In this document: in pieces, positions 1-64,000 of the stretch | Layout: every line of letters begins with the position of its first letter | Position numbering within the stretch: position 1 is the stretch's first letter | NCBI GenBank assembly: GCA_017408585.1 | Contig: JAFQUJ010000009.1 | Location: forward strand, 111,918-175,917 | Direction: 5' to 3' | DNA length: 64,000 bases | Origin: Clostridia bacterium | GTDB lineage: Bacteria; Bacillota; Clostridia; Oscillospirales; CAG-272 | Notes under the pieces: generated by a model | Told to the model about the DNA's origin: nothing | Seen by the model: only the letters and a program-made list of their open reading frames with translations | The model's database searches: none | Program-made: the position numbers and the translations under genes

Positions 1-2
1 GT

Positions 3-215
3 GTCTGTGACGAGAGCCTTAAAATAAGCACCGAGGTTGTGGCTCTCCATAAGTATTCAAGCTTTGAGGAGCTATTTAAAACACCTCTTCTTGAAAAAAG
101 TGGCTTTGCCGAATATAGCGTGAAGAGCGCAGTGGAATGTATGCGCTCCTATTACACCCTCGAGGACGAGAAAAGGTATGGCGTTCTCGGAATAGAGCTA
201 CGCCTAAAGCCCTGA
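3..215 (+). CDS. ASCH-domain protein, C-terminal end (partial)
   Basis: Only the last 70 codons are inside the window; the frame is open from base 3 to a TGA. The residues fit the C-terminal half of a small ASCH-domain protein: a KYSSFEELF segment, then YYTLEDEKRYGVLGIELRL, which matches the family's usual YY-x-EEE-x-x-YGV-x-GI ending. ASCH proteins are small beta-barrels thought to bind RNA or nucleosides, but the cellular role of this one is not shown. A strong terminator follows within 30 bases, so it ends its transcription unit. The family call is from remembered motif pattern. Confidence 0.6.
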   Translation, partial: VCDESLKISTEVVALHKYSSFEELFKTPLLEKSGFAEYSVKSAVECMRSYYTLEDEKRYGVLGIELRLKP

Positions 216-240
216 CATAAAAGCATATGTATCCTACTCG

Positions 241-271
241 GAGCAGACGCAATCAGCTTGTGTCTGCTTTT
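241..271 (+). terminator. Rho-independent terminator
   Basis: An 11-bp stem (242-252 with 258-268, one G-U pair) with a TCAGC loop is followed by a short T-rich stretch. It closes the ASCH gene. Confidence 0.7.
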
Positions 272-396
272 GATTTGTTAGAAACAAAGCATATCATTAG
301 CTTTTAAATAAGATTTTCTTTAATTTTTTTTGAAAAAATGACGCAAAATTCAAAAAAATACGACTTATATTTATAGAACATTTTAAGGAGGAGCTT

Positions 397-717
397 ATGG
401 GAAAAAAGGAAGGAAAAATTCTTTCAGACGAAAAAATAGTCGAGTTATATTTTGCTCGCGACGAGGTGGCGCTAGATGCTACTGACAAAAAATATGGTAA
501 ATATCTCTATACCATAGCATACAACATAATTCATGACGCACTTGATTGTGAGGAATGTCTCAACGATACATATCTTAATACATGGAACTCTGTTCCACCT
601 CAAAGACCAAGAGCACTACAAACCTTTCTTACAAAAATAATGAGAAACATTGCGATAGATAAATATCGCAAGGCAAGCGCATCAAGGCGTGTCCCGTCCG
701 AGCTTGTTACATCTTGA
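397..717 (+). pseudogene. ECF-type sigma factor, truncated after region 2
   Basis: The 106-residue product has sigma-70 region 2 features: YLYTIAYNIIHDALDCEECLN, then a WNSVP...RPRALQTFLTKIMRN-IAIDKYR segment typical of ECF sigma factors. Full-length relatives run to about 170-190 residues and carry region 4, which binds the -35 element. Here the frame stops just after SRRVPSELVTS, and none of the three frames downstream continues as region 4. A good ribosome site (AAGGAGGAGCTT) precedes the ATG, so the truncation was probably recent or the short protein is still made. Without region 4 it should not act as a normal sigma factor. It could instead be a free region-2 protein. Confidence 0.65.
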
Positions 718-847
718 AAGCATAAAATGTGAGCCACCAAGTCAGCCTGAGGGCTGGGAATGCCACGATTGGTATATGGGAATTGTAATCTGGGGCTACA
801 CCGAAGAATAAAAATTCATCTGCAAGTCGATTTACAATCAAAAACTG

Positions 848-871
848 TGGGGCGTCCGTTAGGACGCCCCA
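848..871. repeat. Perfect 10-bp hairpin in gene-free DNA
   Basis: TGGGGCGTCC, a GTTA loop, then GGACGCCCCA form a perfect GC-rich stem in AT-rich DNA. A second inverted pair (TTTGCA...TGCAAA) follows at about 890-925. There is no T-run, so it is not a clear terminator. It is probably a short interspersed palindromic element, sitting where region 4 of the broken sigma gene would be expected. Confidence 0.5.
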
Positions 872-1070
872 TAATGCGTTTATAGATTGTTTGCAAAGGG
901 TTATCCGCCCCTGCAAAAAGAAAATTATGCCACAAAAAAGCATTAAATTACACGCTCTAAAATGGCAAGCGAGAGCAAAATCGTTTTTTAAAAAACCATA
1001 TTCATTTTTGACAATTGTCGGTATTCACGATTGGTAAAAATGCCGAAAATTTTATTTTTTAAAACTGCGT

Positions 1071-1098
1071 AAAATTAATTAGTTAACTAATTAATTTT
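1071..1098. repeat. Perfect 28-bp AT-rich palindrome
   Basis: The 28 bases read identically on both strands, centred on GTTAAC between 1084 and 1085 with arms of AAAATTAATTA. It lies about 55 bases before a cluster of DnaA-box-like sites. Its function is unknown. Confidence 0.75.
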
Positions 1099-1153
1099 GT
1101 ATATGTTCAACAAATTCATTTTTTGCACTTGTCAATAATGACGAAGAAAACAA

Positions 1154-1263
1154 ATCCACACGATTTTTATAAAAAAGCGTGGAAAAGTCCGTGGAAAGTG
1201 TGAAAAACTCAGCATTCACCGCAAATTTTATCCACTTTTCCACACACCAAACCCGTGGAAAAC
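1154..1263. promoter_or_regulatory. Cluster of six DnaA-box-like TCCAC motifs
   Basis: Six motifs related to TTATCCACA lie within 110 bp: aaaTCCACA at 1152-1160, GTGGAAAAGT at 1179, GTGGAAAGTG at 1191, TTATCCACT at 1228, TTTTCCACA at 1236 and GTGGAAAAC at 1255. The 1228 and 1236 sites each match the DnaA consensus at 8 of 9 positions and overlap by one base. Others point the opposite way. The region is AT-rich and has no credible gene. It may titrate DnaA or be a remnant origin. No origin-linked genes (dnaA, dnaN, parA) are nearby, so this is tentative. Confidence 0.35.
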
Positions 1264-1413
1264 CCCAAAAATCGTGTCGAAATTTACACATTTGCCGAAA
1301 ATGAGATGTAGAATTTTCAAAAAAATCAAAAAAGGGCTTGACAAGAATTTATGCAAAAAAACGATGAATATTCATTCAAATAGCGAATATTGGATTGACA
1401 ATTTGCACAAAAA

Positions 1414-1644
1414 TCAAAAGACCCTTGAAAACAACGCCCCGCCACAAATCAGAATGATTGTGGAGTGGAAAATATATTCAAGCATGATGGGCGTTTGATG
1501 AATAGCAAGCATACTCTCGTACGCGCTCTCGGGATATATGTTCAGCTTCAAAACATAAAGTGCGCTGACAATAATTAATAGATACAAAAGCTTGAATATG
1601 TAATAAACATTTTCTCGTGAAAGATATAGTATAGATTGTTTCAT
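1414..1644 (-). CDS. Small two-helix membrane protein, unknown function
   Basis: I do not recognise a family. The 76-residue product has two hydrophobic stretches that could span the membrane: YYIFKLLYLLIIVSALYVL near residues 14-32 and EYIFHSTIILICGGALF near 57-73, joined by a polar YPESAYESM loop. The start at 1644 is chosen because GGGGG lies 4-5 bases upstream and a promoter (TTGAAA-17-TACAAT, 1698 to 1670 on this strand) sits at the right distance. The upstream in-frame ATG at 1662 would lie at the transcription start. This is the only plausible gene between 717 and 2157. Confidence 0.5.
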   Translation of the reverse strand: MKQSILYLSRENVYYIFKLLYLLIIVSALYVLKLNIYPESAYESMLAIHQTPIMLEYIFHSTIILICGGALFSRVF

Positions 1645-1669
1645 AAAACCCCCAAAAATCATTAATTAT

Positions 1670-1698
1670 ATTGTATATTTGTCAAAGTAAAATTTCAA
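1670..1698 (-). promoter_or_regulatory. Sigma-A promoter for the small membrane protein
   Basis: On the minus strand, TTGAAA (1698-1693), a 17-base spacer, then TACAAT (1675-1670). The predicted start of transcription is near 1663, about 20 bases before the ATG. Confidence 0.55.
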
Positions 1699-1699
1699 G

Positions 1700-2058
1700 A
1701 CGAAATAAAATCCAAATATGTAATTTTTAAACAATGCTTAAAAATAGAGGAATTATTTACAAAAAATGCCGATGACATACTTTTTGTAAGGCAGACAAGA
1801 ACGGGATTTTAAAAGGAATTCAAGGCGAATTTGATATAATCACTTGCGGATTTTGGAGCTGAGCCTAAATTGCGTTTGTCTTAATGCACTCCGTAGAATG
1901 TGCCATGAGAGCATTACCAAACTGCATTTAATGGGGCATGCCCGGCCCAATATCCCCCTCAAAGTATTGTTTCACCACGACGCATTATTTCCCAACCTTG
2001 AAGTGTTAGCCAAGCGAAGGAAATTTGTGTTCGTTGTGTGAAATAATACAATAACTAT
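1700..2058. other. Gene-poor stretch, possibly decayed sequence
   Basis: No convincing gene is visible. A start-less open frame ends near 1812 in NADDILFVRQTRTGF, which could be a protein remnant or chance. A TTG-started frame at 1844-2041 has no ribosome site and no recognisable content. The plus strand ends in a good terminator, so something here may be transcribed. Confidence 0.3.
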
Positions 2059-2098
2059 GTGTTGAAAAGGTGAAATTTCGCTTTTTCAACATTTTTTT
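2059..2098 (+). terminator. Rho-independent terminator with no obvious gene
   Basis: TGTTGAAAA (2060-2068) pairs with TTTTCAACA (2083-2091) and is followed by seven T residues. It points right but no recognisable plus-strand gene precedes it, so it may end a small RNA or a dead gene. Confidence 0.65.
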
Positions 2099-2110
2099 AT
2101 ATAACAAGTA

Positions 2111-2139
2111 TTGAAATTTTTAAAATTTTATAGTAATAT
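2111..2139 (+). promoter_or_regulatory. Sigma-A promoter of the tilS-hpt-ftsH operon
   Basis: TTGAAA at 2111-2116, a 17-base spacer, TAATAT at 2134-2139. Transcription would begin near 2146, leaving a leader of about 40 bases to the SD-placed start of tilS. Confidence 0.6.
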
Positions 2140-2156
2140 ATTATTTATGAAACCAT

Positions 2157-3488
2157 GTGATTAGACTAGCTTGTGAGGTGATTACTCTGGAAAAGAGGAT
2201 TGAATCTGCGGTGGCAGAGCTTAATATGCAAAACGCATATAAAAGAGTAATAATCGGCTTTTCAGGCGGAGCGGACTCATCTGCACTATTACACTATTTT
2301 AAGGATAGGGCACAGTGCGTGGTGTGCGTTCATGTCAATCATATGATTCGCGCCGAGGAGGCAGACAGAGATGAGGCATTTTGCCGAAGTGTTTGTGAAA
2401 AATATAACATAGATCTTGTTTGTCATAAAATCGACATTCCCACTCTTGCAAGGGAGCGTAAGCAAGGACTTGAGCAGGTTGCAAGAGATGAGCGATATCG
2501 AATTTTCCACGAGGAGCTTTTGTCCCGTGGCTTTGACGCTATCTTAACCGCACATAATGCTAATGATAATACCGAAAGCGTTATTTTCAACCTTGTAAGA
2601 GGTAGTGGCGCTAATGGCTTGACGGGCATTAAGGGCGTAAATGGCAAAATTCTTCGCCCACTTCTTTTCACTACAAGGGAGCAAATTCTTGAATACTGTG
2701 CAAGACACGCTATCGAATATGTGACCGACTCGACAAATGCCCAAACGGAATATACAAGAAACTTCATAAGACACGAGGTAATTCCGTCGCTTTTGAAAAT
2801 CAATCCGTCGCTTAATACTGCGATAACGAGGCTCACATCATCGCTTCGCACCGACGAGGACTTTATCCTTTTATCAGCGCAGGCCTTTATTGATAATAGC
2901 TGTCAAAACGGCAAAATACCGGTTGAGGAATTTAACGCCTGTCATGATAGTGTAAAGGCAAGGGTTTTGAAGCTACTAGCACAGGAAAATTTAGATTATA
3001 ATGCAATCTCTCTTTGCATAGATTTTCTAAGGAACAGTAAATGCGGAGATTTAATTAATCTTTGTAAGGGCGTATCTCTTAAAAGAGAAAAAGCGTATGC
3101 TGTTTTTATAAAAACAGATACTCTTACATCGGTAAGCTTTAGTATAAGGCTGACACAAGGCTTGAATTACCTTGATGGCGTAGGTGATGTAATCGCGTAT
3201 ATGACGGACGATGTCCCTGCCGATAAGGAACTATATTTAACACTCTATCTAAAAAATATCAGCGGAGAGCTAATAGCCAGATCAAGGATAGAGGGAGATA
3301 CCATAAGACATGGCAAAATGACAAAAAAAGTCAAAAAGCTAATGCTGGAAAAGCAAATACCGTCACATTTAAGAGATAGAATACCAATTATTTGTGACGA
3401 TAATGGAATAGTTGCTATCCCGAGCGTCGCAATAAGAGACGGATCGATAGGCACAAAAAACGATATCATTTTAAGAATTTATAAATAA
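2157..3488 (+). CDS. tilS: tRNA(Ile)-lysidine synthetase TilS
   Basis: TilS uses ATP and lysine to convert C34 of the CAU-anticodon tRNA-Ile to lysidine, which makes it read AUA. The PP-loop signature SGGADSSALL is at about residues 36-45, followed by a HVNHMIR motif and the family's HNANDNTESVIFNLVRGSG segment. The C-terminal TilS domain ends in KKLMLEKQIPSHLRDRIPII. The start is uncertain. GTG at 2157 has no ribosome site, while a near-perfect one (GAGGTGATT, 2175-2183) places initiation at CTG 2187, or at GTG 2178 if the SD is ignored. hpt follows 14 bases downstream, as in many Bacillota. Confidence 0.92.
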   Translation: MIRLACEVITLEKRIESAVAELNMQNAYKRVIIGFSGGADSSALLHYFKDRAQCVVCVHVNHMIRAEEADRDEAFCRSVCEKYNIDLVCHKIDIPTLARERKQGLEQVARDERYRIFHEELLSRGFDAILTAHNANDNTESVIFNLVRGSGANGLTGIKGVNGKILRPLLFTTREQILEYCARHAIEYVTDSTNAQTEYTRNFIRHEVIPSLLKINPSLNTAITRLTSSLRTDEDFILLSAQAFIDNSCQNGKIPVEEFNACHDSVKARVLKLLAQENLDYNAISLCIDFLRNSKCGDLINLCKGVSLKREKAYAVFIKTDTLTSVSFSIRLTQGLNYLDGVGDVIAYMTDDVPADKELYLTLYLKNISGELIARSRIEGDTIRHGKMTKKVKKLMLEKQIPSHLRDRIPIICDDNGIVAIPSVAIRDGSIGTKNDIILRIYK

Positions 3489-3502
3489 ACGGAGAACGAA
3501 AG

Positions 3503-4051
3503 ATGCTAAACAGTATTAAAGAGGTCCTTTTAAGCGAAGCGCAAATAGACGAGATAACAACTAAAATCGCAGAGCAAATCGATAAGGATTATCCAAATCG
3601 CGAAAGAAGACTGCTTCTTTTGGGAATACTTAAAGGAAGTGTAGTATTTATGTCGGATCTCATGAAGAAGATCAAGCGCCCTGTTGAAATTGATTTTATG
3701 AAGGTTTCATCATATGGCGCAGGCACAGAAACAAGCGGAAAAATCAATATTATTCTTGACCTTCACAGATCAGACCTGTCAGAGCTGGACATATTAATTG
3801 TAGAGGATATAATAGATAGTGGAAAAACTCTTTCCTATCTTGTTGAATATCTCAAGCTCGGCGGAGCGCGTAGTGTAAAAACCTGTACCCTACTTGATAA
3901 GCCATCAAGAAGACAGGTTGACTTTGCCTCGGACTACACAGGCGCAACCATTCCCGACGAGTTTGTTGTTGGCTATGGACTTGATTTTGCCGAGCAATAT
4001 CGCACACTACCATTTGTAGGCATTTTGAAGCCGGAGGCTTACGGAGGCTAA
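3503..4051 (+). CDS. hpt: Hypoxanthine(-guanine) phosphoribosyltransferase
   Basis: This purine-salvage enzyme makes IMP or GMP from hypoxanthine or guanine and PRPP. The 182-residue length is standard. The PRPP-binding signature LDILIVEDIIDSGKTL lies near residues 95-110, and an N-terminal LGILKGSVVFMSDL segment is typical of the family. A GGAGAACG ribosome site precedes the ATG. It lies between tilS and ftsH (14-base gaps on either side), an arrangement widely kept in Bacillota. Confidence 0.95.
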   Translation: MLNSIKEVLLSEAQIDEITTKIAEQIDKDYPNRERRLLLLGILKGSVVFMSDLMKKIKRPVEIDFMKVSSYGAGTETSGKINIILDLHRSDLSELDILIVEDIIDSGKTLSYLVEYLKLGGARSVKTCTLLDKPSRRQVDFASDYTGATIPDEFVVGYGLDFAEQYRTLPFVGILKPEAYGG

Positions 4052-4064
4052 TTAGGAGGAAATA

Positions 4065-6398
4065 ATGAAAAAGAAAACCAGTAACATTTTTTCAATTGTC
4101 TTTTATATTTTACTAATCACAGTAATTATAATCGCAATTGCAGCTCTGTTCTCAAAGAACACAGCGGAGCAGGGCTACACATATAGCGACATGGTTGCTC
4201 AATTCAAGGAAAACAAGGTTTACGGATACATCACCGACCCAAATGAATACACAGCAATCATTTTTGAGAGCAAGGCGGATTGGGATAACTACTTTGATGG
4301 CAACGATGCAAACGACGCAGACCTTGCATCAAGAGTTAAGGTTGCAAAGTTAACCTATTACCAATATTACGGCTTCTTTGTAGGCTCGGGCTATACATCT
4401 ACAATGCTTTATGACATTCAAGCAGATCTTGAAAGACAAGGCGTTGTATCAATTCTCGAAAAATACGAGGATGTTGAGGTTAAGGAAACTCCATGGATTG
4501 TTTCATACCTTCCATACATTCTTCTTATCGGCTTGTTCGTAATCTTTATGATCTTCTCACTCCGTCAAACAGGTGGCGGAAAAATGGGAAGCTTTGGTAA
4601 GAGCAAGGCTAGAACCGCAAGCAGTGATGGCAAAATTGTTCGATTTAGCGATGTTGCGGGCTGTGACGAGGAAAAGCAGGAGCTTGAGGAGGTAGTTGAA
4701 TACCTTAAAAATCCTGCAAAATTCGTACGCCTAGGCGCTAAAATCCCTCACGGTGTCCTTCTTGTAGGCCCTCCGGGTACAGGTAAAACCCTTTTGGCAA
4801 AGGCAGTTGCAGGCGAGGCGGGAGTTCCATTCTACTCAATGTCCGGCTCTGACTTTGTTGAAATGTATGTCGGTGTTGGTGCATCTCGTGTTCGTGACCT
4901 TTTTGATAACGCAAGACGCTCAAGCGCCGCAATCGTGTTCATTGACGAAATCGATGCAGTTGGAAGACAGCGTGGCGCTGGTCTTGGTGGTGGCCATGAC
5001 GAAAGAGAGCAAACTCTTAACCAGCTCCTAGTTGAAATGGACGGCTTTGATGGACATTCCGGTATTATTGTAATGGCAGCGACAAACCGCCCGGATATAC
5101 TTGACTCCGCACTTTTAAGACCCGGCAGATTTGATAGACAAATTACAGTTGGATACCCCGATATTCAAGGACGCGAGGACATTCTTAAGGTTCACGCAAG
5201 AGGAAAGCCCTTCGAGGAAAGCGTGGACTTCCGTAAGATTGCCCAAACAACCGTTGGCTTTACAGGCGCAGACCTTGCTAACCTACTAAACGAGGCAGCA
5301 CTTCTTGCTGCAAGAAGAGGAAAAATGCTTATCGGTATGGCTGAAATTGAGGACTCATGGATTAAGGTTTCAATGGGAACTCAAAAGAAGAGCAGAATGA
5401 CCGACAAGGAAAAGTATAACACCGCAATTCACGAGGCAGGACACGCGATTTTGGCACACATTCTTCCAAAGCTTGATCCTGTAAGATTGATTACAATAAT
5501 TCCAAGTGGTAGAGCTCTTGGCTTCACCTTCACACCGCCAACCGAGGATAAGTATAGCGAGTCCAAGGAAGAAATGCTCGAGGAAATCACAATGATTCTC
5601 GGCGGTAGAGTTGCTGAGCAAATTATGTTTGGCGACTACACAGGTGGCGCATCGGGCGATATTCAAAGCGTAACCGCAATCGCTCGTAAGATGGTAACCG
5701 TCTATGGTATGAGCGAGGAGCTTGGCACAATTCGCTATGGTTCACAGCATAACGAGGTGTTCCTTGGAAGAGATTTTGGTGCAACACCCGATTACTCTGA
5801 GGCAACCGCTGCAAAGATTGATGCCGAGATTAAGAGAATAGTTGATGAGTGCTATAAGAGAGCATATTCATTAATAGAGCAATATAAGGAAAAGCTTATG
5901 TTTGTTGCCGACTTCCTAGTTCGCAATGAGTCCATGGACGAGGAGCAGTTTGCTTACGCTATGGATAATGATGTAACAATGGAAGAGGTTGAGGCTCTTG
6001 TTACTGAGAAAAAGCGTAGAAGCGAGGAAGAAAACAGACGCAGACACGAGGAGCTCGAGGCAAGAAGACTCGCTGAGGAGGAAAAGCGTCGTGAGCTTGA
6101 AAGAGCACTTGGAATAAGCGACGACGATGAGCCTGCTCCAAGCACCAATCAGCCAAGCGCAATAGTTGATGCTCCAAATGGCGAAAGCGCGCCAAATACA
6201 GACACACCAAACGCCCAAATTGAAGCAGAAGCCCCTGAAAAAGCTCCGGAAAGCGATGCTCAGGACGCGCCATCAGAGGATGCAACAGAGACTGAAAATG
6301 CCCCTTCCGGCGAAACGCCCACGCCCGTGGACGAGAATCCAACAGAGGATAATGGTGCTCCTACTGACACACCTGCGGACGATTCTAATAAAAAATAA
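4065..6398 (+). CDS. ftsH: ATP-dependent zinc metalloprotease FtsH
   Basis: FtsH is a membrane-anchored AAA+ protease that degrades misfolded membrane proteins and short-lived regulators. Visible parts in order: a membrane helix at about 8-29, an extracytoplasmic domain, a second helix at about 149-166 ([18 protein letters not shown]), Walker A GPPGTGKT at 235-242, Walker B IVFIDEID near 290-297, and the zinc motif HEAGH at 456-460. At 777 residues it is longer than the usual 600-650. The extra C-terminus is a charged coiled coil ([15 protein letters not shown]) followed by a disordered Ala/Pro/Glu/Thr-rich tail of about 90 residues. The ribosome site is TAGGAGGAAATA. Confidence 0.97.
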
Positions 6399-6437
6399 CT
6401 ACTAGATTGGTGTTTTATTTATCTATCTAATTAAAAT

Positions 6438-6480
6438 GGAGAGAACAGACGATTTTGTTTGGTTCTCTCCTTTTTCTTTT
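6438..6480 (+). terminator. Rho-independent terminator after ftsH
   Basis: GGAGAGAAC (6438-6446) pairs with GTTCTCTCC (6462-6470), followed by a T-rich run. It ends the tilS-hpt-ftsH operon. Confidence 0.85.
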
Positions 6481-6518
6481 AATCAAGGTGTCACATATAA
6501 TGAAAGGCAATCATTTTT

Positions 6519-6533
6519 TGTGCAAGTTGCACA
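6519..6533. promoter_or_regulatory. Odd palindrome TGTGCAAGTTGCACA, candidate operator
   Basis: A perfect 7-bp inverted repeat around a single G lies about 50 bases upstream of the next -35 box. The TGTGCA/TGCACA half-sites resemble those flanking the G10 tracts before the two leucine-rich surface genes at 60.4 and 62.3 kb. Confidence 0.4.
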
Positions 6534-6581
6534 GTTTTTCAAATCAAAACTTGTGCTATTGGACGAAAATGCTCAAAATGC

Positions 6582-6610
6582 TTGACAATGGCTCATTTAT
6601 ATAGTAAAAT
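6582..6610 (+). promoter_or_regulatory. Sigma-A promoter of the Cys-repeat lipoprotein
   Basis: TTGACA at 6582-6587, a 17-base spacer, TAAAAT at 6605-6610. A small GTGCA/TGCAC hairpin lies in the leader at about 6624-6637. Confidence 0.65.
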
Positions 6611-6658
6611 AAAATCATAAAAAGTGCATTTTGCACCAAGAGAAAGGAAGCAATATTT

Positions 6659-8665
6659 ATGAAAAAGAGATTATTTTTAATGCTCTTTATCCTAGTTGCA
6701 TTAGTTGCAATGCTTGCATCTTGCGGACACGAATGTGAATTCGAGCTAAAGCAAGAAACACCCGCTACCTGTGAGGAAGCCGGATATAGAGTACTGGGTT
6801 GTACCGAATGTGACGAGGAAAAATTAGAGAACATTCCCGCACTAGGACACGATTATGTATCAACTGTTGTCCCACCAACATGTCAGGCACAGGGATACAC
6901 AACACAAAAGTGTAGCAGATGTGGAGACACAAACAACGATGCAAAGCTTGATTTTACCGAAAAGACCAAGCATACATATGTTCATGTTGATAACTCAAAG
7001 GTTGAGCCAACATGTACAGAAAACGGTTATGAGCTTCAAAAATGCTCAGCATGTGGAATAGAGCGCAAATACAATTCCGTTGAAAAGCTCGGCCACAAGT
7101 TCAAGACAACACTTGTTCCATCAGTTCTTCCAACCTGTACAGACGCAGGCGCAGGAACAGAAACTCGTAAATGCGAGGTTTGCGGCACAAAGGACGAAAA
7201 CTTTACAGATAGACCAAATGTAGAAATCCCTGCACTTGGTCATGATATCGATAAAACAGACGATTATCGTACATCAACAACTCCCGCAACATGTACAACC
7301 TCTCAGCATGATGTATGGTCATGTAAGCGCGAGGGCTGTGCTTATACAGAGGAAGCAGATGTCGGTGATCCTTTGGGACACGATTGGACAGTTGATGCAG
7401 GCGTTAAGGCTGCCGCAACCTGTTACTCCCTCGAAACAAGAACCTATAACTGTGTAAGATTTGGTCAAGCCGGTTGCGTTAAGACAGACGCTCAAGGCGA
7501 TGTATCAAAGGTTAAGATAACTGCTGATTCACTACTTCCACATACACCCGGTGCTGCAGCAGACTGTGACACAGCTCAAATCTGTACAGTATGTGAAACC
7601 AATCCATTGGCAAGCGGACTTGGTGAGGCTTGCGTAAACGATGCAACAGGCGTATGCTTGTGTGGTAAGGATTCAAATAAGATCCATGTGTTTGCAGCTC
7701 CTACAGGCGAGCACGATTACGATGTAGCAACTTCAAAGGGACTTCAAGAAACCATCGCTCCAACATGTATGAAGCGAGGCTATTCAGTATATCTTTGCTC
7801 AGGCTGTAACAAGACCTATAATGACAACTATACAGACATCGATCCCGATAATCACAATGTTGACTACGATTCAATGGTAGGCGATAAGATTGTTGATGCT
7901 ACATGTATTAAGTTTGCTTATAGCGTACATGGCTGTACAAACCAAGCAGAAAATGGTACTTTCTGTGACTACACAACCGAAAAGGTTCAAGGCAACGAGT
8001 ATGCTGACCATGTATTCACACTTGCTGATCCAACAGGCGTTGCTACATGTACACATTGTCAAAAGTCCTTCTACGATACAACATATGTTGAAAATGTATA
8101 TATGGAATATGTAGAGATTGATGAGAATGATACAGGTGAATACACCAAATACAACAGAATTGAATCTTATGTAGAAGCAACAGATGGCGACTATGTTTAC
8201 GACGCGGGCACAGAGAAATATGTTCCTGTAGGTGATGGCGAAACTGGTACACATAAGCTTGTTGTTAAATTCGAAGAGTCTGCAACAGGTAACTACAAGC
8301 TAGTTAAATGGGACGGCTCAAACGGAACAGAGTTTGACGAAAATACAAAACTTAATGTAACAATCACAGTAAGCAAGAGCGTTAAGGAGCCAACAGTTCT
8401 CACTAACGCAAGCACATCTGCTACTATAGTTGATAACGCAAATCCTGATACAACCAAGATCACAATCGTTAGAATTATCTCTGACAATGATGATGTTGAG
8501 TTCACAGTAACAGTAAACGGTACTGACTATAAGGTAACAGGTAGCGCTTATATTGATCTTACAAAGATTGGTGATATTGAAACATTGTCAGTAGCATCAA
8601 GCGGTGAGGGCACATACAACGCAACAGTTTACTTCTATGGTGAGGATGCAGTTCCTGCAAACTAA
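6659..8665 (+). CDS. Secreted lipoprotein with repeated CxxC modules
   Basis: A 668-residue predicted lipoprotein: positively charged start, hydrophobic core, and lipobox LASC with Cys at about residue 22. The body is a run of roughly eight degenerate modules of the form ATC-x-E-x-GY...C-x-x-C...PALGHD, each with a CxxC pair, for instance GCTECDEE, KCSRCGDT, KCSACGIE and KCEVCGTK. Similar modules occur in extracellular proteins of gut Clostridia. Paired cysteines suggest metal binding or disulfides, but no function is shown. From about residue 475 the sequence becomes Cys-poor and Thr/Val/Asp-rich, like a beta-sandwich or stalk. It has its own promoter and terminator. The ribosome site is GAAAGGAAG. 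Confidence 0.75.
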   Translation: MKKRLFLMLFILVALVAMLASCGHECEFELKQETPATCEEAGYRVLGCTECDEEKLENIPALGHDYVSTVVPPTCQAQGYTTQKCSRCGDTNNDAKLDFTEKTKHTYVHVDNSKVEPTCTENGYELQKCSACGIERKYNSVEKLGHKFKTTLVPSVLPTCTDAGAGTETRKCEVCGTKDENFTDRPNVEIPALGHDIDKTDDYRTSTTPATCTTSQHDVWSCKREGCAYTEEADVGDPLGHDWTVDAGVKAAATCYSLETRTYNCVRFGQAGCVKTDAQGDVSKVKITADSLLPHTPGAAADCDTAQICTVCETNPLASGLGEACVNDATGVCLCGKDSNKIHVFAAPTGEHDYDVATSKGLQETIAPTCMKRGYSVYLCSGCNKTYNDNYTDIDPDNHNVDYDSMVGDKIVDATCIKFAYSVHGCTNQAENGTFCDYTTEKVQGNEYADHVFTLADPTGVATCTHCQKSFYDTTYVENVYMEYVEIDENDTGEYTKYNRIESYVEATDGDYVYDAGTEKYVPVGDGETGTHKLVVKFEESATGNYKLVKWDGSNGTEFDENTKLNVTITVSKSVKEPTVLTNASTSATIVDNANPDTTKITIVRIISDNDDVEFTVTVNGTDYKVTGSAYIDLTKIGDIETLSVASSGEGTYNATVYFYGEDAVPAN

Positions 8666-8681
8666 TCCAAATAACTAAAAT

Positions 8682-8712
8682 AAAAGGCTTGTGGATTTCC
8701 ACAAGCCTTTTT
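8682..8712 (+). terminator. Rho-independent terminator
   Basis: AAAAGGCTTGTGGA (8682-8695) pairs perfectly with TCCACAAGCCTTTT (8698-8711). It separates the lipoprotein from the aromatic operon. Confidence 0.85.
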
Positions 8713-8742
8713 GCATATATTCACCATTTGGTGCATATATGC
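8713..8742. promoter_or_regulatory. Inverted repeat upstream of the aromatic operon
   Basis: GCATATAT-t-CACC (8713-8725) faces GGTG-c-ATATATGC (8730-8742): twelve paired bases with one mismatch around a 4-base centre. It lies about 50 bases before the -35 box of the pheA promoter and could bind a regulator. Confidence 0.4.
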
Positions 8743-8794
8743 ATATTTTGTGATAAAAAATTGAATTTTTTTCAAATAAATGCACGAACTGTAC

Positions 8795-8823
8795 TTGACA
8801 TTTATTTTATAGAGTAATATAAT
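8795..8823 (+). promoter_or_regulatory. Consensus sigma-A promoter of the aromatic operon
   Basis: TTGACA (8795-8800), exactly 17 bases, TATAAT (8818-8823). Transcription should start near 8830. The leader of about 35 bases is too short for a T-box or a leader-peptide attenuator. Confidence 0.85.
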
Positions 8824-8865
8824 TATTATTATATATATTTTTAAGTTAAAAAATAGGAGAGAAAA

Positions 8866-9963
8866 ATGAACGAGCTTGAAAAGGCAAGAAAAATCATAAA
8901 CGAGGTAGATGCAGAGATTGCAAGCCTTTTTGAAAAGAGAATGCGCGCCTCCGAAATGGTTGCTGAATATAAAAAAGCAAACGGATTATCTATTTTAGAC
9001 ACCGCTCGAGAGGCTGAGGTAATAAGAAAAAACGCCGAGCTTATCGAGGATAAGGTGATAAGAGAATATTATGTGACCTTTCTTCAAAGAATGATGGAGA
9101 TTTCTCGCTCCTATCAATCAAGACTAAATGAGGGAATAAAGGTTGCGTATAACGGAGTTCCCGGAGCATATGCGTATATCGCAGCAAAGAAAATGTTCCC
9201 CGAATCAAATCCTATCTCATATCCCGACTTTGTCAGCGCATATCAGGCTGTTGAAAGCGGAGAGTGTGACATTTGCGTGCTCCCAATCGAAAATAGCTTT
9301 GCGGGCGATGTCGGCACGGTTATGGATCTTATATTCGCAGGCTCACTTTATGTAAATCAAGTAATAGATTTGCCAATCATACATAACCTAATCGCACCAA
9401 AGGGCGCAACCAAAGAAACAATAAAAAAGGTTGTAAGTCACCCACAGGCGCTATCTCAATGCGCAGAGTATATTCAAGCTCATGGATATGATAGCGAATC
9501 CTTCCCGAATACCGCAGTTGCAGCTCAATATGTAAAGGAGAAAAACGATATTACAATAGGCGCTATCGCATCGGATGAAACTGCAAACATTTTTGGACTT
9601 GAAATTATCGAAAGTAGTATTAATACAAGCAGAAGCAACACCACTCGCTTTGCAGTATTCTCACGCTCACAAAGCAATGTAAAGGCAAATGGCAAAATGA
9701 ACAATCACTTCATTTTAACCTTTACTGTAAAGAACGAAGCGGGCGCTCTTGCAAAAACCCTTGATATTATAGGCGCACACGGCTTTAATATGAGAAATCT
9801 TCGCTCTCGTCCTATGAAGGAGCTATTGTGGAGCTACTATTTCTACATAGAGGCAGACGGAAACATCAACACTCAAGACGGTAAGGAAATGCTAAGAGAG
9901 CTTAGCGCAACCTGTGACCGCCTACGCCTAGCAGGCACATATCAAACACAAGAATTAAAATAA
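8866..9963 (+). CDS. pheA: Bifunctional chorismate mutase / prephenate dehydratase
   Basis: This enzyme makes prephenate from chorismate and then phenylpyruvate, the phenylalanine precursor. Residues 1-90 are an all-helical AroQ-type chorismate mutase (ARKIINEVDAEIASLFEKRM). From about 92 comes the prephenate dehydratase domain, with the catalytic NTTRFAVF motif near 260. A C-terminal ACT domain follows (NHFILTFTVKNEAGALAKTL, then NLRSRPMK, a variant of the ESRP phenylalanine-binding motif). The ACT domain implies feedback control by phenylalanine. It is the first gene of an eight-gene operon running to 16908. Confidence 0.95.
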   Translation: MNELEKARKIINEVDAEIASLFEKRMRASEMVAEYKKANGLSILDTAREAEVIRKNAELIEDKVIREYYVTFLQRMMEISRSYQSRLNEGIKVAYNGVPGAYAYIAAKKMFPESNPISYPDFVSAYQAVESGECDICVLPIENSFAGDVGTVMDLIFAGSLYVNQVIDLPIIHNLIAPKGATKETIKKVVSHPQALSQCAEYIQAHGYDSESFPNTAVAAQYVKEKNDITIGAIASDETANIFGLEIIESSINTSRSNTTRFAVFSRSQSNVKANGKMNNHFILTFTVKNEAGALAKTLDIIGAHGFNMRNLRSRPMKELLWSYYFYIEADGNINTQDGKEMLRELSATCDRLRLAGTYQTQELK

Positions 9964-10002
9964 TGCGCTCTAAGAAATTGGAGCGTCATTGAGGAGAGAA
10001 AA

Positions 10003-11019
10003 ATGATAATTCCAATAAATCTTGGCGAGCAAAGCTACGACATCGTCTTAGAGCGTGGAGCTCTTAGCAAGGTAGCCGAGCACATAAATCTTAACCGTAA
10101 GGTTCTAATTGTCACAGATACAGGCGTTCCCGGCGAATACGCACAGAGCGTCGCATCACAATGTAAGACGGGCTCATATGTGATTGCCACCATCTCACAG
10201 GGTGAGGCAAGCAAGTGCTTTGAAAATTATGAAAGGCTTCTTGGCATAATGGTGGAAAATTCATTTACTCGCACAGATTGCGTTATCGCAGTCGGTGGTG
10301 GAGTAGTTGGAGATTTATCTGGCTTTGTTGCATCAAGCTATATGAGAGGAATAGATTTTTATAATATTCCAACCACCCTCTTGTCACAACTTGACTCGTC
10401 AATTGGTGGCAAGGTCGCAATTGATTTTAAGGGCGTAAAAAATATAGTAGGAGCATTTTATCAGCCCAAAAAGGTAATAATTGACCCCGATGTCCTAAAA
10501 ACACTTGATAAAAGACAATTTAGTGCAGGACTTTGCGAGGCAATTAAAATGTCAGCCAATTTCGATGTCGAGCTGTTTGAGCTTATCGAGAGCACAACCG
10601 ATATTGATAGCGACATCGACGAAATTATTGAAAAATCTCTTAAAATTAAAAGAGATGTGGTTGAAAAAGACCCCAAGGAGAAAAATCTTCGCAGAGTGCT
10701 CAACTTTGGACACACAATAGGACACGCCATCGAAAGCGATAATAATTTAGGAGCTCTTTTGCATGGAGAGTGCGTTGCTCTTGGTATGCTACCCATGAGC
10801 GCACCCGAGGTAAGAGAGCGACTTGTGCGCATTCTTGAAAAATATAAGCTTCCAACTAAAATAAGCCTTGATGCCGATGCCTTGATGGACTTCATGGCAA
10901 GAGATAAAAAGGCATCAGGCGACGAGGTCACAATCGTGTATTGCGAAAGACTTGGTAGCTTTGAAATGAAGTGTATAAGACTAAACGAAATAAAGAAATA
11001 TATAACAGAGGTATTTTGA
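10003..11019 (+). CDS. aroB: 3-dehydroquinate synthase
   Basis: AroB is an NAD- and metal-dependent enzyme that cyclises DAHP to 3-dehydroquinate, the second shikimate step. The GGGVVGDLSGFVASSYMRG nucleotide-binding segment is near residue 100, and the metal-ligand motif LNFGHTIGHAIES is near 231-243. At 338 residues it is slightly shorter than most AroB proteins. It lies 39 bases after pheA behind GAGGAGAG, and its stop is one base before the aroC start, so the two are probably translationally coupled. Confidence 0.95.
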   Translation: MIIPINLGEQSYDIVLERGALSKVAEHINLNRKVLIVTDTGVPGEYAQSVASQCKTGSYVIATISQGEASKCFENYERLLGIMVENSFTRTDCVIAVGGGVVGDLSGFVASSYMRGIDFYNIPTTLLSQLDSSIGGKVAIDFKGVKNIVGAFYQPKKVIIDPDVLKTLDKRQFSAGLCEAIKMSANFDVELFELIESTTDIDSDIDEIIEKSLKIKRDVVEKDPKEKNLRRVLNFGHTIGHAIESDNNLGALLHGECVALGMLPMSAPEVRERLVRILEKYKLPTKISLDADALMDFMARDKKASGDEVTIVYCERLGSFEMKCIRLNEIKKYITEVF

Positions 11020-11020
11020 T

Positions 11021-12115
11021 ATGAAAAATACATTCGGTAATAGCATTGCCATCACCATCTTTGGCGAAAGTCATGGCGAGGCAATAGGAGCAGTCCTTGA
11101 CGGACTTTGCGCTGGTATTGACATAGATGAGGAATTCATTCGCGCACAGCTCTCAAAAAGACGCCCACAGGGGAAAACAGACACACCTCGCGTCGAAAAT
11201 GATAATTTCAAGATTTTAAGTGGAGTGTTTAATGGTAAAAGCACAGGCACGCCGATTTCCATTATAATTCCTAACGAAAACACACAAAGTAAGGCATATA
11301 ATTACGGAGTTGCACGCCCCTCTCATGCCGATTATAGCGCATTTTGCAAATATCATGGCTTCGAGGATTATCGTGGAGGCGGACACTTTTCCGGCAGAAT
11401 AACAGCTGGAATTGTTTCTGTCGGTGCTATCGCAATAAAGGCGCTTGAAAAAATTGGAATAAGGATAGGCACACACATTCTAAAATGTGCAGGAGTAGCC
11501 GACGCTGAATTTTCAAGCCTTGAAAGCGACATAGAAACGCTAGGCAAAAGAGCCTTCCCGACTCTCTCTGAAAACGCAGAGCAAGAGATGACAAAGCTCA
11601 TTTTTGAGGCAAGGGAAAACGGCGATAGCGTGGGTGGAGTGTTGCAAACAGCCATTATCGGTGTTCCCGCAGGAGTTGGCGAGCCATGGTTTGATAGCGT
11701 AGAGAGTATGCTCAGCCACGCACTATTTTCAATCGGTGGAGTAAAGGGTGTCGAGTTTGGCGCAGGCTTCGCTCTTGCCGATATGAAGGGTAGCGAGGCA
11801 AATGACGCATTCATCTATGATGGTGACAGAGTTGTGACAAAAACAAATAATAACGGTGGAATAAATGGTGGAATCACTAACGGAATGCCAATTTTATTCA
11901 ACCTCGCAGTGAAGCCTACCCCATCAATTTCACAGCCACAAAAAACAATCAACTTTATCGAAAATGAAAATGCTGACCTTGAAATAAGGGGCAGACATGA
12001 CCCTGCAATCGTAAGACGCGCGTGCGTTGTGATAGATAGCATAACTGCACTTGTGGTTGCAGATATGATAGCTCAAAAATTTGGCACAGATGTGTTCTTG
12101 AAAGGACTAAATTAA
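11021..12115 (+). CDS. aroC: Chorismate synthase
   Basis: AroC converts EPSP to chorismate using reduced FMN without net redox, the last common step. The start NSIAITIFGESHGEAIGAVLDG is the family signature, followed by RRPQGKTDTPR and the late motif GRHDPAIVRRACVV. The 364-residue length is standard. Its final A is shared with the ATG of the next gene (TAATG). Confidence 0.96.
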   Translation: MKNTFGNSIAITIFGESHGEAIGAVLDGLCAGIDIDEEFIRAQLSKRRPQGKTDTPRVENDNFKILSGVFNGKSTGTPISIIIPNENTQSKAYNYGVARPSHADYSAFCKYHGFEDYRGGGHFSGRITAGIVSVGAIAIKALEKIGIRIGTHILKCAGVADAEFSSLESDIETLGKRAFPTLSENAEQEMTKLIFEARENGDSVGGVLQTAIIGVPAGVGEPWFDSVESMLSHALFSIGGVKGVEFGAGFALADMKGSEANDAFIYDGDRVVTKTNNNGGINGGITNGMPILFNLAVKPTPSISQPQKTINFIENENADLEIRGRHDPAIVRRACVVIDSITALVVADMIAQKFGTDVFLKGLN

Positions 12116-13353
12116 TGAAATACGGATTAATAGGCGAGCACCTAGGACATAGCTTCTCGAAGGAAATTCACGAGAAAATAGCCGACTATGTGTACGAAAT
12201 TTGCGAAATTGCTCCCGACAAACTAGAGGAATTCATAAAAAAAGCAGACTTTAATGGAATAAATGTTACCATTCCCTATAAGGAAAAGGTAATACCATAC
12301 CTCTATTTTGTATCCGATAATGCGAGAAAAATCGGTGCAGTCAATACTGTCAAAAACGAGGACGGTAAGCTCTATGGCTATAACACCGACTACATGGGAA
12401 TGAAGGCTTTGATTTTGAGAAATCAAATCGACTTAAAGGGTAAAAAGGCTCTTATCCTCGGTGGTGGTGGCACATCAAAAACGGGACGCGCAGTGCTAAG
12501 CGACCTTGGTGTAAGAGAAATTGTAAGAGTAGGACTTGCCCATGAAAGCCCCGATGCTTTATATGAGGATGTTGCAAGACTTCATAGCGACGCAGAATTT
12601 ATCCTAAATACAACACCGGTTGGAATGTATCCCAAAAATGAGGGTAAAATAATAGATATAAAGGACTTTCCGTGCCTTGAGGGTGTAATTGATGTGGTGT
12701 ATAACCCTCTTCGCACAAATCTCGTTCTAGACGCTAAAAAAAGAGGACTCAAGAGCGAGGGCGGACTTTATATGCTCGTATCTCAAGCAGTTTATGCGTG
12801 CGAGATATTTACATCAACTAAAATTCCAACCGAGGTGTGTGATCGCATCTTTAATCAAATCGTTAAGCAAAAGGAAAACATAGTTCTCATAGGAATGCCA
12901 TCGTCAGGTAAGAGCACGGTGGGAATGTACCTCTCTCAACTGACAGACAGAGAGCTAGTTGATACCGACGAGGAAATCGTCAAGAAAATAGGAATGGAAA
13001 TATCCGAATACTTTGCCCTTTACGGAGAGGAAAAATTCCGTGAAATTGAAAGCGAGGTAGTAAAGGAAATTTCAGCCAAAAATGGCTTGATTATAGCCAC
13101 AGGTGGTGGCGCAATTCTAAGAGAGGATAATGTAAGATACCTAAAGCAAAATGGTAGGCTTTACTTTTTGAATCGTGCTCTTGAAATGCTTACTCCAACA
13201 AGTGACCGCCCAACCGCCTCTGACTATGAAGCGCTAAGAAAGCGCTATAACGAAAGATACGGAATTTACACAAGCGTAGCCGATGTTATTGTTCCCGCAA
13301 ATGGAACAGTACCACAGGTTGCCGAAATAATAAAAGGAGAATTTTTCATATGA
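12115..13353 (+). CDS. aroE-aroK: Fused shikimate dehydrogenase and shikimate kinase
   Basis: One 412-residue frame carries two consecutive shikimate enzymes. Residues 1 to about 250 are AroE: GLIGEHLGHSFSKEIH binds substrate, NVTIPYKEK carries the catalytic Lys, and LILGGGGTSKTGRAVL is the NADP-binding loop. Residues from about 255 are AroK: Walker A GMPSSGKST at 260-268, DTDEEI, FREIES, ATGGGA, and the lid DRPTASDYEALRKRYNERY. There is no stop between the domains, so dehydroshikimate should be reduced and phosphorylated by one polypeptide. The gene overlaps aroQ by 4 bases. Confidence 0.94.
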   Translation: MKYGLIGEHLGHSFSKEIHEKIADYVYEICEIAPDKLEEFIKKADFNGINVTIPYKEKVIPYLYFVSDNARKIGAVNTVKNEDGKLYGYNTDYMGMKALILRNQIDLKGKKALILGGGGTSKTGRAVLSDLGVREIVRVGLAHESPDALYEDVARLHSDAEFILNTTPVGMYPKNEGKIIDIKDFPCLEGVIDVVYNPLRTNLVLDAKKRGLKSEGGLYMLVSQAVYACEIFTSTKIPTEVCDRIFNQIVKQKENIVLIGMPSSGKSTVGMYLSQLTDRELVDTDEEIVKKIGMEISEYFALYGEEKFREIESEVVKEISAKNGLIIATGGGAILREDNVRYLKQNGRLYFLNRALEMLTPTSDRPTASDYEALRKRYNERYGIYTSVADVIVPANGTVPQVAEIIKGEFFI

Positions 13354-13799
13354 AAATTCTTGTTCTAAACGGACCAAATATCAATATGCTCGGCGTAAGA
13401 GAGCCCGAAATCTATGGTGGAAGCTCATATAAGGATCTGATACAAATGGTCACCGACCACGCAGTAACTCGTGGAGTTTTGGTAGAGTTTTATCAGTCAA
13501 ATCATGAGGGCGACTTGGTTGACGCAATTCAAAGGGCATATTTTGATAATGTTGACGGAATTGTATTTAATCCCGCAGCATACACACATACAAGCATCGC
13601 AATACTTGATGCAGTAAAAGCTACCTCTATTCCTGTTATCGAGGTTCATATCTCAAATGTAGCAGAGCGTGAGGAGTTTAGACAAATAAGCTATATAAGA
13701 CAGGTAGCAAAGGCTACCATATGCGGAAAGGGCTTCCGGGGCTATACAGAGGCCATCGACATATTAATAGAAGGAATTACAAGCAAACAATGGAAATAA
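13350..13799 (+). CDS. aroQ: Type II 3-dehydroquinate dehydratase
   Basis: This small dodecameric enzyme dehydrates 3-dehydroquinate to 3-dehydroshikimate. The 149-residue product starts KILVLNGPNINMLGVREPEIYG, with the catalytic Tyr in EIYG, and continues with FYQSNHEGDLVD, FNPAAYTHTS and VIEVHISN. All are type II signatures. It starts by ATGA overlap with the aroE-aroK fusion and ends inside the aroA start region. Confidence 0.96.
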   Translation: MKILVLNGPNINMLGVREPEIYGGSSYKDLIQMVTDHAVTRGVLVEFYQSNHEGDLVDAIQRAYFDNVDGIVFNPAAYTHTSIAILDAVKATSIPVIEVHISNVAEREEFRQISYIRQVAKATICGKGFRGYTEAIDILIEGITSKQWK

Positions 13800-14995
13800 C
13801 AATAAAAAAGGGCTTGCCAAGTGGTAAATTTGTTGCTCCCCCCTCAAAGAGCTATGCTCATAGATTGCTTATCGCATCAGCACTCAGTGGTGGAAGCACT
13901 CAAATTTCCAAAATTTCAAAAAGCGAGGATATGTACGCAACGCTTGATTGTATAAGAGCCCTTGGAACTAATGCAACGCTTAATAGAGGCAAGGTTACCT
14001 TTGAAAAAAACGATCCTTGCGCCTATACGGGAATTTTCAATTGCCGTGAGAGCGGAAGCACACTTAGATTTTTCATTCCAATCGCACTTGCAAGGGGAGG
14101 AGTGTGCGTTTTTAATGGCACATCTCGACTAATCTCGCGAGGAATAAGCGTTTATGAGGATATATGCAAAAAACAAGGAATTAAGGTGAGTGTAGCAGAT
14201 ACCTCTATCACCCTTGATGGAAAGCTGAAGCCCGATATCTTTGAGGTAAGGGGCGATATTAGTAGCCAGTTTATTAGCGGACTTTTCTTCGCCTTGCCAC
14301 TTCTTGACGGAGATAGCACAGTAAAAATCACAACTGAGCTTGAAAGCCGTCCTTATGTTGATATAACAATAGAATGCTTGTCCTACTTTGGAATTGAAAT
14401 AATAGAAAAAGAAAAAAATGAGTTCTATATAAAAGGTAACCAACGCTACAAGTGTAAGAGCGCAAGAGTAGAGGGCGATTTTTCAAACTCAGCATTCCTT
14501 GATGCGTTTGGCGTTTTGGGCGCACCTGTGTCTGTAATTGGCTTAAATGCCTACTCCCGTCAGGGAGATAAGATTTATAAAGAGCTATTTGAAAAAATAA
14601 AGAACGGATATCTTGAGGCGGATATATCCGCGTGTCCTGATTTAGGACCGATTTTGTTCGCACTTTGCTCCGCCTGCGAGGGTGGCTACATAACAGGAAC
14701 AAAGCGCCTCAAAATCAAGGAAAGTGACAGAGCCGAGGCGATGGCGATGGAGCTTTCTAAGATGGGAATACGCCTAGATGTGTACGAAAACGCAGTAAAA
14801 ATCAACAAAGGAACGCTAAAAGCTCCGTCCGAAAGGCTGTGCTCACATAATGACCACAGAATTGTAATGGCGCTAAGCGTGCTCGCAACTCTTACCGGTG
14901 CTACAATTTGTGGTGCTGAGGCAGTAAATAAGAGCTTCCCAACCTTTTTTGATGTCCTTAGGGCACATGGCGTAAAATGTGAGGTAAGCAAATGA
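13790..14995 (+). CDS. aroA: EPSP synthase (3-phosphoshikimate 1-carboxyvinyltransferase)
   Basis: AroA transfers the enolpyruvyl group of PEP to shikimate-3-phosphate. Motifs: PPSKSYAHRLLIASALS near the N-terminus, CRESGSTLRFFIPIALA, KESDRAEAMAMELSKMG near residue 305, and NDHRIVMALSVLA near the end. The ATG at 13790 is preferred over the in-frame ATG at 13721, because the latter would add 23 basic residues read across the end of aroQ. With this start it is 401 residues and overlaps aroQ by 10 bases. It overlaps tyrA by 4 bases. Confidence 0.94.
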   Translation: MEITIKKGLPSGKFVAPPSKSYAHRLLIASALSGGSTQISKISKSEDMYATLDCIRALGTNATLNRGKVTFEKNDPCAYTGIFNCRESGSTLRFFIPIALARGGVCVFNGTSRLISRGISVYEDICKKQGIKVSVADTSITLDGKLKPDIFEVRGDISSQFISGLFFALPLLDGDSTVKITTELESRPYVDITIECLSYFGIEIIEKEKNEFYIKGNQRYKCKSARVEGDFSNSAFLDAFGVLGAPVSVIGLNAYSRQGDKIYKELFEKIKNGYLEADISACPDLGPILFALCSACEGGYITGTKRLKIKESDRAEAMAMELSKMGIRLDVYENAVKINKGTLKAPSERLCSHNDHRIVMALSVLATLTGATICGAEAVNKSFPTFFDVLRAHGVKCEVSK

Positions 14996-15846
14996 AGGTA
15001 ATAAATGATGTAAAATTTTTAATTGTCGGCTTAGGACTTATCGGTGGCTCGTATGCACAGGCGTTAACAGACCTAGGCTACGAGGTTGGAGCGATCACTC
15101 GCTCGCAGTCCTCTATCGACTATGCAATAGAAAAAAAGCTCATCGCACACGGAACAACCGAGGTGACAAAGGAATATGTAGAGCAGTTTGATATAATCGT
15201 TTTCGCATTGTATCCTAAGGTTTTTGTTGAGTGGATCGAAAAATATCAATCCTACTTTAAAGCCGGCGCTATTATAACCGATGTAACAGGCGTTAAGGGC
15301 GCTATCGTGTACGAGATACAAGAAATGCTACGAGAGGATGTCGAGTTTGTCCCTGCTCACCCAATGGCAGGTAAAGAGGTGTATGGTGTGCAAAATGCCG
15401 ATAAGACAATATTTACTCACGCAAACTACATAGTCACCCCAACAAGCAAAAACACTCCCGAGGCAATAAAAACAATAAAACAGCTAGGTCGCCTCTTAGG
15501 CTTTAAAACTGTAACAGAGCTAAGCCCCGAGGAGCACGACGAAATGATAGGCTTCTTGTCACAGCTCACACACTGTATCGCAGTTTCCCTTATGGACTGT
15601 AAGGAAAGCGAATACCTTGTTGACTACACAGGAGACTCGTTCCGCGACCTAACAAGAATTGCAAAAATCAATGACGCTATGTGGAGCGAGCTGTTTTTGT
15701 TAAACAAATCAGAGCTTCTAAGCCAAATGGATTTGTTTATGTCTAAGTTTACAGAGCTAAGAAATGCTCTCGAGAGCGAGGACATAGAAAAAATGCGCGA
15801 AATGATGAGAATTTCAACTGAGCGCAGAAAATATTTTGATAAATAA
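14992..15846 (+). CDS. tyrA: Prephenate dehydrogenase
   Basis: TyrA oxidises and decarboxylates prephenate to 4-hydroxyphenylpyruvate, the tyrosine precursor. The NAD-binding fingerprint LIVGLGLIGGSYAQAL is at about residues 8-23, and the family motif PAHPMAGKE is near 122-130. The C-terminal helical domain is present (EEHDEMIGFLSQLTHCIA). There is no fused mutase or clear ACT domain, and the length of 284 fits the short form. Its start overlaps aroA by ATGA. Confidence 0.94.
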   Translation: MKVINDVKFLIVGLGLIGGSYAQALTDLGYEVGAITRSQSSIDYAIEKKLIAHGTTEVTKEYVEQFDIIVFALYPKVFVEWIEKYQSYFKAGAIITDVTGVKGAIVYEIQEMLREDVEFVPAHPMAGKEVYGVQNADKTIFTHANYIVTPTSKNTPEAIKTIKQLGRLLGFKTVTELSPEEHDEMIGFLSQLTHCIAVSLMDCKESEYLVDYTGDSFRDLTRIAKINDAMWSELFLLNKSELLSQMDLFMSKFTELRNALESEDIEKMREMMRISTERRKYFDK

Positions 15847-15879
15847 TACGCCAAGGTGGCACGAAAGGAAATAAACACT

Positions 15880-16908
15880 ATGAATATGGACTTTAAAAGA
15901 AAATTACCAACTCCAAAGGAGATAAAGGAGATGTACCCTCTCTCTGATGAACTTCTTGCCTTAAAGGAGCAAAACGACAGAGAAATACAGGATATATTCC
16001 TAGGCAAGAGCGACAAGCTCGCGCTCGTTATCGGTCCTTGCTCAGCCGATAGAGAGGACGCAGTTCTTGATTACATATCAAGACTTCGCAAGGTACAAGA
16101 GATTGTAAAAGAAAAAGTTATAATCATTCCTCGTATCTATACAAACAAGCCAAGAACAACAGGTGATGGCTATAAGGGAATGCTCCATCAGCCAAACCCC
16201 AATGAGCTTCCGGACATGCTTAAGGGAATTATCGCAATTCGTAAGCTTCATATGAAAGCAATCGAGGAAACAGGCTTCTCATGCGCTGACGAAATGCTCT
16301 ATCCTGAAAATCACAGATACCTCTCTGACCTTCTTTCATATGTTGCAATAGGCGCACGCTCAGTTGAAAACCAACAGCACCGTCTAACTGCTAGTGGACT
16401 TGATATTCCTGTAGGAATGAAGAACCCAACAAGTGGAGATTTGTCTGTTATGATGAATTCAATCACCGCAGGACAGCACAAGCACACCTTCATTTATCGT
16501 GGCTGGGAGGTACAGAGCAAGGGCAATCCAATGGCTCACGCAATCCTTCGTGGCTATGTAAATAAGCACGGTCAATCACTTCCTAACTATCACTATGAGG
16601 ACCTTGTTCACCTTCTTGACCTCTACTCAAAGACCAATCTTGAAAACCCCGGTGTTGTAGTTGATACCAACCACGCAAACTCGGGCAAAAAGTGGGCTGA
16701 GCAGGTTAGAATTGCAAAGGAAATTCTCCATAGCACAAGAGTAAATCCCGAAATCTTCAAGCTCGTAAAGGGACTTATGATTGAGTCCTATATTGAGGAC
16801 GGTTGTCAAAAGGTTGAGGAGGGTATTTATGGTAAATCAATTACCGACCCATGTCTTGGTTGGGAAAAGACTGAACGCCTAATTCTCGACATCGCAGACC
16901 TTCGCTAA
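15880..16908 (+). CDS. aroF: 3-deoxy-7-phosphoheptulonate (DAHP) synthase, AroG type
   Basis: This enzyme condenses PEP and erythrose-4-phosphate, the committed step of the pathway. Typical class I-alpha motifs: ALVIGPCSADRE, IPRIYTNKPRTTGDGYKGMLHQP, GARSVENQQHR, and VVDTNHANSGKKW. The start at 15880 (342 residues) has a GAAAGGA ribosome site 10 bases upstream. The in-frame GTG at 15856 has none. AroF/G/H-type enzymes are usually feedback-inhibited by aromatic amino acids, and the effector cannot be read from sequence. Placing the first enzyme last in the operon is unusual. The paralog symbol is a guess. Confidence 0.93.
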   Translation: MNMDFKRKLPTPKEIKEMYPLSDELLALKEQNDREIQDIFLGKSDKLALVIGPCSADREDAVLDYISRLRKVQEIVKEKVIIIPRIYTNKPRTTGDGYKGMLHQPNPNELPDMLKGIIAIRKLHMKAIEETGFSCADEMLYPENHRYLSDLLSYVAIGARSVENQQHRLTASGLDIPVGMKNPTSGDLSVMMNSITAGQHKHTFIYRGWEVQSKGNPMAHAILRGYVNKHGQSLPNYHYEDLVHLLDLYSKTNLENPGVVVDTNHANSGKKWAEQVRIAKEILHSTRVNPEIFKLVKGLMIESYIEDGCQKVEEGIYGKSITDPCLGWEKTERLILDIADLR

Positions 16909-16931
16909 GTCGAAAATCAAACACATATCGC

Positions 16932-16966
16932 AAAAAATCCACCGAGAAGCCTCGGTGGATTTTGAT
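16932..16966. terminator. Bidirectional terminator after the aromatic operon
   Basis: AAATCCACCGAG (16935-16946) pairs with CTCGGTGGATTT (16951-16962) around AAGC, with T-runs on either strand. It serves the aromatic operon and the convergent gene ending at 16968. Confidence 0.9.
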
Positions 16967-16967
16967 T

Positions 16968-17528
16968 TTACATAACGCATTTTATTATGTATCCGCCAAC
17001 GAATACTCCAATAATAAATGCGATAATTAGCGTCGAATATATAAAAATTCCAAACCAATTTCTTTTGTCCTTAGTTAAAATAAGCTGACCTATGCACTCC
17101 GACATACTCCTGAGATTGCCCGTGCACATGGTTGTCGCAACAGGAAAACCCCAAATCGAGCGAATAGCCTGTAATTGAACGCCAACACCAAACGCCATAA
17201 TAAGATTTGCTAAAAAGTTGAGAGGGCCAAGAGGAATTAAAAGTCCAATGACATATAAGGCAAGCGCTATCGAAATCGAAATAAGCTCATGATGCTTTAG
17301 CCTTGCAATAAAATGAGCACAAAGAATACCGAGAGCAAAGGCAAGCATGGTCAAAAAGTAGCTTCCAATACCTTGATAGTCACCTGTTGCAAGCTTTATT
17401 GCAACCTTAATCATATTTCCTGTTTGCATTGAGGCAAACATGCCATCATGTAGCATATAGCAGAAGGCGTCAAGCCCACCAACTATAAAAATCAAAATAA
17501 GTGAAATGAAATATTTTCTCTTTTCCAT
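16968..17528 (-). CDS. YoaK/DUF1275-family membrane protein
   Basis: This is a 186-residue, six-helix membrane protein of the DUF1275 (YoaK) family. Signatures are GGLDAFCYMLHDGMFASMQTGNMI near the N-terminus and MCTGNLRSMSE near residue 133. The family's role is unknown, though a transporter-like fold has been proposed. It is shorter than the common 210-230 residues. It is a single gene between the aromatic operon terminator and the divergent glnN promoter. Confidence 0.82.
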   Translation of the reverse strand: MEKRKYFISLILIFIVGGLDAFCYMLHDGMFASMQTGNMIKVAIKLATGDYQGIGSYFLTMLAFALGILCAHFIARLKHHELISISIALALYVIGLLIPLGPLNFLANLIMAFGVGVQLQAIRSIWGFPVATTMCTGNLRSMSECIGQLILTKDKRNWFGIFIYSTLIIAFIIGVFVGGYIIKCVM

Positions 17529-17628
17529 ATGTTTTTACTCTTAAAATTAAATTTTTTAACTATTTTAGCACACTTTTGTCGCTATTTCAAGATAAAAGAC
17601 GCTTAATTTTCAAAATAACAGAAAAGTG

Positions 17629-17657
17629 TTGACAATAAATAAAAAATAGAGTATAAT
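17629..17657 (+). promoter_or_regulatory. Consensus sigma-A promoter of glnN
   Basis: TTGACA (17629-17634), 17 bases, TATAAT (17652-17657). Transcription should begin near 17664, about 58 bases before the ATG. Confidence 0.85.
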
Positions 17658-17671
17658 TTTTTAATAGATTG

Positions 17672-17683
17672 ATGTGCGCACAT
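17672..17683. promoter_or_regulatory. Palindrome ATGTGCGCACAT in the glnN leader
   Basis: A perfect 12-bp palindrome begins about 8 bases after the predicted transcription start. Its position would let a bound protein block transcription, so it is a candidate nitrogen-control operator. Confidence 0.45.
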
Positions 17684-17721
17684 GCGTAAATTAATACAAA
17701 TCCGCCTAAAAGGAGATTTTT

Positions 17722-19806
17722 ATGAGTACAATAGCTGAAATTTTCGGCACAATGGTTTTCGATGACAAGGAAATGAAAAAACGCTTGCCGGAGGATATCT
17801 ATAACTCAATTCAAAATACAATAAAGAACGGGAAGCACCTAGACCTAACAGTTGCAAATGTTGTTGCTAAGGCGATGATGGAATGGGCAATTGAAAATGG
17901 CGCAACGCACTATACTCACTGGTTTCAGCCAATGACAGGCATCACCGCTGAAAAGCACGATAGCTTCGTTTCCCCCAAGGGTACAGGAGTTATTATGGAT
18001 TTTCGTGGTAAGGAGCTCGTTCAAGGTGAGCCTGACGCATCGTCATTCCCGTCAGGTGGACTTAGAGCCACCTTCGAGGCAAGAGGCTATACCGCATGGG
18101 ACCCATCATCATACGCGTTCATTAAGGACGAAACCTTATGCATTCCAACCGCCTTCTGCTCATATGGCGGAGAGGCACTAGATAAAAAGACGCCCCTTCT
18201 TCGCTCGATGGAGGTTCTCGGCAAGGCTACAATGAAAATTCTTAAGCTCTTCGGCAACGAAAGCGTAACCTCTGTTCGTACAACAGTTGGCGCTGAGCAG
18301 GAATACTTCCTAGTCGATAGAGAGGTATGGGAAAAGCGCCCTGACCTTGTCTATACAGGTAGAACTCTTTTTGGCGCAAGACCACCGAAGGGACAGGAGC
18401 TAGACGACCATTATTTTGGCTCGATTAAGCCAAGAGTTTTGGCATATATGAAGGAGCTAGACAAGGAGCTATGGAAGCTCGGAGTGCTCGCAAAAACAGA
18501 GCATAACGAGGCTGCCCCGGGTCAGCATGAGCTAGCCCCCGTGTTTACAACCACCAACCTCGCAACCGACCATAATCAGCTCACAATGGAGCTAATGCAA
18601 AAGATTGCTAAAAAGCATGGACTTGTGTGCTTGCTCCACGAAAAGCCATTCGAGGGTGTAAACGGTAGTGGTAAGCACAATAACTGGTCAATCTCTACCA
18701 ACACAGGCATAAACCTATTAGAGCCTGGCGAAACCCCCTACGAGAATGCTCAGTTCTTGCTATTCTTAAGCGCTGTTATAAAGGCTGTTGACGAATATCA
18801 AGACCTTCTTCGCATATCAGTTGCTAGCGCCGGAAATGACCATCGTCTAGGCGCGGCAGAGGCCCCTCCCGCAATCGTTTCCATCTTCCTCGGTGACGAG
18901 CTTATGTCAATTCTTGAGGCAATCGAGAATGGCGCAAGATATGACGCTAAGGAAAAGGAGCAAATGCGTATCGGCGTTCACATTCTCCCTAAATTCCCTA
19001 AGGATACAACCGACAGAAACCGTACCTCACCCTTTGCCTTTACAGGTAACAAGTTCGAGTTCCGTATGGTAGGCTCATCTGATTCAATCGCAGATGCGAA
19101 CACAGTAATAAATACAGCCGTTACACAGGTTCTAAATGAATTTTACGAGGTTCTTTCAAGCGCAGAAAACTTCACTGAGGCTCTCCATGACCTAGTAAGA
19201 GATACAATTAAGGAGCACAAGAGAATCCTCTTTAATGGTAATGGCTATGACGAAAAATGGACTCTCGAGGCACAGGCAAGAGGACTTTCTAACCTTCGTA
19301 CTACCCCCGAGGCAATTCCTCACCTATTAGACCCTAAAAATGTTAAGCTCTTTGTTGAAAACAAGGTGTTTAGCGAAAAGGAGCTAAGGGCAAGATGCGA
19401 AATCCTTCTCGAGTCCTACTCAAAGCTAATTAACATCGAGGCACTAACCGCAGTCGATATGTCAAATCAGCTAATTATGCCCGCCGTATCTAAATACACA
19501 AAGGAGCTAGCAAAGACAATCAAGCTAAAGCTAGACCTAGTAGTAGATGCAGGCTATGAAATAGAAGTTGCTAAAAAACTGTCTGCTCTTAACGCCGACG
19601 CCTATACAAAGACTAAGGAGCTAGAGCAAATAATCCAAGAGGTAAGAAAAATGGTAGGCGCCGAAACAGTAGCAAGAGCCTACGCCGAAAGAGTTCTCAC
19701 CAAAATGGCAGCACTACGCGCAATCGTTGACGAAATGGAAAGCATGACTGCCAAGGAATATTGGCCTATGCCTACCTATGGTGATTTGCTTTTTAGCGTC
19801 AAATAA
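17722..19806 (+). CDS. glnN: Type III glutamine synthetase
   Basis: The enzyme makes glutamine from glutamate, ammonia and ATP. The 694-residue length is that of the large GSIII family, not the 440-470 residues of GSI. GSIII features visible include [21 protein letters not shown] near residue 60, [13 protein letters not shown] near 195, [16 protein letters not shown] near 260 and [15 protein letters not shown] near 315. The ribosome site is AAAAGGAGATTTTT. It is a single-gene unit with its own promoter and a candidate operator. Confidence 0.95.
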
Positions 19807-19810
19807 ATTT

Positions 19811-20094
19811 TCAGGCGTTGATAGCGTCGTTAATCGTCGTTGCTTCTTCGTCCTTGACCTCGACTATCAAAAAAGATAGCCATCGTCCAAGGACATCAGT
19901 CGCGCCTAGCCTAACTTGCTCTGAACGCCTGAAACCGATAGCGTCGTTAATCGTCGTTGCTTCTTCATCCTTGACCTCGACTATCAAAAAAAGATAGCCA
20001 TCGCCCAAGGACATCAGTCGCACCTAGCCTAACTTGCTCTGAACGCCTGAAATTGACAGCGTCGTTAATCGTCGCTACTTAATTTAACAAAATT
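19811..20094. repeat. Tandem repeat, 2.3 copies of a 117-118 bp unit
   Basis: The unit beginning GATAGCGTCG recurs at 19820, 19937 and (as GACAGCGTCG) 20055, giving periods of 117 and 118 bp with few substitutions. Each full unit can fold: CAGGCGTT near its start pairs with AACGCCTG at its end, with TCCTTG/CAAGGA and CTATC-A6-GATAG stems inside. The minus strand is open for 70 codons repeating VEVKDEEATTINDAI, probably a by-product of the 39-codon period. It lies between glnN and a terminator, so it may be transcribed as a structured glnN 3' region. Confidence 0.85.
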
Positions 20095-20123
20095 AAGCGT
20101 CGCCCATTTGGGCGACGCTTTTT
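20095..20123 (+). terminator. Rho-independent terminator after glnN and the repeats
   Basis: AAGCGTCGCCC (20095-20105) pairs with GGGCGACGCTT (20110-20120) around ATTT, followed by Ts. The stem reuses the GCGTCG motif of the adjacent repeats. Confidence 0.88.
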
Positions 20124-20233
20124 GTGTGACAAAATAATGACAAACAAGGCTGAAAGCGCTTGAAAACGCCCTAAAATACATTATTATATTAACATATGTG
20201 CATTTGTTAATATATAAAACACGAATTTTTCTA

Positions 20234-20262
20234 TTGATTTTGATATTCTTATATGCTAAAAT
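20234..20262 (+). promoter_or_regulatory. Extended -10 promoter of the MFS gene
   Basis: TTGATT (20234-20239), 17 bases, TGc-TAAAAT (TAAAAT at 20257-20262). The in-frame ATG at 20253 falls inside this promoter, which supports the later start at 20295. Confidence 0.65.
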
Positions 20263-20294
20263 ATGTAAAGCGAAAACCTCTTAGGAGAAACAAA

Positions 20295-21464
20295 ATGATA
20301 ACACTATTACTTGCGCTAATGTATTTAGCGTTTATAAGCCTAGGCTTGCCCGACTCCATGCTTGGCTCGGCATGGCCTACTATGTTTGTTGAGCTTGATG
20401 TTCCTGTTTCTTATGCAGGAATTGTTTCTGCGATTATTGCTCTTGGCACAGTTGTATCAAGCCTTGCAAGCGATAGAGTTACAAGAAAGCTGGGCGCATC
20501 AAAAACAACTGCAATTAGCGTTACAATGACAGCACTTGCACTTTTTGGCTTCGCCATAAGCACAAGCTTTTGGCACATTTGCCTCTTTGCAATTCCATAC
20601 GGACTTGGTGCGGGAAGCGTTGATGCAGCTCTTAATAACTATGTATCCCTACACTTTGCTAGCCGTCATATGAGCTGGCTTCACTGTATGTGGGGCATAG
20701 GAAGCGCAATTGGTCCTGCAATTATGGGTGCAGTTCTCACAAATGGAGCTAGCTGGAAGGACGGGTACTTTATTGTATCCGGAATTCAAATCATAATTTC
20801 AATGATTTTGTTCATATCTCTTCCAATTTGGAAAAAGCCAATTCAAAGTAATTTTGCCGAACACGAAGTTAAAAACGATAAGCCCCTAACTCTAAAACAG
20901 GTAATCACCCTAAAAGGCGCAAGGGCGGTAATGATAACCTTCTTTTGCTATTGCTCACTTGAAGCAACTACAATTTTGTGGGCTAGCTCGTACCTCAATC
21001 TCTTTAAGGGCGTAGATGCCGAAACCTCAGCCCTTTGGGGAAGCCTTTATGTGCTTGGAATAACAATAGGTAGAGCGATAAGTGGCTTTGTCACAATGAA
21101 GCTAAATGACATTCAAATGACGCGTTTAGGTGAGGGAATAATGATAGTAGGCTTTGCCCTACTTTTGCTTCCGCTTCCCAACATATTCGCTCTTATAGGG
21201 CTTATAATCTTTGGTGTTGGTAGCGCGCCAATTTATCCTTGCATAATTCACTCAACACCTGAGCGCTTTGGAGCTGATAAATCCCAAGCCCTAATAGGAA
21301 TACAAATGGCAAGCGCCTATACAGGAACATGCCTTATGCCAACCGTGTTTGGACTTATCGCAAACCATATAAGCATCGCATATTTCCCCCTTTATATAGC
21401 AATACTCACCGTTGTTATGATAGTAATGTTCGAGGTATTTAATAAGAAAACGAAAGCGTCTTAA
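20295..21464 (+). CDS. MFS transporter, substrate unknown
   Basis: A 389-residue major-facilitator protein with about twelve hydrophobic helices. The sequence LPDSMLGSAWPTMFVEL near the start and DRVTRKLGASKTTAIS (the loop 2-3 motif) near residue 62 are typical of sugar- or drug-type MFS carriers. HCMWGIGSAIGPAIMGAVL also fits. The start at 20295 follows TTAGGAGAAACAAA. No neighbouring enzyme points to a substrate. Single-gene unit. Confidence 0.85.
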   Translation: MITLLLALMYLAFISLGLPDSMLGSAWPTMFVELDVPVSYAGIVSAIIALGTVVSSLASDRVTRKLGASKTTAISVTMTALALFGFAISTSFWHICLFAIPYGLGAGSVDAALNNYVSLHFASRHMSWLHCMWGIGSAIGPAIMGAVLTNGASWKDGYFIVSGIQIIISMILFISLPIWKKPIQSNFAEHEVKNDKPLTLKQVITLKGARAVMITFFCYCSLEATTILWASSYLNLFKGVDAETSALWGSLYVLGITIGRAISGFVTMKLNDIQMTRLGEGIMIVGFALLLLPLPNIFALIGLIIFGVGSAPIYPCIIHSTPERFGADKSQALIGIQMASAYTGTCLMPTVFGLIANHISIAYFPLYIAILTVVMIVMFEVFNKKTKAS

Positions 21465-21481
21465 AACGCTTTCGTTTTTTT
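21447..21481. terminator. Terminator overlapping the MFS stop codon
   Basis: AAAACGAAAGCGT (21447-21459) pairs with ACGCTTTCGTTTT (21466-21478), and the stop codon lies in the loop. A T-run follows on the plus strand. The A-run at the left side lets it act for the convergent minus-strand gene too. Confidence 0.85.
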
Positions 21482-21482
21482 G

Positions 21483-21803
21483 TTACCATCCCGACATATC
21501 ACAATTTTGATTTTTGCCAATAGAAATTAGAATGTTGTCACTTGAAAAAACAAGCTCCATTCTGCGTGTTTTTGTGCCTCCACGCCAAAATCCCTTCCAT
21601 TCACTTCTTTTATATATTAGCTCATAGCTTCCGTTTTGGTGGTTCTTGCGAAAGCTTGGCTCACCCATTATGGAGATAACTTGAGATTTTGACATTCCAA
21701 CCTGTATTCGTTTAGAATTATCTCTAAAAGAATTTCCCTCCGTTACCTGTTTGTAGATATAAATTACTACTATAATAATAAAGACTAAAGATAACACACC
21801 CAT
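21483..21803 (-). CDS. Membrane-anchored BamE/SmpA-fold-like small protein
   Basis: The 106-residue product starts with one membrane helix (VLSLVFIIIVVIYIY). The soluble part has the pattern IQVGMSKSQVISIMGEPSF...YELIYKR...RMELVFSSDN. This resembles the BamE/SmpA fold, where a GMT-x-x-x-V-x-x-x-x-GxP helix is followed by strands. In Gram-positives such domains are found on lipoproteins and membrane proteins of unknown role. The next gene upstream encodes a glycine-zipper protein 9 bases away, so the two are probably co-transcribed. Confidence 0.6.
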   Translation of the reverse strand: MGVLSLVFIIIVVIYIYKQVTEGNSFRDNSKRIQVGMSKSQVISIMGEPSFRKNHQNGSYELIYKRSEWKGFWRGGTKTRRMELVFSSDNILISIGKNQNCDMSGW

Positions 21804-21812
21804 AATTATCTC

Positions 21813-22016
21813 CTATTTTTTGTTATTTTTATCAATTTCATTACCTATTTTATCACCAGCAAGGCCACCTATAATTGCGCCTACAATTGCACATGGAACG
21901 GTTCCGGCGATAGCTCCAAGAGGTCCCGCGGCAATGCCGATTCCTGCACCTATTTTCGCCCCAGTAACAAGCCCGGCCAAAAGTCCGGCAAGGCCACCTT
22001 TTTCTGCATTATTCAT
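21813..22016 (-). CDS. Glycine-zipper small membrane protein
   Basis: The 67-residue product is almost all Gly/Ala/Ile: GLLAGLVTGAKIGAGIGIAAG, then GAIIGGLAGDKIGNEID, which are repeated G-x-x-x-G zippers that pack helices in membranes. It could be a membrane-stress protein or a pore-forming peptide of the bacteriocin or toxin sort. There is no double-glycine leader and no immunity gene is recognisable. The ribosome site is GGAGGAGAAAAT. It has a consensus promoter (22079 to 22051) shared with a divergent XRE regulator, which may control it. Confidence 0.6.
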   Translation of the reverse strand: MNNAEKGGLAGLLAGLVTGAKIGAGIGIAAGPLGAIAGTVPCAIVGAIIGGLAGDKIGNEIDKNNKK

Positions 22017-22033
22017 ATTTTCTCCTCCTTTAC

Positions 22034-22096
22034 GGGCTATTTATAGACTAATTGTATCATATATAGCCCATAATGTCAATAGAAAAAGTCTATAAT
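22034..22096. promoter_or_regulatory. Divergent promoter region with interleaved inverted repeats
   Basis: Minus-strand promoter: TTGACA (22079-22074), 17 bases, TACAAT (22056-22051). A plus-strand -10 TATAAT lies at 22091-22096 with a poor -35. Two inverted repeats interleave: GGGCTAT (22034-22040) with ATAGCCC (22063-22069), and TATAGACT (22042-22049) with AGTCTATA (22087-22094). The repeats cover the minus promoter and the plus -10, as expected for an autoregulated XRE operator. Confidence 0.6.
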
Positions 22097-22127
22097 TAGC
22101 CTATGAAATTTCAAAAAGGAGAAAATT

Positions 22128-22370
22128 ATGGATACCTATACAAGAGTAAAAAACAGACTTCTCAAGCTTCTTGAACAGAAAAATATGCCGATACACAAGC
22201 TCGCAACAGAGTCTGCAGTTCCACCGTCAACAATCAAAAATATTCTATACGGAAAAAGCCTGAATCCCGGAATTGTCACAATAAAAATGCTATGTGACGG
22301 ATTCGGCATTTCTCTTGCCGAGTTTTTTAACACTCCCGAATTTTTGAGCTTGGAGCAGGAGATAAAATAA
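22128..22370 (+). CDS. XRE-family helix-turn-helix regulator
   Basis: An 80-residue single-domain HTH_3 protein: KNRLLKLLEQKNMPIHKLATESAVPPSTIKNILYGKSLNPGIVTIKMLCDGFGISLAEFF. The recognition helix is near PPSTIKNILYG. No sensory domain is present, as in Cro-like repressors of small regulatory cassettes. The ribosome site is AAAAAGGAGAAAATT. It is divergent from the glycine-zipper/BamE-like pair across a region full of inverted repeats, so it probably regulates both sides. Confidence 0.85.
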   Translation: MDTYTRVKNRLLKLLEQKNMPIHKLATESAVPPSTIKNILYGKSLNPGIVTIKMLCDGFGISLAEFFNTPEFLSLEQEIK

Positions 22371-22398
22371 AAAATGCTTGGTTTAACCAAGCATTTTT
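22371..22398. terminator. Bidirectional terminator
   Basis: AAAATGCTTGGTT (22371-22383) pairs with AACCAAGCATTTT (22385-22397). T-runs occur on both strands. It is shared by the XRE gene and the convergent mscL operon. Confidence 0.85.
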
Positions 22399-22401
22399 GT
22401 G

Positions 22402-22980
22402 TTAGCTATTCCTTTTACTCAAAATATCACGAATCTCACGAAGCAGGTCCGCTTGAGCTGTAACATCTGCGTGTAGCTGTGCCTCGGCTCTTTCTCTTGC
22501 CTCCGCCTCAAGACGAAGCCTTTCCTCCTCGGCCTTAGCCTTAGCCTCAGCCTCTTCCTTTTCGCGCTTTGCCTTTTCTTCCTTTTCTCGTAGTTCGTCC
22601 TCATTAATTTTGTTTTGAATATTTTTAATAATTCTTACAGCAAGGAAAATCGACAGAGAAATTATAATAAAATCTACAATGGTTTGTATCCAAAGACCGT
22701 ATTGAATTGAAATCTTTGTTACCTCAACAACACCGGTTTCAGCATTTATAACCTCAGGGCGCAAAATGTATTCCCATTCGTGAATACTAACACCGCTTGT
22801 CATAAATGTAATAAATGGAGTGATAATGTAGTCAACAAGACCGTTAACAATTGCATTAAATGCCGCCGCAACAACAACCGCAACCGCGAGATCTAAAACA
22901 TTTCCCTTGGCGATAAATTTTTTAAAATCGCCCCAAAATTTTTTATTTTCCTTCTTGATCTTTTCTGCTCTTTTTTTCAT
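22402..22980 (-). CDS. mscL: Large-conductance mechanosensitive channel MscL, extended
   Basis: MscL is a pentameric emergency valve that opens under membrane tension during osmotic downshock. The N-terminal signature FKKFIAKGNVLDLAVAVVV is at about residues 18-36, with the first helix continuing into FNAIVNGLVDYIITPFI. The second helix is IVDFIIISLSIFLAVRII. It is longer than usual (192 against about 130-150) because of a highly charged Glu/Lys/Ala/Arg coiled coil at residues 130-175. The start overlaps the GH5 stop by ATGA, making it the last gene of a glycosidase operon. Confidence 0.93.
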   Translation of the reverse strand: MKKRAEKIKKENKKFWGDFKKFIAKGNVLDLAVAVVVAAAFNAIVNGLVDYIITPFITFMTSGVSIHEWEYILRPEVINAETGVVEVTKISIQYGLWIQTIVDFIIISLSIFLAVRIIKNIQNKINEDELREKEEKAKREKEEAEAKAKAEEERLRLEAEARERAEAQLHADVTAQADLLREIRDILSKRNS

Positions 22981-24074
22981 TCTACATCATCTCCTCGAAT
23001 AATTTTAAGCATTCGCTCGCTCAAAATATGTCTTGTGTCGTCATCAACCAGGCTAAACCTGTTTCCGTCATTTGGCGTGCTAAGATAATTCCAAACAGAG
23101 TAGGGAATGCCGTTTTCCTTAAGAATTTTAATTACATCTCTCATCCAATTCTCTCGGCTTGCCATATCGGCATGACGAATAGTACCAAACTCTCCGCACC
23201 ACAAAATCTTGTCAGGGTTAGCCCTCATAAAGCTGATAGCGTTTTCAAGAATTTCTCTCATATAATTTATATCCATTCTTTCAATGTGAGAGTAAGCCTT
23301 GTCATTGTTGAAAAGTAGCATGTAATAATCGCGGTATCGTTCAATATCATCACAGGGATAGGTAAGAGAACGGTTATAATAAAGCTTAGTCCAATGTAAA
23401 ACGCCCCTTTGATGTGTAAACTCCGACGGGTCATACACATGGAAGGTGTAAATGACATTCTCATCATCAAAAACCTTAAGAGCATGTAGCTTGTTCGGGT
23501 TGTTCCAACAGGTAGGACCAACGATAATTTTCCTCGTTTTGTTGATAGCCCTTATCGCGTTTATCGTGCGCTCTGCCAAATCATTCCATAGACTTGGCTC
23601 AATGTCGCGCACCTCGTTAAGAAGCTCAAAGGCAACCGCACCCTTGCTCGAAAATCTTCTTTCAAGCTCAAGCCATAGCGCAATAAAACGCTCTTGAAGC
23701 TCATTAGAGTCAAACAGAGTGACGCTCTCCTCAATATCGCAATAGTTGCCAATGCACTTGTGTAAATTGAGCACAATGCCCATACCGTGCTTCTCGCAAA
23801 GGTCAACAAAGCCCTCAACAAGAGCCATTGTGCGCTCCCTGTAAGTAAAAGGAGACTCCTCAAGTACAATTTGGTCAAAGCCAAGACGAATATGGTCAAA
23901 GCCCATATTTTTAATGTTGATAATATCCCATTCGGTAATATAGGAATCAAAATGCTCGTAGTCGCCTATCGTAAGCTCAAGACGCTTATCCATCGGCAAA
24001 ACATTAAAGCGCTTATAGTTGGTAAGCCAACCGCCAATACCCATTCCGCGCTCAAAGCCCTCAAATTTTTTCAT
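22977..24074 (-). CDS. Cytoplasmic glycoside hydrolase family 5 (cellulase-like)
   Basis: The 365-residue protein has the GH5 pattern: WDIINIKNMGFDHIRLGFD near the N-terminus, LLNEVRD around residue 150 with the acid/base Glu, and WCGEFGTIRH around 290 with the nucleophile Glu. There is no signal peptide, so it should act inside the cell on imported oligosaccharides, not on polymeric cellulose. It sits between an alpha-L-fucosidase (9 bases upstream) and mscL (4-base overlap). The substrate is not predictable from sequence. The ribosome site is AAGGAGCATTT. Confidence 0.85.
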   Translation of the reverse strand: MKKFEGFERGMGIGGWLTNYKRFNVLPMDKRLELTIGDYEHFDSYITEWDIINIKNMGFDHIRLGFDQIVLEESPFTYRERTMALVEGFVDLCEKHGMGIVLNLHKCIGNYCDIEESVTLFDSNELQERFIALWLELERRFSSKGAVAFELLNEVRDIEPSLWNDLAERTINAIRAINKTRKIIVGPTCWNNPNKLHALKVFDDENVIYTFHVYDPSEFTHQRGVLHWTKLYYNRSLTYPCDDIERYRDYYMLLFNNDKAYSHIERMDINYMREILENAISFMRANPDKILWCGEFGTIRHADMASRENWMRDVIKILKENGIPYSVWNYLSTPNDGNRFSLVDDDTRHILSERMLKIIRGDDVE

Positions 24075-24083
24075 AAATGCTCC

Positions 24084-25769
24084 TTAGTGTGTACTGCTTT
24101 GCAAATAAAATACCTCTATTTGCTCTGTGCTCACAGCCTTGTCAAGCACAAGCTTAAAGCGATATGAGTAATCAACGGTGTCAAAGCTAAGGCTCAAATC
24201 CTCGTCCTCACATCTGCCCTCGAGAAGGGTGTCGAAGGATGAACCGTTGAAAATCAAAAGCCTGTACTCGCACGCGCCCACGCCAAGCACCTTGATTTGG
24301 TTAAACGGAAAAACTCCGCCAAGATTTGCCTCAATAGTATTTCCCTCGATTTTCACCTCGGCATAGGACGCCTCTAAAAGATTTCCGTTGCTTGAGGTAT
24401 CGCATTTTGCCACAGAATCATCAAATTTGTAAAGCCCAAAACCGCGTAGAACGGGAGTGTCCAAGGCGGATAAAACCTCAATTTTAATGCCATTTGACTT
24501 AATGAGAGGTGTGCGTTGTGCAAATCGCGCTCCGACACACTCATTTTCACCAATCACACGCCACTCGCCATCAATGCACGCGCTTATTCTTATTTTTGTT
24601 ATTTTGTGTCCAAGCTCAATTACCTCGCCTATTGAAAATGCGTTAAATTCAATCTCATTCTCAAACGAAATTTCGACACAGGGCGTTATATTATTGTCCT
24701 GTGGCGCGTAAAAGAGCGTATCGCTTAAAATGTCCTGCGCTAAGCATCCATCTCTTACAGAGCTTGCGCGGACAGTAGCACCGAGAGCCAAATTGCTTGA
24801 CAGTGCTCTTGTTAAAATATCATTAAATTCCAAAAGAGAAGCTACATCGTTTTCGTGAATTAAGCCACGCCTGTCAGGCGGTAAATTGAGTAGCAGACCC
24901 GCCCCTCGACCAACGGAGTCAAACCACAGGTCAATCAAATTCGCGCTTGAACGCACCTGCGAGTCCTGCTCGGCGTGATAGAACCAGCCCGGACGAATAG
25001 AAACATCAACCTCGGCAGGGATAAAGCGCTCCCCACCAAGCTTACCGCGGTTAAGCTCCGCTGTGTTCTCGACAACAAGAGAGTGTGCATCTATCGTTGC
25101 ATAGCAGGGCTTGCCTGCCACGCCCTTTTCGTTACCTACCCAACGCACATCTACCCAGGGAGTCGCGCCAAGAGAGCCGAAAATCACCGCATCGCCCTGA
25201 AGCGCGCGCACTGTCCTTGCCCATCTCTCCCAATCGTAAACCGCCTCTGTGCTACCTGCGCCGTCCCACCAGCACTCCCAAATCTTTCCGTAATTTGAAA
25301 GAAGCTCGCTCAGCTGACCTACATAAAAATCGTTATATTCCTCTTTTCCCCAGGACGGCTCGTGCCTGTCCCACGGTGAAAGATAAATTCCTGCCTTGAC
25401 CCCCAAAGAGGCGCATGCATCGGTGAATTCTCTTACAATATCTCCCTTGCCGTTCTTGTAGGGCGAGTTCTTTATCGAATGCTCGGTGTATTTGCTTGGC
25501 CAAAGGCAAAAGCCGTCGTGATGCTTTGCGGTCAAAATTACCGCACCAAAGCCGGCATCCTTAGCGGTGCGTACCCATTGATACACATCAAGCTCGGTCG
25601 GATTAAACAGAGCAGGGCTCTCCGTTCCATCTCCCCACTCCTTGCCCGTAAAGGTGTTCATTCCAAAGTGGAGAAAAATCATTCTTTTTCTTTTATACCA
25701 TTCAATTTGTCTTTCGTTCGGAGTCGCTCCATATGGCTTGAGCGAAAGACCTTCAAAAATATCTCTCAT
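24084..25769 (-). CDS. Alpha-L-fucosidase, GH29, with C-terminal discoidin-like domain
   Basis: It hydrolyses terminal alpha-L-fucose from glycans. The 561-residue protein opens with the GH29 motif RMIFLHFGMNTFTGKEWGDG, then ILTAKHHDGFCLWPS. WECWWDGAG near residue 165 carries the nucleophile Asp, and PAEVDVSIRPGWFYH follows. From about residue 340 it continues in an F5/8-type (CBM32-like) beta-sandwich (ALGATVRASSVRDG). There is no signal peptide, so it acts on imported fucosylated sugars. It is first in an operon with GH5 and mscL, behind a strong promoter. The ribosome site is GAGGACTGCT. Confidence 0.93.
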   Translation of the reverse strand: MRDIFEGLSLKPYGATPNERQIEWYKRKRMIFLHFGMNTFTGKEWGDGTESPALFNPTELDVYQWVRTAKDAGFGAVILTAKHHDGFCLWPSKYTEHSIKNSPYKNGKGDIVREFTDACASLGVKAGIYLSPWDRHEPSWGKEEYNDFYVGQLSELLSNYGKIWECWWDGAGSTEAVYDWERWARTVRALQGDAVIFGSLGATPWVDVRWVGNEKGVAGKPCYATIDAHSLVVENTAELNRGKLGGERFIPAEVDVSIRPGWFYHAEQDSQVRSSANLIDLWFDSVGRGAGLLLNLPPDRRGLIHENDVASLLEFNDILTRALSSNLALGATVRASSVRDGCLAQDILSDTLFYAPQDNNITPCVEISFENEIEFNAFSIGEVIELGHKITKIRISACIDGEWRVIGENECVGARFAQRTPLIKSNGIKIEVLSALDTPVLRGFGLYKFDDSVAKCDTSSNGNLLEASYAEVKIEGNTIEANLGGVFPFNQIKVLGVGACEYRLLIFNGSSFDTLLEGRCEDEDLSLSFDTVDYSYRFKLVLDKAVSTEQIEVFYLQSSTH

Positions 25770-25802
25770 AGCAGTCCTCGTGCACAGTTAACATATATAA
25801 GT

Positions 25803-25831
25803 AGTATATCATTTTATATAATCTCTGTCAA
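25803..25831 (-). promoter_or_regulatory. Sigma-A promoter of the GH29-GH5-mscL operon
   Basis: Minus strand: TTGACA (25831-25826), 17 bases, TATACT (25808-25803). Confidence 0.8.
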
Positions 25832-25835
25832 GATG

Positions 25836-25864
25836 TTGAAAATAAAGAAAAAGTGTGGTATAAT
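25836..25864 (+). promoter_or_regulatory. Sigma-A promoter of the ECF-LarA gene
   Basis: TTGAAA (25836-25841), 17 bases, TATAAT (25859-25864). It is back-to-back with the fucosidase promoter with only four bases between the -35 boxes, so one regulator could control both. Confidence 0.8.
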
Positions 25865-25892
25865 TTTAAAAAATAACTTAAAGGAAAATAAT

Positions 25893-27716
25893 ATGCAAAA
25901 AGAAAAAACTAAAAGACTGGTTTTGTCAGCTGTCTTTTTAGCGCTTGGCATGGTTCTTCCGCTTTTGACAGGACAAATTAAGGAAATTGGAGACTCGCTT
26001 TTGCCCATGCACCTTGTTGTCATGCTGTGCGGACTTGTCTGTGGCGCAAAATATGGCATGGCGGTGGGGGCTCTTTTGCCCTTTGTGCGCTCAATAACCT
26101 TCGGTATGCCTCCACTTTATCCAAACGCAATATGGATGTCGCTTGAACTACTTACCTATGGACTTGTCATAGGGCTTATATATTCAAGGGCGAAAAAGCA
26201 AAGCACCCTGTGGCTGTTTTTTAGCCTTATTTGCTCAATGCTAGCAGGAAGAGTAGTGTGGGGAATTGCTAAGGCAATCCTGTTAGGTGTCGGTGGCAAG
26301 GCGTTCACCCTTCAAATGTTTATCGCAGGGGCGATAGTTGACGCTATACCCGGAATTATATTACAGCTTGTGCTAATACCTATAATAATTAATTTGATAA
26401 AATACGCAACAAAGGGCGTTTTAGAAAGGAAAGATTCAAAAATGAAATGTGTAGAATTTCCATATGGTAAAGAGAAAATAAAACACGAATTTGGAGAGGA
26501 GCTCCTAGGCGTGCTTGATTCGTCAATCAATCATTACACTCCGGAGCATGACGAGATAACCCTTGTCGAAAACGCAATAAAAAATCCTGTTGGCACAGCG
26601 CCACTCTCTGAGATGGCAAGGGGCAAGGAAAATATAGTAATTATCGCAAGCGACCACACTCGCCCTGTGCCAAGTAAAATTATAATGCCCTTGATGCTAA
26701 GCGAGATAAGAAGCACAGCACCGAATGCTAAAATAACCATTTTAATAGCCACAGGGTGTCACCGAGGCACAACAAAGCAGGAGCTGGTCGATAAATTTGG
26801 AGAGCAAATTGTAGAAAACGAAAATATATACATTCACGATTGCGACGAAAGTGAAATGCTAGTTAGTATAGGCACACTTCCATCGGGCGGAGAGTGCATA
26901 ATAAATAAAATCGCCTACGAGGCAGATTTACTAGTGAGCGAGGGCTTTATAGAGCCACATTTCTTCGCCGGCTTTTCAGGTGGACGCAAGAGCGTTTTGC
27001 CGGGAGTGTGTGCAAGAGAAACGGTTTTGGCAAACCATTGCTCAGAATTTATTGATAATCCAAATTGCAGAACAGGAATTTTAGAGGGCAACCCAATGCA
27101 CGAGGATATGCTTTGGGCTGCCAAAACCGCAAGGCTTGCGTTTATCGTAAATGTGGTGCTAAATGACAAAAAAGAGGTCATTTTCGCCACCGCGGGCGAC
27201 GCAGAAAAGGCGCATAAGGCGGGCACAGATTTTCTTGCCTCACTTTGTGGCGCTAAGGCAATAGAGGCAGATATCGTTATCACAACAAACGGTGGCTATC
27301 CACTTGACCAGAATGTCTATCAAGCGGTAAAGGGAATGACCGCAGGTGAGGCAACCGTCAAGCGTGGCGGAGTAATAATTATGCTCGCAAAATCAAATGA
27401 TGGCATAGGTGGTGACCATTTCTATCATCAGCTCGCAGACGAGCCGGATATAAACAAAACTATGGAGCTCTTTTTGTCCCGAAACAGAAACGAAACAGTT
27501 CCCGACCAATGGCAAACACAGGTAATGCTAAGAGTTCTCACTCACGCAAGCGTCATCTACATTTCCGAAATGCCCGATGAGATAATCGAAAAAATGCATA
27601 TGACTCCCGCACACTCAATTGATGAGGCGCTAAAAATCGCCAGTCAAATTCTAAATAACGAAAGCCCAACAATCGTCGCAATCCCCGATGGCGTGTCTGT
27701 AATCGTTCATAAATAA
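25893..27716 (+). CDS. ECF-transporter S component joined in frame to LarA-type racemase
   Basis: One 607-residue frame holds two usually separate proteins. Residues 1-175 are a five- to six-helix ECF-transporter substrate-binding (S) component (RLVLSAVFLALGMVLPLLTG...GAKYGMAVGALLPFVRS). From Met184 the sequence is a full LarA (DUF2088) protein: ASDHTRPVP, ATGCHRG, EPHFFAGFSGGRKSVLPG, where the Lys (366 here, 183 counted from Met184) matches the residue that binds the nickel-pincer cofactor. LarA enzymes racemise or epimerise 2-hydroxy acids. No EcfA/EcfT or LarB/C/E genes are in the window. The start at 25893 follows AAAGGAAAATAAT. Either a true fusion, or two genes lacking a stop between them. 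Confidence 0.85.
   Translation: MQKEKTKRLVLSAVFLALGMVLPLLTGQIKEIGDSLLPMHLVVMLCGLVCGAKYGMAVGALLPFVRSITFGMPPLYPNAIWMSLELLTYGLVIGLIYSRAKKQSTLWLFFSLICSMLAGRVVWGIAKAILLGVGGKAFTLQMFIAGAIVDAIPGIILQLVLIPIIINLIKYATKGVLERKDSKMKCVEFPYGKEKIKHEFGEELLGVLDSSINHYTPEHDEITLVENAIKNPVGTAPLSEMARGKENIVIIASDHTRPVPSKIIMPLMLSEIRSTAPNAKITILIATGCHRGTTKQELVDKFGEQIVENENIYIHDCDESEMLVSIGTLPSGGECIINKIAYEADLLVSEGFIEPHFFAGFSGGRKSVLPGVCARETVLANHCSEFIDNPNCRTGILEGNPMHEDMLWAAKTARLAFIVNVVLNDKKEVIFATAGDAEKAHKAGTDFLASLCGAKAIEADIVITTNGGYPLDQNVYQAVKGMTAGEATVKRGGVIIMLAKSNDGIGGDHFYHQLADEPDINKTMELFLSRNRNETVPDQWQTQVMLRVLTHASVIYISEMPDEIIEKMHMTPAHSIDEALKIASQILNNESPTIVAIPDGVSVIVHK
26424..26444 (+). promoter_or_regulatory. Internal ribosome site and ATG at the S-component/LarA junction
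   Basis: GAAAGGAAAG (26424-26433) lies 8 bases before an in-frame ATG at 26442. Initiation here would give a free 424-residue LarA of normal family length. The frame upstream has no stop, so ribosomes reading through would make the fusion as well. Confidence 0.55.
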
Positions 27717-27721
27717 CAAAT

Positions 27722-27752
27722 AACCGCAAGGAAATTCCTTGCGGTTTTTTTC
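27722..27752 (+). terminator. Rho-independent terminator
   Basis: AACCGCAAGG (27722-27731) pairs with CCTTGCGGTT (27737-27746) around a short AT loop, followed by a T-run. A nearly identical hairpin ends the gene at 30460. Confidence 0.88.
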
Positions 27753-27763
27753 TTAATTTACTT

Positions 27764-28753
27764 TTAAAAAACGATTAAAATGCTTCCGTCATTTTGTTTT
27801 TCAGCGTATCCGGAGATATATTCATAATAGTCCTCGCCATCATCGTCCTCGTAAAAATCGTAATCGAAATCAATATACGGATCATATTCAAAGGGATGGT
27901 CACATTCATCACAGTTAATCTGAGGAACATCTATACATTCCTCGAGAGCAATTCCATATCCTGCGTGCTCATATGTGATATATAAGTGGCAAATGTTAAT
28001 AAAATCCTTACCCTTACCACAAAGCCTTTCTATTAGATGCGATATTTTTTTAGTGCGCTTTCCCGACCATTCATGGTGAGTGTTAATTTCTCTCCAAGTC
28101 AAATTTTCGTCAAGCTTCAATTTGATAAAGCCACTCTTTATTTTTCTTATAAATCCGTCGGCATTCCAAGTCAGTTCATCGTCGAAATTCAATTGGATAT
28201 CTATAATTTCGCTTTGGAAAATCTCAAAGCTTTCACAGTTTTCAAAATCCAAATTGATTTTATTAATATGTGCTTTTAAAACATTTCCCAAATTTATCTC
28301 GTATCTGTCTGAGGAGCAAGGTCCATAAAGCTCGTTGCTTTTGAATTTTAAAATCAAATAATCATTCTCAATAACGGCAAAAATGTCGCCATATAAGGTG
28401 TCTTGATAATTGTTTTGATTAAATATTCGAACGCAACTAATATCTCCCTCGTTAGAAAGGCGTTTTTCAATATAATCCTTTCGGTTTTCTATGTATTCTT
28501 GTTTATTGTATAAAAAGTAATTCTCGTGCTTGACTCTTTTGGAGTTTATTTTAAACTTTATAAAGCCACTCTCAACCACAGGAAAACAAGAACAATTTTT
28601 TAAAATCAGCCTATCATAAAATCGTAGATTTATGTCAATAATTTCACTTTTGTTTATTTGTATAAAATCTCCGTTTTTAAAGAATATATGCATTTTATAA
28701 ATCACGCTCTCGGAGCTAAAGCGCCTTTTTGGAAATGTGTATTTGAAGTTCAT
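27764..28753 (-). CDS. Unknown protein with two internally repeated halves
   Basis: I do not recognise a family. The 329-residue protein appears to be an internal duplication. KSEIIDINLRFYDRLILK...VVESGFIKFKIN (about 36-71) matches QSEIIDIQLNFDDELTWN...KIKSGFIKLKLD (about 180-217), and both copies continue into a lysine-rich segment with IEKRL/IERL. The C-terminus has an INCDECDHPFEYDP stretch (a possible Zn ligand pair) and an acidic DFYEDDDGEDYYEY run. The composition is AT-rich with AAA/AAT-heavy codons. The ribosome site AGGAGGTAAATGG supports the start. The next gene upstream (28801-29271) is probably in the same operon. Confidence 0.6.
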   Translation of the reverse strand: MNFKYTFPKRRFSSESVIYKMHIFFKNGDFIQINKSEIIDINLRFYDRLILKNCSCFPVVESGFIKFKINSKRVKHENYFLYNKQEYIENRKDYIEKRLSNEGDISCVRIFNQNNYQDTLYGDIFAVIENDYLILKFKSNELYGPCSSDRYEINLGNVLKAHINKINLDFENCESFEIFQSEIIDIQLNFDDELTWNADGFIRKIKSGFIKLKLDENLTWREINTHHEWSGKRTKKISHLIERLCGKGKDFINICHLYITYEHAGYGIALEECIDVPQINCDECDHPFEYDPYIDFDYDFYEDDDGEDYYEYISGYAEKQNDGSILIVF

Positions 28754-28800
28754 TCCATTTACCTCCTATAATCTAAATTTTGACGCATAAAACCTTATAA

Positions 28801-29271
28801 TCATAGAATATGCTCGACTATCGTAAAATCACTTGTCTTAATCGCGTTTGATAAAATATCAAAAATGAATCGGCTTACATAATTAGAGTAGATGGGCTCT
28901 CCAAATTCGTCATATCCATCTGTTATCCTATCGTCATGATTTATATAAATATGACTTCTTTTGTTTTTAACATCAATTTCAATCATATCAACATACAAGT
29001 CATTGATTTTTGAATGTGTATAAAAACGCTCGAAAACTTCTTCACCATATCTTGAAAAATCAATTTCGTCTTGCTTTTTTAATGTGGAAATCATATCATC
29101 AAAAATAGACTCATCAAAAATATCAGGATTTATTTCACAATCAAGATAGTATATTGTTGATTCTTCGCAATTAAGACATAGCGTATAGACCTTATATTTG
29201 TAGTCGATCATTGCAATGTCAAAGCTTCCGTTCTTTCTTTTTGTGCATATGTCATAAAATCGTTTTTTCAT
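28801..29271 (-). CDS. Unknown acidic protein
   Basis: A 156-residue soluble protein with no family I recognise. It is rich in Asp, Ile and Tyr (for example DEFGEPIYSNYVSRFIFDIL) and has no signal peptide or membrane helix. A good ribosome site (GGTTGGTGATGAA) precedes the ATG. It is 47 bases upstream of the duplicated-half protein on the same strand, and both have AT-rich composition unlike the metabolic operons around them. They look like an accessory pair, for example toxin/immunity or phage-derived, but nothing in the sequence proves it. Confidence 0.55.
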   Translation of the reverse strand: MKKRFYDICTKRKNGSFDIAMIDYKYKVYTLCLNCEESTIYYLDCEINPDIFDESIFDDMISTLKKQDEIDFSRYGEEVFERFYTHSKINDLYVDMIEIDVKNKRSHIYINHDDRITDGYDEFGEPIYSNYVSRFIFDILSNAIKTSDFTIVEHIL

Positions 29272-29416
29272 TTCATCACCAACCTATTTTGAATTCAAGC
29301 TGCAGCTCTTATATTTCCATTATAATCCAATCAATTGCTTATTTATAGAGGCAGTTTGTGAAAAATTTTTGACCCCAAAAAATCAAATAAAATCCTTTGT
29401 TTTAAAGAAATAATCA

Positions 29417-29446
29417 TTGACAATAAGCCCCCTTTTAGTGTACAAT
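29417..29446 (+). promoter_or_regulatory. Sigma-A promoter of the WYL-like regulator
   Basis: TTGACA (29417-29422), 18 bases, TACAAT (29441-29446). The ATG at 29465 is about 12 bases from the predicted transcript start, giving a very short leader that is filled by its GAGGTGAT ribosome site. Confidence 0.75.
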
Positions 29447-29464
29447 ATTTATGAGGTGATGAAA

Positions 29465-30460
29465 ATGGAAGAGAAAATCAAAATAAGCTTATCAAGACAA
29501 ACCCTTGAATTGTTAAAAAAGGATTGCGAGGATTTTAAAATTTTCAAAAAAGATAATACAGCAAATATGAATGCGTTTATTAATATTTTGGTGATCAATT
29601 TTTTTGAAGAATTTTCAGCTAGCGAGGAAAAATTACACGACGAAATAAAAAAAGCGCTTTTTTGCGTGCCTGAGACATATAAAGAAAAGGCGTTTGAGGG
29701 CGTCATAAATGTGTTGTCTAAGAGGACAGGTGAGCAAGCAGAAAAACGCAACACAACAACGCTTTCCTTTAAGCCTACTAGAAGCTCTGAAAAAATCGTA
29801 ACATACATTGAAAATGTTTTCTTGAAAAATGAAACAATATCGTCATTTTACAGAAGAATGCTTGTTGAGTACTCAAAAAAGACCAAAAACGAAAGAGAAA
29901 AAATAATACATAACGAAAACTACGAGGCTTTGAAAAAAGCTATTTCAAGAGAGGTCAAGGTGTGCCTTGTTCTTCAAAATGGCGATGTTAAAAGTGGTGT
30001 TTCAATATATTCGATTGCTTCATCTAAGGACGAGCTTTTCAACTATGTTTTGGTATATAGTAATAAAAGCAATCATACAATAAGACTTGCTACAATAAAA
30101 TCTGTTTCGCTTATGCCGGAAAAATCCAAAATTCCCGAGAAGAATATATTACTTTTTGAAAGACAGATAGAAAATGGAGCACAGTATCCATTTTATCCAT
30201 CTGATGATGAGCCTATAAAGGTAGAGCTTACAGAAAAGGGAATAAAGCTTTTTCAAAAAATTTATTTGTATAGACCCACTCCAATAAAAATAGAAGGAAA
30301 TATATATACCTTTGATTGCTCTGCAAATCAAGCCCTCTATTATTTTGAAAGATTTGGGGAAAGTGCTCTAATTTTATCGCCTAAAAAGCTTGGTATATTT
30401 ATGAGAAATTATCATTATTATGCGTTAAAAAGGTATAGAAGCATTTATGGGAAAGAATAA
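29465..30460 (+). CDS. Ribbon-helix-helix plus WYL-like regulatory protein
   Basis: The 331-residue protein starts EEKIKISLSRQTLELLKKDCEDF, which looks like a ribbon-helix-helix DNA-binding strand and helix. A second similar segment follows (TTTLSFKPTRSSEKIVTYIENVF). The C-terminal half has WYL-domain character: VKVCLVLQNGDVKSGVSIYSI, then FDCSANQALYYFERFGESALILSPKKLG before a helix ending in ALKRY. WYL domains bind ligands or nucleic acids and often control defence genes. No CRISPR array or cas gene is present, so it is an orphan regulator. The start at 29465 is fixed by GAGGTGATGAAA. Confidence 0.6.
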   Translation: MEEKIKISLSRQTLELLKKDCEDFKIFKKDNTANMNAFINILVINFFEEFSASEEKLHDEIKKALFCVPETYKEKAFEGVINVLSKRTGEQAEKRNTTTLSFKPTRSSEKIVTYIENVFLKNETISSFYRRMLVEYSKKTKNEREKIIHNENYEALKKAISREVKVCLVLQNGDVKSGVSIYSIASSKDELFNYVLVYSNKSNHTIRLATIKSVSLMPEKSKIPEKNILLFERQIENGAQYPFYPSDDEPIKVELTEKGIKLFQKIYLYRPTPIKIEGNIYTFDCSANQALYYFERFGESALILSPKKLGIFMRNYHYYALKRYRSIYGKE

Positions 30461-30462
30461 AC

Positions 30463-30495
30463 AAAAAACCGCAAGGAATTTCCTTGCGGTTTTTA
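30463..30495 (+). terminator. Rho-independent terminator
   Basis: AAAACCGCAAGG (30465-30476) pairs with CCTTGCGGTTTT (30482-30493). The same stem as at 27722, with the loop changed only from AAATT to AATTT. Confidence 0.88.
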
Positions 30496-30504
30496 TCGTC
30501 TTTT

Positions 30505-30607
30505 AATTATTCAAGAATGTTAGTTGTTATATAGTCAATGCTCTACATCAAACTCAAATGGCATCGGCGCAATTATTCAAGAATGTTAGTTGTTATATAG
30601 TCAATGC
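30505..30607. repeat. 37-bp direct repeat copying the end of the phosphodiesterase gene
   Basis: The 37 bases at 30571-30607, which contain the last codons and stop of the phosphodiesterase gene, recur exactly at 30505-30541. Period 66 bp. The copy lies just past the stop codon, so it is a small local duplication of the gene's 3' end. Confidence 0.9.
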
Positions 30608-31292
30608 CCCAAAGAGCAAGTCTTTCGCCATCGCAAGCCTCATTAACAGTCCAGCAGTTCACCACAAGACCAAGGGAGTGGGCCTTTTTGATTTGCTCCT
30701 CGCTTAACTCGTTACACCAAACATCAATATCAATTTTGTCACGGCTAAGACGAGATAGCTCCTCGTCGGTTATCTTCCAAAACAGATATTGCGCATTTTG
30801 ATTTGGCAAAATAGAACGAACCTTTAACAAATTTTCGTAATCAAACGAAATAAAGGTTACCATATCAAGATAATCAAAGCTCTTTATAATTTCAATTATT
30901 TGAGAAATTTCCTCGTCGGTGAAATTCGATTTTAACTCAAGTATTGCGTGCTTTTCATATTTTTTGCAAATGCTAAGATATTCCTCAAGACACGCAGGAC
31001 GCAAATCATTTCTTGATTTCTCACCATTCTTGTCAAACAAAATAATTTGCCTTATCTGCTCGAGAGTCAGCTCCTCGATTTTTTTGTCAATACCTGCTAC
31101 ACGAGAAAAATTATCGTCATGATTTATTGCAAAATGGCCATCGGCAGTTCTGTGAATATCAGTTTCAATCCCGTAATATGAGCGATTGCCGGCTCCAACA
31201 AAGGCAGAGCAGGTATTTTCAACCTCCAAGCCCGAAAGGCCTCTGTGCGCTATAACCTTAACGCCCCTTTTTTCAAACTTAATAGTGTCCAT
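30573..31292 (-). CDS. Glycerophosphodiester phosphodiesterase
   Basis: It releases glycerol-3-phosphate from glycerophosphodiesters. The 239-residue protein has the GDPD signatures VIAHRGLSGLEVENTCSAFVGAG and YYGIETDIHRTADGHFAINHDDNFSR at residues 13-62, which supply the catalytic His and the metal-binding acids, and a closing GLVVNCWTVNE motif near 212. No signal peptide, so cytoplasmic. It follows rhaM by 9 bases in one operon. The ribosome site is AAGGGAAAAAT. Confidence 0.92.
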   Translation of the reverse strand: MDTIKFEKRGVKVIAHRGLSGLEVENTCSAFVGAGNRSYYGIETDIHRTADGHFAINHDDNFSRVAGIDKKIEELTLEQIRQIILFDKNGEKSRNDLRPACLEEYLSICKKYEKHAILELKSNFTDEEISQIIEIIKSFDYLDMVTFISFDYENLLKVRSILPNQNAQYLFWKITDEELSRLSRDKIDIDVWCNELSEEQIKKAHSLGLVVNCWTVNEACDGERLALWGIDYITTNILE

Positions 31293-31301
31293 ATTTTTCC
31301 C

Positions 31302-31619
31302 TTATCTGAACGAAAAAACCTGTGTAAGCTTTGGCTGTGCGCCGGTTACAGGATCCATTTCCATTACAAGAATATCCTTCATATACTCATTCCATCTGTC
31401 AACAACAGGGCTTTCTCTTTGAACCCTTGTTGCATATTCAATGCCCTTTTCGCACTCATAATAGCCAAAAAGCTCATTTCCAACATTCCATATACTGTAA
31501 TTTACAATTCCGGCATCTGATAGCACCTGCTTCATTTCGTCCCATATCGCATCATGACGCCTAACATATTCCTCTAACGCCCCGTCAACAATTTTAGCCT
31601 TCCAAGCATATTTTTCCAT
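31302..31619 (-). CDS. rhaM: L-rhamnose mutarotase
   Basis: It interconverts the alpha and beta anomers of L-rhamnose. The 105-residue product fits the family length. Motifs: AWKAKIVDGALEEYVRRHDAIWDEM with the catalytic His, IVNYSIWNVGNELFGYYEC, and VVDRWNEYMKDIL. The main rhamnose genes (rhaA, rhaB, rhaD) are not in the window. The partner downstream is a phosphodiesterase. A promoter (31678 to 31650) and AAGGTGGTATTG ribosome site precede it. Confidence 0.9.
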   Translation of the reverse strand: MEKYAWKAKIVDGALEEYVRRHDAIWDEMKQVLSDAGIVNYSIWNVGNELFGYYECEKGIEYATRVQRESPVVDRWNEYMKDILVMEMDPVTGAQPKLTQVFSFR

Positions 31620-31649
31620 AACAATACCACCTTTTTAGTTTGTAATTTT

Positions 31650-31678
31650 ATCTTATCATAATCTTAATAAAAAATCAA
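31650..31678 (-). promoter_or_regulatory. Sigma-A promoter of rhaM and the phosphodiesterase
   Basis: Minus strand: TTGATT (31678-31673), 17 bases, TAAGAT (31655-31650). Confidence 0.6.
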
Positions 31679-31690
31679 CTAAATAAGTAG

Positions 31691-31726
31691 AAAAAGTCAG
31701 CAAAGAGAAATCTCTCTTAGCTGACC
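31691..31726 (-). terminator. Rho-independent terminator of the 53-aa gene
   Basis: On the minus strand GTCAGC and an AAGAGA/TCTCTT inner stem pair with GCTGAC, followed by five T residues. It sits just past the stop of the small gene at 31734. Confidence 0.75.
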
Positions 31727-31733
31727 TTAAGCC

Positions 31734-31895
31734 TTATCCACGAACTATCTTTTTAACAGTACGATCCGGATATTTTGCCATAAATCTCATCAAAGCAATA
31801 GCCTCGCTTGTTGCGTGAACATGAGTTGTGCCTCTGTCATGGTAAACAACCCAAAGAACAGCGTTGCCCTCATATGAAGTAAATCCGTCTGCCAT
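31734..31895 (-). CDS. 53-residue protein of unknown function
   Basis: A short gene with all the signals of a real one: a perfect AAAGGAGGACTTAAAA ribosome site, ATG at 31895, TAA at 31734, and its own terminator. The product starts ADGFTSYEGNAVLWVVYHDRG, continues TTHVHATSEAIALMRFMAKYPDR, and ends in basic VKKIVRG. It is soluble with no signal peptide, and the HVHATSEA stretch may form a turn into an amphipathic helix. I do not recognise a family. Confidence 0.7.
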   Translation of the reverse strand: MADGFTSYEGNAVLWVVYHDRGTTHVHATSEAIALMRFMAKYPDRTVKKIVRG

Positions 31896-31984
31896 TTTTA
31901 AGTCCTCCTTTAAAGCTTTTATATCTTAATTATATCATATCCTGTTAAACAATTCAATATGCCACTCAAAATTCCCTTCAAGGG

Positions 31985-32013
31985 TTGCAAAATAATAATG
32001 AATATGCTATAAT
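31985..32013 (+). promoter_or_regulatory. Extended -10 promoter of the DUF4886-like gene
   Basis: TTGCAA (31985-31990), 17 bases including TGc, TATAAT (32008-32013). The in-frame ATG at 31985 falls within the -35 region and cannot be the start. Confidence 0.7.
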
Positions 32014-32041
32014 ATACAAAAAGAAAAGTGGGAGATTTGTT

Positions 32042-32782
32042 ATGAAAATTTTATCTATTGGAAATAGCTTTTCACTTGACGCACACGAGTTCTTGCATGA
32101 GCTATCAGAGCAAAGAGGCATAAATTTGAAGGCGGTTAATTTGGCAATAGGAGGTTGTAGCCTTCAAACGCATTGGGAAAATGTAGTCCAAAATAACGCA
32201 AATTATATACATATCATAAATGGTGGCGCGTGGGAAGAGAAGCGTGTTACAATAGAGGAAATTATAAAAAGCGAAGCCTTTGATATTGTCACCTTGCAAC
32301 AGGTAAGCCATTTTTCAGGCGAGTACGAAACCTATCAGCCATATCTTGATAGCCTCGTTCAATATGTGCGTAAATATCAGCCAAATGCCGAGCTTTATAT
32401 CCATCGCACATGGGCGTACGAAATTGACTCTCAGCACGATGGCTTTGCACGCTATGACCGTGATCAACAAAAAATGTATAAGGCGATTTGCGAGGCTACA
32501 AAAATCGCATCTGGCGTAGTAAACGCCAAAATCATTTTCGCAGGTGATACAATTCAAGCCCTTAGAGAGCGCTTGCCGAAATTCGATTACGCAAACGGAG
32601 GCGAGTCACTTTGCATTGATGGCTTCCATATGTCCCATACCTATGGTAGATACGCTGTCGCTCTTACATGGCTTGCCACCCTCACAGGCAAACGCGTAGC
32701 CCAAATGCCCTTCAAGGACCTAGATCTCGATATAATTACCCAAATATGCGATATTGTAAACGAAATTGTATTTGAAAAATAA
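32042..32782 (+). CDS. SGNH-hydrolase-like protein, DUF4886 family
   Basis: The 246-residue protein begins MKILSIGNSFSLDAHEFLHEL, the block I GNSFS motif of the DUF4886 branch of SGNH hydrolases. It continues with NLAIGGCSLQTHWEN (the GG block), IVTLQQVSHFSG, and late CIDGFHMSHTYGRYAVAL with the DxxH-type acid/base pair. These enzymes cleave esters, often acetyl groups on carbohydrates. There is no signal peptide here. The start at 32042 follows GTGGGAGATTTGTT. A lipoprotein at 42683 carries a related domain. Confidence 0.8.
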   Translation: MKILSIGNSFSLDAHEFLHELSEQRGINLKAVNLAIGGCSLQTHWENVVQNNANYIHIINGGAWEEKRVTIEEIIKSEAFDIVTLQQVSHFSGEYETYQPYLDSLVQYVRKYQPNAELYIHRTWAYEIDSQHDGFARYDRDQQKMYKAICEATKIASGVVNAKIIFAGDTIQALRERLPKFDYANGGESLCIDGFHMSHTYGRYAVALTWLATLTGKRVAQMPFKDLDLDIITQICDIVNEIVFEK

Positions 32783-32789
32783 TCAAAGC

Positions 32790-32818
32790 AAAAGGACACT
32801 CAAGGAGTGTCCTTTTTA
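32790..32818. terminator. Bidirectional terminator
   Basis: AAAGGACACTC (32791-32801) pairs with GAGTGTCCTTT (32805-32815) with T-runs on both strands. It serves the convergent genes ending at 32782 and 32821. Confidence 0.88.
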
Positions 32819-32820
32819 AA

Positions 32821-33984
32821 TTAAATTTCAGGAATATCAACCTCAATTTCTTTTCCAAGCTCTGCAGATTTAATAATACCATCTATAATAGCTTGATTTA
32901 TAATAATCTGCTCACTTGGTACAGGAGCCTTTCCACCTGTGATTACAGCATCGAGGAATGAACGGATTTTTTCATAGAAAAGGTCAGGGGATTGAATGAT
33001 AGGAATTTCTGTGCATACCTGAGAACCTGCCATTTCGCTATATATCCTCATAGGTCCACCGACAGAGCCATTCCAGCACTCTGTTGAAGGAATACGAAGC
33101 GAGCCCTTCTTACCCATAATAATTGTGTCACCTGGGGTGTCAAGGTTCATAGCCCACGCAATACGGAAGTCAAGAATAATTCCACCCTCAAGACGAATAA
33201 AGCCTGCTGCAAAATCCTCAACACCAAATACCTCTGCATATTCCGGATGCCAAGGATAGCTTTTGGGGTCTTTACCAAAGAAATCTGATTTGTATCCACT
33301 TACAGTAAGTGGCTTTGGATAGCCAATGGCGTTAAGCACCATGTCAAGGGAATAGCATCCAATGTCACCCATTGCGCCAATTCCTGCGGTCTTGTCCTCA
33401 ATAAAGGTTGTACCAAAGGGTGTTGGAATACCTCTTCTGCGTCCGCCACCTGTTTGAATGTAATAAATATCACCAAGCACGCCTGACTCTACAATTTCCT
33501 TAATCTTCTTCATGTTTGGATCCATTCTTGGCTGGAATCCAATGGAAAGAATTTTTCCACTTTTCTTTTCGGCGCGACGCATTTCAAGCGCTTCCTCAAG
33601 AGTTACCGACATGGGCTTTTCACAAAGAACATTTACTCCCTTGTTAAGAGCATAAATTGTGCACTCTGCGTGTGTTCTGTTGTATGTACAAATAGAAACT
33701 GCGTCAAGCTCTGTTTCTGCATCAAGAAGCTCCTTGTGAGAAAGGTAGCATCTTGCACCCGTAATGTCCCATTTCTCGGCGAATTTCTCAGCCTTACCGG
33801 GAACAAGGTCAGCAAGAGCAACAACCTCAACATCGCTCATTTCCTTGTACTTGTTTATGTGTGCATCTGCAATCCAGCCTGTGCCAATAATCGCAACCTT
33901 AAGTTTTCTTTCAGATACAACCTCTTCCTTTTTAGGAGCATTCTTGTATTCGTTCATAATGCTCATACTATCTCTTTTAGCCAT
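32821..33984 (-). CDS. Gfo/Idh/MocA-family oxidoreductase
   Basis: A 387-residue NAD(P)-dependent sugar or polyol dehydrogenase. The Rossmann fingerprint KVAIIGTGWIADAHINKYKEM is at about residues 28-48. VLCEKPMSVTLEEA near 120 carries the catalytic EKP motif. IGAMGDIGCYSLDMVLNAIG near 210 is the DxxxH/Y-like active-site helix. The substrate is not predictable, but nearby rhaM and fucosidase fit sugar catabolism. Single gene behind TTGACA-18-TAAAAT. The ribosome site is GGAGGAGTTTTT. Confidence 0.9.
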   Translation of the reverse strand: MAKRDSMSIMNEYKNAPKKEEVVSERKLKVAIIGTGWIADAHINKYKEMSDVEVVALADLVPGKAEKFAEKWDITGARCYLSHKELLDAETELDAVSICTYNRTHAECTIYALNKGVNVLCEKPMSVTLEEALEMRRAEKKSGKILSIGFQPRMDPNMKKIKEIVESGVLGDIYYIQTGGGRRRGIPTPFGTTFIEDKTAGIGAMGDIGCYSLDMVLNAIGYPKPLTVSGYKSDFFGKDPKSYPWHPEYAEVFGVEDFAAGFIRLEGGIILDFRIAWAMNLDTPGDTIIMGKKGSLRIPSTECWNGSVGGPMRIYSEMAGSQVCTEIPIIQSPDLFYEKIRSFLDAVITGGKAPVPSEQIIINQAIIDGIIKSAELGKEIEVDIPEI

Positions 33985-34019
33985 AAAAACTCCTCCAAAT
34001 ATATTTTATAACTACAATC

Positions 34020-34049
34020 ATTTTACCATTATCAAAACATAAATGTCAA
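34020..34049 (-). promoter_or_regulatory. Extended -10 promoter of the oxidoreductase gene
   Basis: Minus strand: TTGACA (34049-34044), 18 bases ending TGg, TAAAAT (34025-34020). Confidence 0.7.
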
Positions 34050-34089
34050 TATAATTTAAGAAAAGTATTTCTAAAAATATCATTACTTA

Positions 34090-34249
34090 CCTCTTGCGCA
34101 AAGTGCAACCTCATTGATGCGGAGCATCACATCATTGCGAAGCACATCGGTTGCAACATGTTGCAACCTCGTTCATTTGTGTCCGCCTTTTGGCGGAATG
34201 ATGTTGCCCTCACGGGCAAAAGATGTTGTGCCCTGCGGACATAAATGAA
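34090..34249. repeat. Palindromic mosaic repeat at the left island edge
   Basis: About 160 bases are almost entirely inverted repeats. They include a perfect 20-bp palindrome centred on ACATGT (34149-34168), a CCGCC-TTTT-GGCGG hairpin, TTGCCC-TCAC-GGGCAA, and an outer pair TTCATTTGTGTCCGC (34172-34186) with GCGGACATAAATGAA (34235-34249), 14 of 15 paired. CATC-type spacers recur between units. No coding potential. It resembles interspersed palindromic (REP/MITE-like) elements. Confidence 0.75.
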
Positions 34250-34279
34250 AAAATCCAACCCTTGCGAGTTGGATTTTTT
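34249..34279. terminator. Bidirectional terminator at the end of the defence operon
   Basis: AAAAATCCAAC (34249-34259) pairs with GTTGGATTTTT (34268-34278), with T-runs on both strands. It lies 50 bases past the stop of the minus-strand HEPN-like gene. Confidence 0.85.
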
Positions 34280-34306
34280 GGCCGAGCATTTTGTTTGTAA
34301 TTTGAA
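34275..34306. repeat. Left 32-bp direct repeat flanking the defence island
   Basis: The 32 bases starting TTTTTGGCCGAGCATTTTG recur at 40559-40590 with two differences (C/T and A/G), in the same orientation. Both copies sit at the end of a minus-strand gene and beside a terminator stem. They bracket 6.3 kb that hold all the restriction and abortive-infection genes. Confidence 0.85.
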
Positions 34307-34328
34307 CCGAACTGTAAAATTTACAGCA

Positions 34329-35033
34329 CTAATCGTTTTTTAATGCTTTAATTAAATTGTCATAATAATTTTTTTCATCTATCGTTTCTTCTGGAAATAG
34401 TTGTGTATATGGTGGCTTGTTGAAAAATCTATTGAAAGCATTCATAAACAAGCAACAGTCTCTCAAATTTAATTCCGTTAACCTTTTTTCAACGAAGTTT
34501 TCTATATCTCTTCCAAGAGAAATTAGTTCTTCATACCCTTTATTAGAAAGTTCAATTATATCGATATTATCAACAAATAATTTTCTTTCAATGCACTCTT
34601 GAAAAAAACAAGTTTCTAGTTTGATTCCAGTCGTTAGAGTGTCATGTTCCATTCTATCCCTAATGGTAATCAGTTTGTCTAAAATCGTTTTGTTGCGGTT
34701 TGCTTTCCAGTATTTTTCAAATATACTTGTTAATTCGGCCTTGTCCACAGATTTACAACGAGTTTCAATAGCTCGCTTTTTTCTGTTCAAATATGATTTT
34801 AGACTTGCCACATAATTATATATAACAGTTAACAAATCATAGTCGAATTTTATTTCGTAGTCAATATTGTTATGTATCTTTTCAAAAAAACACTTATTTA
34901 GTTCTTCCAAATTGTTTTTGCAAATTATAGTTAGATTGTTAGGAAAATCAATGTTTCTGTATTTTGATAATTCCTCAAAATGCTGTAATCGCTTTTGGGT
35001 TTCCTTTCTTTTCTTTTCTAAATTATTACTCAT
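34329..35033 (-). CDS. HEPN-motif candidate RNase of the defence operon
   Basis: A 234-residue, mostly helical and lysine-rich protein with no family I can name. In the middle is IRDRMEHDT: R125-D-x-x-x-H130, an R-X4-H motif with a polar residue after Arg, the hallmark of HEPN ribonucleases found in abortive-infection and toxin systems. The helix before it (DYDLLTVIYNYVASLKSYLNR) fits the HEPN four-helix layout. It is last in the operon with two methyltransferases and two nucleases, 53 bases after the methyltransferase. The ribosome site is weak. It could be an RNA-targeting toxin or only a structural HEPN protein. Moderately uncertain. Confidence 0.6.
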   Translation of the reverse strand: MSNNLEKKRKETQKRLQHFEELSKYRNIDFPNNLTIICKNNLEELNKCFFEKIHNNIDYEIKFDYDLLTVIYNYVASLKSYLNRKKRAIETRCKSVDKAELTSIFEKYWKANRNKTILDKLITIRDRMEHDTLTTGIKLETCFFQECIERKLFVDNIDIIELSNKGYEELISLGRDIENFVEKRLTELNLRDCCLFMNAFNRFFNKPPYTQLFPEETIDEKNYYDNLIKALKND

Positions 35034-35086
35034 ATTTAAAATTGATTAAATCCTCATTGTTTAGAAGTTTTTAATTGACTTGATTT

Positions 35087-35824
35087 TTACTTTTTAAATA
35101 CAAACAAATATTCGTGTGCAAGTAACAAAAAGTTATGCTTTATGCTATTTGTTTTCCAAAAGCCTGTCGCTTGACAGTTGTGTTGCTCTTTAATAATGAT
35201 TTCTTTTGTCTTAAAGCCTGCAAGCTCAAAAAGTCGCATTGTTTCAAAGGCAAGGGGCTGAACCATACCGTTTTTACGAGTATCACCCATTAAAATTGCA
35301 CAAAACTTGCCCTTTTTCAAAACACGATAGCATTCCTGTGCTACCTTGTCAATTTCAGTTAAAAAATCTTTGATTTTCAGGTGCGACAAATCACCTTTTA
35401 TATCTTCACTATATTTGATTATATCGGCATAGGGTGGATGTGTGCAAATTAAATCAATGCTTTCATCCTCTAAATCAAGGAATCTTGCATCCCCCTGCAT
35501 TATTTTAATCTGCGAGCTTGACTCACATTCGAAATCACATTTTTTCAAAGATAATTCAACCGCATTTGGGTTAATATCAATTCCAATGGCGTTTCTGCCT
35601 GTCAGCTTTGCTTCAACCATAGTTGTACCACCACCAACAAATTGATCAAGAACAGTATCGCCCTCGCTTGAATATCTTAAAATTACATTTCTCGGGATGT
35701 AAGGCGACCAATTGCCACGATATTTAGCGTCGTGAGTTGCCCATTTTCCCCTATTTGGAAAGCTCCAAACAGTATTTGTTTCAAGCTCAAAATTTTTTGG
35801 TTGTAAAGGTATTTTTTTCGTCAT
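35087..35824 (-). CDS. DNA methyltransferase (HPPY type, N6-adenine or N4-cytosine)
   Basis: A 245-residue amino-methyltransferase. Motif I, LDQFVGGGTTMVEA, is at about residues 59-72 and binds SAM. Motif IV, CTHPPYADI, is at about 127-135, in place of the common DPPY or SPPY. The order I then IV without an obvious large target-recognition insert is that of small type II enzymes. It starts one base after the stop of the PD-(D/E)XK nuclease gene, so the two are likely a restriction-modification pair. The modified base and site cannot be read from sequence. Confidence 0.82.
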   Translation of the reverse strand: MTKKIPLQPKNFELETNTVWSFPNRGKWATHDAKYRGNWSPYIPRNVILRYSSEGDTVLDQFVGGGTTMVEAKLTGRNAIGIDINPNAVELSLKKCDFECESSSQIKIMQGDARFLDLEDESIDLICTHPPYADIIKYSEDIKGDLSHLKIKDFLTEIDKVAQECYRVLKKGKFCAILMGDTRKNGMVQPLAFETMRLFELAGFKTKEIIIKEQHNCQATGFWKTNSIKHNFLLLAHEYLFVFKK

Positions 35825-35825
35825 C

Positions 35826-36365
35826 TCAGTCTGTAATTAATTCTGGTGGAACAGGAAGCCCTAATCTATGTAAAGGAATATATTCAAAGTAATAGTCACA
35901 GCCTACTGAATGAATGTAGTTTAACACATCGGCATATTTTGCATCTTTGAACCAATCATCAAGTAAATATATATACTCAACATCTATATTGGCAGGAGCC
36001 ATTAGTTTTTTGTATTGCTTTTTCTTAAAATCACAAGTTTGTAATTTTTCATCGACCGAACCAGCAACCTCTTGATGTTTACATTCAATTATATGAAGCT
36101 TATTGTTTAGTAAAACGAAAATACTATCGTCAGGCAGCAACTGCTTAGAAATATATTTTTTCCAATCTATCCCTAATTTTTTGAGGAAAACACTGTAAAA
36201 TTTGTGTTTTTTATAGACCTCCGCTATTTTATTTTCGTCATAATAAACATCATATTCTACTATTGAATAATGCGGTTGTTGTGCTAAAAATGTTGACAAG
36301 TCTGTTTTTCCCTCGAAAACCAATCCTGTTTTTGTATTTCCGCCGCCTTTTCCGTTTTTAATCAT
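35826..36365 (-). CDS. PD-(D/E)XK restriction endonuclease candidate
   Basis: A 179-residue protein with a clear PD-(D/E)XK core: PDDSIF at 78-83, then HIIECKHQ with E94 and K96. It continues into GSVDEKLQTCDFKKKQYKKL, a helix typical of type II enzymes and related nucleases. A strand YIYLLDDW follows. It lies directly upstream of a methyltransferase gene (1-base gap) and 2 bases after the Zn-ribbon gene, which argues for the endonuclease of a restriction-modification system. The cleavage site is unknown. The ribosome site is AAGGAGAATAATT. Confidence 0.75.
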   Translation of the reverse strand: MIKNGKGGGNTKTGLVFEGKTDLSTFLAQQPHYSIVEYDVYYDENKIAEVYKKHKFYSVFLKKLGIDWKKYISKQLLPDDSIFVLLNNKLHIIECKHQEVAGSVDEKLQTCDFKKKQYKKLMAPANIDVEYIYLLDDWFKDAKYADVLNYIHSVGCDYYFEYIPLHRLGLPVPPELITD

Positions 36366-36367
36366 AA

Positions 36368-36562
36368 TTATTCTCCTTCAAAATTATTAACTTTACAAGG
36401 TTTACCTGCTTCGCAATGTGCGGAACGACACTTGCGACAATACGACTGCGGAATGTAACGACCATCCCCCATATTTCTATAACCAAACTCTTCCTCTATT
36501 TCGTCTTTGCCGTATGCTGTCTTTCCACAGCAAGGACATTGTGCGTATTCTCCGTATGGCAT
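36368..36562 (-). CDS. Small zinc-ribbon-like protein
   Basis: A 64-residue protein with seven cysteines: CPCCGKTAYG near the start, and YCRKCRSAHCEAGKPC near the end. The CxxC pairs suggest one or two structural zinc sites. It lies between the Mrr-like nuclease and the PD-(D/E)XK nuclease in the same operon, with a good AAGGAGAGTTAAT ribosome site. It may help DNA recognition by a neighbouring nuclease. Confidence 0.72.
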   Translation of the reverse strand: MPYGEYAQCPCCGKTAYGKDEIEEEFGYRNMGDGRYIPQSYCRKCRSAHCEAGKPCKVNNFEGE

Positions 36563-36574
36563 ATTAACTCTCCT

Positions 36575-37417
36575 TTATTCAATATTTATAATGATTTTAG
36601 AACCATCTAATGCCCATTTTCCTGTTTTAGAAACGCAGGTGTTATCAGATGTTATAAGCCCGTGCTTGCGATATATATCAGTTACGCCACCTAAATATCT
36701 GCGTTGCTTATCGAATTTTAAACTGTACTCATCACCATTAATTTTAACAGTTACAGCTTCTATTTCGTTGTCTATACTGTTTTTAATTATTTGGGGAACT
36801 ACAAGTATTCTTGCACGAATATCATTTAATGTTATTTCTCGATTTACCAAATATTCAATATCGGTTGTATTGTTATTTGATTTTTTGGGCTCTGCGTGAG
36901 AAATGAGTTTGTTTATACTTTCTTTGGAAAATATAGGCTTAAAGTTGAACCCAATATTATGTTCAATACACATATTGATTAGATGAATGCCATCTATCAA
37001 AATAACTGGCATATTGTGATTATCGGTTGCTTCTTTAATGGCTGCAGGGGTAAAAGAAGAAGTTGTGATAAAAATATTAACATAGTTGTTGTTTAAAATG
37101 TTACCGTTTTTATCTCGTTTAGTTGTTCCTTTTAAATCTCTAATTTCTCGAGGACCGACTTTGTTGTCCTTGTTGTATCTTTTTGCTTGTACATAATAAT
37201 TTGTGGTATCTGTTCCATTAACATCAAATCCCTTTTTTGTGCAAGTTAGATCTATGCCTTGATCTCCAACATACTTTGTTGTTACCACCTCTTCAAATCC
37301 TACAATTGATAAGAAAGAATTTAAAAACATTTCAAAATCTCTGCCAGTTTCAAAACAGGAAAATAGCAAATCTATGTATTCTTCATATTCGTTTTTTGAT
37401 AATTCAACTATATTCAT
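36575..37417 (-). CDS. Mrr-like restriction endonuclease
   Basis: A 280-residue protein with the Mrr-cat pattern in its N-terminal half. A helix with FEEVVTTKYVGDQGIDLTC gives the catalytic Asp at 56, followed by YYVQAKRY (Gln77-x-Lys79) in the QxK variant of PD-(D/E)XK that Mrr enzymes use. KVGPREIRDL and NIFITTSSFTPAA are also typical of the family. The C-terminal third has no recognised domain and may bind DNA. It is directly downstream of the Dam gene (17 bases), so it may cut according to Dam methylation status. Confidence 0.82.
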   Translation of the reverse strand: MNIVELSKNEYEEYIDLLFSCFETGRDFEMFLNSFLSIVGFEEVVTTKYVGDQGIDLTCTKKGFDVNGTDTTNYYVQAKRYNKDNKVGPREIRDLKGTTKRDKNGNILNNNYVNIFITTSSFTPAAIKEATDNHNMPVILIDGIHLINMCIEHNIGFNFKPIFSKESINKLISHAEPKKSNNNTTDIEYLVNREITLNDIRARILVVPQIIKNSIDNEIEAVTVKINGDEYSLKFDKQRRYLGGVTDIYRKHGLITSDNTCVSKTGKWALDGSKIIINIE

Positions 37418-37434
37418 TTGCTAACACCTCAATT

Positions 37435-38502
37435 TTAATAGTTTTTAATTAAAAGCTCTTTGATTTTTCCTCTTGATGAGCCTTTGCTGTTTATCATACG
37501 AGAGGCTTCAATACGCAAAATATTAAAATCTTCGTATAAATCGTCAAAGAAATTGTCATTTTCGTTTGTGTTTTTAGGATCGGAGTTGCTAAGCATTACT
37601 TTAACACCTTTACTTGAAAGAGCCTTGAAGCAATTGGCAAGCTCTATTTGATTTTTGTCAGAAAAATCATCCTCGGTATATGAGGTAAAGCCTGACGTTA
37701 CATTTAAAGGTCTATAAGGCGGATCAAAATACACAAGAGTGGAGCTATCAGCAAATCCAATAACCTCGTGATAATCACAAGATTTAATTTCAACATTTTG
37801 GAGCATAGCGGAAATTTTTGTTAAGTTATCGCTATCGCAAATTGAAATGGACTTGTGTTTCCCAAAAGGAACATTATATTTACCTTTTTTGTTTACTCTG
37901 AAAAGTCCGTTAAAGCAAGATTTATTTAAGAAAATAAACAATGCAGCCTTTTGAACGCTTGTTGTTTCTGTAAGCTCAACGGTATTGAACTCATCACGTT
38001 TTTCATAATAAAATTGTTCTTGCAACTCTGCACTTAATCCGTTGTATTCATTTTGCAATATATTAAGAGTAGATAAAAGTTCGGTGCAATTATCTCTAAT
38101 CGTTTGGTAAACGCTCATAAGCTCTTTGTTATTGTCGCTGATATATATTTCTTCAAAGCGATATTCTTCAAGCAAAGAAAACAAAAATGCACCGCCACCT
38201 ACAAAAGGTTCTGCGTATTTTGTGATGGTTTCGCCAATACCACTGGGCAAATTGCTTTTAAGCACATCTAAAAGTTGAGTTTTACCACCAGCCCATTTTA
38301 CAAATGGATGTACCTTTTCGGTAGGCTTTGCACCATTGTTTTTTCGTGCATCCGTTGGCTTTTCGGCATCTATTGGAATTATCCACATATTGCCGAGCAT
38401 AGCAGCGTTGGGAATTCGATTTTCAGCACATAAAACAGAAACTCTGCGTTGTGAAATGTTCCACTTTTCCGCAGCATCTCGGCAAGACATATATTGAAGC
38501 AT
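37435..38502 (-). CDS. dam: Dam-type DNA adenine methyltransferase with N-terminal HTH
   Basis: The first 50 residues look like a MerR/excisionase-type helix-turn-helix (SCRDAAEKWNISQRRVSVL, ending LGNMWIIP). From 66 it is a D12-class Dam enzyme: HPFVKWAGGKTQLL (motif X), YAEPFVGGGAFLF (motif I, 96-108), and VYFDPPYRPL (motif IV) near 255. Enzymes of this class mostly methylate A in GATC. The HTH may let the protein control its own operon. It is first in the six-gene operon running to 34329, behind a sigma-A promoter and an AAGGAGATAG ribosome site. Confidence 0.9.
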   Translation of the reverse strand: MLQYMSCRDAAEKWNISQRRVSVLCAENRIPNAAMLGNMWIIPIDAEKPTDARKNNGAKPTEKVHPFVKWAGGKTQLLDVLKSNLPSGIGETITKYAEPFVGGGAFLFSLLEEYRFEEIYISDNNKELMSVYQTIRDNCTELLSTLNILQNEYNGLSAELQEQFYYEKRDEFNTVELTETTSVQKAALFIFLNKSCFNGLFRVNKKGKYNVPFGKHKSISICDSDNLTKISAMLQNVEIKSCDYHEVIGFADSSTLVYFDPPYRPLNVTSGFTSYTEDDFSDKNQIELANCFKALSSKGVKVMLSNSDPKNTNENDNFFDDLYEDFNILRIEASRMINSKGSSRGKIKELLIKNY

Positions 38503-38531
38503 AAAACTATCTCCTTATATTTGATAATTCT

Positions 38532-38560
38532 ATTATATTCTATTTCTCGAATAAAATCAA
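38532..38560 (-). promoter_or_regulatory. Sigma-A promoter of the restriction-modification operon
   Basis: Minus strand: TTGATT (38560-38555), 17 bases, TATAAT (38537-38532). The start codon of dam is 30 bases past the -10 box. Confidence 0.75.
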
Positions 38561-38588
38561 GATCCAAATTGAAAATAGTAAAAGAATA

Positions 38589-38610
38589 TGGGTGAGTTTA
38601 ACCTCACCCA
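38589..38610. terminator. Weak terminator hairpin after the AIPR gene
   Basis: TGGGTGAG (38589-38596) pairs with CTCACCCA (38603-38610). T-tracts on either side are poor. It separates the AIPR gene from the restriction-modification operon. Bases 38611-38713 hold nothing else I can identify. Confidence 0.5.
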
Positions 38611-38713
38611 ATTATTTTCACTTATAAGCAAACAAAATATTAAAGCCGTACGGACAAAAACAACAAGTAGTTAATTGATATTTTTGCTTTAATTGTGCAG
38701 TTAGTTAAGTGTA

Positions 38714-39907
38714 TTATGAAATGCTACTAGTTACATATGCGTAAATATAAATTTCTTTAAAAAGGTTACTCCATAAATTTGCGTTTTTAGCGATGACATC
38801 TGGGTTAGCCATTTTTTCATCAAGAATTATTCCTGTTAGTTTAGAACCTAATTTATCCCAAACTTCAAATGGATTAACCTTCCATTCATAGGTGTGGTCT
38901 TTTTGAGTTCTCACTAAAGACCTAAAGGCTCCAACAAGAGGGTACATAAGCCCCTTAGGAATGTAGTAGATAAGATCCTTTTCTTCAAAAAAAGATTTAC
39001 CTATAACTTTTCCACCATCAAATTTAGAGTACTTTCTCGTTCCATAGCGCTTATTAGCATCTGCAGTCTTATTTGCAAAATTAACTTCTATCGTTTCCCA
39101 CAAACTGAATATTTGAGGAATGATGGGAGTCATATTTTTTATCATTTTTTCTCTTTCATCTTTTCCTAAATTAAGAAACTTTCTTAAGCTTGCTTCTTTT
39201 CCCGAATAGCATTGTATCGGTTGTTGTTCGGATAAAACCCCACCATCAGTAATTGGATATACTTCTTGGCTAAACATTAAGAGAATAGATATTATTTCTC
39301 TAATATCAATAACATCAACGTCATCATTATAATACTCATTCATTTTATACTGAATTCTATTTTCAAAAGGAAGCCCTTTAAAAGCCTCTTTAAGAACATC
39401 AAAGCTATTTTTCAGTTCTTCTATCGATTTTAAATCCACTTGAACGGAAGTGTTTCTTGCTTCTGCAAGTTCAACTGTAGAAGTTAAACCTGTGAAAAAC
39501 TCTACAAATACATACCTATCATCACTTAACGAGTTTTTTTCTTGCAAGTCAAAAATGGCTTTTAGTGTATGACCGCCGTCTATATCACCGTGAAGTTCTG
39601 GATTGGATAAACTGAATGTAGCTGTGTTACTTTTGTTGTCATAAGAAATGTCTTCTACAGAAAGCACCAATCCACGATTTAGTTCGTGAAAATTAGCACA
39701 AGTTTTTAAACTATCACTAATTTTTTTGGCAACATTAGTTGTCATTTTTTGTTCTCTTGGATTTGTTCCCATCCATTCTGATAATTGTGGATCAATACTG
39801 CTACATTGAACATAACAAACATACTTTACCACATCAGAATGAGCATAATTGGGGCTAGACATTTTCTTAAATTCTTTTACATTAACTGTAAACTTTTGAT
39901 TTTCCAT
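38714..39907 (-). CDS. AIPR-family abortive-infection protein
   Basis: The 397-residue protein fits the AIPR (abortive infection phage resistance) pattern. NPREQKMTTNVAKKISDSL (49-67) matches the N-RE...V...I...L segment, then ANFHELNRGLVLSVEDI corresponds to the NNG-I block, and NPELHGDIDGGHTLKAIFD (102-120) to the central motif, which also recalls DGQHR proteins such as DndB. The start at 39907 follows a perfect AAGGAGGATTTTCAC. It has its own promoter and a leader of about 140 bases ending in a terminator hairpin (39929-39960). It is adjacent to the restriction operon but transcribed separately. Confidence 0.8.
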   Translation of the reverse strand: MENQKFTVNVKEFKKMSSPNYAHSDVVKYVCYVQCSSIDPQLSEWMGTNPREQKMTTNVAKKISDSLKTCANFHELNRGLVLSVEDISYDNKSNTATFSLSNPELHGDIDGGHTLKAIFDLQEKNSLSDDRYVFVEFFTGLTSTVELAEARNTSVQVDLKSIEELKNSFDVLKEAFKGLPFENRIQYKMNEYYNDDVDVIDIREIISILLMFSQEVYPITDGGVLSEQQPIQCYSGKEASLRKFLNLGKDEREKMIKNMTPIIPQIFSLWETIEVNFANKTADANKRYGTRKYSKFDGGKVIGKSFFEEKDLIYYIPKGLMYPLVGAFRSLVRTQKDHTYEWKVNPFEVWDKLGSKLTGIILDEKMANPDVIAKNANLWSNLFKEIYIYAYVTSSIS

Positions 39908-39928
39908 GTGAAAATCCTCCTTATAAAT

Positions 39929-39960
39929 AAAAAAATTCTGCACCTAATTAAATGCAGAAC
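39929..39960 (-). terminator. Leader attenuator upstream of the AIPR gene
   Basis: On the minus strand TTCTGCA (39959-39953) pairs with TGCAGAA (39942-39936), then seven T residues (39935-39929). The ribosome site begins only about 9 bases later. Transcription from the promoter at 40082-40054 must pass this site before reaching the gene, so it is placed to act as an attenuator. Confidence 0.6.
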
Positions 39961-40053
39961 TATACCTATACTCCGTACGCTAATATAAAATATAAATCCA
40001 CATCTAACTGATACTGGTTACTTACAAGAGCAAAATCGCCTTGAAGCAATTAT

Positions 40054-40082
40054 ATTGTATCATAATATTTCAACAAAGTCAA
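40054..40082 (-). promoter_or_regulatory. Sigma-A promoter of the AIPR gene
   Basis: Minus strand: TTGACT (40082-40077), 17 bases, TACAAT (40059-40054). Transcription would start near 40047. The leader also contains CAAG/CTTG and TAAC/GTTA inverted pairs (40025-40043 and near 40010) that could compete with the attenuator. Confidence 0.7.
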
Positions 40083-40188
40083 CTATATTCTTAAAATAAT
40101 TATCCAAAAATCAAAGAATTTGGTGAGGTTATGAATAGGTTTAATATAGTTGTTAAAAATAAAGTAAATGTTTGTGTGAAACATGTAA

Positions 40189-40256
40189 ACAGGGCGTGTG
40201 CTTGTATTATACAAGTCGGCTCGGCTTCGCCTCGCCGAAACAAGCACACGCCCTGT
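40189..40256. repeat. Long GC-rich stem-loop element
   Basis: ACAGGGCGTGTGCTTG (40189-40204) pairs perfectly with CAAGCACACGCCCTGT (40241-40256). The 36-base loop has its own CGGC/GCCG stem. The GC content is far above the surroundings. Bases 40257-40517 contain a second AAGCCGAAG/CTTCGGCTT hairpin and no credible gene. Confidence 0.8.
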
Positions 40257-40517
40257 AAAACGAAGCGAACCGAAAAAACTAAATACTCAACCCAAAAGCT
40301 TCCACGAGATAAGAAAACAATTTTATATATTGTAAGTCTATTCTATTTTTAATCAAAAGTCAATGCTACGATGTTCAAAAGTTACGACAATTAGAAGGCT
40401 TTAGCCATAGGCGAGGTCTTTTGAGTCTTATCATTGCAAGCAAAATGAGCATTTAACCTTAATCAATGTCATTATCATCAAGCCGAAGAAATACACGCAA
40501 ATACCTTCGGCTTGGAT

Positions 40518-40563
40518 AAAAAAGAACCTAAATTGACCAAACGGTTCAATTTAGGTTCTTTTT
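40518..40563. terminator. Strong bidirectional terminator
   Basis: A 17-bp AT-rich stem, AAAAGAACCTAAATTGA (40519-40535) with its complement at 40546-40562, is followed by Ts on both strands. It ends the minus-strand gene at 40596. Confidence 0.88.
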
Positions 40564-40590
40564 GGCTGGGCATTTTGTTTGTAATTTGAA
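40559..40590. repeat. Right 32-bp direct repeat flanking the defence island
   Basis: This matches 34275-34306 at 30 of 32 positions in the same orientation. It begins inside the T-run of a terminator. A 9-base stretch, TTGGCTGGG, is also found at the 3' end of the nearby tRNA-Gln gene. Confidence 0.85.
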
Positions 40591-40595
40591 TATAA

Positions 40596-40865
40596 TTAAA
40601 AGTCATACTTATTGAAGTGTATAGAACCATATTGTTGTTTTGCAATGCTCATACATTGTTCAAGAGAACTCCACACAGAATCGGAAACAACATCAAGCGA
40701 TTCGTCACATAAAAACAAATAATAATCTTTATCGTCGTTATACTGACAAATAGCGATATAAAAAATACTGTGTGCAATTTTCCCATTTTCATATTTTACA
40801 GTACCGTAAGTGCCTTTATCTGTATAATACAGAACATTAGCACCGTCTAATTGATTCGGAAACAT
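40596..40865 (-). CDS. Hypothetical 89-residue protein
   Basis: A soluble acidic protein (MFPNQLDGANVLYYTDKGTY...) rich in Tyr and Asp, ending HFNKYDF. It has no signal peptide, membrane helix or motif I recognise. A GGAGGATTAACC ribosome site, which overlaps the stop of the upstream four-helix-bundle gene, supports translation and coupling. The strand pattern YYLFLCDESLDVV suggests a small alpha/beta fold. Confidence 0.6.
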   Translation of the reverse strand: MFPNQLDGANVLYYTDKGTYGTVKYENGKIAHSIFYIAICQYNDDKDYYLFLCDESLDVVSDSVWSSLEQCMSIAKQQYGSIHFNKYDF

Positions 40866-40868
40866 TGG

Positions 40869-41228
40869 TTAATCCTCCAAATTAGCTTTAGTAGTATTTA
40901 TAGAAGAAATAAGCATTCTGCGAATAGCGCCACATTCGTTTTGGATTGGCTTGTATTCAGATTCTTGCATATAGCCTGTTTCAAATAGTAATTCTAACCA
41001 ATATTCTGTTTCGTAGCATTCCTTTAAAGCAATTTGCATTTTTGAAACAAAATCGGCAGAGCTTTGAGCATATTTCGATTCGTGAATATTAGCACCTATG
41101 CTTGTACCTGCTCTTAATAACTGATTTGTTAAAACACTTTCTTTTTTCGTTTCTTTGATTGAACGACATATTTTTACTATGGAAATTGCAAGAGCCTTAG
41201 CCTTGTCAAGCATAATACTGTTAGCCAT
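40869..41228 (-). CDS. Four-helix-bundle (S23-type) protein
   Basis: The 119-residue helical protein matches the family first seen inside 23S rRNA intervening sequences. Family signatures: LTNQLLRAGTSIGANIHESKYAQS and FVSKMQIALKECYETEYWLELL. The family forms ring-like pentamers and may bind nucleic acid, but its function is unclear. It is often found in accessory DNA and here stands at the right edge of the island. It probably forms an operon with the 89-residue gene 3 bases downstream. The ribosome site is AAGGTGGTG. Confidence 0.88.
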   Translation of the reverse strand: MANSIMLDKAKALAISIVKICRSIKETKKESVLTNQLLRAGTSIGANIHESKYAQSSADFVSKMQIALKECYETEYWLELLFETGYMQESEYKPIQNECGAIRRMLISSINTTKANLED

Positions 41229-41278
41229 AAAAACACCACCTTTTACTAAATTATATCACACAACAAAGTTTAAGTAAA

Positions 41279-41456
41279 TAGCTAAATTATCACTCCGTGA
41301 TAGCGAAATTAATGCTACGATAAATCTTCGCATTAGCGAAATTGTTACACAGCTAAATTAAATTTGCTCACCATGGCTGGCAAAGCCAATTTAGCTCCGT
41401 TAGGAATTTAGCTGAGATATACTCAATTTAGCTTGCACTCGTGCAAATTTAGCTGA
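41279..41456. repeat. Palindromic mosaic repeat at the right island edge
   Basis: About 180 bases of small hairpins separated by a recurring AATTTAGCT (or AGCTAAATT) unit, which appears at least five times on one strand or the other. Hairpins include ATCAC-TCC-GTGAT, TGGCT-GGCAA-AGCCA and TTGCAC-TC-GTGCAA. No coding potential. It differs in sequence from the 34.1-kb element but has the same modular layout. Confidence 0.75.
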
Positions 41457-41461
41457 TAAAC

Positions 41462-41491
41462 AAAAAACGAACCAAAGCGGTTCGTTTTTTG
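41462..41491 (-). terminator. Terminator of the tRNA-Gln gene
   Basis: AAAAAACGAACC (41462-41473) pairs with GGTTCGTTTTTT (41479-41490) around AAAGC. It lies 8 bases past the tRNA 3' end on the minus strand. Confidence 0.88.
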
Positions 41492-41498
41492 TTTATCT

Positions 41499-41574
41499 TG
41501 GCTGGGATGGATGGGTTCGAACCATCGAAATGCCAGAGTCAAAGTCTGGTGCCTTACCGCTTGGCTACATCCCA
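41499..41574 (-). tRNA. trnQ: tRNA-Gln (anticodon TTG)
   Basis: On the minus strand a complete cloverleaf is visible. Acceptor stem TGGGATG/CATCCCA, D-arm AGCCAAGCGGTAAGGC, anticodon stem CCAGA/TCTGG around CTTTGAC (anticodon TTG, reading CAA), T-arm with GGTTCGAACC, discriminator G, and an encoded CCA. Length 76. It has a promoter (41622 to 41594) and a terminator. It is a single-copy unit next to the accessory island, in keeping with tRNA genes as integration sites. Confidence 0.96.
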
Positions 41575-41593
41575 ATATCTTGCGTGCGTTAGT

Positions 41594-41622
41594 ATTGTAT
41601 CATAAAAAAATCAACTTGTCAA
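41594..41622 (-). promoter_or_regulatory. Sigma-A promoter of tRNA-Gln
   Basis: Minus strand: TTGACA (41622-41617), 17 bases, TACAAT (41599-41594), about 20 bases before the tRNA 5' end. Confidence 0.85.
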
Positions 41623-41687
41623 CATTTTTTTGAAAATAATAAAACTTTTTTTAAAAGACTTGAAAAATCGGGAAAGCAATACTATTA

Positions 41688-41716
41688 TTGACAAATAAAA
41701 CGCGATAATGTATAAT
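41688..41716 (+). promoter_or_regulatory. Consensus sigma-A promoter of the DUF5131 gene
   Basis: TTGACA (41688-41693), 17 bases, TATAAT (41711-41716). Confidence 0.88.
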
Positions 41717-41739
41717 AAATAAAAAGAAGGGGTGATAAA

Positions 41740-42597
41740 ATGCAAATGTGGAGTCCTTGGCACGGATGCCGAAAAATTTCAGAGGGCTGTGAAAATTGCT
41801 ATATGTATTACCTCGATAAAATAAGAGATCGTGATGGTAGCGTAATCTATAAAACGCAAAGCTTTTATTTGCCAATAGAGCGCAATCGTCGAGGCGAATA
41901 TATCGTTCCCTCCGGCTCAACGCTTAGCACCTGTATGTCATCTGACTTTTTCCTCGAGGAAGCAGACGAGTGGAGGACAGAGGCGTGGCAAATGATGCGC
42001 GAAAGAAGCGATGTCAAATTTTTCATAATCACCAAGCGCGTACACCGAATAAAAGACACTCTCCCTGCTGATTGGGGCGATGGCTACGAAAATGTTGAAA
42101 TAAATATCACCTGTGAAAACCAAAAAAGAGCAGACGAGCGCTTGCCCATCTTGCTCGAGCTTCCCTTGAAGCACAAGGGAGTCGCGGTATCACCATTTAT
42201 TAGCGAGGTTCATCTTGATAAATATCTAAAAAGTGGAGAAATCGAGGTTGTTTCCTGTGGTGGAGAAAACTACGAGGGCGCACGCCCCTGTGACTTTGAA
42301 TGGGTTAAAATTCTGCGTAACGAATGTGAGCAAAACAATGTTACCTTCTGCTTTTTTGAAACGGGAACTGTCTTTATAAAGGATGGCAAAAAATACCACA
42401 TTCCATCAAAGCCAATACAAAGTAAAATGGCGCACAAATCAAAAATGAATTTCGAGGGCAGACCAAGAACCTTTAATTTGATTGACGCAATGGGAAATCC
42501 TGTGCCTCAATATCAGCCCAAATTTCGAAAAAATTGCGACACCTGTGGCAATAAAATGCTATGCTCAGGCTGTTCAAATTGTGGCAAATGTAAATGA
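41740..42597 (+). CDS. DUF5131 (phage Gp37/Gp68-type) cysteine-rich protein
   Basis: The 285-residue protein starts with MWSPWHGCRKISEGCENCY, the family's Cys-x6-Cys-x2-Cys cluster, which resembles a radical-SAM or iron-sulfur site. The family, first described from phages, has unknown function. FFIITKRVHRIKDTLP and NITCENQKRADERLPIL are also typical. The last 20 residues contain seven cysteines (CDTCGNKMLCSGC...), suggesting a second metal site. The ribosome site is AAGGGGTGATAAA. Confidence 0.85.
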   Translation: MQMWSPWHGCRKISEGCENCYMYYLDKIRDRDGSVIYKTQSFYLPIERNRRGEYIVPSGSTLSTCMSSDFFLEEADEWRTEAWQMMRERSDVKFFIITKRVHRIKDTLPADWGDGYENVEINITCENQKRADERLPILLELPLKHKGVAVSPFISEVHLDKYLKSGEIEVVSCGGENYEGARPCDFEWVKILRNECEQNNVTFCFFETGTVFIKDGKKYHIPSKPIQSKMAHKSKMNFEGRPRTFNLIDAMGNPVPQYQPKFRKNCDTCGNKMLCSGCSNCGKCK

Positions 42598-42682
42598 AGC
42601 TCGCATTTTTGGCTTAAAAGGATTAATATCCGAAATATCCGGAGAAATCAAATAATATTTAAGTGAAAGGATACTAAAGCTC

Positions 42683-43942
42683 TTGAAAAAAATATTCTTA
42701 TTAATATTGATAATTACTGTGTGCATTTTGCTGATATCCTGCAACTCACAAAACGAGTCAACAGATGATAAAGGCTACTCGTCATTTGACTCAAGTCTAC
42801 AAAATACAGACACATCTGTTGACGAAACGGAAAGCTCCTCGGAGAGCGAAACGGTTGACGAGAACAACGCATATCGAGATATTCCACGCTTTGTGCCCTC
42901 GGGATATAAGAAATGCACCTTTGCAATTGACGAGTCATCATATGTGCTAAAGACAGAAATTCCTCTCGAATGGCTTTTGTCAAGAATAGATGGCGGTTAT
43001 AAAATAATAAGAAGCGGAAAACAAATAGGAAGTGTAATAATAAGCGAGGCGAATGACGAGGCAGATTGGGAAATTGTTTCGACTCGTCAAAAGACAAATG
43101 GCGAAATAACAACTGTCGAAAAAATAGAGAAAAAGGGTACAGGCGATACTCTCGAATTTAGATACAGGTGGCAGTATTCCTTCATAGAGAATGATGAGCC
43201 TAAGCAAATAAACATATATGTAAATTGCCCCGAGGTTTATCCACTTGTTAGTTATACAATGTATTCCGATTCTGACCTTAAGCCACTTCGTTCCGATCCT
43301 CAAATGGGCACTCTTCCGTCAAGCCTTGATGGTAAAAATATGCTTATCTTGGGAAACAGCTTTGTCGGCACATCAAATATCGGCAGAATACTTCAAGACC
43401 TTCTTTTATCAAATGGCAAGAATGGCACAGTCACCCCCATCTCCATCGGAATGGGCAATATAGGTAAATATGCAATAGACGAAGATTTGCTAAACACTTT
43501 AAGGAGTGGAGATTACGATGTCTTGTTCATAAGTGGCTTCTATACTAGTGACGATACTATGTCACTCAAAATTTTCAAGGAAGCGTGCGAGGCCGGTGGT
43601 GTTGCTCTTGTAGTAATGCCTGCTCATAATGAAAATCTCTCAAGTGCGATGAAATCCGCCGAGGCGTGCGAGCTACCAATGATAAATTGGAAGGGCGAGC
43701 TTGATGAGCTAATAGCAAGTGGAATTGATAAATCGTACTTGTGCATAAATGACTCTTATTCACATAGCACCCCTTTGGCAGGCTATGTAGGAGCGCATAT
43801 GATTTATCGAGCAATTTATGCTCAAGCTCCTGAAAACTCGGGAACAATTCTTTCTGAATATGAAATTTCAAGACTTGGAGATTACGCGTCAACAGGCGTT
43901 TTCTATGTTGCCAATCCTGCTGGAATAAATTACCTAAAATAA
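42683..43942 (+). CDS. Lipoprotein with C-terminal SGNH-like domain
   Basis: A 419-residue predicted lipoprotein starting at TTG, with GAAAGGA 11 bases upstream. The signal peptide KKIFLLILIITVCILLISC ends in a lipobox Cys at residue 20. A Ser/Asp/Glu-rich linker follows (about 22-62). A middle beta-rich domain extends to about 210. From about 215 comes an SGNH/DUF4886-like domain: NMLILGNSFVGTSNIGRIL with block I Ser, and the late motif DSYSHSTPLAGYVGAHMIYRA. It may be a surface-anchored carbohydrate esterase, though no substrate is evident. It is 85 bases after the DUF5131 gene. Confidence 0.78.
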   Translation: MKKIFLLILIITVCILLISCNSQNESTDDKGYSSFDSSLQNTDTSVDETESSSESETVDENNAYRDIPRFVPSGYKKCTFAIDESSYVLKTEIPLEWLLSRIDGGYKIIRSGKQIGSVIISEANDEADWEIVSTRQKTNGEITTVEKIEKKGTGDTLEFRYRWQYSFIENDEPKQINIYVNCPEVYPLVSYTMYSDSDLKPLRSDPQMGTLPSSLDGKNMLILGNSFVGTSNIGRILQDLLLSNGKNGTVTPISIGMGNIGKYAIDEDLLNTLRSGDYDVLFISGFYTSDDTMSLKIFKEACEAGGVALVVMPAHNENLSSAMKSAEACELPMINWKGELDELIASGIDKSYLCINDSYSHSTPLAGYVGAHMIYRAIYAQAPENSGTILSEYEISRLGDYASTGVFYVANPAGINYLK

Positions 43943-43944
43943 GT

Positions 43945-43974
43945 AAAAGCCTCGACACAGGTCGAGGCTTTTTA
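43945..43974. terminator. Bidirectional terminator
   Basis: AAAAGCCTCGAC (43945-43956) pairs with GTCGAGGCTTTT (43961-43972) around ACAG, between two convergent genes. Confidence 0.9.
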
Positions 43975-44811
43975 TTAGTTATCAAGTCTTTTTATAAGAG
44001 ATGGCAAGCATTTTTCAAATTTCGTTCCGTATTTGTGATTTTCTGCATCGGGAATGGTTGCCTTAATGGTTTCAACAGTAAAATCAACAGCTAGACGAAG
44101 CGCTTCCTTTTCTTCAATGCCACGAGTGAGCGCACCTGCAAAAACGCTTGCGAAGGTGTCGCCTGTGCCATGAAAATTCATAGGAATGTTTGAAGCAAAG
44201 TAAGAATAAAATTCGTCCGTATCGCTATCATAAAGCACAGCACCCTGTGTGTCCTTTTCATAGGAAATTCCCGTCAAAACAGCCTTCTTAGCGCCAAGAA
44301 CGCAAAGCATCTTCAAAACATCTTTTATGTATTCCTCGTCATAGCTTTCCTTGTATTCAAGTCCAAGCATAAATGACGCCTCTGTGAGATTAGGAACAAT
44401 AATGTCAGCAATCGCGCAAAGCTTAGCCATATGTGGTGGAAAGCTTTCATCAAAGCCCGTGTAAAGCTTGCCCTTGTCACCCATGGCAGGGTCAACAAAA
44501 AGCAAATTGTCCTCGCGCTTGAATTCATTTGCAAAATCAATAACATAATCAATTTGTGAATGCGAGCCAAGATAGCCTGTGTAAATTGTATCAAAGGAAA
44601 GCTTGTATTTTTTCCAATGCTCCTTGATTTTTGGAATATCCTCGCTCAAATCACGGAATGTAAAGCCCTCAAATCCACCGGTATGTGTCGATAAAACGGA
44701 AGTTGGAATTATCGCGCACTCAATGCCCATAGCCGAAATTATCGGCAGAGCAACGGTGATAGAGCACTTGCCAAAGCAAGAAATATCTTGTATTGTAACA
44801 ACTCTTTTCAT
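43975..44811 (-). CDS. pdxY: Pyridoxal/pyridoxamine kinase
   Basis: A ribokinase-fold enzyme that phosphorylates B6 vitamers for salvage of PLP. The 278-residue protein begins KRVVTIQDISCFGKCSITVALPI and has VLSTHTGGFEGFTFRD, YTGYLGSHSQIDYV, LLFVDPAMGDKGKLY and NFHGTGDTFASVFAGAL, where the Asp is the catalytic base. The start at 44811 follows GAGAGGTTATTT. The upstream in-frame ATG (44835) lacks a site. Single-gene unit with a consensus promoter. The choice between pdxY and pdxK names is not certain. Confidence 0.88.
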   Translation of the reverse strand: MKRVVTIQDISCFGKCSITVALPIISAMGIECAIIPTSVLSTHTGGFEGFTFRDLSEDIPKIKEHWKKYKLSFDTIYTGYLGSHSQIDYVIDFANEFKREDNLLFVDPAMGDKGKLYTGFDESFPPHMAKLCAIADIIVPNLTEASFMLGLEYKESYDEEYIKDVLKMLCVLGAKKAVLTGISYEKDTQGAVLYDSDTDEFYSYFASNIPMNFHGTGDTFASVFAGALTRGIEEKEALRLAVDFTVETIKATIPDAENHKYGTKFEKCLPSLIKRLDN

Positions 44812-44872
44812 AAATAACCTCTCAATAAAAGCCATAGAACAAGGTCAAAGCCCTCGCCCTTTGCACGCTATA

Positions 44873-44901
44873 ATTATATACCTAAGTGCGCCCAATGTCA
44901 A
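44873..44901 (-). promoter_or_regulatory. Consensus sigma-A promoter of the pyridoxal kinase gene
   Basis: Minus strand: TTGACA (44901-44896), 17 bases, TATAAT (44878-44873). Confidence 0.85.
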
Positions 44902-44948
44902 GCGCCGACGCAAAAAAACAAAAAATCCCATAAATTTGTTCAATCTTA

Positions 44949-44977
44949 TTTACAAATTGATTTTTTTGTGCTAATAT
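44949..44977 (+). promoter_or_regulatory. Sigma-A promoter of pduL
   Basis: TTTACA (44949-44954), 17 bases, TAATAT (44972-44977). Confidence 0.6.
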
Positions 44978-45012
44978 ATATGTGGTAAAAAATTTAATAG
45001 GAGATACATATT

Positions 45013-45585
45013 ATGCAAAACAAAGTAATTGTAGAAACAAGTGCGCGTCATGTGCACCTTTCAAGAGAGCATGTTGAAATCCTTTTTGGCGCAGGACATG
45101 AGCTTACCTTTAAAAAGGATCTAAGCCAACCCGGTCAGTTCGCATGCGAGGAAAGAGTAACAGTTGTAGGCCCAAAGAACAAGATTGAAAGAGTAATCGT
45201 TCTCGGCCCGGAAAGAAAGGCATCACAGGTTGAGGTTTCACTTACCGACGCTCGTAATCTTGGTATCGTCGCTCCCGTTCGTGAGAGTGGAGATGTTGCA
45301 GGCTCCGGCGCTTGCAAGCTTGTTGGACCTTGCGGAGAGGTAGAGCTTAGCGAGGGCGTTATCGTTGCAAAAAGACACATTCACTTCACACCGGCTGAGG
45401 CAGCTGCTGCAGGAGTTGAGGATAAAGAGGTTGTAAAGGTAAAGATTGTATCTGAAAGAACAACCATTTTTGATGATGTTGTTGTAAGAGTTCATCCAAA
45501 CTTCAGCGCAGCAATGCACATCGATACAGACGAGTCAAATGCTGCTTGCGCATTCGGCGAAATCTATGGTGAAATCATAAAATAA
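45013..45585 (+). CDS. pduL: PduL-type phosphate acyltransferase
   Basis: It interconverts acyl-CoA and acyl-phosphate. In a fermenter without a microcompartment operon it most likely does the acetyl-CoA step of acetate formation. The 190-residue protein has both PTAC domains, each with its zinc-binding HxH motif: ARHVHLSREHVE at about 11-22 and KRHIHFTPAEA near 119-129. There is no N-terminal targeting extension and no microcompartment shell gene nearby, supporting a cytosolic housekeeping role. The ribosome site is TAGGAGATACATATT. Confidence 0.92.
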   Translation: MQNKVIVETSARHVHLSREHVEILFGAGHELTFKKDLSQPGQFACEERVTVVGPKNKIERVIVLGPERKASQVEVSLTDARNLGIVAPVRESGDVAGSGACKLVGPCGEVELSEGVIVAKRHIHFTPAEAAAAGVEDKEVVKVKIVSERTTIFDDVVVRVHPNFSAAMHIDTDESNAACAFGEIYGEIIK

Positions 45586-45590
45586 TTTCC

Positions 45591-45621
45591 AAAGAGAGCT
45601 ATAAAAATAGCTCTCTTTCTT
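45591..45621 (+). terminator. Rho-independent terminator after pduL
   Basis: AAAGAGAGCTAT (45591-45602) pairs with ATAGCTCTCTTT (45607-45618) around AAAA. Confidence 0.85.
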
Positions 45622-45637
45622 ATATGCGCACTCACAC

Positions 45638-45666
45638 TTGACAAATTTTTAAATATATGATATAAT
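45638..45666 (+). promoter_or_regulatory. Consensus sigma-A promoter of the esterase operon
   Basis: TTGACA (45638-45643), 17 bases, TATAAT (45661-45666). Confidence 0.88.
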
Positions 45667-45700
45667 ATACATAATTATTTTTTAAATTATGGAGCGCAAA

Positions 45701-46354
45701 ATGGTACAGTATCTAAGCAAGAGCTTCGAAAAAAGCCCAACATCACTTAAATATATTCTCACAACGCCAACCGATTTTGATAAAAACGAAAAGCTTCCAT
45801 TGCTTGTATTCTTACATGGCGCCGGTGAGCGAGGCGACGATATTGAGCTTGTAAAAACTCACGGCATTCCAAGGTATTTTACTCAAAACCAAGACCATCT
45901 GGGGCTAAGAGTAATCACTCTCTCCCCACAATGCCCACAGGAGCGCACATGGTATGACTATAAATGGGATGTCATTTCACTAATAGACCAAATAGCCGAC
46001 GAATATAATGTGGATAAGGACAGAATTTCACTTTGTGGAATTAGTATGGGTGGATTTGGAACATGGGAAATCGCCCTTCAAGTATCTGAAAAATTCAGCG
46101 CAATCGCACCAATCTGCGGTGGCGGAATGAATTGGCGTGCATGGTATCTTCGCAACATACCAATAAGAGTATTTCACGGAAGGCTAGATGATATAGTTCC
46201 AATAACTCATTCCGAAGCGATGGTTAATTCAATCAAGCTTCAAGGTGGAAACATAGAATTCACAATTTATGACGATTTAGGACACTGTTGCTGGGATAGG
46301 GCATTTGAGGAAACTGACTTAATTTCATGGCTTGTAAATTCCAAAAGAAAATAA
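45701..46354 (+). CDS. Alpha/beta-hydrolase (esterase/feruloyl-esterase-like)
   Basis: A 217-residue serine hydrolase. LPLLVFLHGAGERGDD gives the oxyanion hole, LCGISMGGFGTWEIAL the nucleophile Ser, VFHGRLDDIVP the acid, and LGHCCWDRAF the His. The pattern matches the PHB-depolymerase/feruloyl-esterase branch often annotated as predicted peptidase. There is no signal peptide, so it acts in the cytoplasm. The start at 45701 follows TGGAGCGCAAA. The ATG at 45689 has no site. It is co-transcribed with the lipid kinase 12 bases downstream. Confidence 0.85.
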   Translation: MVQYLSKSFEKSPTSLKYILTTPTDFDKNEKLPLLVFLHGAGERGDDIELVKTHGIPRYFTQNQDHLGLRVITLSPQCPQERTWYDYKWDVISLIDQIADEYNVDKDRISLCGISMGGFGTWEIALQVSEKFSAIAPICGGGMNWRAWYLRNIPIRVFHGRLDDIVPITHSEAMVNSIKLQGGNIEFTIYDDLGHCCWDRAFEETDLISWLVNSKRK

Positions 46355-46366
46355 AGAGGTATTTTT

Positions 46367-47275
46367 ATGGAAAAATTGAATGGCGCAAAAAGAAAAATTA
46401 AGCAAATAATGCATATTCTTAACCCCCTTGCAGGAAAAGGCCGTGCTGCTGAAATCAAGGAAACTCTAGGCGATAATAACTTTGTTTATATGTCAAATTC
46501 AAGCGACGAGGCCGCAAGCTTTATCGAGAAGGCTTGTCAGGAAAATCCCGATACCTGCTTCACCGTATATGGTGGAGACGGAACTGTTTTCAGAGCTGTA
46601 AATGCTCTGATGAAAAGTGGCTACGCTGATAGAGCATCACTTAAAATTGTTCCCGTTGGAAGTGGAAATGACTTTGTTCGTACCTTTGAGGGACAAACAG
46701 GAGAAATCCCTGTTGATGTAATGCAATTTAACGATAAATATGCAGTAAATGTAGTAAATATTGGCTTTGACTGCGAGGTTGTTCGTCGTGCCGCAAAGCT
46801 TAAGAAAAAGCCACTTATTTCAGGTAAAATGGCATATATTCTCGGCGTTGCAGGCGAGCTGTTTACCAAAAAGCCGATTGATGCCGTAATAACTCTTACA
46901 TACCCTGATGGCTCTCAGGAGGTAATCGAGGAAAAGGTTCTGCTTGCAGCCATCTGTAACGGAAAATGGTATGGCGGAGGCTTCCAGCTCGCTCCCGATG
47001 CAAATCCGTCTGACGGACTTTTAAATGTTGAAATCGTTCGTAATGTAAGCAGATCAACATTTATCGGTCTTGTTTCGGATTATAAAAAGGGCACACATAT
47101 TGACCTCGAAACAGGCGAGGTAAAGGAAAAATTCAAGGAACTTATATACTATAAAAAATGCGTAGCCGTTAAAATCGAGGGAATAAGTAGTGTCTGCGCC
47201 GACGGTGAAATCTTCGAGGAAACCGAAATCAATGTTAAGGTGCTCCCACAGGCAATAAATTATATAAGAGATTAA
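46367..47275 (+). CDS. Diacylglycerol/lipid kinase family protein
   Basis: A 302-residue kinase of the DgkB/YegS family, which phosphorylates diacylglycerol or related lipids. HILNPLAGKGRAAEI opens the nucleotide-binding domain. FTVYGGDGTVFRAVNAL carries the GGDGT active-site motif near residue 68, and IVPVGSGNDFVRTF follows. The C-terminal beta-sandwich ends with CADGEIFEETEINVKVLP. Diacylglycerol kinase is usual for recycling lipid from cell-envelope synthesis in Bacillota. The ribosome site is AAAGAGGTATTTTT. Confidence 0.9.
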   Translation: MEKLNGAKRKIKQIMHILNPLAGKGRAAEIKETLGDNNFVYMSNSSDEAASFIEKACQENPDTCFTVYGGDGTVFRAVNALMKSGYADRASLKIVPVGSGNDFVRTFEGQTGEIPVDVMQFNDKYAVNVVNIGFDCEVVRRAAKLKKKPLISGKMAYILGVAGELFTKKPIDAVITLTYPDGSQEVIEEKVLLAAICNGKWYGGGFQLAPDANPSDGLLNVEIVRNVSRSTFIGLVSDYKKGTHIDLETGEVKEKFKELIYYKKCVAVKIEGISSVCADGEIFEETEINVKVLPQAINYIRD

Positions 47276-47284
47276 TTAAAAATC

Positions 47285-47316
47285 AAAATCACCGACACAT
47301 AGTCGGTGATTTTTTG
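47285..47316. terminator. Bidirectional terminator
   Basis: AAAATCACCGAC (47285-47296) pairs with GTCGGTGATTTT (47302-47313). Shared by the lipid kinase and the convergent asd gene. Confidence 0.88.
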
Positions 47317-47326
47317 CTTTATTAAA

Positions 47327-48328
47327 TTATTTTGTGAAAAGCTCAGCGATTTGAACTGCGTTTGTAGCAGCGCCCTTTCTAACCTGGTCGCCACAGCACC
47401 AAAGAGTGATTGCGTTATCAAATACGAGGTCGCGTCTAATTCTACCAACAAAAACAAGGTCTTGGTCGGAGGTAACGATAGGCATAGGATACATTTTGTT
47501 CTCGCCATCGTCATAGAGCTTACAGCCCTTTTCGTTTGCAACAGCCTCGCGAACCTGCTCAACTGTGAGTGGCTCCTCTGTTATAACAGTTACAGAGATT
47601 GAGTGTGAGCGAACAACGGGAACACGAACACATGTGCATGTTACATTAAGATTTGGCAAGTGAAGGATTTTCCTTCCCTCGTTTTGCATCTTCATTTCCT
47701 CGGCGGTAAATCCGTTTTCAAGGAATGAACCGATATGAGGAATTACATTGCAAGCGATTTGATGCTGGAATACCTCAGCCTTAATCTCGCCACCTTCTAT
47801 AAGAGCCTTCATTTGCTCCTCAAGCTCAACAGGGCCGGCAGCGCCTGCACCACTTGTAGCTTGATATGTTGAAGCAACCATGCCCTTGATTTTTGAGAGC
47901 TTGTTAATAGCATTTACAGCAACAAGAGTAATGATTGTAGAGCAGTTAGGGTTAGAGATAACACCGTTGTGCTTGAATGCGTCCTCTGGGTTAATTTCAG
48001 GAATAACAAGTGGAGTTGAAGCGTCCATACGGAATGCGCTTGAATTGTCAATAAATATAGCGCCCGCCTTTACAATATCTTCCTTGAATTGCTTTGCAAC
48101 AGCGTTTGAAGCTGCGCCAAGAACGATGTCAAGACCTTCAAATGCACCAAAGTCAGCGAGCTGAATTTCAAGCTCCTTACCCATAAAAGGAATTTTTTTG
48201 CCAACACTTCTGGCACTAGCAAGGAGTCTTACCTCACCAACAGGAAAATTTCTTTCCTCTAGAATTTTAAGCATCTCACGGCCAACAGCACCTGTTGCGC
48301 CAAGAATACCAATATTAAGCTTTTTCAT
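47327..48328 (-). CDS. asd: Aspartate-semialdehyde dehydrogenase
   Basis: It reduces aspartyl-phosphate to aspartate semialdehyde, the branch point to lysine, threonine and methionine. The 333-residue protein has NIGILGATGAVGREM for NADP, SNPNCSTIITLVAVN with the catalytic Cys near 130, and PVVRSHSISV with the active-site His. It is third in the operon hom-lysC-asd, 1 base after lysC. Confidence 0.95.
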   Translation of the reverse strand: MKKLNIGILGATGAVGREMLKILEERNFPVGEVRLLASARSVGKKIPFMGKELEIQLADFGAFEGLDIVLGAASNAVAKQFKEDIVKAGAIFIDNSSAFRMDASTPLVIPEINPEDAFKHNGVISNPNCSTIITLVAVNAINKLSKIKGMVASTYQATSGAGAAGPVELEEQMKALIEGGEIKAEVFQHQIACNVIPHIGSFLENGFTAEEMKMQNEGRKILHLPNLNVTCTCVRVPVVRSHSISVTVITEEPLTVEQVREAVANEKGCKLYDDGENKMYPMPIVTSDQDLVFVGRIRRDLVFDNAITLWCCGDQVRKGAATNAVQIAELFTK

Positions 48329-48329
48329 T

Positions 48330-49655
48330 TTAATCTACCTCACTTAAATTATAAAGAACTCTAATTGCATTTTTGAAATCCTTATCGTCAACACCAATTA
48401 TAATGTTGATCTCGTCAGCACCCTGCTCAATCATACGAATGTTGATGTTGTTCTCTCCAAGAGAGGTAAAGATTTTGCCTGCAATTCCAATATTAGCAGC
48501 AAGCTTTCTGCCAACAATAGCAATCAAGCTAATGTCGCTTGCAATATTGATTGTGTCAGGAGCGATAGCGTCGTTAAGAGCGCTAAGAAGCTCGTGAAGA
48601 TTTCCCTCGATAGCACTTGAAGCAACTACAACAGAGAAGGAGTCAATAGAGCTGGGAATATGCTCAATTGAAATGCCGAAGCGCTCAAACACCTCAAGAG
48701 CGCGTCTGATATATCCAATTTCGTCATTCATTCTGTTCTTTGCGATTGTGATAATTGAATAGTGCTTCTTACCGGAAATGCCTGTGATGAAGTGAGTGTT
48801 TCTATCCTCCTCGTCCTCGTCAAAGCTTTCCATAATAAGTGTTCCTCTTGCGTTCATATCGTTAGTGTTCTTAATGTAAAGAGGAATTGATTTTTGTCTT
48901 ACAGGGAATACGGTTTCCTCGTGAAGAACCTCAGCTCCCATGTACGAAAGCTCACGAAGCTCAGCGAAGGTAACATTTTCAATAGGTCTTGGATTTTCAA
49001 CAATTCGTGGGTCAGCAGTCATGATACCACTAACATCGGTCCAGTTCTCGTACATATCGGCATTGATTGCCGCAGCCGCAATAGCACCTGTAATATCAGA
49101 GCCACCACGAGAGAAGGTCTTAATGATACCATCAGGCATAGCACCATAGAAGCCCGGAATTACAATGTGAGAGGTGCGCTCAACAATGCTTGCGAGATTT
49201 TCATATGATTTTTCAAAGTTAACCTTGCCATTATAGTTGAACACAAGCCAATCGGCACTATCAACAAACTCATAGCCAAGATATTCAGCCATAAGTCTTG
49301 CGTTTAGATACTCGCCACGAGAAACGATATAGTCAACGCTTGTTTTCTTGTTTAGCTTTGCATGAATAGCCTCAAACTCGCTGTCAAGGTCTTGGCTAAG
49401 ACCACAAGAGGTCTTAATCTCAACATATCTTTCCTTAATTTTGTCAAAAATTTCTTCAAACGATGCGTTATATTTAATATGTGCTTGAAGCAAATATAAT
49501 AAATCTGTTACCTTTGTGTCGCCACTAAAGCGCTTTCCGGGAGCAGAAACAACAACAATAGCCCTTGAAGAATCAGCATCAATAATTTTCTTAACCTTAG
49601 CAAATGACTCGCCCGATGCAAGAGAAGAGCCACCAAACTTTACTACCTTTATCAT
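48330..49655 (-). CDS. lysC: Aspartokinase
   Basis: It phosphorylates aspartate, the first step of the family. The 441-residue protein starts MIKVVKFGGSSLASGESFAKV, the signature. Catalytic motifs such as FSRGGSDITGAIAAAA and NWTDVSGIMTADPRIV follow. The C-terminal third holds two ACT domains (HYSIITIAKNRMNDEIGYIRRAL and ISLIAIVGRKLAANIGIAGKIF), so it should be feedback-inhibited by lysine and/or threonine. It lies between hom and asd with 1-5 base gaps. Confidence 0.95.
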   Translation of the reverse strand: MIKVVKFGGSSLASGESFAKVKKIIDADSSRAIVVVSAPGKRFSGDTKVTDLLYLLQAHIKYNASFEEIFDKIKERYVEIKTSCGLSQDLDSEFEAIHAKLNKKTSVDYIVSRGEYLNARLMAEYLGYEFVDSADWLVFNYNGKVNFEKSYENLASIVERTSHIVIPGFYGAMPDGIIKTFSRGGSDITGAIAAAAINADMYENWTDVSGIMTADPRIVENPRPIENVTFAELRELSYMGAEVLHEETVFPVRQKSIPLYIKNTNDMNARGTLIMESFDEDEEDRNTHFITGISGKKHYSIITIAKNRMNDEIGYIRRALEVFERFGISIEHIPSSIDSFSVVVASSAIEGNLHELLSALNDAIAPDTINIASDISLIAIVGRKLAANIGIAGKIFTSLGENNINIRMIEQGADEINIIIGVDDKDFKNAIRVLYNLSEVD

Positions 49656-49660
49656 TTATA

Positions 49661-50806
49661 TTACTCCTCAATACCCGCAAAGAAAGCATTTTCGTCAAGC
49701 GCACGAATTTCGTTTGCTACTCTGTGCATTTCAGATACGGTTATATTCTTAGTTATTATATACTTATTACTGTCGATTACCTCAAGCTTATCGAAGAAAT
49801 CGTAATTTACATTAGCGCTGGTTCTTATATAATACCTTCTTTGACAAGCGCTATTGTCAACTTTTATATCGCAAGGAGCGAATTCAAGCTCACAGCTACC
49901 GTTTACAATATCAATAACATCTTGAGCGAGAGAGCTACCGGTAGGATATTTGCCGGCGCCCTGACCGAAGAAGGAAAGACGACCAACATCACGACCAAAG
50001 AGAGATATCATATTGTTATTTTTGGTTACATTACTTTCAAGAGCGTTCTTAGGAAGACAGGTAGGCTCAACAAATGCGCTAATTCCACCCTCACCCTTTA
50101 CACCAAAGCCAAGATAACGAACAGTCATGCCAAGCCTTGTGGTAATGTAATCTATATCACACTTTTTGATGAATCTAAGAGAGAAAATGTCAACATTTTC
50201 TTCCTTTATAATAGTATTAAATGCAATAGACGAGGAAATGGCAGTTTTTCTTGCAGTATCAAGACCATCAATATCGGCACTTGGATTTGCCTCTGCATAG
50301 CCAAGCCTTTGAGCCTCCTTTAAAACCTCGTCAAAATCACTACCATCGCTTATCATAGCGTCAAGAATGAAGTTTGTTGTTCCGTTCATGATACCCATGA
50401 TTTTGTTAATCTCGTCACAGCGAGCGCTTCTTCTAAGATTATAAAGCCAAGGAATACCACCACCCGCACTAGAGGTGAAGCGAATAGTAACGCCATTCTC
50501 CATAGCGAGCGCGTGAAGCTCCTCATAATATGTGCAAATGAGATGCTTGTTTGAGCTAACAACATGCTTTTTAGCCTTAAGTGCCTTAACAACAAATGTG
50601 TGTGCAGGCTCAAGACCACCGATTGCCTCGGCAACAACGGAAATCTCATTATCATTTAAAATATCATCGTAATTGGAGGTGAGCTTGTCCCCTAGCTCCT
50701 CGTGAGGACGAATGTCAAGCACACGCTTAACCTCGTAACCGGCTCCTTCAAGCACCTCAAAAGCGCCTGAACCCACTACTCCAAAGCCTAAAATCGCAAT
50801 TTTCAT
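49661..50806 (-). CDS. hom: Homoserine dehydrogenase
   Basis: It reduces aspartate semialdehyde to homoserine, feeding threonine and methionine. The NAD(P) motif KIAILGFGVVGSGAFEVL is at residues 2-19. VVSSNKHLICTYYEEL, SAGGGIPWLYNLRRS, MNGTTNFILDAM and GYAEANPSADIDGLD are all typical. At 381 residues it is the short form. The usual C-terminal ACT domain is missing, so direct threonine inhibition is less likely than in the long form. It is first in the hom-lysC-asd operon. Confidence 0.95.
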   Translation of the reverse strand: MKIAILGFGVVGSGAFEVLEGAGYEVKRVLDIRPHEELGDKLTSNYDDILNDNEISVVAEAIGGLEPAHTFVVKALKAKKHVVSSNKHLICTYYEELHALAMENGVTIRFTSSAGGGIPWLYNLRRSARCDEINKIMGIMNGTTNFILDAMISDGSDFDEVLKEAQRLGYAEANPSADIDGLDTARKTAISSSIAFNTIIKEENVDIFSLRFIKKCDIDYITTRLGMTVRYLGFGVKGEGGISAFVEPTCLPKNALESNVTKNNNMISLFGRDVGRLSFFGQGAGKYPTGSSLAQDVIDIVNGSCELEFAPCDIKVDNSACQRRYYIRTSANVNYDFFDKLEVIDSNKYIITKNITVSEMHRVANEIRALDENAFFAGIEE

Positions 50807-50846
50807 AAAAAATTTACCTTTCTTTTAGTCTTTATTTCAAAAACAC

Positions 50847-50894
50847 TTGTTTTTCTTTTGGAAATAGTGTATCATATAGAAAAGAAAAAATCAA
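50847..50894. promoter_or_regulatory. Overlapping face-to-face promoters of hom and thrC
   Basis: Plus strand: TTGTTT (50847-50852), 17 bases, TATCAT (50870-50875) for thrC. Minus strand: TTGATT (50894-50889), 17 bases, TACACT (50871-50866) for hom. The two -10 boxes share two bases, so both promoters cannot be occupied at once. Confidence 0.6.
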
Positions 50895-50909
50895 GGGGTA
50901 TTTTAAAAA

Positions 50910-52409
50910 ATGTTTTATTTAAGTACAAGAAATGAAAAAATTAGAAAAACACCGGCCGAGGCAATCCTCGAGGGACTCGCTAAGGATGGTGGACTTTATA
51001 TGCCGGAGAGCTTTGAGGCTCTTAGGTTTCCAATGTGTTGTCTTACCAAAATGTCACCTAAGGAAATCAGCGCTAAGGTGCTTGAGCTTTTCTTTGGCGA
51101 TGACTCCATGTTCAAGGGTGAGCCAAACAAAGCCAAGGCGTTTAATGCACTACTTGATAGAGCATATGGTGGCAAGTTCGCTGAGGGAGATGATTATGCA
51201 CCATTAAGCTGTGTTGATGGCGCTTATGTTATGGAGCTATATCACGGACCTACATGTGCATTCAAGGATGTCGCACTTCAAATCCTCCCTCATCTTATAG
51301 TTGAGGCAAAAAAATCAACTAATATGACCGACGATATCGTAATTTTGACCGCAACAAGTGGAGATACAGGTGGAGCAGCCCTTTCAGGTTTTTCTGATAT
51401 CGACGGAATAAAGATAATCGTATTCTATCCACAAAACGGTACAAGCGCAGTTCAAGAAAGACAAATGGTTTCTTGCGAGGGCAAGAACACCTGCGTTTGC
51501 GCAGTTGTTGGAAACTTTGATGACGCTCAAAGCGGAGTTAAGAAAATCTTCTCAGAGCTTTCTCTTCCAAAGGGTGTTCAATTGTCAAGCGCTAACTCAA
51601 TCAATATAGGAAGACTTGCACCACAGGTCGCATACTATTTTAAATCCTATGCTGAGCTTGTAAATTCAGGAAAAATCAAAATGGGCGATAAGGTTAACTA
51701 TATCGTTCCTACCGGAAACTTTGGCGACATTCTTGCCGGACTCTTTGCAAAGAAGATGGGACTCCCTGTTGGTAAGCTTGTTTGTGCATCAAACGAAAAC
51801 AAGGTTCTAACAGAATTCTTTGAAAGTGGAACATACAACAAGAACAGAGCATTCCATGTAACAAAATCTCCATCAATGGATATCCTTATCTCGTCTAACC
51901 TTGAAAGACTTCTTTATATTGTATGTGGTGCTGAAAAATGCGCTAAGTATATGAAGGAGCTAAACGAAAAGGGCGAGTACACAATTACTCCCGAGGAGCT
52001 ATCTCAAATAAGAGAGCTGATTGATGCAGGCTATGCGGACGATGAGGACTCATATAAGACTATTAAGAGTGTTTATGAAAACAACGGATATCTTATGGAC
52101 ACTCATACCGCTGTTGCTTGGAGCGTATATGAAAAATGGCTTTCAAAAGCTCAAAGCACAGACACCTGTGTCGTTCTTTCAACTGCATCAGCCTACAAAT
52201 TTGCATCTAGCGTAATGACAGCGCTCGGAGAGGGCTTTGATGGCGAATTTGATGCTGTAAATGGACTAAATAAGCTAACATCAGTTAAAATTCCATACGG
52301 ACTTGATGGCATCGAGGAGCGCACAGTGATTCACAAAACAGTTCTTCAAAAAACAGAAATGCTTGATTTCGTTGCCAAAATGATTTCAAAGAAGGTGTGG
52401 AAGGAATAA
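50910..52409 (+). CDS. thrC: Threonine synthase
   Basis: A PLP enzyme that makes threonine from O-phosphohomoserine. The 499-residue length and the start MFYLSTRN are those of the long (yeast/E. coli-like) form. LYHGPTCAFKDVALQILP carries the PLP-binding Lys near 115, ILTATSGDTGGAAL near 145 binds phosphate, and NYIVPTGNFGDILAG near 270 follows. Homoserine kinase (thrB) is not in the window. It is followed 20 bases later by an ACT-domain gene. Confidence 0.95.
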   Translation: MFYLSTRNEKIRKTPAEAILEGLAKDGGLYMPESFEALRFPMCCLTKMSPKEISAKVLELFFGDDSMFKGEPNKAKAFNALLDRAYGGKFAEGDDYAPLSCVDGAYVMELYHGPTCAFKDVALQILPHLIVEAKKSTNMTDDIVILTATSGDTGGAALSGFSDIDGIKIIVFYPQNGTSAVQERQMVSCEGKNTCVCAVVGNFDDAQSGVKKIFSELSLPKGVQLSSANSINIGRLAPQVAYYFKSYAELVNSGKIKMGDKVNYIVPTGNFGDILAGLFAKKMGLPVGKLVCASNENKVLTEFFESGTYNKNRAFHVTKSPSMDILISSNLERLLYIVCGAEKCAKYMKELNEKGEYTITPEELSQIRELIDAGYADDEDSYKTIKSVYENNGYLMDTHTAVAWSVYEKWLSKAQSTDTCVVLSTASAYKFASSVMTALGEGFDGEFDAVNGLNKLTSVKIPYGLDGIEERTVIHKTVLQKTEMLDFVAKMISKKVWKE

Positions 52410-52429
52410 AGGCTTCAAGGAGGCGCAAA

Positions 52430-52864
52430 ATGGGAAAATATCTTTTGGTAGATAAGACAATACTTCCCGACTGCTATGAAAAGGTGATCGAGGCAAGGGC
52501 AATTCTCGCTAGCGGAAGAGTTACAGATGTCAGCGAGGCTGTTCGTGCAGTCGGAATATCCAGAAGCACATATTACAAATACAGAGATTATGTTTTTGCT
52601 CCAAATGATGATATGGAATGTCACAAGGCGATTATATCATTCACTCTTTCGCACAAGGCTGGGGTTTTAGGAGAGGTGCTTAATGTAATTGCTGAAAATG
52701 GCGCTAATATTTTAACCATTTCTCAAAACCTTCCTATCAATTCAAGAGCCCATGTAGTTGTAACTCTTGATATATCACATTTAAGCGTAGATGTAGATAA
52801 TTTAATCAAAAGTATAAATTCTCTTGACGGTGCAACAGGAACGAAATTGATTTCTGTAGAATAA
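52430..52864 (+). CDS. UPF0735 ACT-domain protein
   Basis: A 144-residue protein of the UPF0735 (PheB-like) family. The N-terminal half has a helix-turn-helix-like segment (SEAVRAVGISRSTYYKYRDYVF). The C-terminal half is an ACT domain (CHKAIISFTLSHKAGVLGEVLNVIAENGANIL). Such proteins are thought to sense amino acids and regulate transcription. Its place directly after thrC suggests it monitors threonine or a related amino acid. The start at 52430 follows a perfect AAGGAGGCGCAAA. Confidence 0.9.
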   Translation: MGKYLLVDKTILPDCYEKVIEARAILASGRVTDVSEAVRAVGISRSTYYKYRDYVFAPNDDMECHKAIISFTLSHKAGVLGEVLNVIAENGANILTISQNLPINSRAHVVVTLDISHLSVDVDNLIKSINSLDGATGTKLISVE

Positions 52865-52887
52865 TTTAAAAAAATTCAAAAAAACTA

Positions 52888-52916
52888 TTGACAAACCTGT
52901 ATTACTGTGGTAGAAT
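52888..52916 (+). promoter_or_regulatory. Sigma-A promoter of the 59-aa peptide gene
   Basis: TTGACA (52888-52893), 17 bases, TAGAAT (52911-52916). Confidence 0.8.
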
Positions 52917-52924
52917 GAATGTGT

Positions 52925-52940
52925 ATTAAAGTACTTTAAT
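52925..52940. promoter_or_regulatory. Palindrome ATTAAAGTACTTTAAT, candidate operator
   Basis: A perfect 16-bp palindrome covers about +2 to +18 of the predicted peptide transcript. A repressor bound here would block this promoter. Confidence 0.55.
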
Positions 52941-52962
52941 TCTAAAAAAGGAGAGCAAACTT

Positions 52963-53142
52963 ATGAAGTATACTACACCTACTTATGAAGTAGAAGCAGT
53001 TGAGACCGTCGACGTAATCACAGCTTCCTATGCAATTGAAGGCGTAGATCCTACTCAAGCTGCCATTAGAGATGTTGTTAACTCTGAGGGCGAAGTAATT
53101 GGTAAGGAAGTAGCAATCTTCGACGTAAACATCTTGCTTTAA
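52963..53142 (+). CDS. 59-residue secreted-peptide-like or regulatory small protein
   Basis: The product is KYTTPTYEVEAVETVDVITASY, then AIEGVDPTQAAIRDVVNSEG and EVIGKEVAIFDVNILL. It resembles a group of very common short proteins in gut Clostridia that start MKKY-x-x-P-x-x-EV and contain D-V-I-T-x-S. Their function is not known, and some sit near peptide exporters. It has no cysteine and no classical signal peptide. It has all the marks of an expressed gene: a consensus promoter, operator-like palindrome, AAAGGAGAGCAAACTT ribosome site and its own terminator. Confidence 0.75.
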   Translation: MKYTTPTYEVEAVETVDVITASYAIEGVDPTQAAIRDVVNSEGEVIGKEVAIFDVNILL

Positions 53143-53166
53143 TTTACTTTACTTTTAGTACATAAA

Positions 53167-53193
53167 GAATCCCGCTTTTAGCGGGATTTTTTA
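53167..53193 (+). terminator. Rho-independent terminator of the peptide gene
   Basis: AATCCCGC (53168-53175) pairs with GCGGGATT (53181-53188), followed by Ts. Confidence 0.85.
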
Positions 53194-53264
53194 TTTGATT
53201 TTGACACAGTCGCTTGAAAAAGAGAAAGCCCATTGCTTTCTTGGCTCTTATAAAACAACCCAAG

Positions 53265-53296
53265 CAAAAAGCACTCACGAGAGTGAGCGCTTTTTT
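53265..53296. terminator. Terminator at the end of the ABC-transporter gene
   Basis: AAAAAGC-a-CTCAC (53266-53278) faces GTGAG-c-GCTTTTT (53283-53295), one mismatch, with T-runs on both strands. A second small GAAAGC/GCTTTC hairpin lies at about 53224-53240. Confidence 0.75.
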
Positions 53297-53298
53297 CG

Positions 53299-56200
53299 TT
53301 ATTCGGTTCTAAGAGCAACAACAGGGTCCTTCTTTGCTGCAATTCTTGATGGAATAAGTCCGGCAATAAGAGTAAGAGACATGCTGATAACTATAAGAAT
53401 AATCGCAGGGCCAAAGCCGAGAGTTGCCTTTAGGGCTGAAAGTCCTGTTAGAGCATATAGAATTATATTAATAAATACTATCAATATAAGAGTTATCAAT
53501 ATACCCACAAGACCGGCAGCAAAGCCAACAATTAGAGTTTCTGCATTAAATACTCGTGAAATATCCTTCTTTGATGCACCAATTGCACGAAGAATACCGA
53601 TTTCCTTGGTTCTTTCTTGAACGGAAATCAATGTTATAACTCCTATCATTATTGACGAAACCACAAGAGAGGTAGCAACGAACGCAACAAGAACATATGT
53701 GATTGCGTTTATAATTTGAGTTACAGAGGACATCATAAGACCAACATAGTCAGTGTATGCTATTTGCTTTTCTTTTTGTCCGTTAGACTCCATATCGTCA
53801 TTGTAGGAATCAATAATAGCCTTTATATTGTCCTTTGCCTCAAAGGTCGATGAGAAGAGGTTTATTGATTTTGGAGAGCCTTCATCAACCTTGCCCAGCT
53901 TCACTAGATTTTCATCATAGGTAGAGCTTGAAAATACGGTTATCTCATCATAATATAGGGCGCATTTTTCTGTTGTATAAGCGGATATCTCGGCGTCAAG
54001 CGCTGTCGCTTTTTGGTCGTCGGTCATAGCGGAAAGCCCCATCGCAACACCTGCATTTATTTGAGCCTTTACCATTTCTCTAATTGACGGACGAAGCATT
54101 TCCTTAAGCTCATCAAGCGTCATATTTTGAAGATATGTTGCAATTTGTGCAGGATCGGCGCCCATTTCAGTCGCAATTGTTTCGCTGATTTGAGAAATTA
54201 GCAAATCCTTGTCATTCATTTGAGATAGTGTGAACTCAACATTGGTGTCAAGGGACTTTAATTGCTCCTCAAGACATTTTATTTCAAGATACACCTGCGC
54301 CTTTTCCTTTACAGACATCTTGGCAACATATGCCTTAAACGCCTCTGCTTTTTCAGCATCTGTCATTGTTTCGGAGGTGGACTTGAAGGGAAGACCGGTC
54401 AAAATGTCAAAATCGGGATTAGCCATTTGAGCAATAACAACATCAGAGCTGATTGCTTCCTTAATTATATAAGAGGTCAGCTTGCTTGTGTAGCCGATTC
54501 CACTTGATAACATACCCTGGTCAACATCTTCATTCAAACGAATAATACCTGAAATTTTAAGCTCCAAGGCTTCATTATAAAGCTCCTCCAGGAAAACATC
54601 GCTTTTGCTGAAATCTCCGTATATTGTACCATTTTGGTCAAGAGGCTTATAGCAGTTTGCAGGCAAAATTGCTTTAAAGGTAAGATTGCATAATTGCTCA
54701 TAGGTCCAATAGCTGTTGTCCTTTGGCAATGTTCCGCCACTTACTGCTGCATCTATTATAGCATCAATGTCATTCTTGCTTAACAGACCGAGAGCATATA
54801 GCGTGAGGTCGTCAAGCTCATTGTTTTTGTTGAGAACAAGAACAATCTCATCATACTCGTTTGGCCAAGAACCATATACAAGATCGTATTGATTTTTGAG
54901 GGTTTCATTTATGGTTTCTCCGCGTAAGCCGGGTAACATTTGTTGCCAAAGCTTAGTGCCCATCATGCTTGACATCGCTTGAGATTGGCTTGTGGAGCCT
55001 GAGTTAGAGCCTTGCTCATTGTTTTCTCCACTATTGTTGCTTGCGGATTTCATCATAAAATCAGCAATCATTTCAGCCATAAGCTCTTTGGTGTCGGATT
55101 TTATTATTTCTCCATCGGCATTCTTTGTGTAAATAGTTAGATCAATATCATATACATATTGAACAGCGCTTAAAGCTTGACTGAGATCAGATTCTTCATT
55201 CTCAAGCTCTTTTTCAATATAGACTTTAAACGATGCAAGGTCGTTTTCGTTCGTTTCAATCTTGCTTAACGCTTCAACTAGCTCACCAATAACCTGATCC
55301 TTGTAAACTGCGTCCTCCACACGATCTTTATCCAAAGAATCGCTATCATTTCCTGCGCTAAGAAAGCTCTCGAGCAGAGAGGACATATCAACGGTTGTTG
55401 ATTCAAGAGTCAAGGGATAAGAGGAAAGCGTGCTTTCTTGAACATGATTAATATAAGCATTTGTTCCTTGCGAAACCGCTAAAATAAGAGCAATACCTAT
55501 AATTCCAATACTACCTGCAAATGCAGTAAGAAGAGTTCGTCCTTTTTTTGTCATAAGGTTTGTAAGAGAAAGAAAGAATGCAGTCAAAAACGACATTGAT
55601 TTCTTTTTCTTTGTATCAACCTTTATAACATTTTCCTCAGCCTTGTATGGATTTGTATCTCCCTCGATTTGTCCGTCCTTTAAGCGAATAATTCTGTTCG
55701 CATAGGTATCGGCAAGCTCGGGGTTGTGAGTTACCATAATGATTAGCTTATCCTTAGAAATTTCCTTTAAAATTTCCATGATTTGAACGCTGGTTTCAGA
55801 GTCTAGAGCTCCGGTTGGCTCGTCAGCTAAAAGAATATCAGGATCGTTTACAAGAGCACGCGCAATCGCAACTCTTTGCATTTGTCCACCCGACATTTGA
55901 TTTGGCTTTTTGTGAAGCTGATCGCCAAGACCAACTCTTTCAAGTGCCTCGGTGGCTCTTTTTCTGCGCTCCTCCTTTGATACACCCGAAAGTGTGAGCG
56001 CAAGCTCAACATTAGAAAGCACAGTTTGGTGTGGAATTAGATTGTAGCTTTGAAATACAAAACCGATTGAATGGTTTCTGTATGTGTCCCAATCCGCGTC
56101 AGAAAAGTCCTTTGTGGATTTTCCATTTATAACAAGATCTCCGCTTGTGTATTTATCAAGACCACCAATAATGTTGAGAAGGGTAGTCTTACCACAACCC

Positions 56201-56319
56201 GAATGACCTAAAACCGCAACGAATTCACTTTTGCGAAACTCTAAATTAATACCCTTTAGAGCACCGACGGTGGTGTCGCCGGTGACATAATTTTTTGTTA
56301 TGTCAGTTAGCTTAAGCAT
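53299..56319 (-). CDS. MacB-like ABC transporter, fused ATPase and permease with large ectodomain
   Basis: A 1006-residue protein joining a LolD/MacB-type ATPase to an FtsX-type permease. ATPase (1-225): Walker [13 protein letters not shown], signature [15 protein letters not shown], Walker [14 protein letters not shown] first membrane helix is at about 265-285 ([18 protein letters not shown]). Then comes a soluble domain of about 560 residues with coiled-coil and acidic stretches, much larger than in ordinary MacB. Three helices near 865-1000 finish it, with [18 protein letters not shown] between them, the FtsX signature. MacB-like machines export peptides or relay force to envelope partners. 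Single gene with its own promoter. Confidence 0.88.
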
Positions 56320-56351
56320 TTTTTTCTCCTTAATAATTTAAATATAAAATT

Positions 56352-56380
56352 ATTTTAGCACTAATTATTTTAATAGTCAA
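56352..56380 (-). promoter_or_regulatory. Sigma-A promoter of the ABC transporter
   Basis: Minus strand: TTGACT (56380-56375), 17 bases, TAAAAT (56357-56352). An AAGGAG ribosome site precedes the ATG. Confidence 0.7.
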
Positions 56381-56504
56381 CAAAAAAATAAAATTATATT
56401 CATTAAGAGGAAATTTTCAGTTTTCCTTCACATAAGCAAAAATCGACATAAAATACGCTGACAAAAGCACAGTAATCGACAAAATCTCCTTAAAATAGAG
56501 AATG

Positions 56505-57764
56505 TCATAAGCGAAATTTTATTTCCTTTGATAAAATAATCAGAAAAACGATATTGTATAACGCCAAAAAAGCGATAGTAAAATCGGCAATTTGCCACAT
56601 TGTCGAGCTTGAAATTATCGTAGATAATGCGCAAATTGTAAGAAATAAGCAAGAAAAAACAGCTCGGGGGAGCTTTTTTCTTGTTAAAAAGTCCAAAGCG
56701 CTTAATCCGTAATAAAATTGACATCCAACAGTTGCAAGAGCGAACAAAATGCAAGATGCACAAATAAACATCTCGCCAATAGCGCCTGTGAATTTTCCAA
56801 AAGAATGAATTGCCAAAAGCATGGGATTTTGCTCCCCTGTGTCTGCAATTAGAATTACAAATGCGGTAAGAGGACATAAAACAACTGTGTCCCAAAATAC
56901 CTCGAAAACGCCAAAGCATCCTTGCGAATGAGGGTCAAGCGAGGAGCTTGCATGAGCGATAGTAGCCGTTCCACACCCCGCCTCATTTGATAAAAGTCCC
57001 CTTGAAAAGCCATATCTAATCGCACTTAAAATTCCAAACCCACAAGCACCGCCCAAAACACTTTTTATTGAAAATGCTTCCTCTAAAATCCTTGAAAAAG
57101 CGACACATAGCCCACCCAAATTAGAAAAAATAATGTAAAGCGATATGAGAATATACCCAACGCTAAGTAACGGAATTATAAATGAGCTGACAGCTTCAAT
57201 TCTATTCTTGCCACCTCGTATCACAAAATATATAATGGTAGCAAATAAAATTCCAAAAAACAAGCGACCCTGTGTCAAAAAACCGCTGATTGCATTGATT
57301 TGAACAAGGTTTCCTGTTGTGAGCGAGTTTAGAATACACCCAATAGCGAAAATTCCGCCAAAATAGCGCCCGTATCGCTTTTTCTTGAATACATCAAGCA
57401 TATAATAGGGAGCGCCACCATAATGCTCGCCCTTTATTGTGCGCCTGTGAGATGCACTCAAATACGCCTCTGCATATTTTATCCCCATAGCTAAAAGCGC
57501 GCTCACAATAAGCCAAAGCACCGCTCCCGCACCACCCATTATAATTGCCGAGGCAACCCCAACAATATTTCCAACTCCAAGTGTTCCCGAGAGCGCCACA
57601 CAAAGCGAACGAAAGCCCCCTCGCCCCGAAATCACCATGCGAATGGTCCTTATAGGATGAATAATGAAGAAAAAGCGTAGCTTAATCATAAAAAACACTC
57701 CCACAAGACCGAGAGCAATAGGTAAAAGCACTCCACAAATTGCCGAATTTATCACTTCAAGCAT
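56505..57764 (-). CDS. Sodium:alanine symporter (AGCS family)
   Basis: A 419-residue carrier with about ten hydrophobic helices. Family signatures: LCVALSGTLGVGNIVGVASAI near 70, GGAPYYMLDVFKKK near 130, and FSRGLLSNEAGCGTATIAHASSS near 275. AGCS carriers bring in alanine or glycine with sodium. The start at 57764 has GGTGGTGATTTT upstream. The ORF-extending ATG at 57842 has no site and would add 26 residues not typical of the family. Single gene. Confidence 0.88.
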   Translation of the reverse strand: MLEVINSAICGVLLPIALGLVGVFFMIKLRFFFIIHPIRTIRMVISGRGGFRSLCVALSGTLGVGNIVGVASAIIMGGAGAVLWLIVSALLAMGIKYAEAYLSASHRRTIKGEHYGGAPYYMLDVFKKKRYGRYFGGIFAIGCILNSLTTGNLVQINAISGFLTQGRLFFGILFATIIYFVIRGGKNRIEAVSSFIIPLLSVGYILISLYIIFSNLGGLCVAFSRILEEAFSIKSVLGGACGFGILSAIRYGFSRGLLSNEAGCGTATIAHASSSLDPHSQGCFGVFEVFWDTVVLCPLTAFVILIADTGEQNPMLLAIHSFGKFTGAIGEMFICASCILFALATVGCQFYYGLSALDFLTRKKLPRAVFSCLFLTICALSTIISSSTMWQIADFTIAFLALYNIVFLIILSKEIKFRL

Positions 57765-57911
57765 AAAATCACCACCCACCAAAATATATTCTAAGTGAGC
57801 CACCAATATACGCCAAACACCAAAAGCAAGAAAAATTGACAAAAATTTTAAATAAATATGAATTAATTATTAATCAAATTTAATTTATTTGTGAACAATG
57901 CAAAACACTAC

Positions 57912-57940
57912 TTGAATTTTTTATCACATAGATATAGAAT
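57912..57940 (+). promoter_or_regulatory. Sigma-A promoter of groESL
   Basis: TTGAAT (57912-57917), 17 bases, TAGAAT (57935-57940). It lies just upstream of the CIRCE operator. Confidence 0.75.
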
Positions 57941-57952
57941 AGATTTTGTAAA

Positions 57953-57979
57953 TTGGCACTCGAAGTCCAAGAGTGCTAA
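57953..57979. promoter_or_regulatory. CIRCE operator (HrcA binding site)
   Basis: TTGGCACTC-N9-GAGTGCTAA, differing from the CIRCE consensus TTAGCACTC-N9-GAGTGCTAA by one base. It covers about +6 to +32 of the groESL transcript, so HrcA should repress groESL in the absence of heat shock. Confidence 0.93.
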
Positions 57980-57990
57980 AATGGAGGTGA

Positions 57991-58281
<291 letters not shown>

Positions 58282-58294
58282 TTCTAGCTTATAA

Positions 58295-59941
<1,647 letters not shown>

Positions 59942-59966
59942 TTTCCCCGAAAACGAGGTAAAAAAG

Positions 59967-60296
59967 ATGGACGAAAATATGAACGAAGAGCTCACCATCA
60001 TCGATATGCTGCTTGATGATGAAATAGAGGAGCTGACATTGCTTGACGAAAACGGAAATGAAATAAAATTCTATAACTATGGAATTATCATTCCCTATAC
60101 TGTAAATGACGAAGCAAGAATTTATACAATCCTTGAGCCTGTTGATAAGGTTGACGGTGTCGAGGAAGGAGAGGGGCTCGTGTTCCGCGTATATACAGTA
60201 GAGGCAGATGGCGAGGACAATATCGAAACAGAGGACGATATGGAAATTGTCGAGGGCGTTTTCGCTGAATATCAAAGACTCTTTAACGAGGACTGA
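59967..60296 (+). CDS. DUF1292-family protein
   Basis: A very acidic 109-residue protein of the DUF1292 (YrzB-like) family, with EELTLLDENGNEIKFYNYGIIIPY, then ARIYTILEPV and VFRVYTVEADGEDN. The family occurs widely in Bacillota and has no established function. The start at 59967 follows CGAGGTAAAAAAG. It lies 25 bases after groEL and before a terminator, so it is probably co-transcribed with groESL and heat-inducible in part. Confidence 0.85.
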   Translation: MDENMNEELTIIDMLLDDEIEELTLLDENGNEIKFYNYGIIIPYTVNDEARIYTILEPVDKVDGVEEGEGLVFRVYTVEADGEDNIETEDDMEIVEGVFAEYQRLFNED

Positions 60297-60311
60297 TTTT
60301 AAAAAATGAAT

Positions 60312-60357
60312 AGAGCAAGAATGAAAGGGCTTGACCTTTTATTCTTGCTCTTTTTTG
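60312..60357 (+). terminator. Rho-independent terminator of the groESL operon
   Basis: AGAGCAAGAAT (60312-60322) pairs with ATTCTTGCTCT (60341-60351), with an inner AAGG/CCTT pair and six Ts. Confidence 0.88.
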
Positions 60358-60382
60358 TTAGTGCAATTTATTTTGGTAAAAA

Positions 60383-60452
60383 TGCACAAAAAATGGGGGG
60401 GGGGATTTGTTTATTGTGCATATTGACAAACACATATAATATATGGTAAAAT
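60383..60452 (+). promoter_or_regulatory. G10 inverted-repeat element and promoter, copy 1
   Basis: TGCACAA (60383-60389), a G10 tract (60395-60404), and TTGTGCA (60414-60420) lie directly before TTGACA (60423-60428), 18 bases, TGg-TAAAAT (60447-60452). The 48 bases from 60383 to 60430 are identical to those at 62252-62299. A TGCCC-TCAC-GGGCA hairpin precedes the ribosome site. The layout suggests a switchable or regulated promoter. Confidence 0.85.
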
Positions 60453-60507
60453 TATACTGTATAAATATTTTATGCCCTCACGGGCAGGAGAAAAATGGAG
60501 GAAAACA

Positions 60508-62190
60508 ATGAAGAAAAAATTAATTCTTGCCATTTGTATCGCAGTGTGCGCAATGCTCTTGGCAATCACAGCTTCTGCAACATCTGTTGTTCCACAAAAG
60601 CCAACACTTGATGTTGATTTTGGAAGCGTGACCACAATTGATGGCTTTACAGCACCATCAGACAAATTCACAACAACAGAAAGAGTCCTTTTGACAGACG
60701 GAGAAGGCAACTATGTTACCTATCCAACCTACTATGTTACAAAGGACAACACAACCTTTGACTTTGATTTTTCAAAGCTCAATGCGGCTCAGTCAGTTCA
60801 GTACACAAAGAAGTCTGTTGTAATGCTTGAAATTCCAAGCGGAATTACAACAATTTCCAATTCCTACTTTGCAGGAACGGGCAATTTCCCACTTTGCGTA
60901 TCTGTTCAATTTCCCGGCACTGTTACAAGCTACGGCTCATCTTTGTTTCAGACAAACTCTGTAATAAAAATAGTTGAATTCCTTGATGGTACCGAGCCTA
61001 TAACAATGGGAGATCAAATGTTTGGTTCTAACTGGTCGGTAGGAACATCGGCAATAGAATATGTTAAGTTTCCAAACAATCTCGTTTCCATAGGAAATAA
61101 TACTTTTGGAAAGGCAAAATATGTTTCTAAGACTGTTATTCTCGGTGCAAACCTTGAGACAATAGGAACAGGCTTTTTTGGTGAATCGACTTTGAGCAGC
61201 ACAGATACCTTTATTTATGTTTCGGATAAGTTCTTTGCAGATACAACAAAGGTTTTCGCAAATCTTTTTGGAAACGAGGCTCCTCACCACGGAAACAATC
61301 TAAGACTTACGATTTTCTATGTAGGCTCAAAGGAGAATGCTCAAAAGCTCGCAGAGGCTTGTGCGGCTCTTGAAACGGACTATTGCTTTAATGAGGGCAG
61401 AGTCCAATATGTTAGTGCATCTGAATACGATTATGCAACCCATAAGCCTACAGATAACAAGAGAGCAACAATCATTTATGATGTTGACAAATGCGACGCA
61501 TTCTATGGCGGACATATTTACGAGGGTACAGGACTTTGCGTTGATGGCTTTGATTGCGTTAACTGTGATAAGACAATCGCAGGTACAGCCTCTCATAACG
61601 AGGTTAAATCCTTCGCATTTGAAAATGGTTATACACAAGGTGGCTTGTTCACCAATGTGTGCACAAACGAGGGCTGTAAGCTAAGAGAAGAGGTTGCTCT
61701 TGACCCCATTTTCAGCGCTCTTGAAGCAAACGGATTTTCAACAAACGGAACAGGCATTTCCTTTGGTGGATATACTGTAAATAATAAGGCTCTTCAAAAA
61801 TTCGAGGAAACCTGTGGAGTTGATCTCACCTTCGGTATCGCAATTATGAACCCTAAATATGTAGGCGACACATTCTTCGCTGATGGCAAGATAAATGCAA
61901 CAAACGGAGCAATTACAGCTGATATGAGCGATACAGAATACGCAAGCATTAAGGTAATGATTGATGGCTTTACAGGTAGCCTGGTAGATCTTGAGCTTGT
62001 AATTGCCCTTTACGCATATACCGATGTAAACGATGTAGAATTCATTCAAAGCGCAGATACAAAGAGCGCTTGCTCAAGCGTAGCAAAGAATGACGCAACA
62101 CTTTATACAGTATCTGTAAACAGTATAGATGCAAAGGCTTGCACAAGTCTTGATGCTCTTCTTCCTTACGAGCCTAAGGAATTAGTTTAA
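60508..62190 (+). CDS. Secreted BspA-like leucine-rich protein
   Basis: A 560-residue secreted protein. The signal peptide KKKLILAICIAVCAMLLAITASA is cut near residue 24. From about 90 to 270 are BspA/LRR_5-type repeats: SVVMLEIPSGITTISNSYFAG, YVKFPNNLVSIGNNTFGKA, VILGANLETIGTGFFGES. A Cys-rich stretch follows (about 325-395), then a C-terminal module of about 130 residues from NGYTQGGLFTNVC that recurs in the next gene. Such proteins mediate adhesion or glycan and host contacts. No LPXTG or other anchor is evident. The start at 60508 follows ATGGAGGAAAACA. Confidence 0.85.
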   Translation: MKKKLILAICIAVCAMLLAITASATSVVPQKPTLDVDFGSVTTIDGFTAPSDKFTTTERVLLTDGEGNYVTYPTYYVTKDNTTFDFDFSKLNAAQSVQYTKKSVVMLEIPSGITTISNSYFAGTGNFPLCVSVQFPGTVTSYGSSLFQTNSVIKIVEFLDGTEPITMGDQMFGSNWSVGTSAIEYVKFPNNLVSIGNNTFGKAKYVSKTVILGANLETIGTGFFGESTLSSTDTFIYVSDKFFADTTKVFANLFGNEAPHHGNNLRLTIFYVGSKENAQKLAEACAALETDYCFNEGRVQYVSASEYDYATHKPTDNKRATIIYDVDKCDAFYGGHIYEGTGLCVDGFDCVNCDKTIAGTASHNEVKSFAFENGYTQGGLFTNVCTNEGCKLREEVALDPIFSALEANGFSTNGTGISFGGYTVNNKALQKFEETCGVDLTFGIAIMNPKYVGDTFFADGKINATNGAITADMSDTEYASIKVMIDGFTGSLVDLELVIALYAYTDVNDVEFIQSADTKSACSSVAKNDATLYTVSVNSIDAKACTSLDALLPYEPKELV

Positions 62191-62204
62191 ATTCAAATAT
62201 TACG

Positions 62205-62234
62205 AAAAGGAAGTGAATTTCACTTCCTTTTTTT
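62205..62234 (+). terminator. Rho-independent terminator
   Basis: AAAAGGAAGTGAA (62205-62217) pairs with TTCACTTCCTTTT (62219-62231), followed by Ts. It separates the two leucine-rich genes. Confidence 0.88.
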
Positions 62235-62251
62235 GTGTATCTTGGTGAAAC

Positions 62252-62321
62252 TGCACAAAAAATGGGGGGGGGGATTTGTTTATTGTGCATATTGACAAAT
62301 AATATTAAAATATGCTATAAT
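62252..62321 (+). promoter_or_regulatory. G10 inverted-repeat element and promoter, copy 2
   Basis: TGCACAA (62252-62258), G10 (62264-62273), TTGTGCA (62283-62289), then TTGACA (62292-62297), 18 bases, TGc-TATAAT (62316-62321). A TGCCC-GCGG-GGGCA hairpin lies in the leader (62341-62354). Same order and spacing as copy 1. Confidence 0.85.
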
Positions 62322-62374
62322 TAAGATGTGAAAAAATCTATGCCCGCGGGGGCATCCCCGCAAGGAGATAAAAC

Positions 62375-64000
62375 ATGAAAAAAAGATTATTTTTGGTAAT
62401 CATTCTGGCGATTGCTCTCTGTGTAATGCTTGCTCTCACAGTGAGTGCGGAAGCCACCACATATGGTGATGCGCCGGCGAGGACAAACATTCAAGTCCTT
62501 GAGAGCGACCTCATCGTTTTTGATGACGGATTTACAACTCTTTCCGCATATGTTGTAAAGGATAGCACCGAATTTGGTTGGAAGCAGAACGCATATGATT
62601 TTTCCTTTATCAATGGCAAAACAGGCAAAACCTATACCTATGACAACATTAAGGAGCTTGATATTCCGCAGGGCGTTGTATCCATTGCTACCTCTGCCTT
62701 TGCAAGCAACAAAAACATTGTAAGAGTATCATTTCCGGACTCTGTAACAACTCTTGGCGGCACAATATTTGAGTATTGCTCAAATCTTCAAAAATGCTCC
62801 TTTGAGCATAATGAAAATTCAGGACTTGAAACAATTCCGAACTGGTTTCTTGCTCAGTGTACATCGCTTACCGCGGTTAGCTTTCCCGATTGTGTAAAAT
62901 ATGTCACAGGTAACTCATTCATTGGCGGATGCACAAGCCTTGGCGCGGTTTATCTTCCAAAGAATCTCATTTCAACCGAAGGTGGACAAAACACTAATGG
63001 CACTTATGGTGGCTGTACAAATATGTACTTTGTAAATGAGCCGTTTACCTATGATAACATTCCCGCAAAGCCTGATGTTTACTATTTTCCTGCGGGCTAC
63101 AAGAGCATAACAGGCGAGGCATTTGACACCTGTAAAAACCTCAACAAGGTGCTCGTTTTCCAAGCCGATGGTGTAACCTTTGATAACGCATGGACCTTTG
63201 AAAATGTTCAAAACGGTGAAGGCGGAAAGCCGATTATCGTGTTCACAGGCGATGTTACAAGCGTTAGCGTTGGCTCTTGGAATGTAGATAAGATTTTGTT
63301 CTCCAACGCAAATGATGTTGACACCACAACCGCAGGCGTTAGCGGAAGCAAGACACTTGTTTTCTGCGCTAATGAAAGCGATGTTTCAAAGCACCTTACA
63401 AGCCCTAAGCATTCAAGCATTACTCCTGCAACCTGCTACTCAAACAAGATAGAATTAAACAAATGCTTCTGTGGCAAAACGCTTAGTGAGGGAGAGGTTG
63501 AAAATACAATGCTCGACCATGTTTACAAGACAAGCAATAGCTGTATCGTAGGAGCTCAATGTGAGAACTTTGAGCATTGTGGAGCAGAGCTTAGCCCAAT
63601 CGCTCAAGAGCACGCAATGTCACAAACAGTTATATATGCACAAGGCTTTACAAAGTCCGGTGTTCATAGCAAGTTCTGCACAAACGAAAATTGCACAGTA
63701 GAAGATAAGGATATCGTTCTTTCACCAATTTTTGTGGCTAAGGGATATTCAACAAACTCCGAAAAAACCGCAATCAACGGTGGATATACCGTAAACTTGG
63801 ATGCTCTTGAAATCTATGAGGGCGTAAATGGCAATATCACCTATGGTATCGTAATTGCAAACGCAGAAAAGTTTGACGGTAAGAGCTTCTTTGACGAAAG
63901 CAATAAGGTAAATACCACTAAGGCTCTTCAAGTTGAAATTGATGACGAGTATAGCAATTTCGATTGCTCAATCAATTTTGGCTCAACTGCAAATAGCGAC
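62375..64000 (+). CDS. Secreted BspA-like leucine-rich protein, paralog (partial)
   Basis: The frame starts at ATG 62375 behind AAGGAGATAAAAC and is open to the window edge (542 codons seen). Signal peptide KKRLFLVIILAIALCVMLAL ends at TVSAEA. LRR_5-type repeats follow, such as IKELDIPQGVVSIATSAFASN, VRVSFPDSVTTLGGTIFEY and LTAVSFPDCVKYVTGNSF. A Cys-containing stretch precedes a C-terminal module from about residue 421 (QGFTKSGVHSKFCTNENC, YSTNSEKTAINGGYTVN, ITYGIVIANAEKFDG) that aligns with residues 372-500 of the previous protein. The two are tandem paralogs with duplicated promoters. Confidence 0.85.
   Translation, partial: MKKRLFLVIILAIALCVMLALTVSAEATTYGDAPARTNIQVLESDLIVFDDGFTTLSAYVVKDSTEFGWKQNAYDFSFINGKTGKTYTYDNIKELDIPQGVVSIATSAFASNKNIVRVSFPDSVTTLGGTIFEYCSNLQKCSFEHNENSGLETIPNWFLAQCTSLTAVSFPDCVKYVTGNSFIGGCTSLGAVYLPKNLISTEGGQNTNGTYGGCTNMYFVNEPFTYDNIPAKPDVYYFPAGYKSITGEAFDTCKNLNKVLVFQADGVTFDNAWTFENVQNGEGGKPIIVFTGDVTSVSVGSWNVDKILFSNANDVDTTTAGVSGSKTLVFCANESDVSKHLTSPKHSSITPATCYSNKIELNKCFCGKTLSEGEVENTMLDHVYKTSNSCIVGAQCENFEHCGAELSPIAQEHAMSQTVIYAQGFTKSGVHSKFCTNENCTVEDKDIVLSPIFVAKGYSTNSEKTAINGGYTVNLDALEIYEGVNGNITYGIVIANAEKFDGKSFFDESNKVNTTKALQVEIDDEYSNFDCSINFGSTANSD

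Follow-up and report, generated by a model that had tools for sequence, protein, structure and literature searches.

Why should two neighbouring genes for secreted leucine-rich proteins be preceded by the same short stretch of DNA, in which ten guanines lie between inverted half-sites next to a promoter, and could the length of this G run act as a switch? The locus is found at the end of the window, a stretch of 64,000 nucleotides that was analysed as a whole (contig C4, 111918-175917) and that belongs to a metagenome-assembled genome (MAG) of a Clostridia bacterium, here called G000. The assembly comprises 1.48 Mb in 20 contigs, and its completeness was put at 69%. An initial annotation, made from the sequence alone, had described an identical block of 48 bases in front of each gene, and a letter-by-letter reading of both blocks (60383-60430 and 62252-62299) confirmed that all 48 bases agree. 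Both copies also contain TGCACAA, G10, TTGTGCA and an extended promoter with an 18-base spacer, as had been described. The tract does not touch the half-sites; the order is TGCACAA, five bases, G10, nine bases, TTGTGCA, two bases and TTGACA, followed by the 18-base spacer and the extended -10 region (Table 1). The annotation had called G10 rare for DNA of this composition (39.8% GC), and this holds true for the window, where the longest other G run on the plus strand is G5 (three cases) and the longest C run is C6 (one case), as well as for the genome, which has only 24 runs of at least eight Gs. The tract length is far beyond chance, runs of G6 to G9 being absent from the plus strand of the window: four overlapping G9 matches were observed against a mean of 0.06 in dinucleotide-preserving shuffles, which also retain the GG steps contributed by the G runs themselves, and one of 100 shuffles reached four. 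An Rfam search of positions 59900-64000 gave five matches up to E = 1, all of which were below the gathering score and were judged to be due to chance.

Table 1. Features at the poly-G locus, with positions counted from the first base of the window.
Feature	Position	Strand	Basis
H1, degenerate upstream half-site TTGGTAA, three mismatches to TTGTGCA, three bases 5' of H2	60373-60379	+	read directly, compared with intact H1 at other loci
H2 half-site TGCACAA, copy 1	60383-60389	+	read directly
G10 tract, copy 1; H2-H3 spacer 5+10+9 = 24 bases	60395-60404	+	read directly, spacing scoring
H3 half-site TTGTGCA, copy 1, two bases 5' of the -35 box	60414-60420	+	
Promoter 1: -35 TTGACA (60423-60428), 18-base spacer, TGG-TAAAAT, -10 at 60447-60452	60423-60452	+	consensus match only
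Secreted BspA-type LRR protein, 559 aa plus stop, signal-like start MKKKLILAICIAVCAMLLAITASA	60511-62190	+	LRR_5, E 4.9e-13
H2 half-site TGCACAA, copy 2	62252-62258	+	read directly
G10 tract, copy 2; H2-H3 spacing 24	62264-62273	+	read directly, spacing scoring
H3 half-site TTGTGCA, copy 2	62283-62289	+	read directly
Promoter 2: TTGACA (62292-62297), 18-base spacer, TGC-TATAAT, -10 at 62316-62321	62292-62321	+	consensus match only
Leader hairpin GCGGGG-GCAT-CCCCGC (62346-62361), then AAGGAG Shine-Dalgarno	62346-62367	+	read directly, leader comparison
Second secreted BspA-type LRR protein, truncated by the window end	62375-64000	+	signal-like start; LRR_5, E 3.3e-19

The annotation had regarded the locus as a two-gene system and had suggested that the half-site/G-tract/half-site pattern be sought elsewhere. 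Similar elements were indeed found at many loci and in relatives, and the idea of a two-gene system had to be abandoned: this incomplete genome holds 20 such modules, plus two promoters with a G run in their spacer and one tract in hsdS. The 24 runs of at least eight Gs in G000 comprise one G8, one G9, twelve G10 and ten G11. All 23 runs of at least nine are placed where a change in length could alter transcription or a reading frame; 20 lie in modules, two make up the spacer between -35 and -10 in lipoprotein promoters and one splits the hsdS gene. The half-sites and the tract of the originally described architecture were retrieved at these loci, but the layout common elsewhere often includes more, namely a full palindrome TTGTGCAnnnTGCACAA consisting of the half-sites H1 and H2, then the tract, and close to the -35 box another half-site, H3; in both window copies, H1 is poor. 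In 15 of the 20 modules, the promoter lies on the G-strand side as in the window, and the remaining five are flipped, with the -35 box on the opposite side and a C tract on the coding strand. The gene that each of the five flipped modules faces lies on the opposite strand; four of these genes have a clear signal-like start, and one encodes a membrane-protein-like product.

Most module targets encode secreted proteins, more than half of them with BspA-type LRR repeats. The LRR_5 cut-off was passed by 11 of the 18 scanned module genes (of 20) of G000, with one more just below it, and a crude rule recognized a signal-like start in 55 of 58 scored downstream ORFs. Exceptions are the modules at C10:52298, which precedes a gene for a 282-aa membrane-like protein without assigned family, at C12:53286, which has no clear secreted gene nearby, and at C13:14341, whose gene encodes a 343-aa membrane-like protein. 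The two spacer-type promoters (C10:82318 and C10:86632) are nearly identical and read TTGACA-TTTTTTGT-G11 or G10-TATAAT with spacers of 19 and 18 bases; they serve neighbouring paralogous lipoprotein-like genes, the first of which contains LRR_5 and Big_2. A homopolymer between -35 and -10, as known for porA, is restricted to these two promoters and absent from the window elements, which sit 5' of the -35 box. In the hsdS-like gene near the end of C12, the frame stops shortly after G11 and the second half can be read in a different frame; both halves match Methylase_S. This type I restriction specificity gene (L054:2779-3798 and 2286-2732) adjoins genes that were named ATPase-like and HTH-like by eye.

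It had further been proposed that tract length sets the distance between the half-sites. The tract does lie between them, but the distance is conserved more strongly than the length of the tract itself. For stretches from seven genomes of the genus, the left flank, the G length and the right flank between TGCACAA and TTGTGCA were scored. Among 71 runs of at least seven that were tried, 12 were dropped because they had no good second arm or lay at a contig edge, and 59 were scored; the single runs of G003, G006 and G015 were left out of the spacing counts. After removal of L114, which is plainly not a module, and of two degenerate G043 sites, a set of 56 modules from six genomes was obtained. 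The H2-H3 spacing in this set is 22 in two, 23 in seven, 24 in 34, 25 in 12 and 26 in one module. The G length varies from 7 to 13 and the flanks vary too; the two compensate each other (Spearman rho -0.69), and the variance of the total spacing (0.55) is smaller than that of the flanks (0.82) or the G length (0.91). Permutation gave p = 5e-5 both overall and within genomes, which is the floor (0 of 20,000 permutations), and per-genome values of 0.012 for G000, 0.003 for G016, 0.002 for G021 and 0.10 for G041 (six sites), all of which overstate independence because module copies share ancestry. When the three left-out sites are restored, compensation weakens to r = -0.25, with permutation p values of 0.02 over all sites and 0.08 within genomes, and single-base substitutions at the tract edge also swap G against flank length, a process that does not need selection.

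The spacing can also be read with no reference to Gs. A search of 12 genomes for CACAA, any 10 to 40 bases, TTGTGCA, up to nine bases and TTGAC yielded 37 distinct sites in the five tract-rich genomes, 24 of which have a spacing of exactly 24 and 36 of which fall between 22 and 25, with one at 20; the seven other genomes gave four matches, at 10, 15, 16 and 37. A G or C run of at least seven is present in 32 of the 37 sites, and the five sites that lack one are spaced at 24, 24, 24, 23 and 20. Another module free of a G run precedes an LRR_5 gene in G041 (L298) and is spaced at 24, bringing the modules without a long run to six (24 in four, 23 and 20). Since they mostly keep the spacing, the half-site distance looks constrained whatever fills it, and these modules show that the G tract is dispensable. 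H3 lies two to three bases from the -35 box in 32 of the 59 sites and six to seven bases in 25, and the two groups are half a turn apart. Likewise, among the 55 sites with a good -35 box, H2 is 32-34 bases away from it in 30 and 36-40 bases in 25, with H2-H3 near 24 in both groups. As the distance from H2 to the -35 box is bimodal while that from H2 to H3 is not, the half-sites appear to act as a pair, and H2 seems to keep its phase with H3 and not with the polymerase. For the usual three-base gap between H1 and H2, the centre-to-centre distances are 10 bp for H1-H2, 31 bp for H2-H3 and 41 bp for H1-H3, which corresponds to about one, three and four helical turns at a repeat of 10.5 bp per turn. 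At the level of sequence, the same half-site flanks the tract on both sides at a conserved distance, and both sides are candidate binding sites.

The length of the tract differs even between close copies. Nine site pairs, few in number and selected by ungapped flank similarity, differ at no more than six of 60 ungapped flanking bases, and in seven of them the G length differs by one or two; since no gaps are needed to align the flanks, the changes in length are real. Among the 18 listed pairs of reciprocal best homologues from different genomes, which overlap and are not independent, the G length is equal in five and the total spacing in nine. As judged from these alignments, the comparison shows that tract length changes fast on an evolutionary scale, both between copies and between species. 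Runs of at least nine Gs were found in 10 of the 29 genomes of the genus, the other 19 having none, and are concentrated in five tract-rich genomes, namely G000 (23), G016 (14), G021 (nine), G041 (seven) and G009 (five). Loss of mismatch repair was considered as a source of the long runs and rejected, because all five have mutS1 and mutL matches above the curated cut-off and thus do not look repair-deficient. In G043, mutS1 is present and the mutL match is only weak.

Long G runs often change length in living cells. We favour, at somewhat better than even chances, a reading in which the tract is a spacer between half-operators of one putative regulator that can be tuned by slippage at about 20 genes, similar to the nadA system. 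The regulator would recognize the palindrome together with the third half-site near the -35 box, and the poly-G run between H2 and H3 would set their distance, normally 24 bases. A slipped-strand change of one or two bases would then alter both the rotation and the position of one half-site relative to its partner, and the altered phase would weaken or restore joint binding, thereby turning transcription of that single gene up or down. About twenty genes could in this way vary independently within a population under one shared, perhaps sugar-linked, regulator. The position of H3 at the -35 box suggests that the regulator is probably a repressor, and the phasing of H2 to H3 speaks for a single regulator whose binding is cooperative across the tract; we therefore infer a cooperative repressor that binds on both sides. 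Slippage in living populations and its effect on expression are likewise predicted from the pattern, and with so little variation in spacing, most cells may share a single state.

Alternatively, the G run could be a stiff or contacted spacer of fixed length within a wide operator, which drifts slowly during evolution and does not switch within populations. This explanation, which we regard as rather unlikely but worth serious attention, agrees with the 34 of 56 modules spaced at 24, with the narrow range of G lengths, with the presence of mismatch repair and with the modules that lack a long run and are still spaced at 23-24. However, a fixed spacer needs no unbroken G run, and yet such a run of at least seven occupies 32 of the 37 sites that were found irrespective of their Gs. 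A static operator would also leave aside that G length differs between near-identical copies, that G000 carries G runs in two other positions typical of slippage and that the Gs may be on either strand.

The same length changes could act on the promoter itself, either through contacts of the RNA polymerase or through bending, and not on half-site spacing. RNA polymerase can make upstream contacts in the region 5' of the -35 box, and the tract occupies positions about 18-32 bases from this box. Minor but detectable differences between nadA phase variants that are independent of NadR, as described in the available part of the nadA study (Metruccio et al. 2009, PMC2791445), would fit such an effect. 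We nevertheless consider it improbable, because the distance from H2 to the -35 box falls into two groups about five bases apart and H2-H3 stays near 24. Still less credit is given to the possibility that the G run and its inverted arms are a signal for recombination or gene conversion by which paralogous surface genes are shuffled, comparable to the G-quadruplex that acts as a gene-conversion signal at the pilin locus of Neisseria. It could account for the fact that the two window loci have the same block and five further loci a nearly identical one, while the coding regions behind these blocks are only about 21-60% identical where they can be aligned. However, a standard three-layer quadruplex needs more than ten Gs on one strand, the modules stand at a few fixed distances from the -35 box and flipped modules retain this geometry, so that a shuffling signal is very improbable. 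That the poly-G runs are assembly or sequencing artefacts has practically no chance of being correct: two-colour Illumina data do produce poly-G artefacts, but the same flanks and runs recur in MAGs titled roe deer, water deer and SIG661, mostly well inside contigs.

The operator itself looks older than the G tract of the favoured slippage-tuned spacer. Allowing for one mismatch at most, the palindrome occurs 19 times in G000 and three to eight times in each of five members of the genus with no or one long G run. Twenty places without an adjoining long G run were read among the matches listed. Four of these adjoin a gene for a UgpC-type ABC ATPase (in G000, G011, G003 and G041), four are located between genes for a ROK kinase and a secreted protein (in G000, G011, G003 and G019), four are modules that precede secreted genes and whose run is short or absent (L295, L298, L300 and L301), and the remaining eight have no common theme; the UgpC and ROK families were assigned by profile scans for the G000 copies and by eye in the other genomes. 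The G-free palindrome at UgpC-type and ROK genes suggests an older, sugar-linked operator, and its recruitment to surface genes together with a poly-G spacer would be a derived state in part of the genus. An extended version of this reading, which we put forward tentatively and at somewhat less than even chances, is a combinatorial surface coat: the old palindromic operator with its poly-G spacer would have spread by copying, in both orientations, to about twenty promoters, most of them for surface proteins, and the share of the common regulator that each one receives would be set stochastically by helical phase. In the window, a palindrome with one mismatch and without Gs (TTGTGCAAGTTGCACAG, 6518-6534) lies about 125 bases 5' of a 668-aa lipoprotein-like ORF (gene at 6659) and is a possible G-less member of the same regulon.

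Tuning of operator spacing by slippage is, to our knowledge, known from single cases such as nadA. The meningococcal nadA promoter carries a variable repeat 5' of its core, between operators of the repressor NadR, and controls a surface adhesin; the differences between its phase variants were put down to a likely difference in operator spacing (Metruccio et al. 2009, PMC2791445). According to the same part of that study, the repeat is the tetranucleotide TAAA at one gene, the operators span -139 to -119 and -15 to +7, with a further, weaker one over the repeat, NadR belongs to the MarR family and IHF takes part (PMC2791445). The modules described here likewise have a simple repeat between putative operators, one distal and one at the promoter, and surface-protein targets; unlike nadA as portrayed there, they contain poly-G or poly-C, occur at about 20 genes and have half-sites only 24 bases apart. 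By analogy, the module would work like nadA/NadR and yet be new in its repeat type, gene number, geometry and host.

Other systems share single traits with G000, as far as the consulted parts of the sources describe them. In Treponema pallidum, poly-G runs of about 7-11 are found at promoters of surface proteins (tpr and tp0126); the tp0126 run lies between -35 and -10, and transcription of tprL starts four bases after its run (PMC7864442). The two C10 promoters resemble tp0126, whereas the window tract, unlike the tprL run within the promoter, is located 5' of the -35 box in a half-site module, and a module of half-sites at fixed spacing is not mentioned in the available part of PMC7864442. 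A homopolymer in or adjoining the -35/-10 spacer, as in meningococcal porA and opc (as cited in PMC2791445 and PMC7864442), is again matched by C10:82318 and C10:86632 and not by the window elements upstream of -35. In Candidatus Mycoplasma girerdii, BspA-like surface proteins and HsdS vary via simple repeats, as seen in metagenome reads; these are mainly dinucleotide repeats, and the consequence was taken to be a frameshift of the ORF (PMC5476646, available part). G000 similarly pairs BspA-type LRR genes and hsdS with simple repeats, but its module tract is a putative operator spacer at the promoter. Phase variation by promoter poly-G in Clostridia was not found in the titles or abstract openings of the few papers retrieved from open-licence literature. 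What appears new is one module at about twenty genes with a spacing constraint that is legible from sequence alone. If tract length changes in living cells, each cell could display a different surface; in a genus that includes gut Clostridia of roe deer and water deer, such strain-level variation would be invisible to comparisons of gene content and measurable by G counts in existing metagenome reads.

Several searches extended beyond the genus or the genome. An element on contig C124 of G039 was considered as a second strain of the species and dismissed: it is 98% identical over 51 bases, but its protein is only 54% identical to the best G000 homologue, and it is taken to come from another species or to be a paralog or stray contig, not an allele. 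A class-wide distribution was rejected as well, because only the window's genome and a second one, with a chance-like match, turned up among 391 sampled genomes of the class, and one scan of viral contigs with a single pattern returned no phage-borne element. A wider scan for TGCACAAAAA-n-G9 gave 40 stretches, 19 within the genus and 21 elsewhere, of which six or seven keep both arms at 23-25. These are L144, L158, L159, L165, L167 and L168 (L165 with two mismatches and no -35 box) and L154, whose arms are at 25 by eye, the script having picked another place. L141 has a spacing of 23 with a two-mismatch arm and no promoter, and L132 a spacing of 15; for L139, L143, L148, L149 and L150 the only second arms carry two mismatches and are at 14-39, and none is within reach for L134, L138, L142, L157 and L161. 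L151 and L170 from one MAG (Tb.RUG.36) carry an exact second arm TTGTGCA at 31 and 29; they read TGCACAAAAATCT-G11 or G9, their reverse side faces lipoprotein-like starts, and they are perhaps a longer-spaced cousin of the module. In the goat-derived Clostridia MAG RGIG2138 (G434), six of the seven runs of at least nine are followed by lipoprotein starts that resemble one another, and TTGTGCA-type half-sites accompany five of the six; tract lengths range from G9 to G15 and the spacing was measured for two sites only. This looks like a parallel half-site/poly-G system at lipoprotein paralogs.

Long G runs of other kinds were seen along the way. MAGs titled Lapin (L224-L265) contain 32 (G437), eight (G435) and eight (G438) runs of at least nine, and a reading of all of them placed many inside ORFs that resemble, by eye, genes for glycosyltransferases and acyltransferases or cell-surface genes; Campylobacter has comparable contingency loci within coding regions. 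The 1.2-Mb genome G440 (L281-L283) has 17 G runs of at least nine, 15 of which are preceded by A; four that were read look unlike the module, and one of them directly follows TTGACA. Finally, the hairpin in the leader of the second window gene gave no Rfam match at the gathering score, and the stem in the leader of the first gene differs (GCCC-TCAC-GGGC). Hairpins directly 5' of the Shine-Dalgarno sequence are also present in leaders of module-driven genes in L038, L041, L042, L043, L051, L053, L178, L179 and L181, and across 11 leaders chosen as alike from 20, compensatory double changes were found in five of the six pairs.
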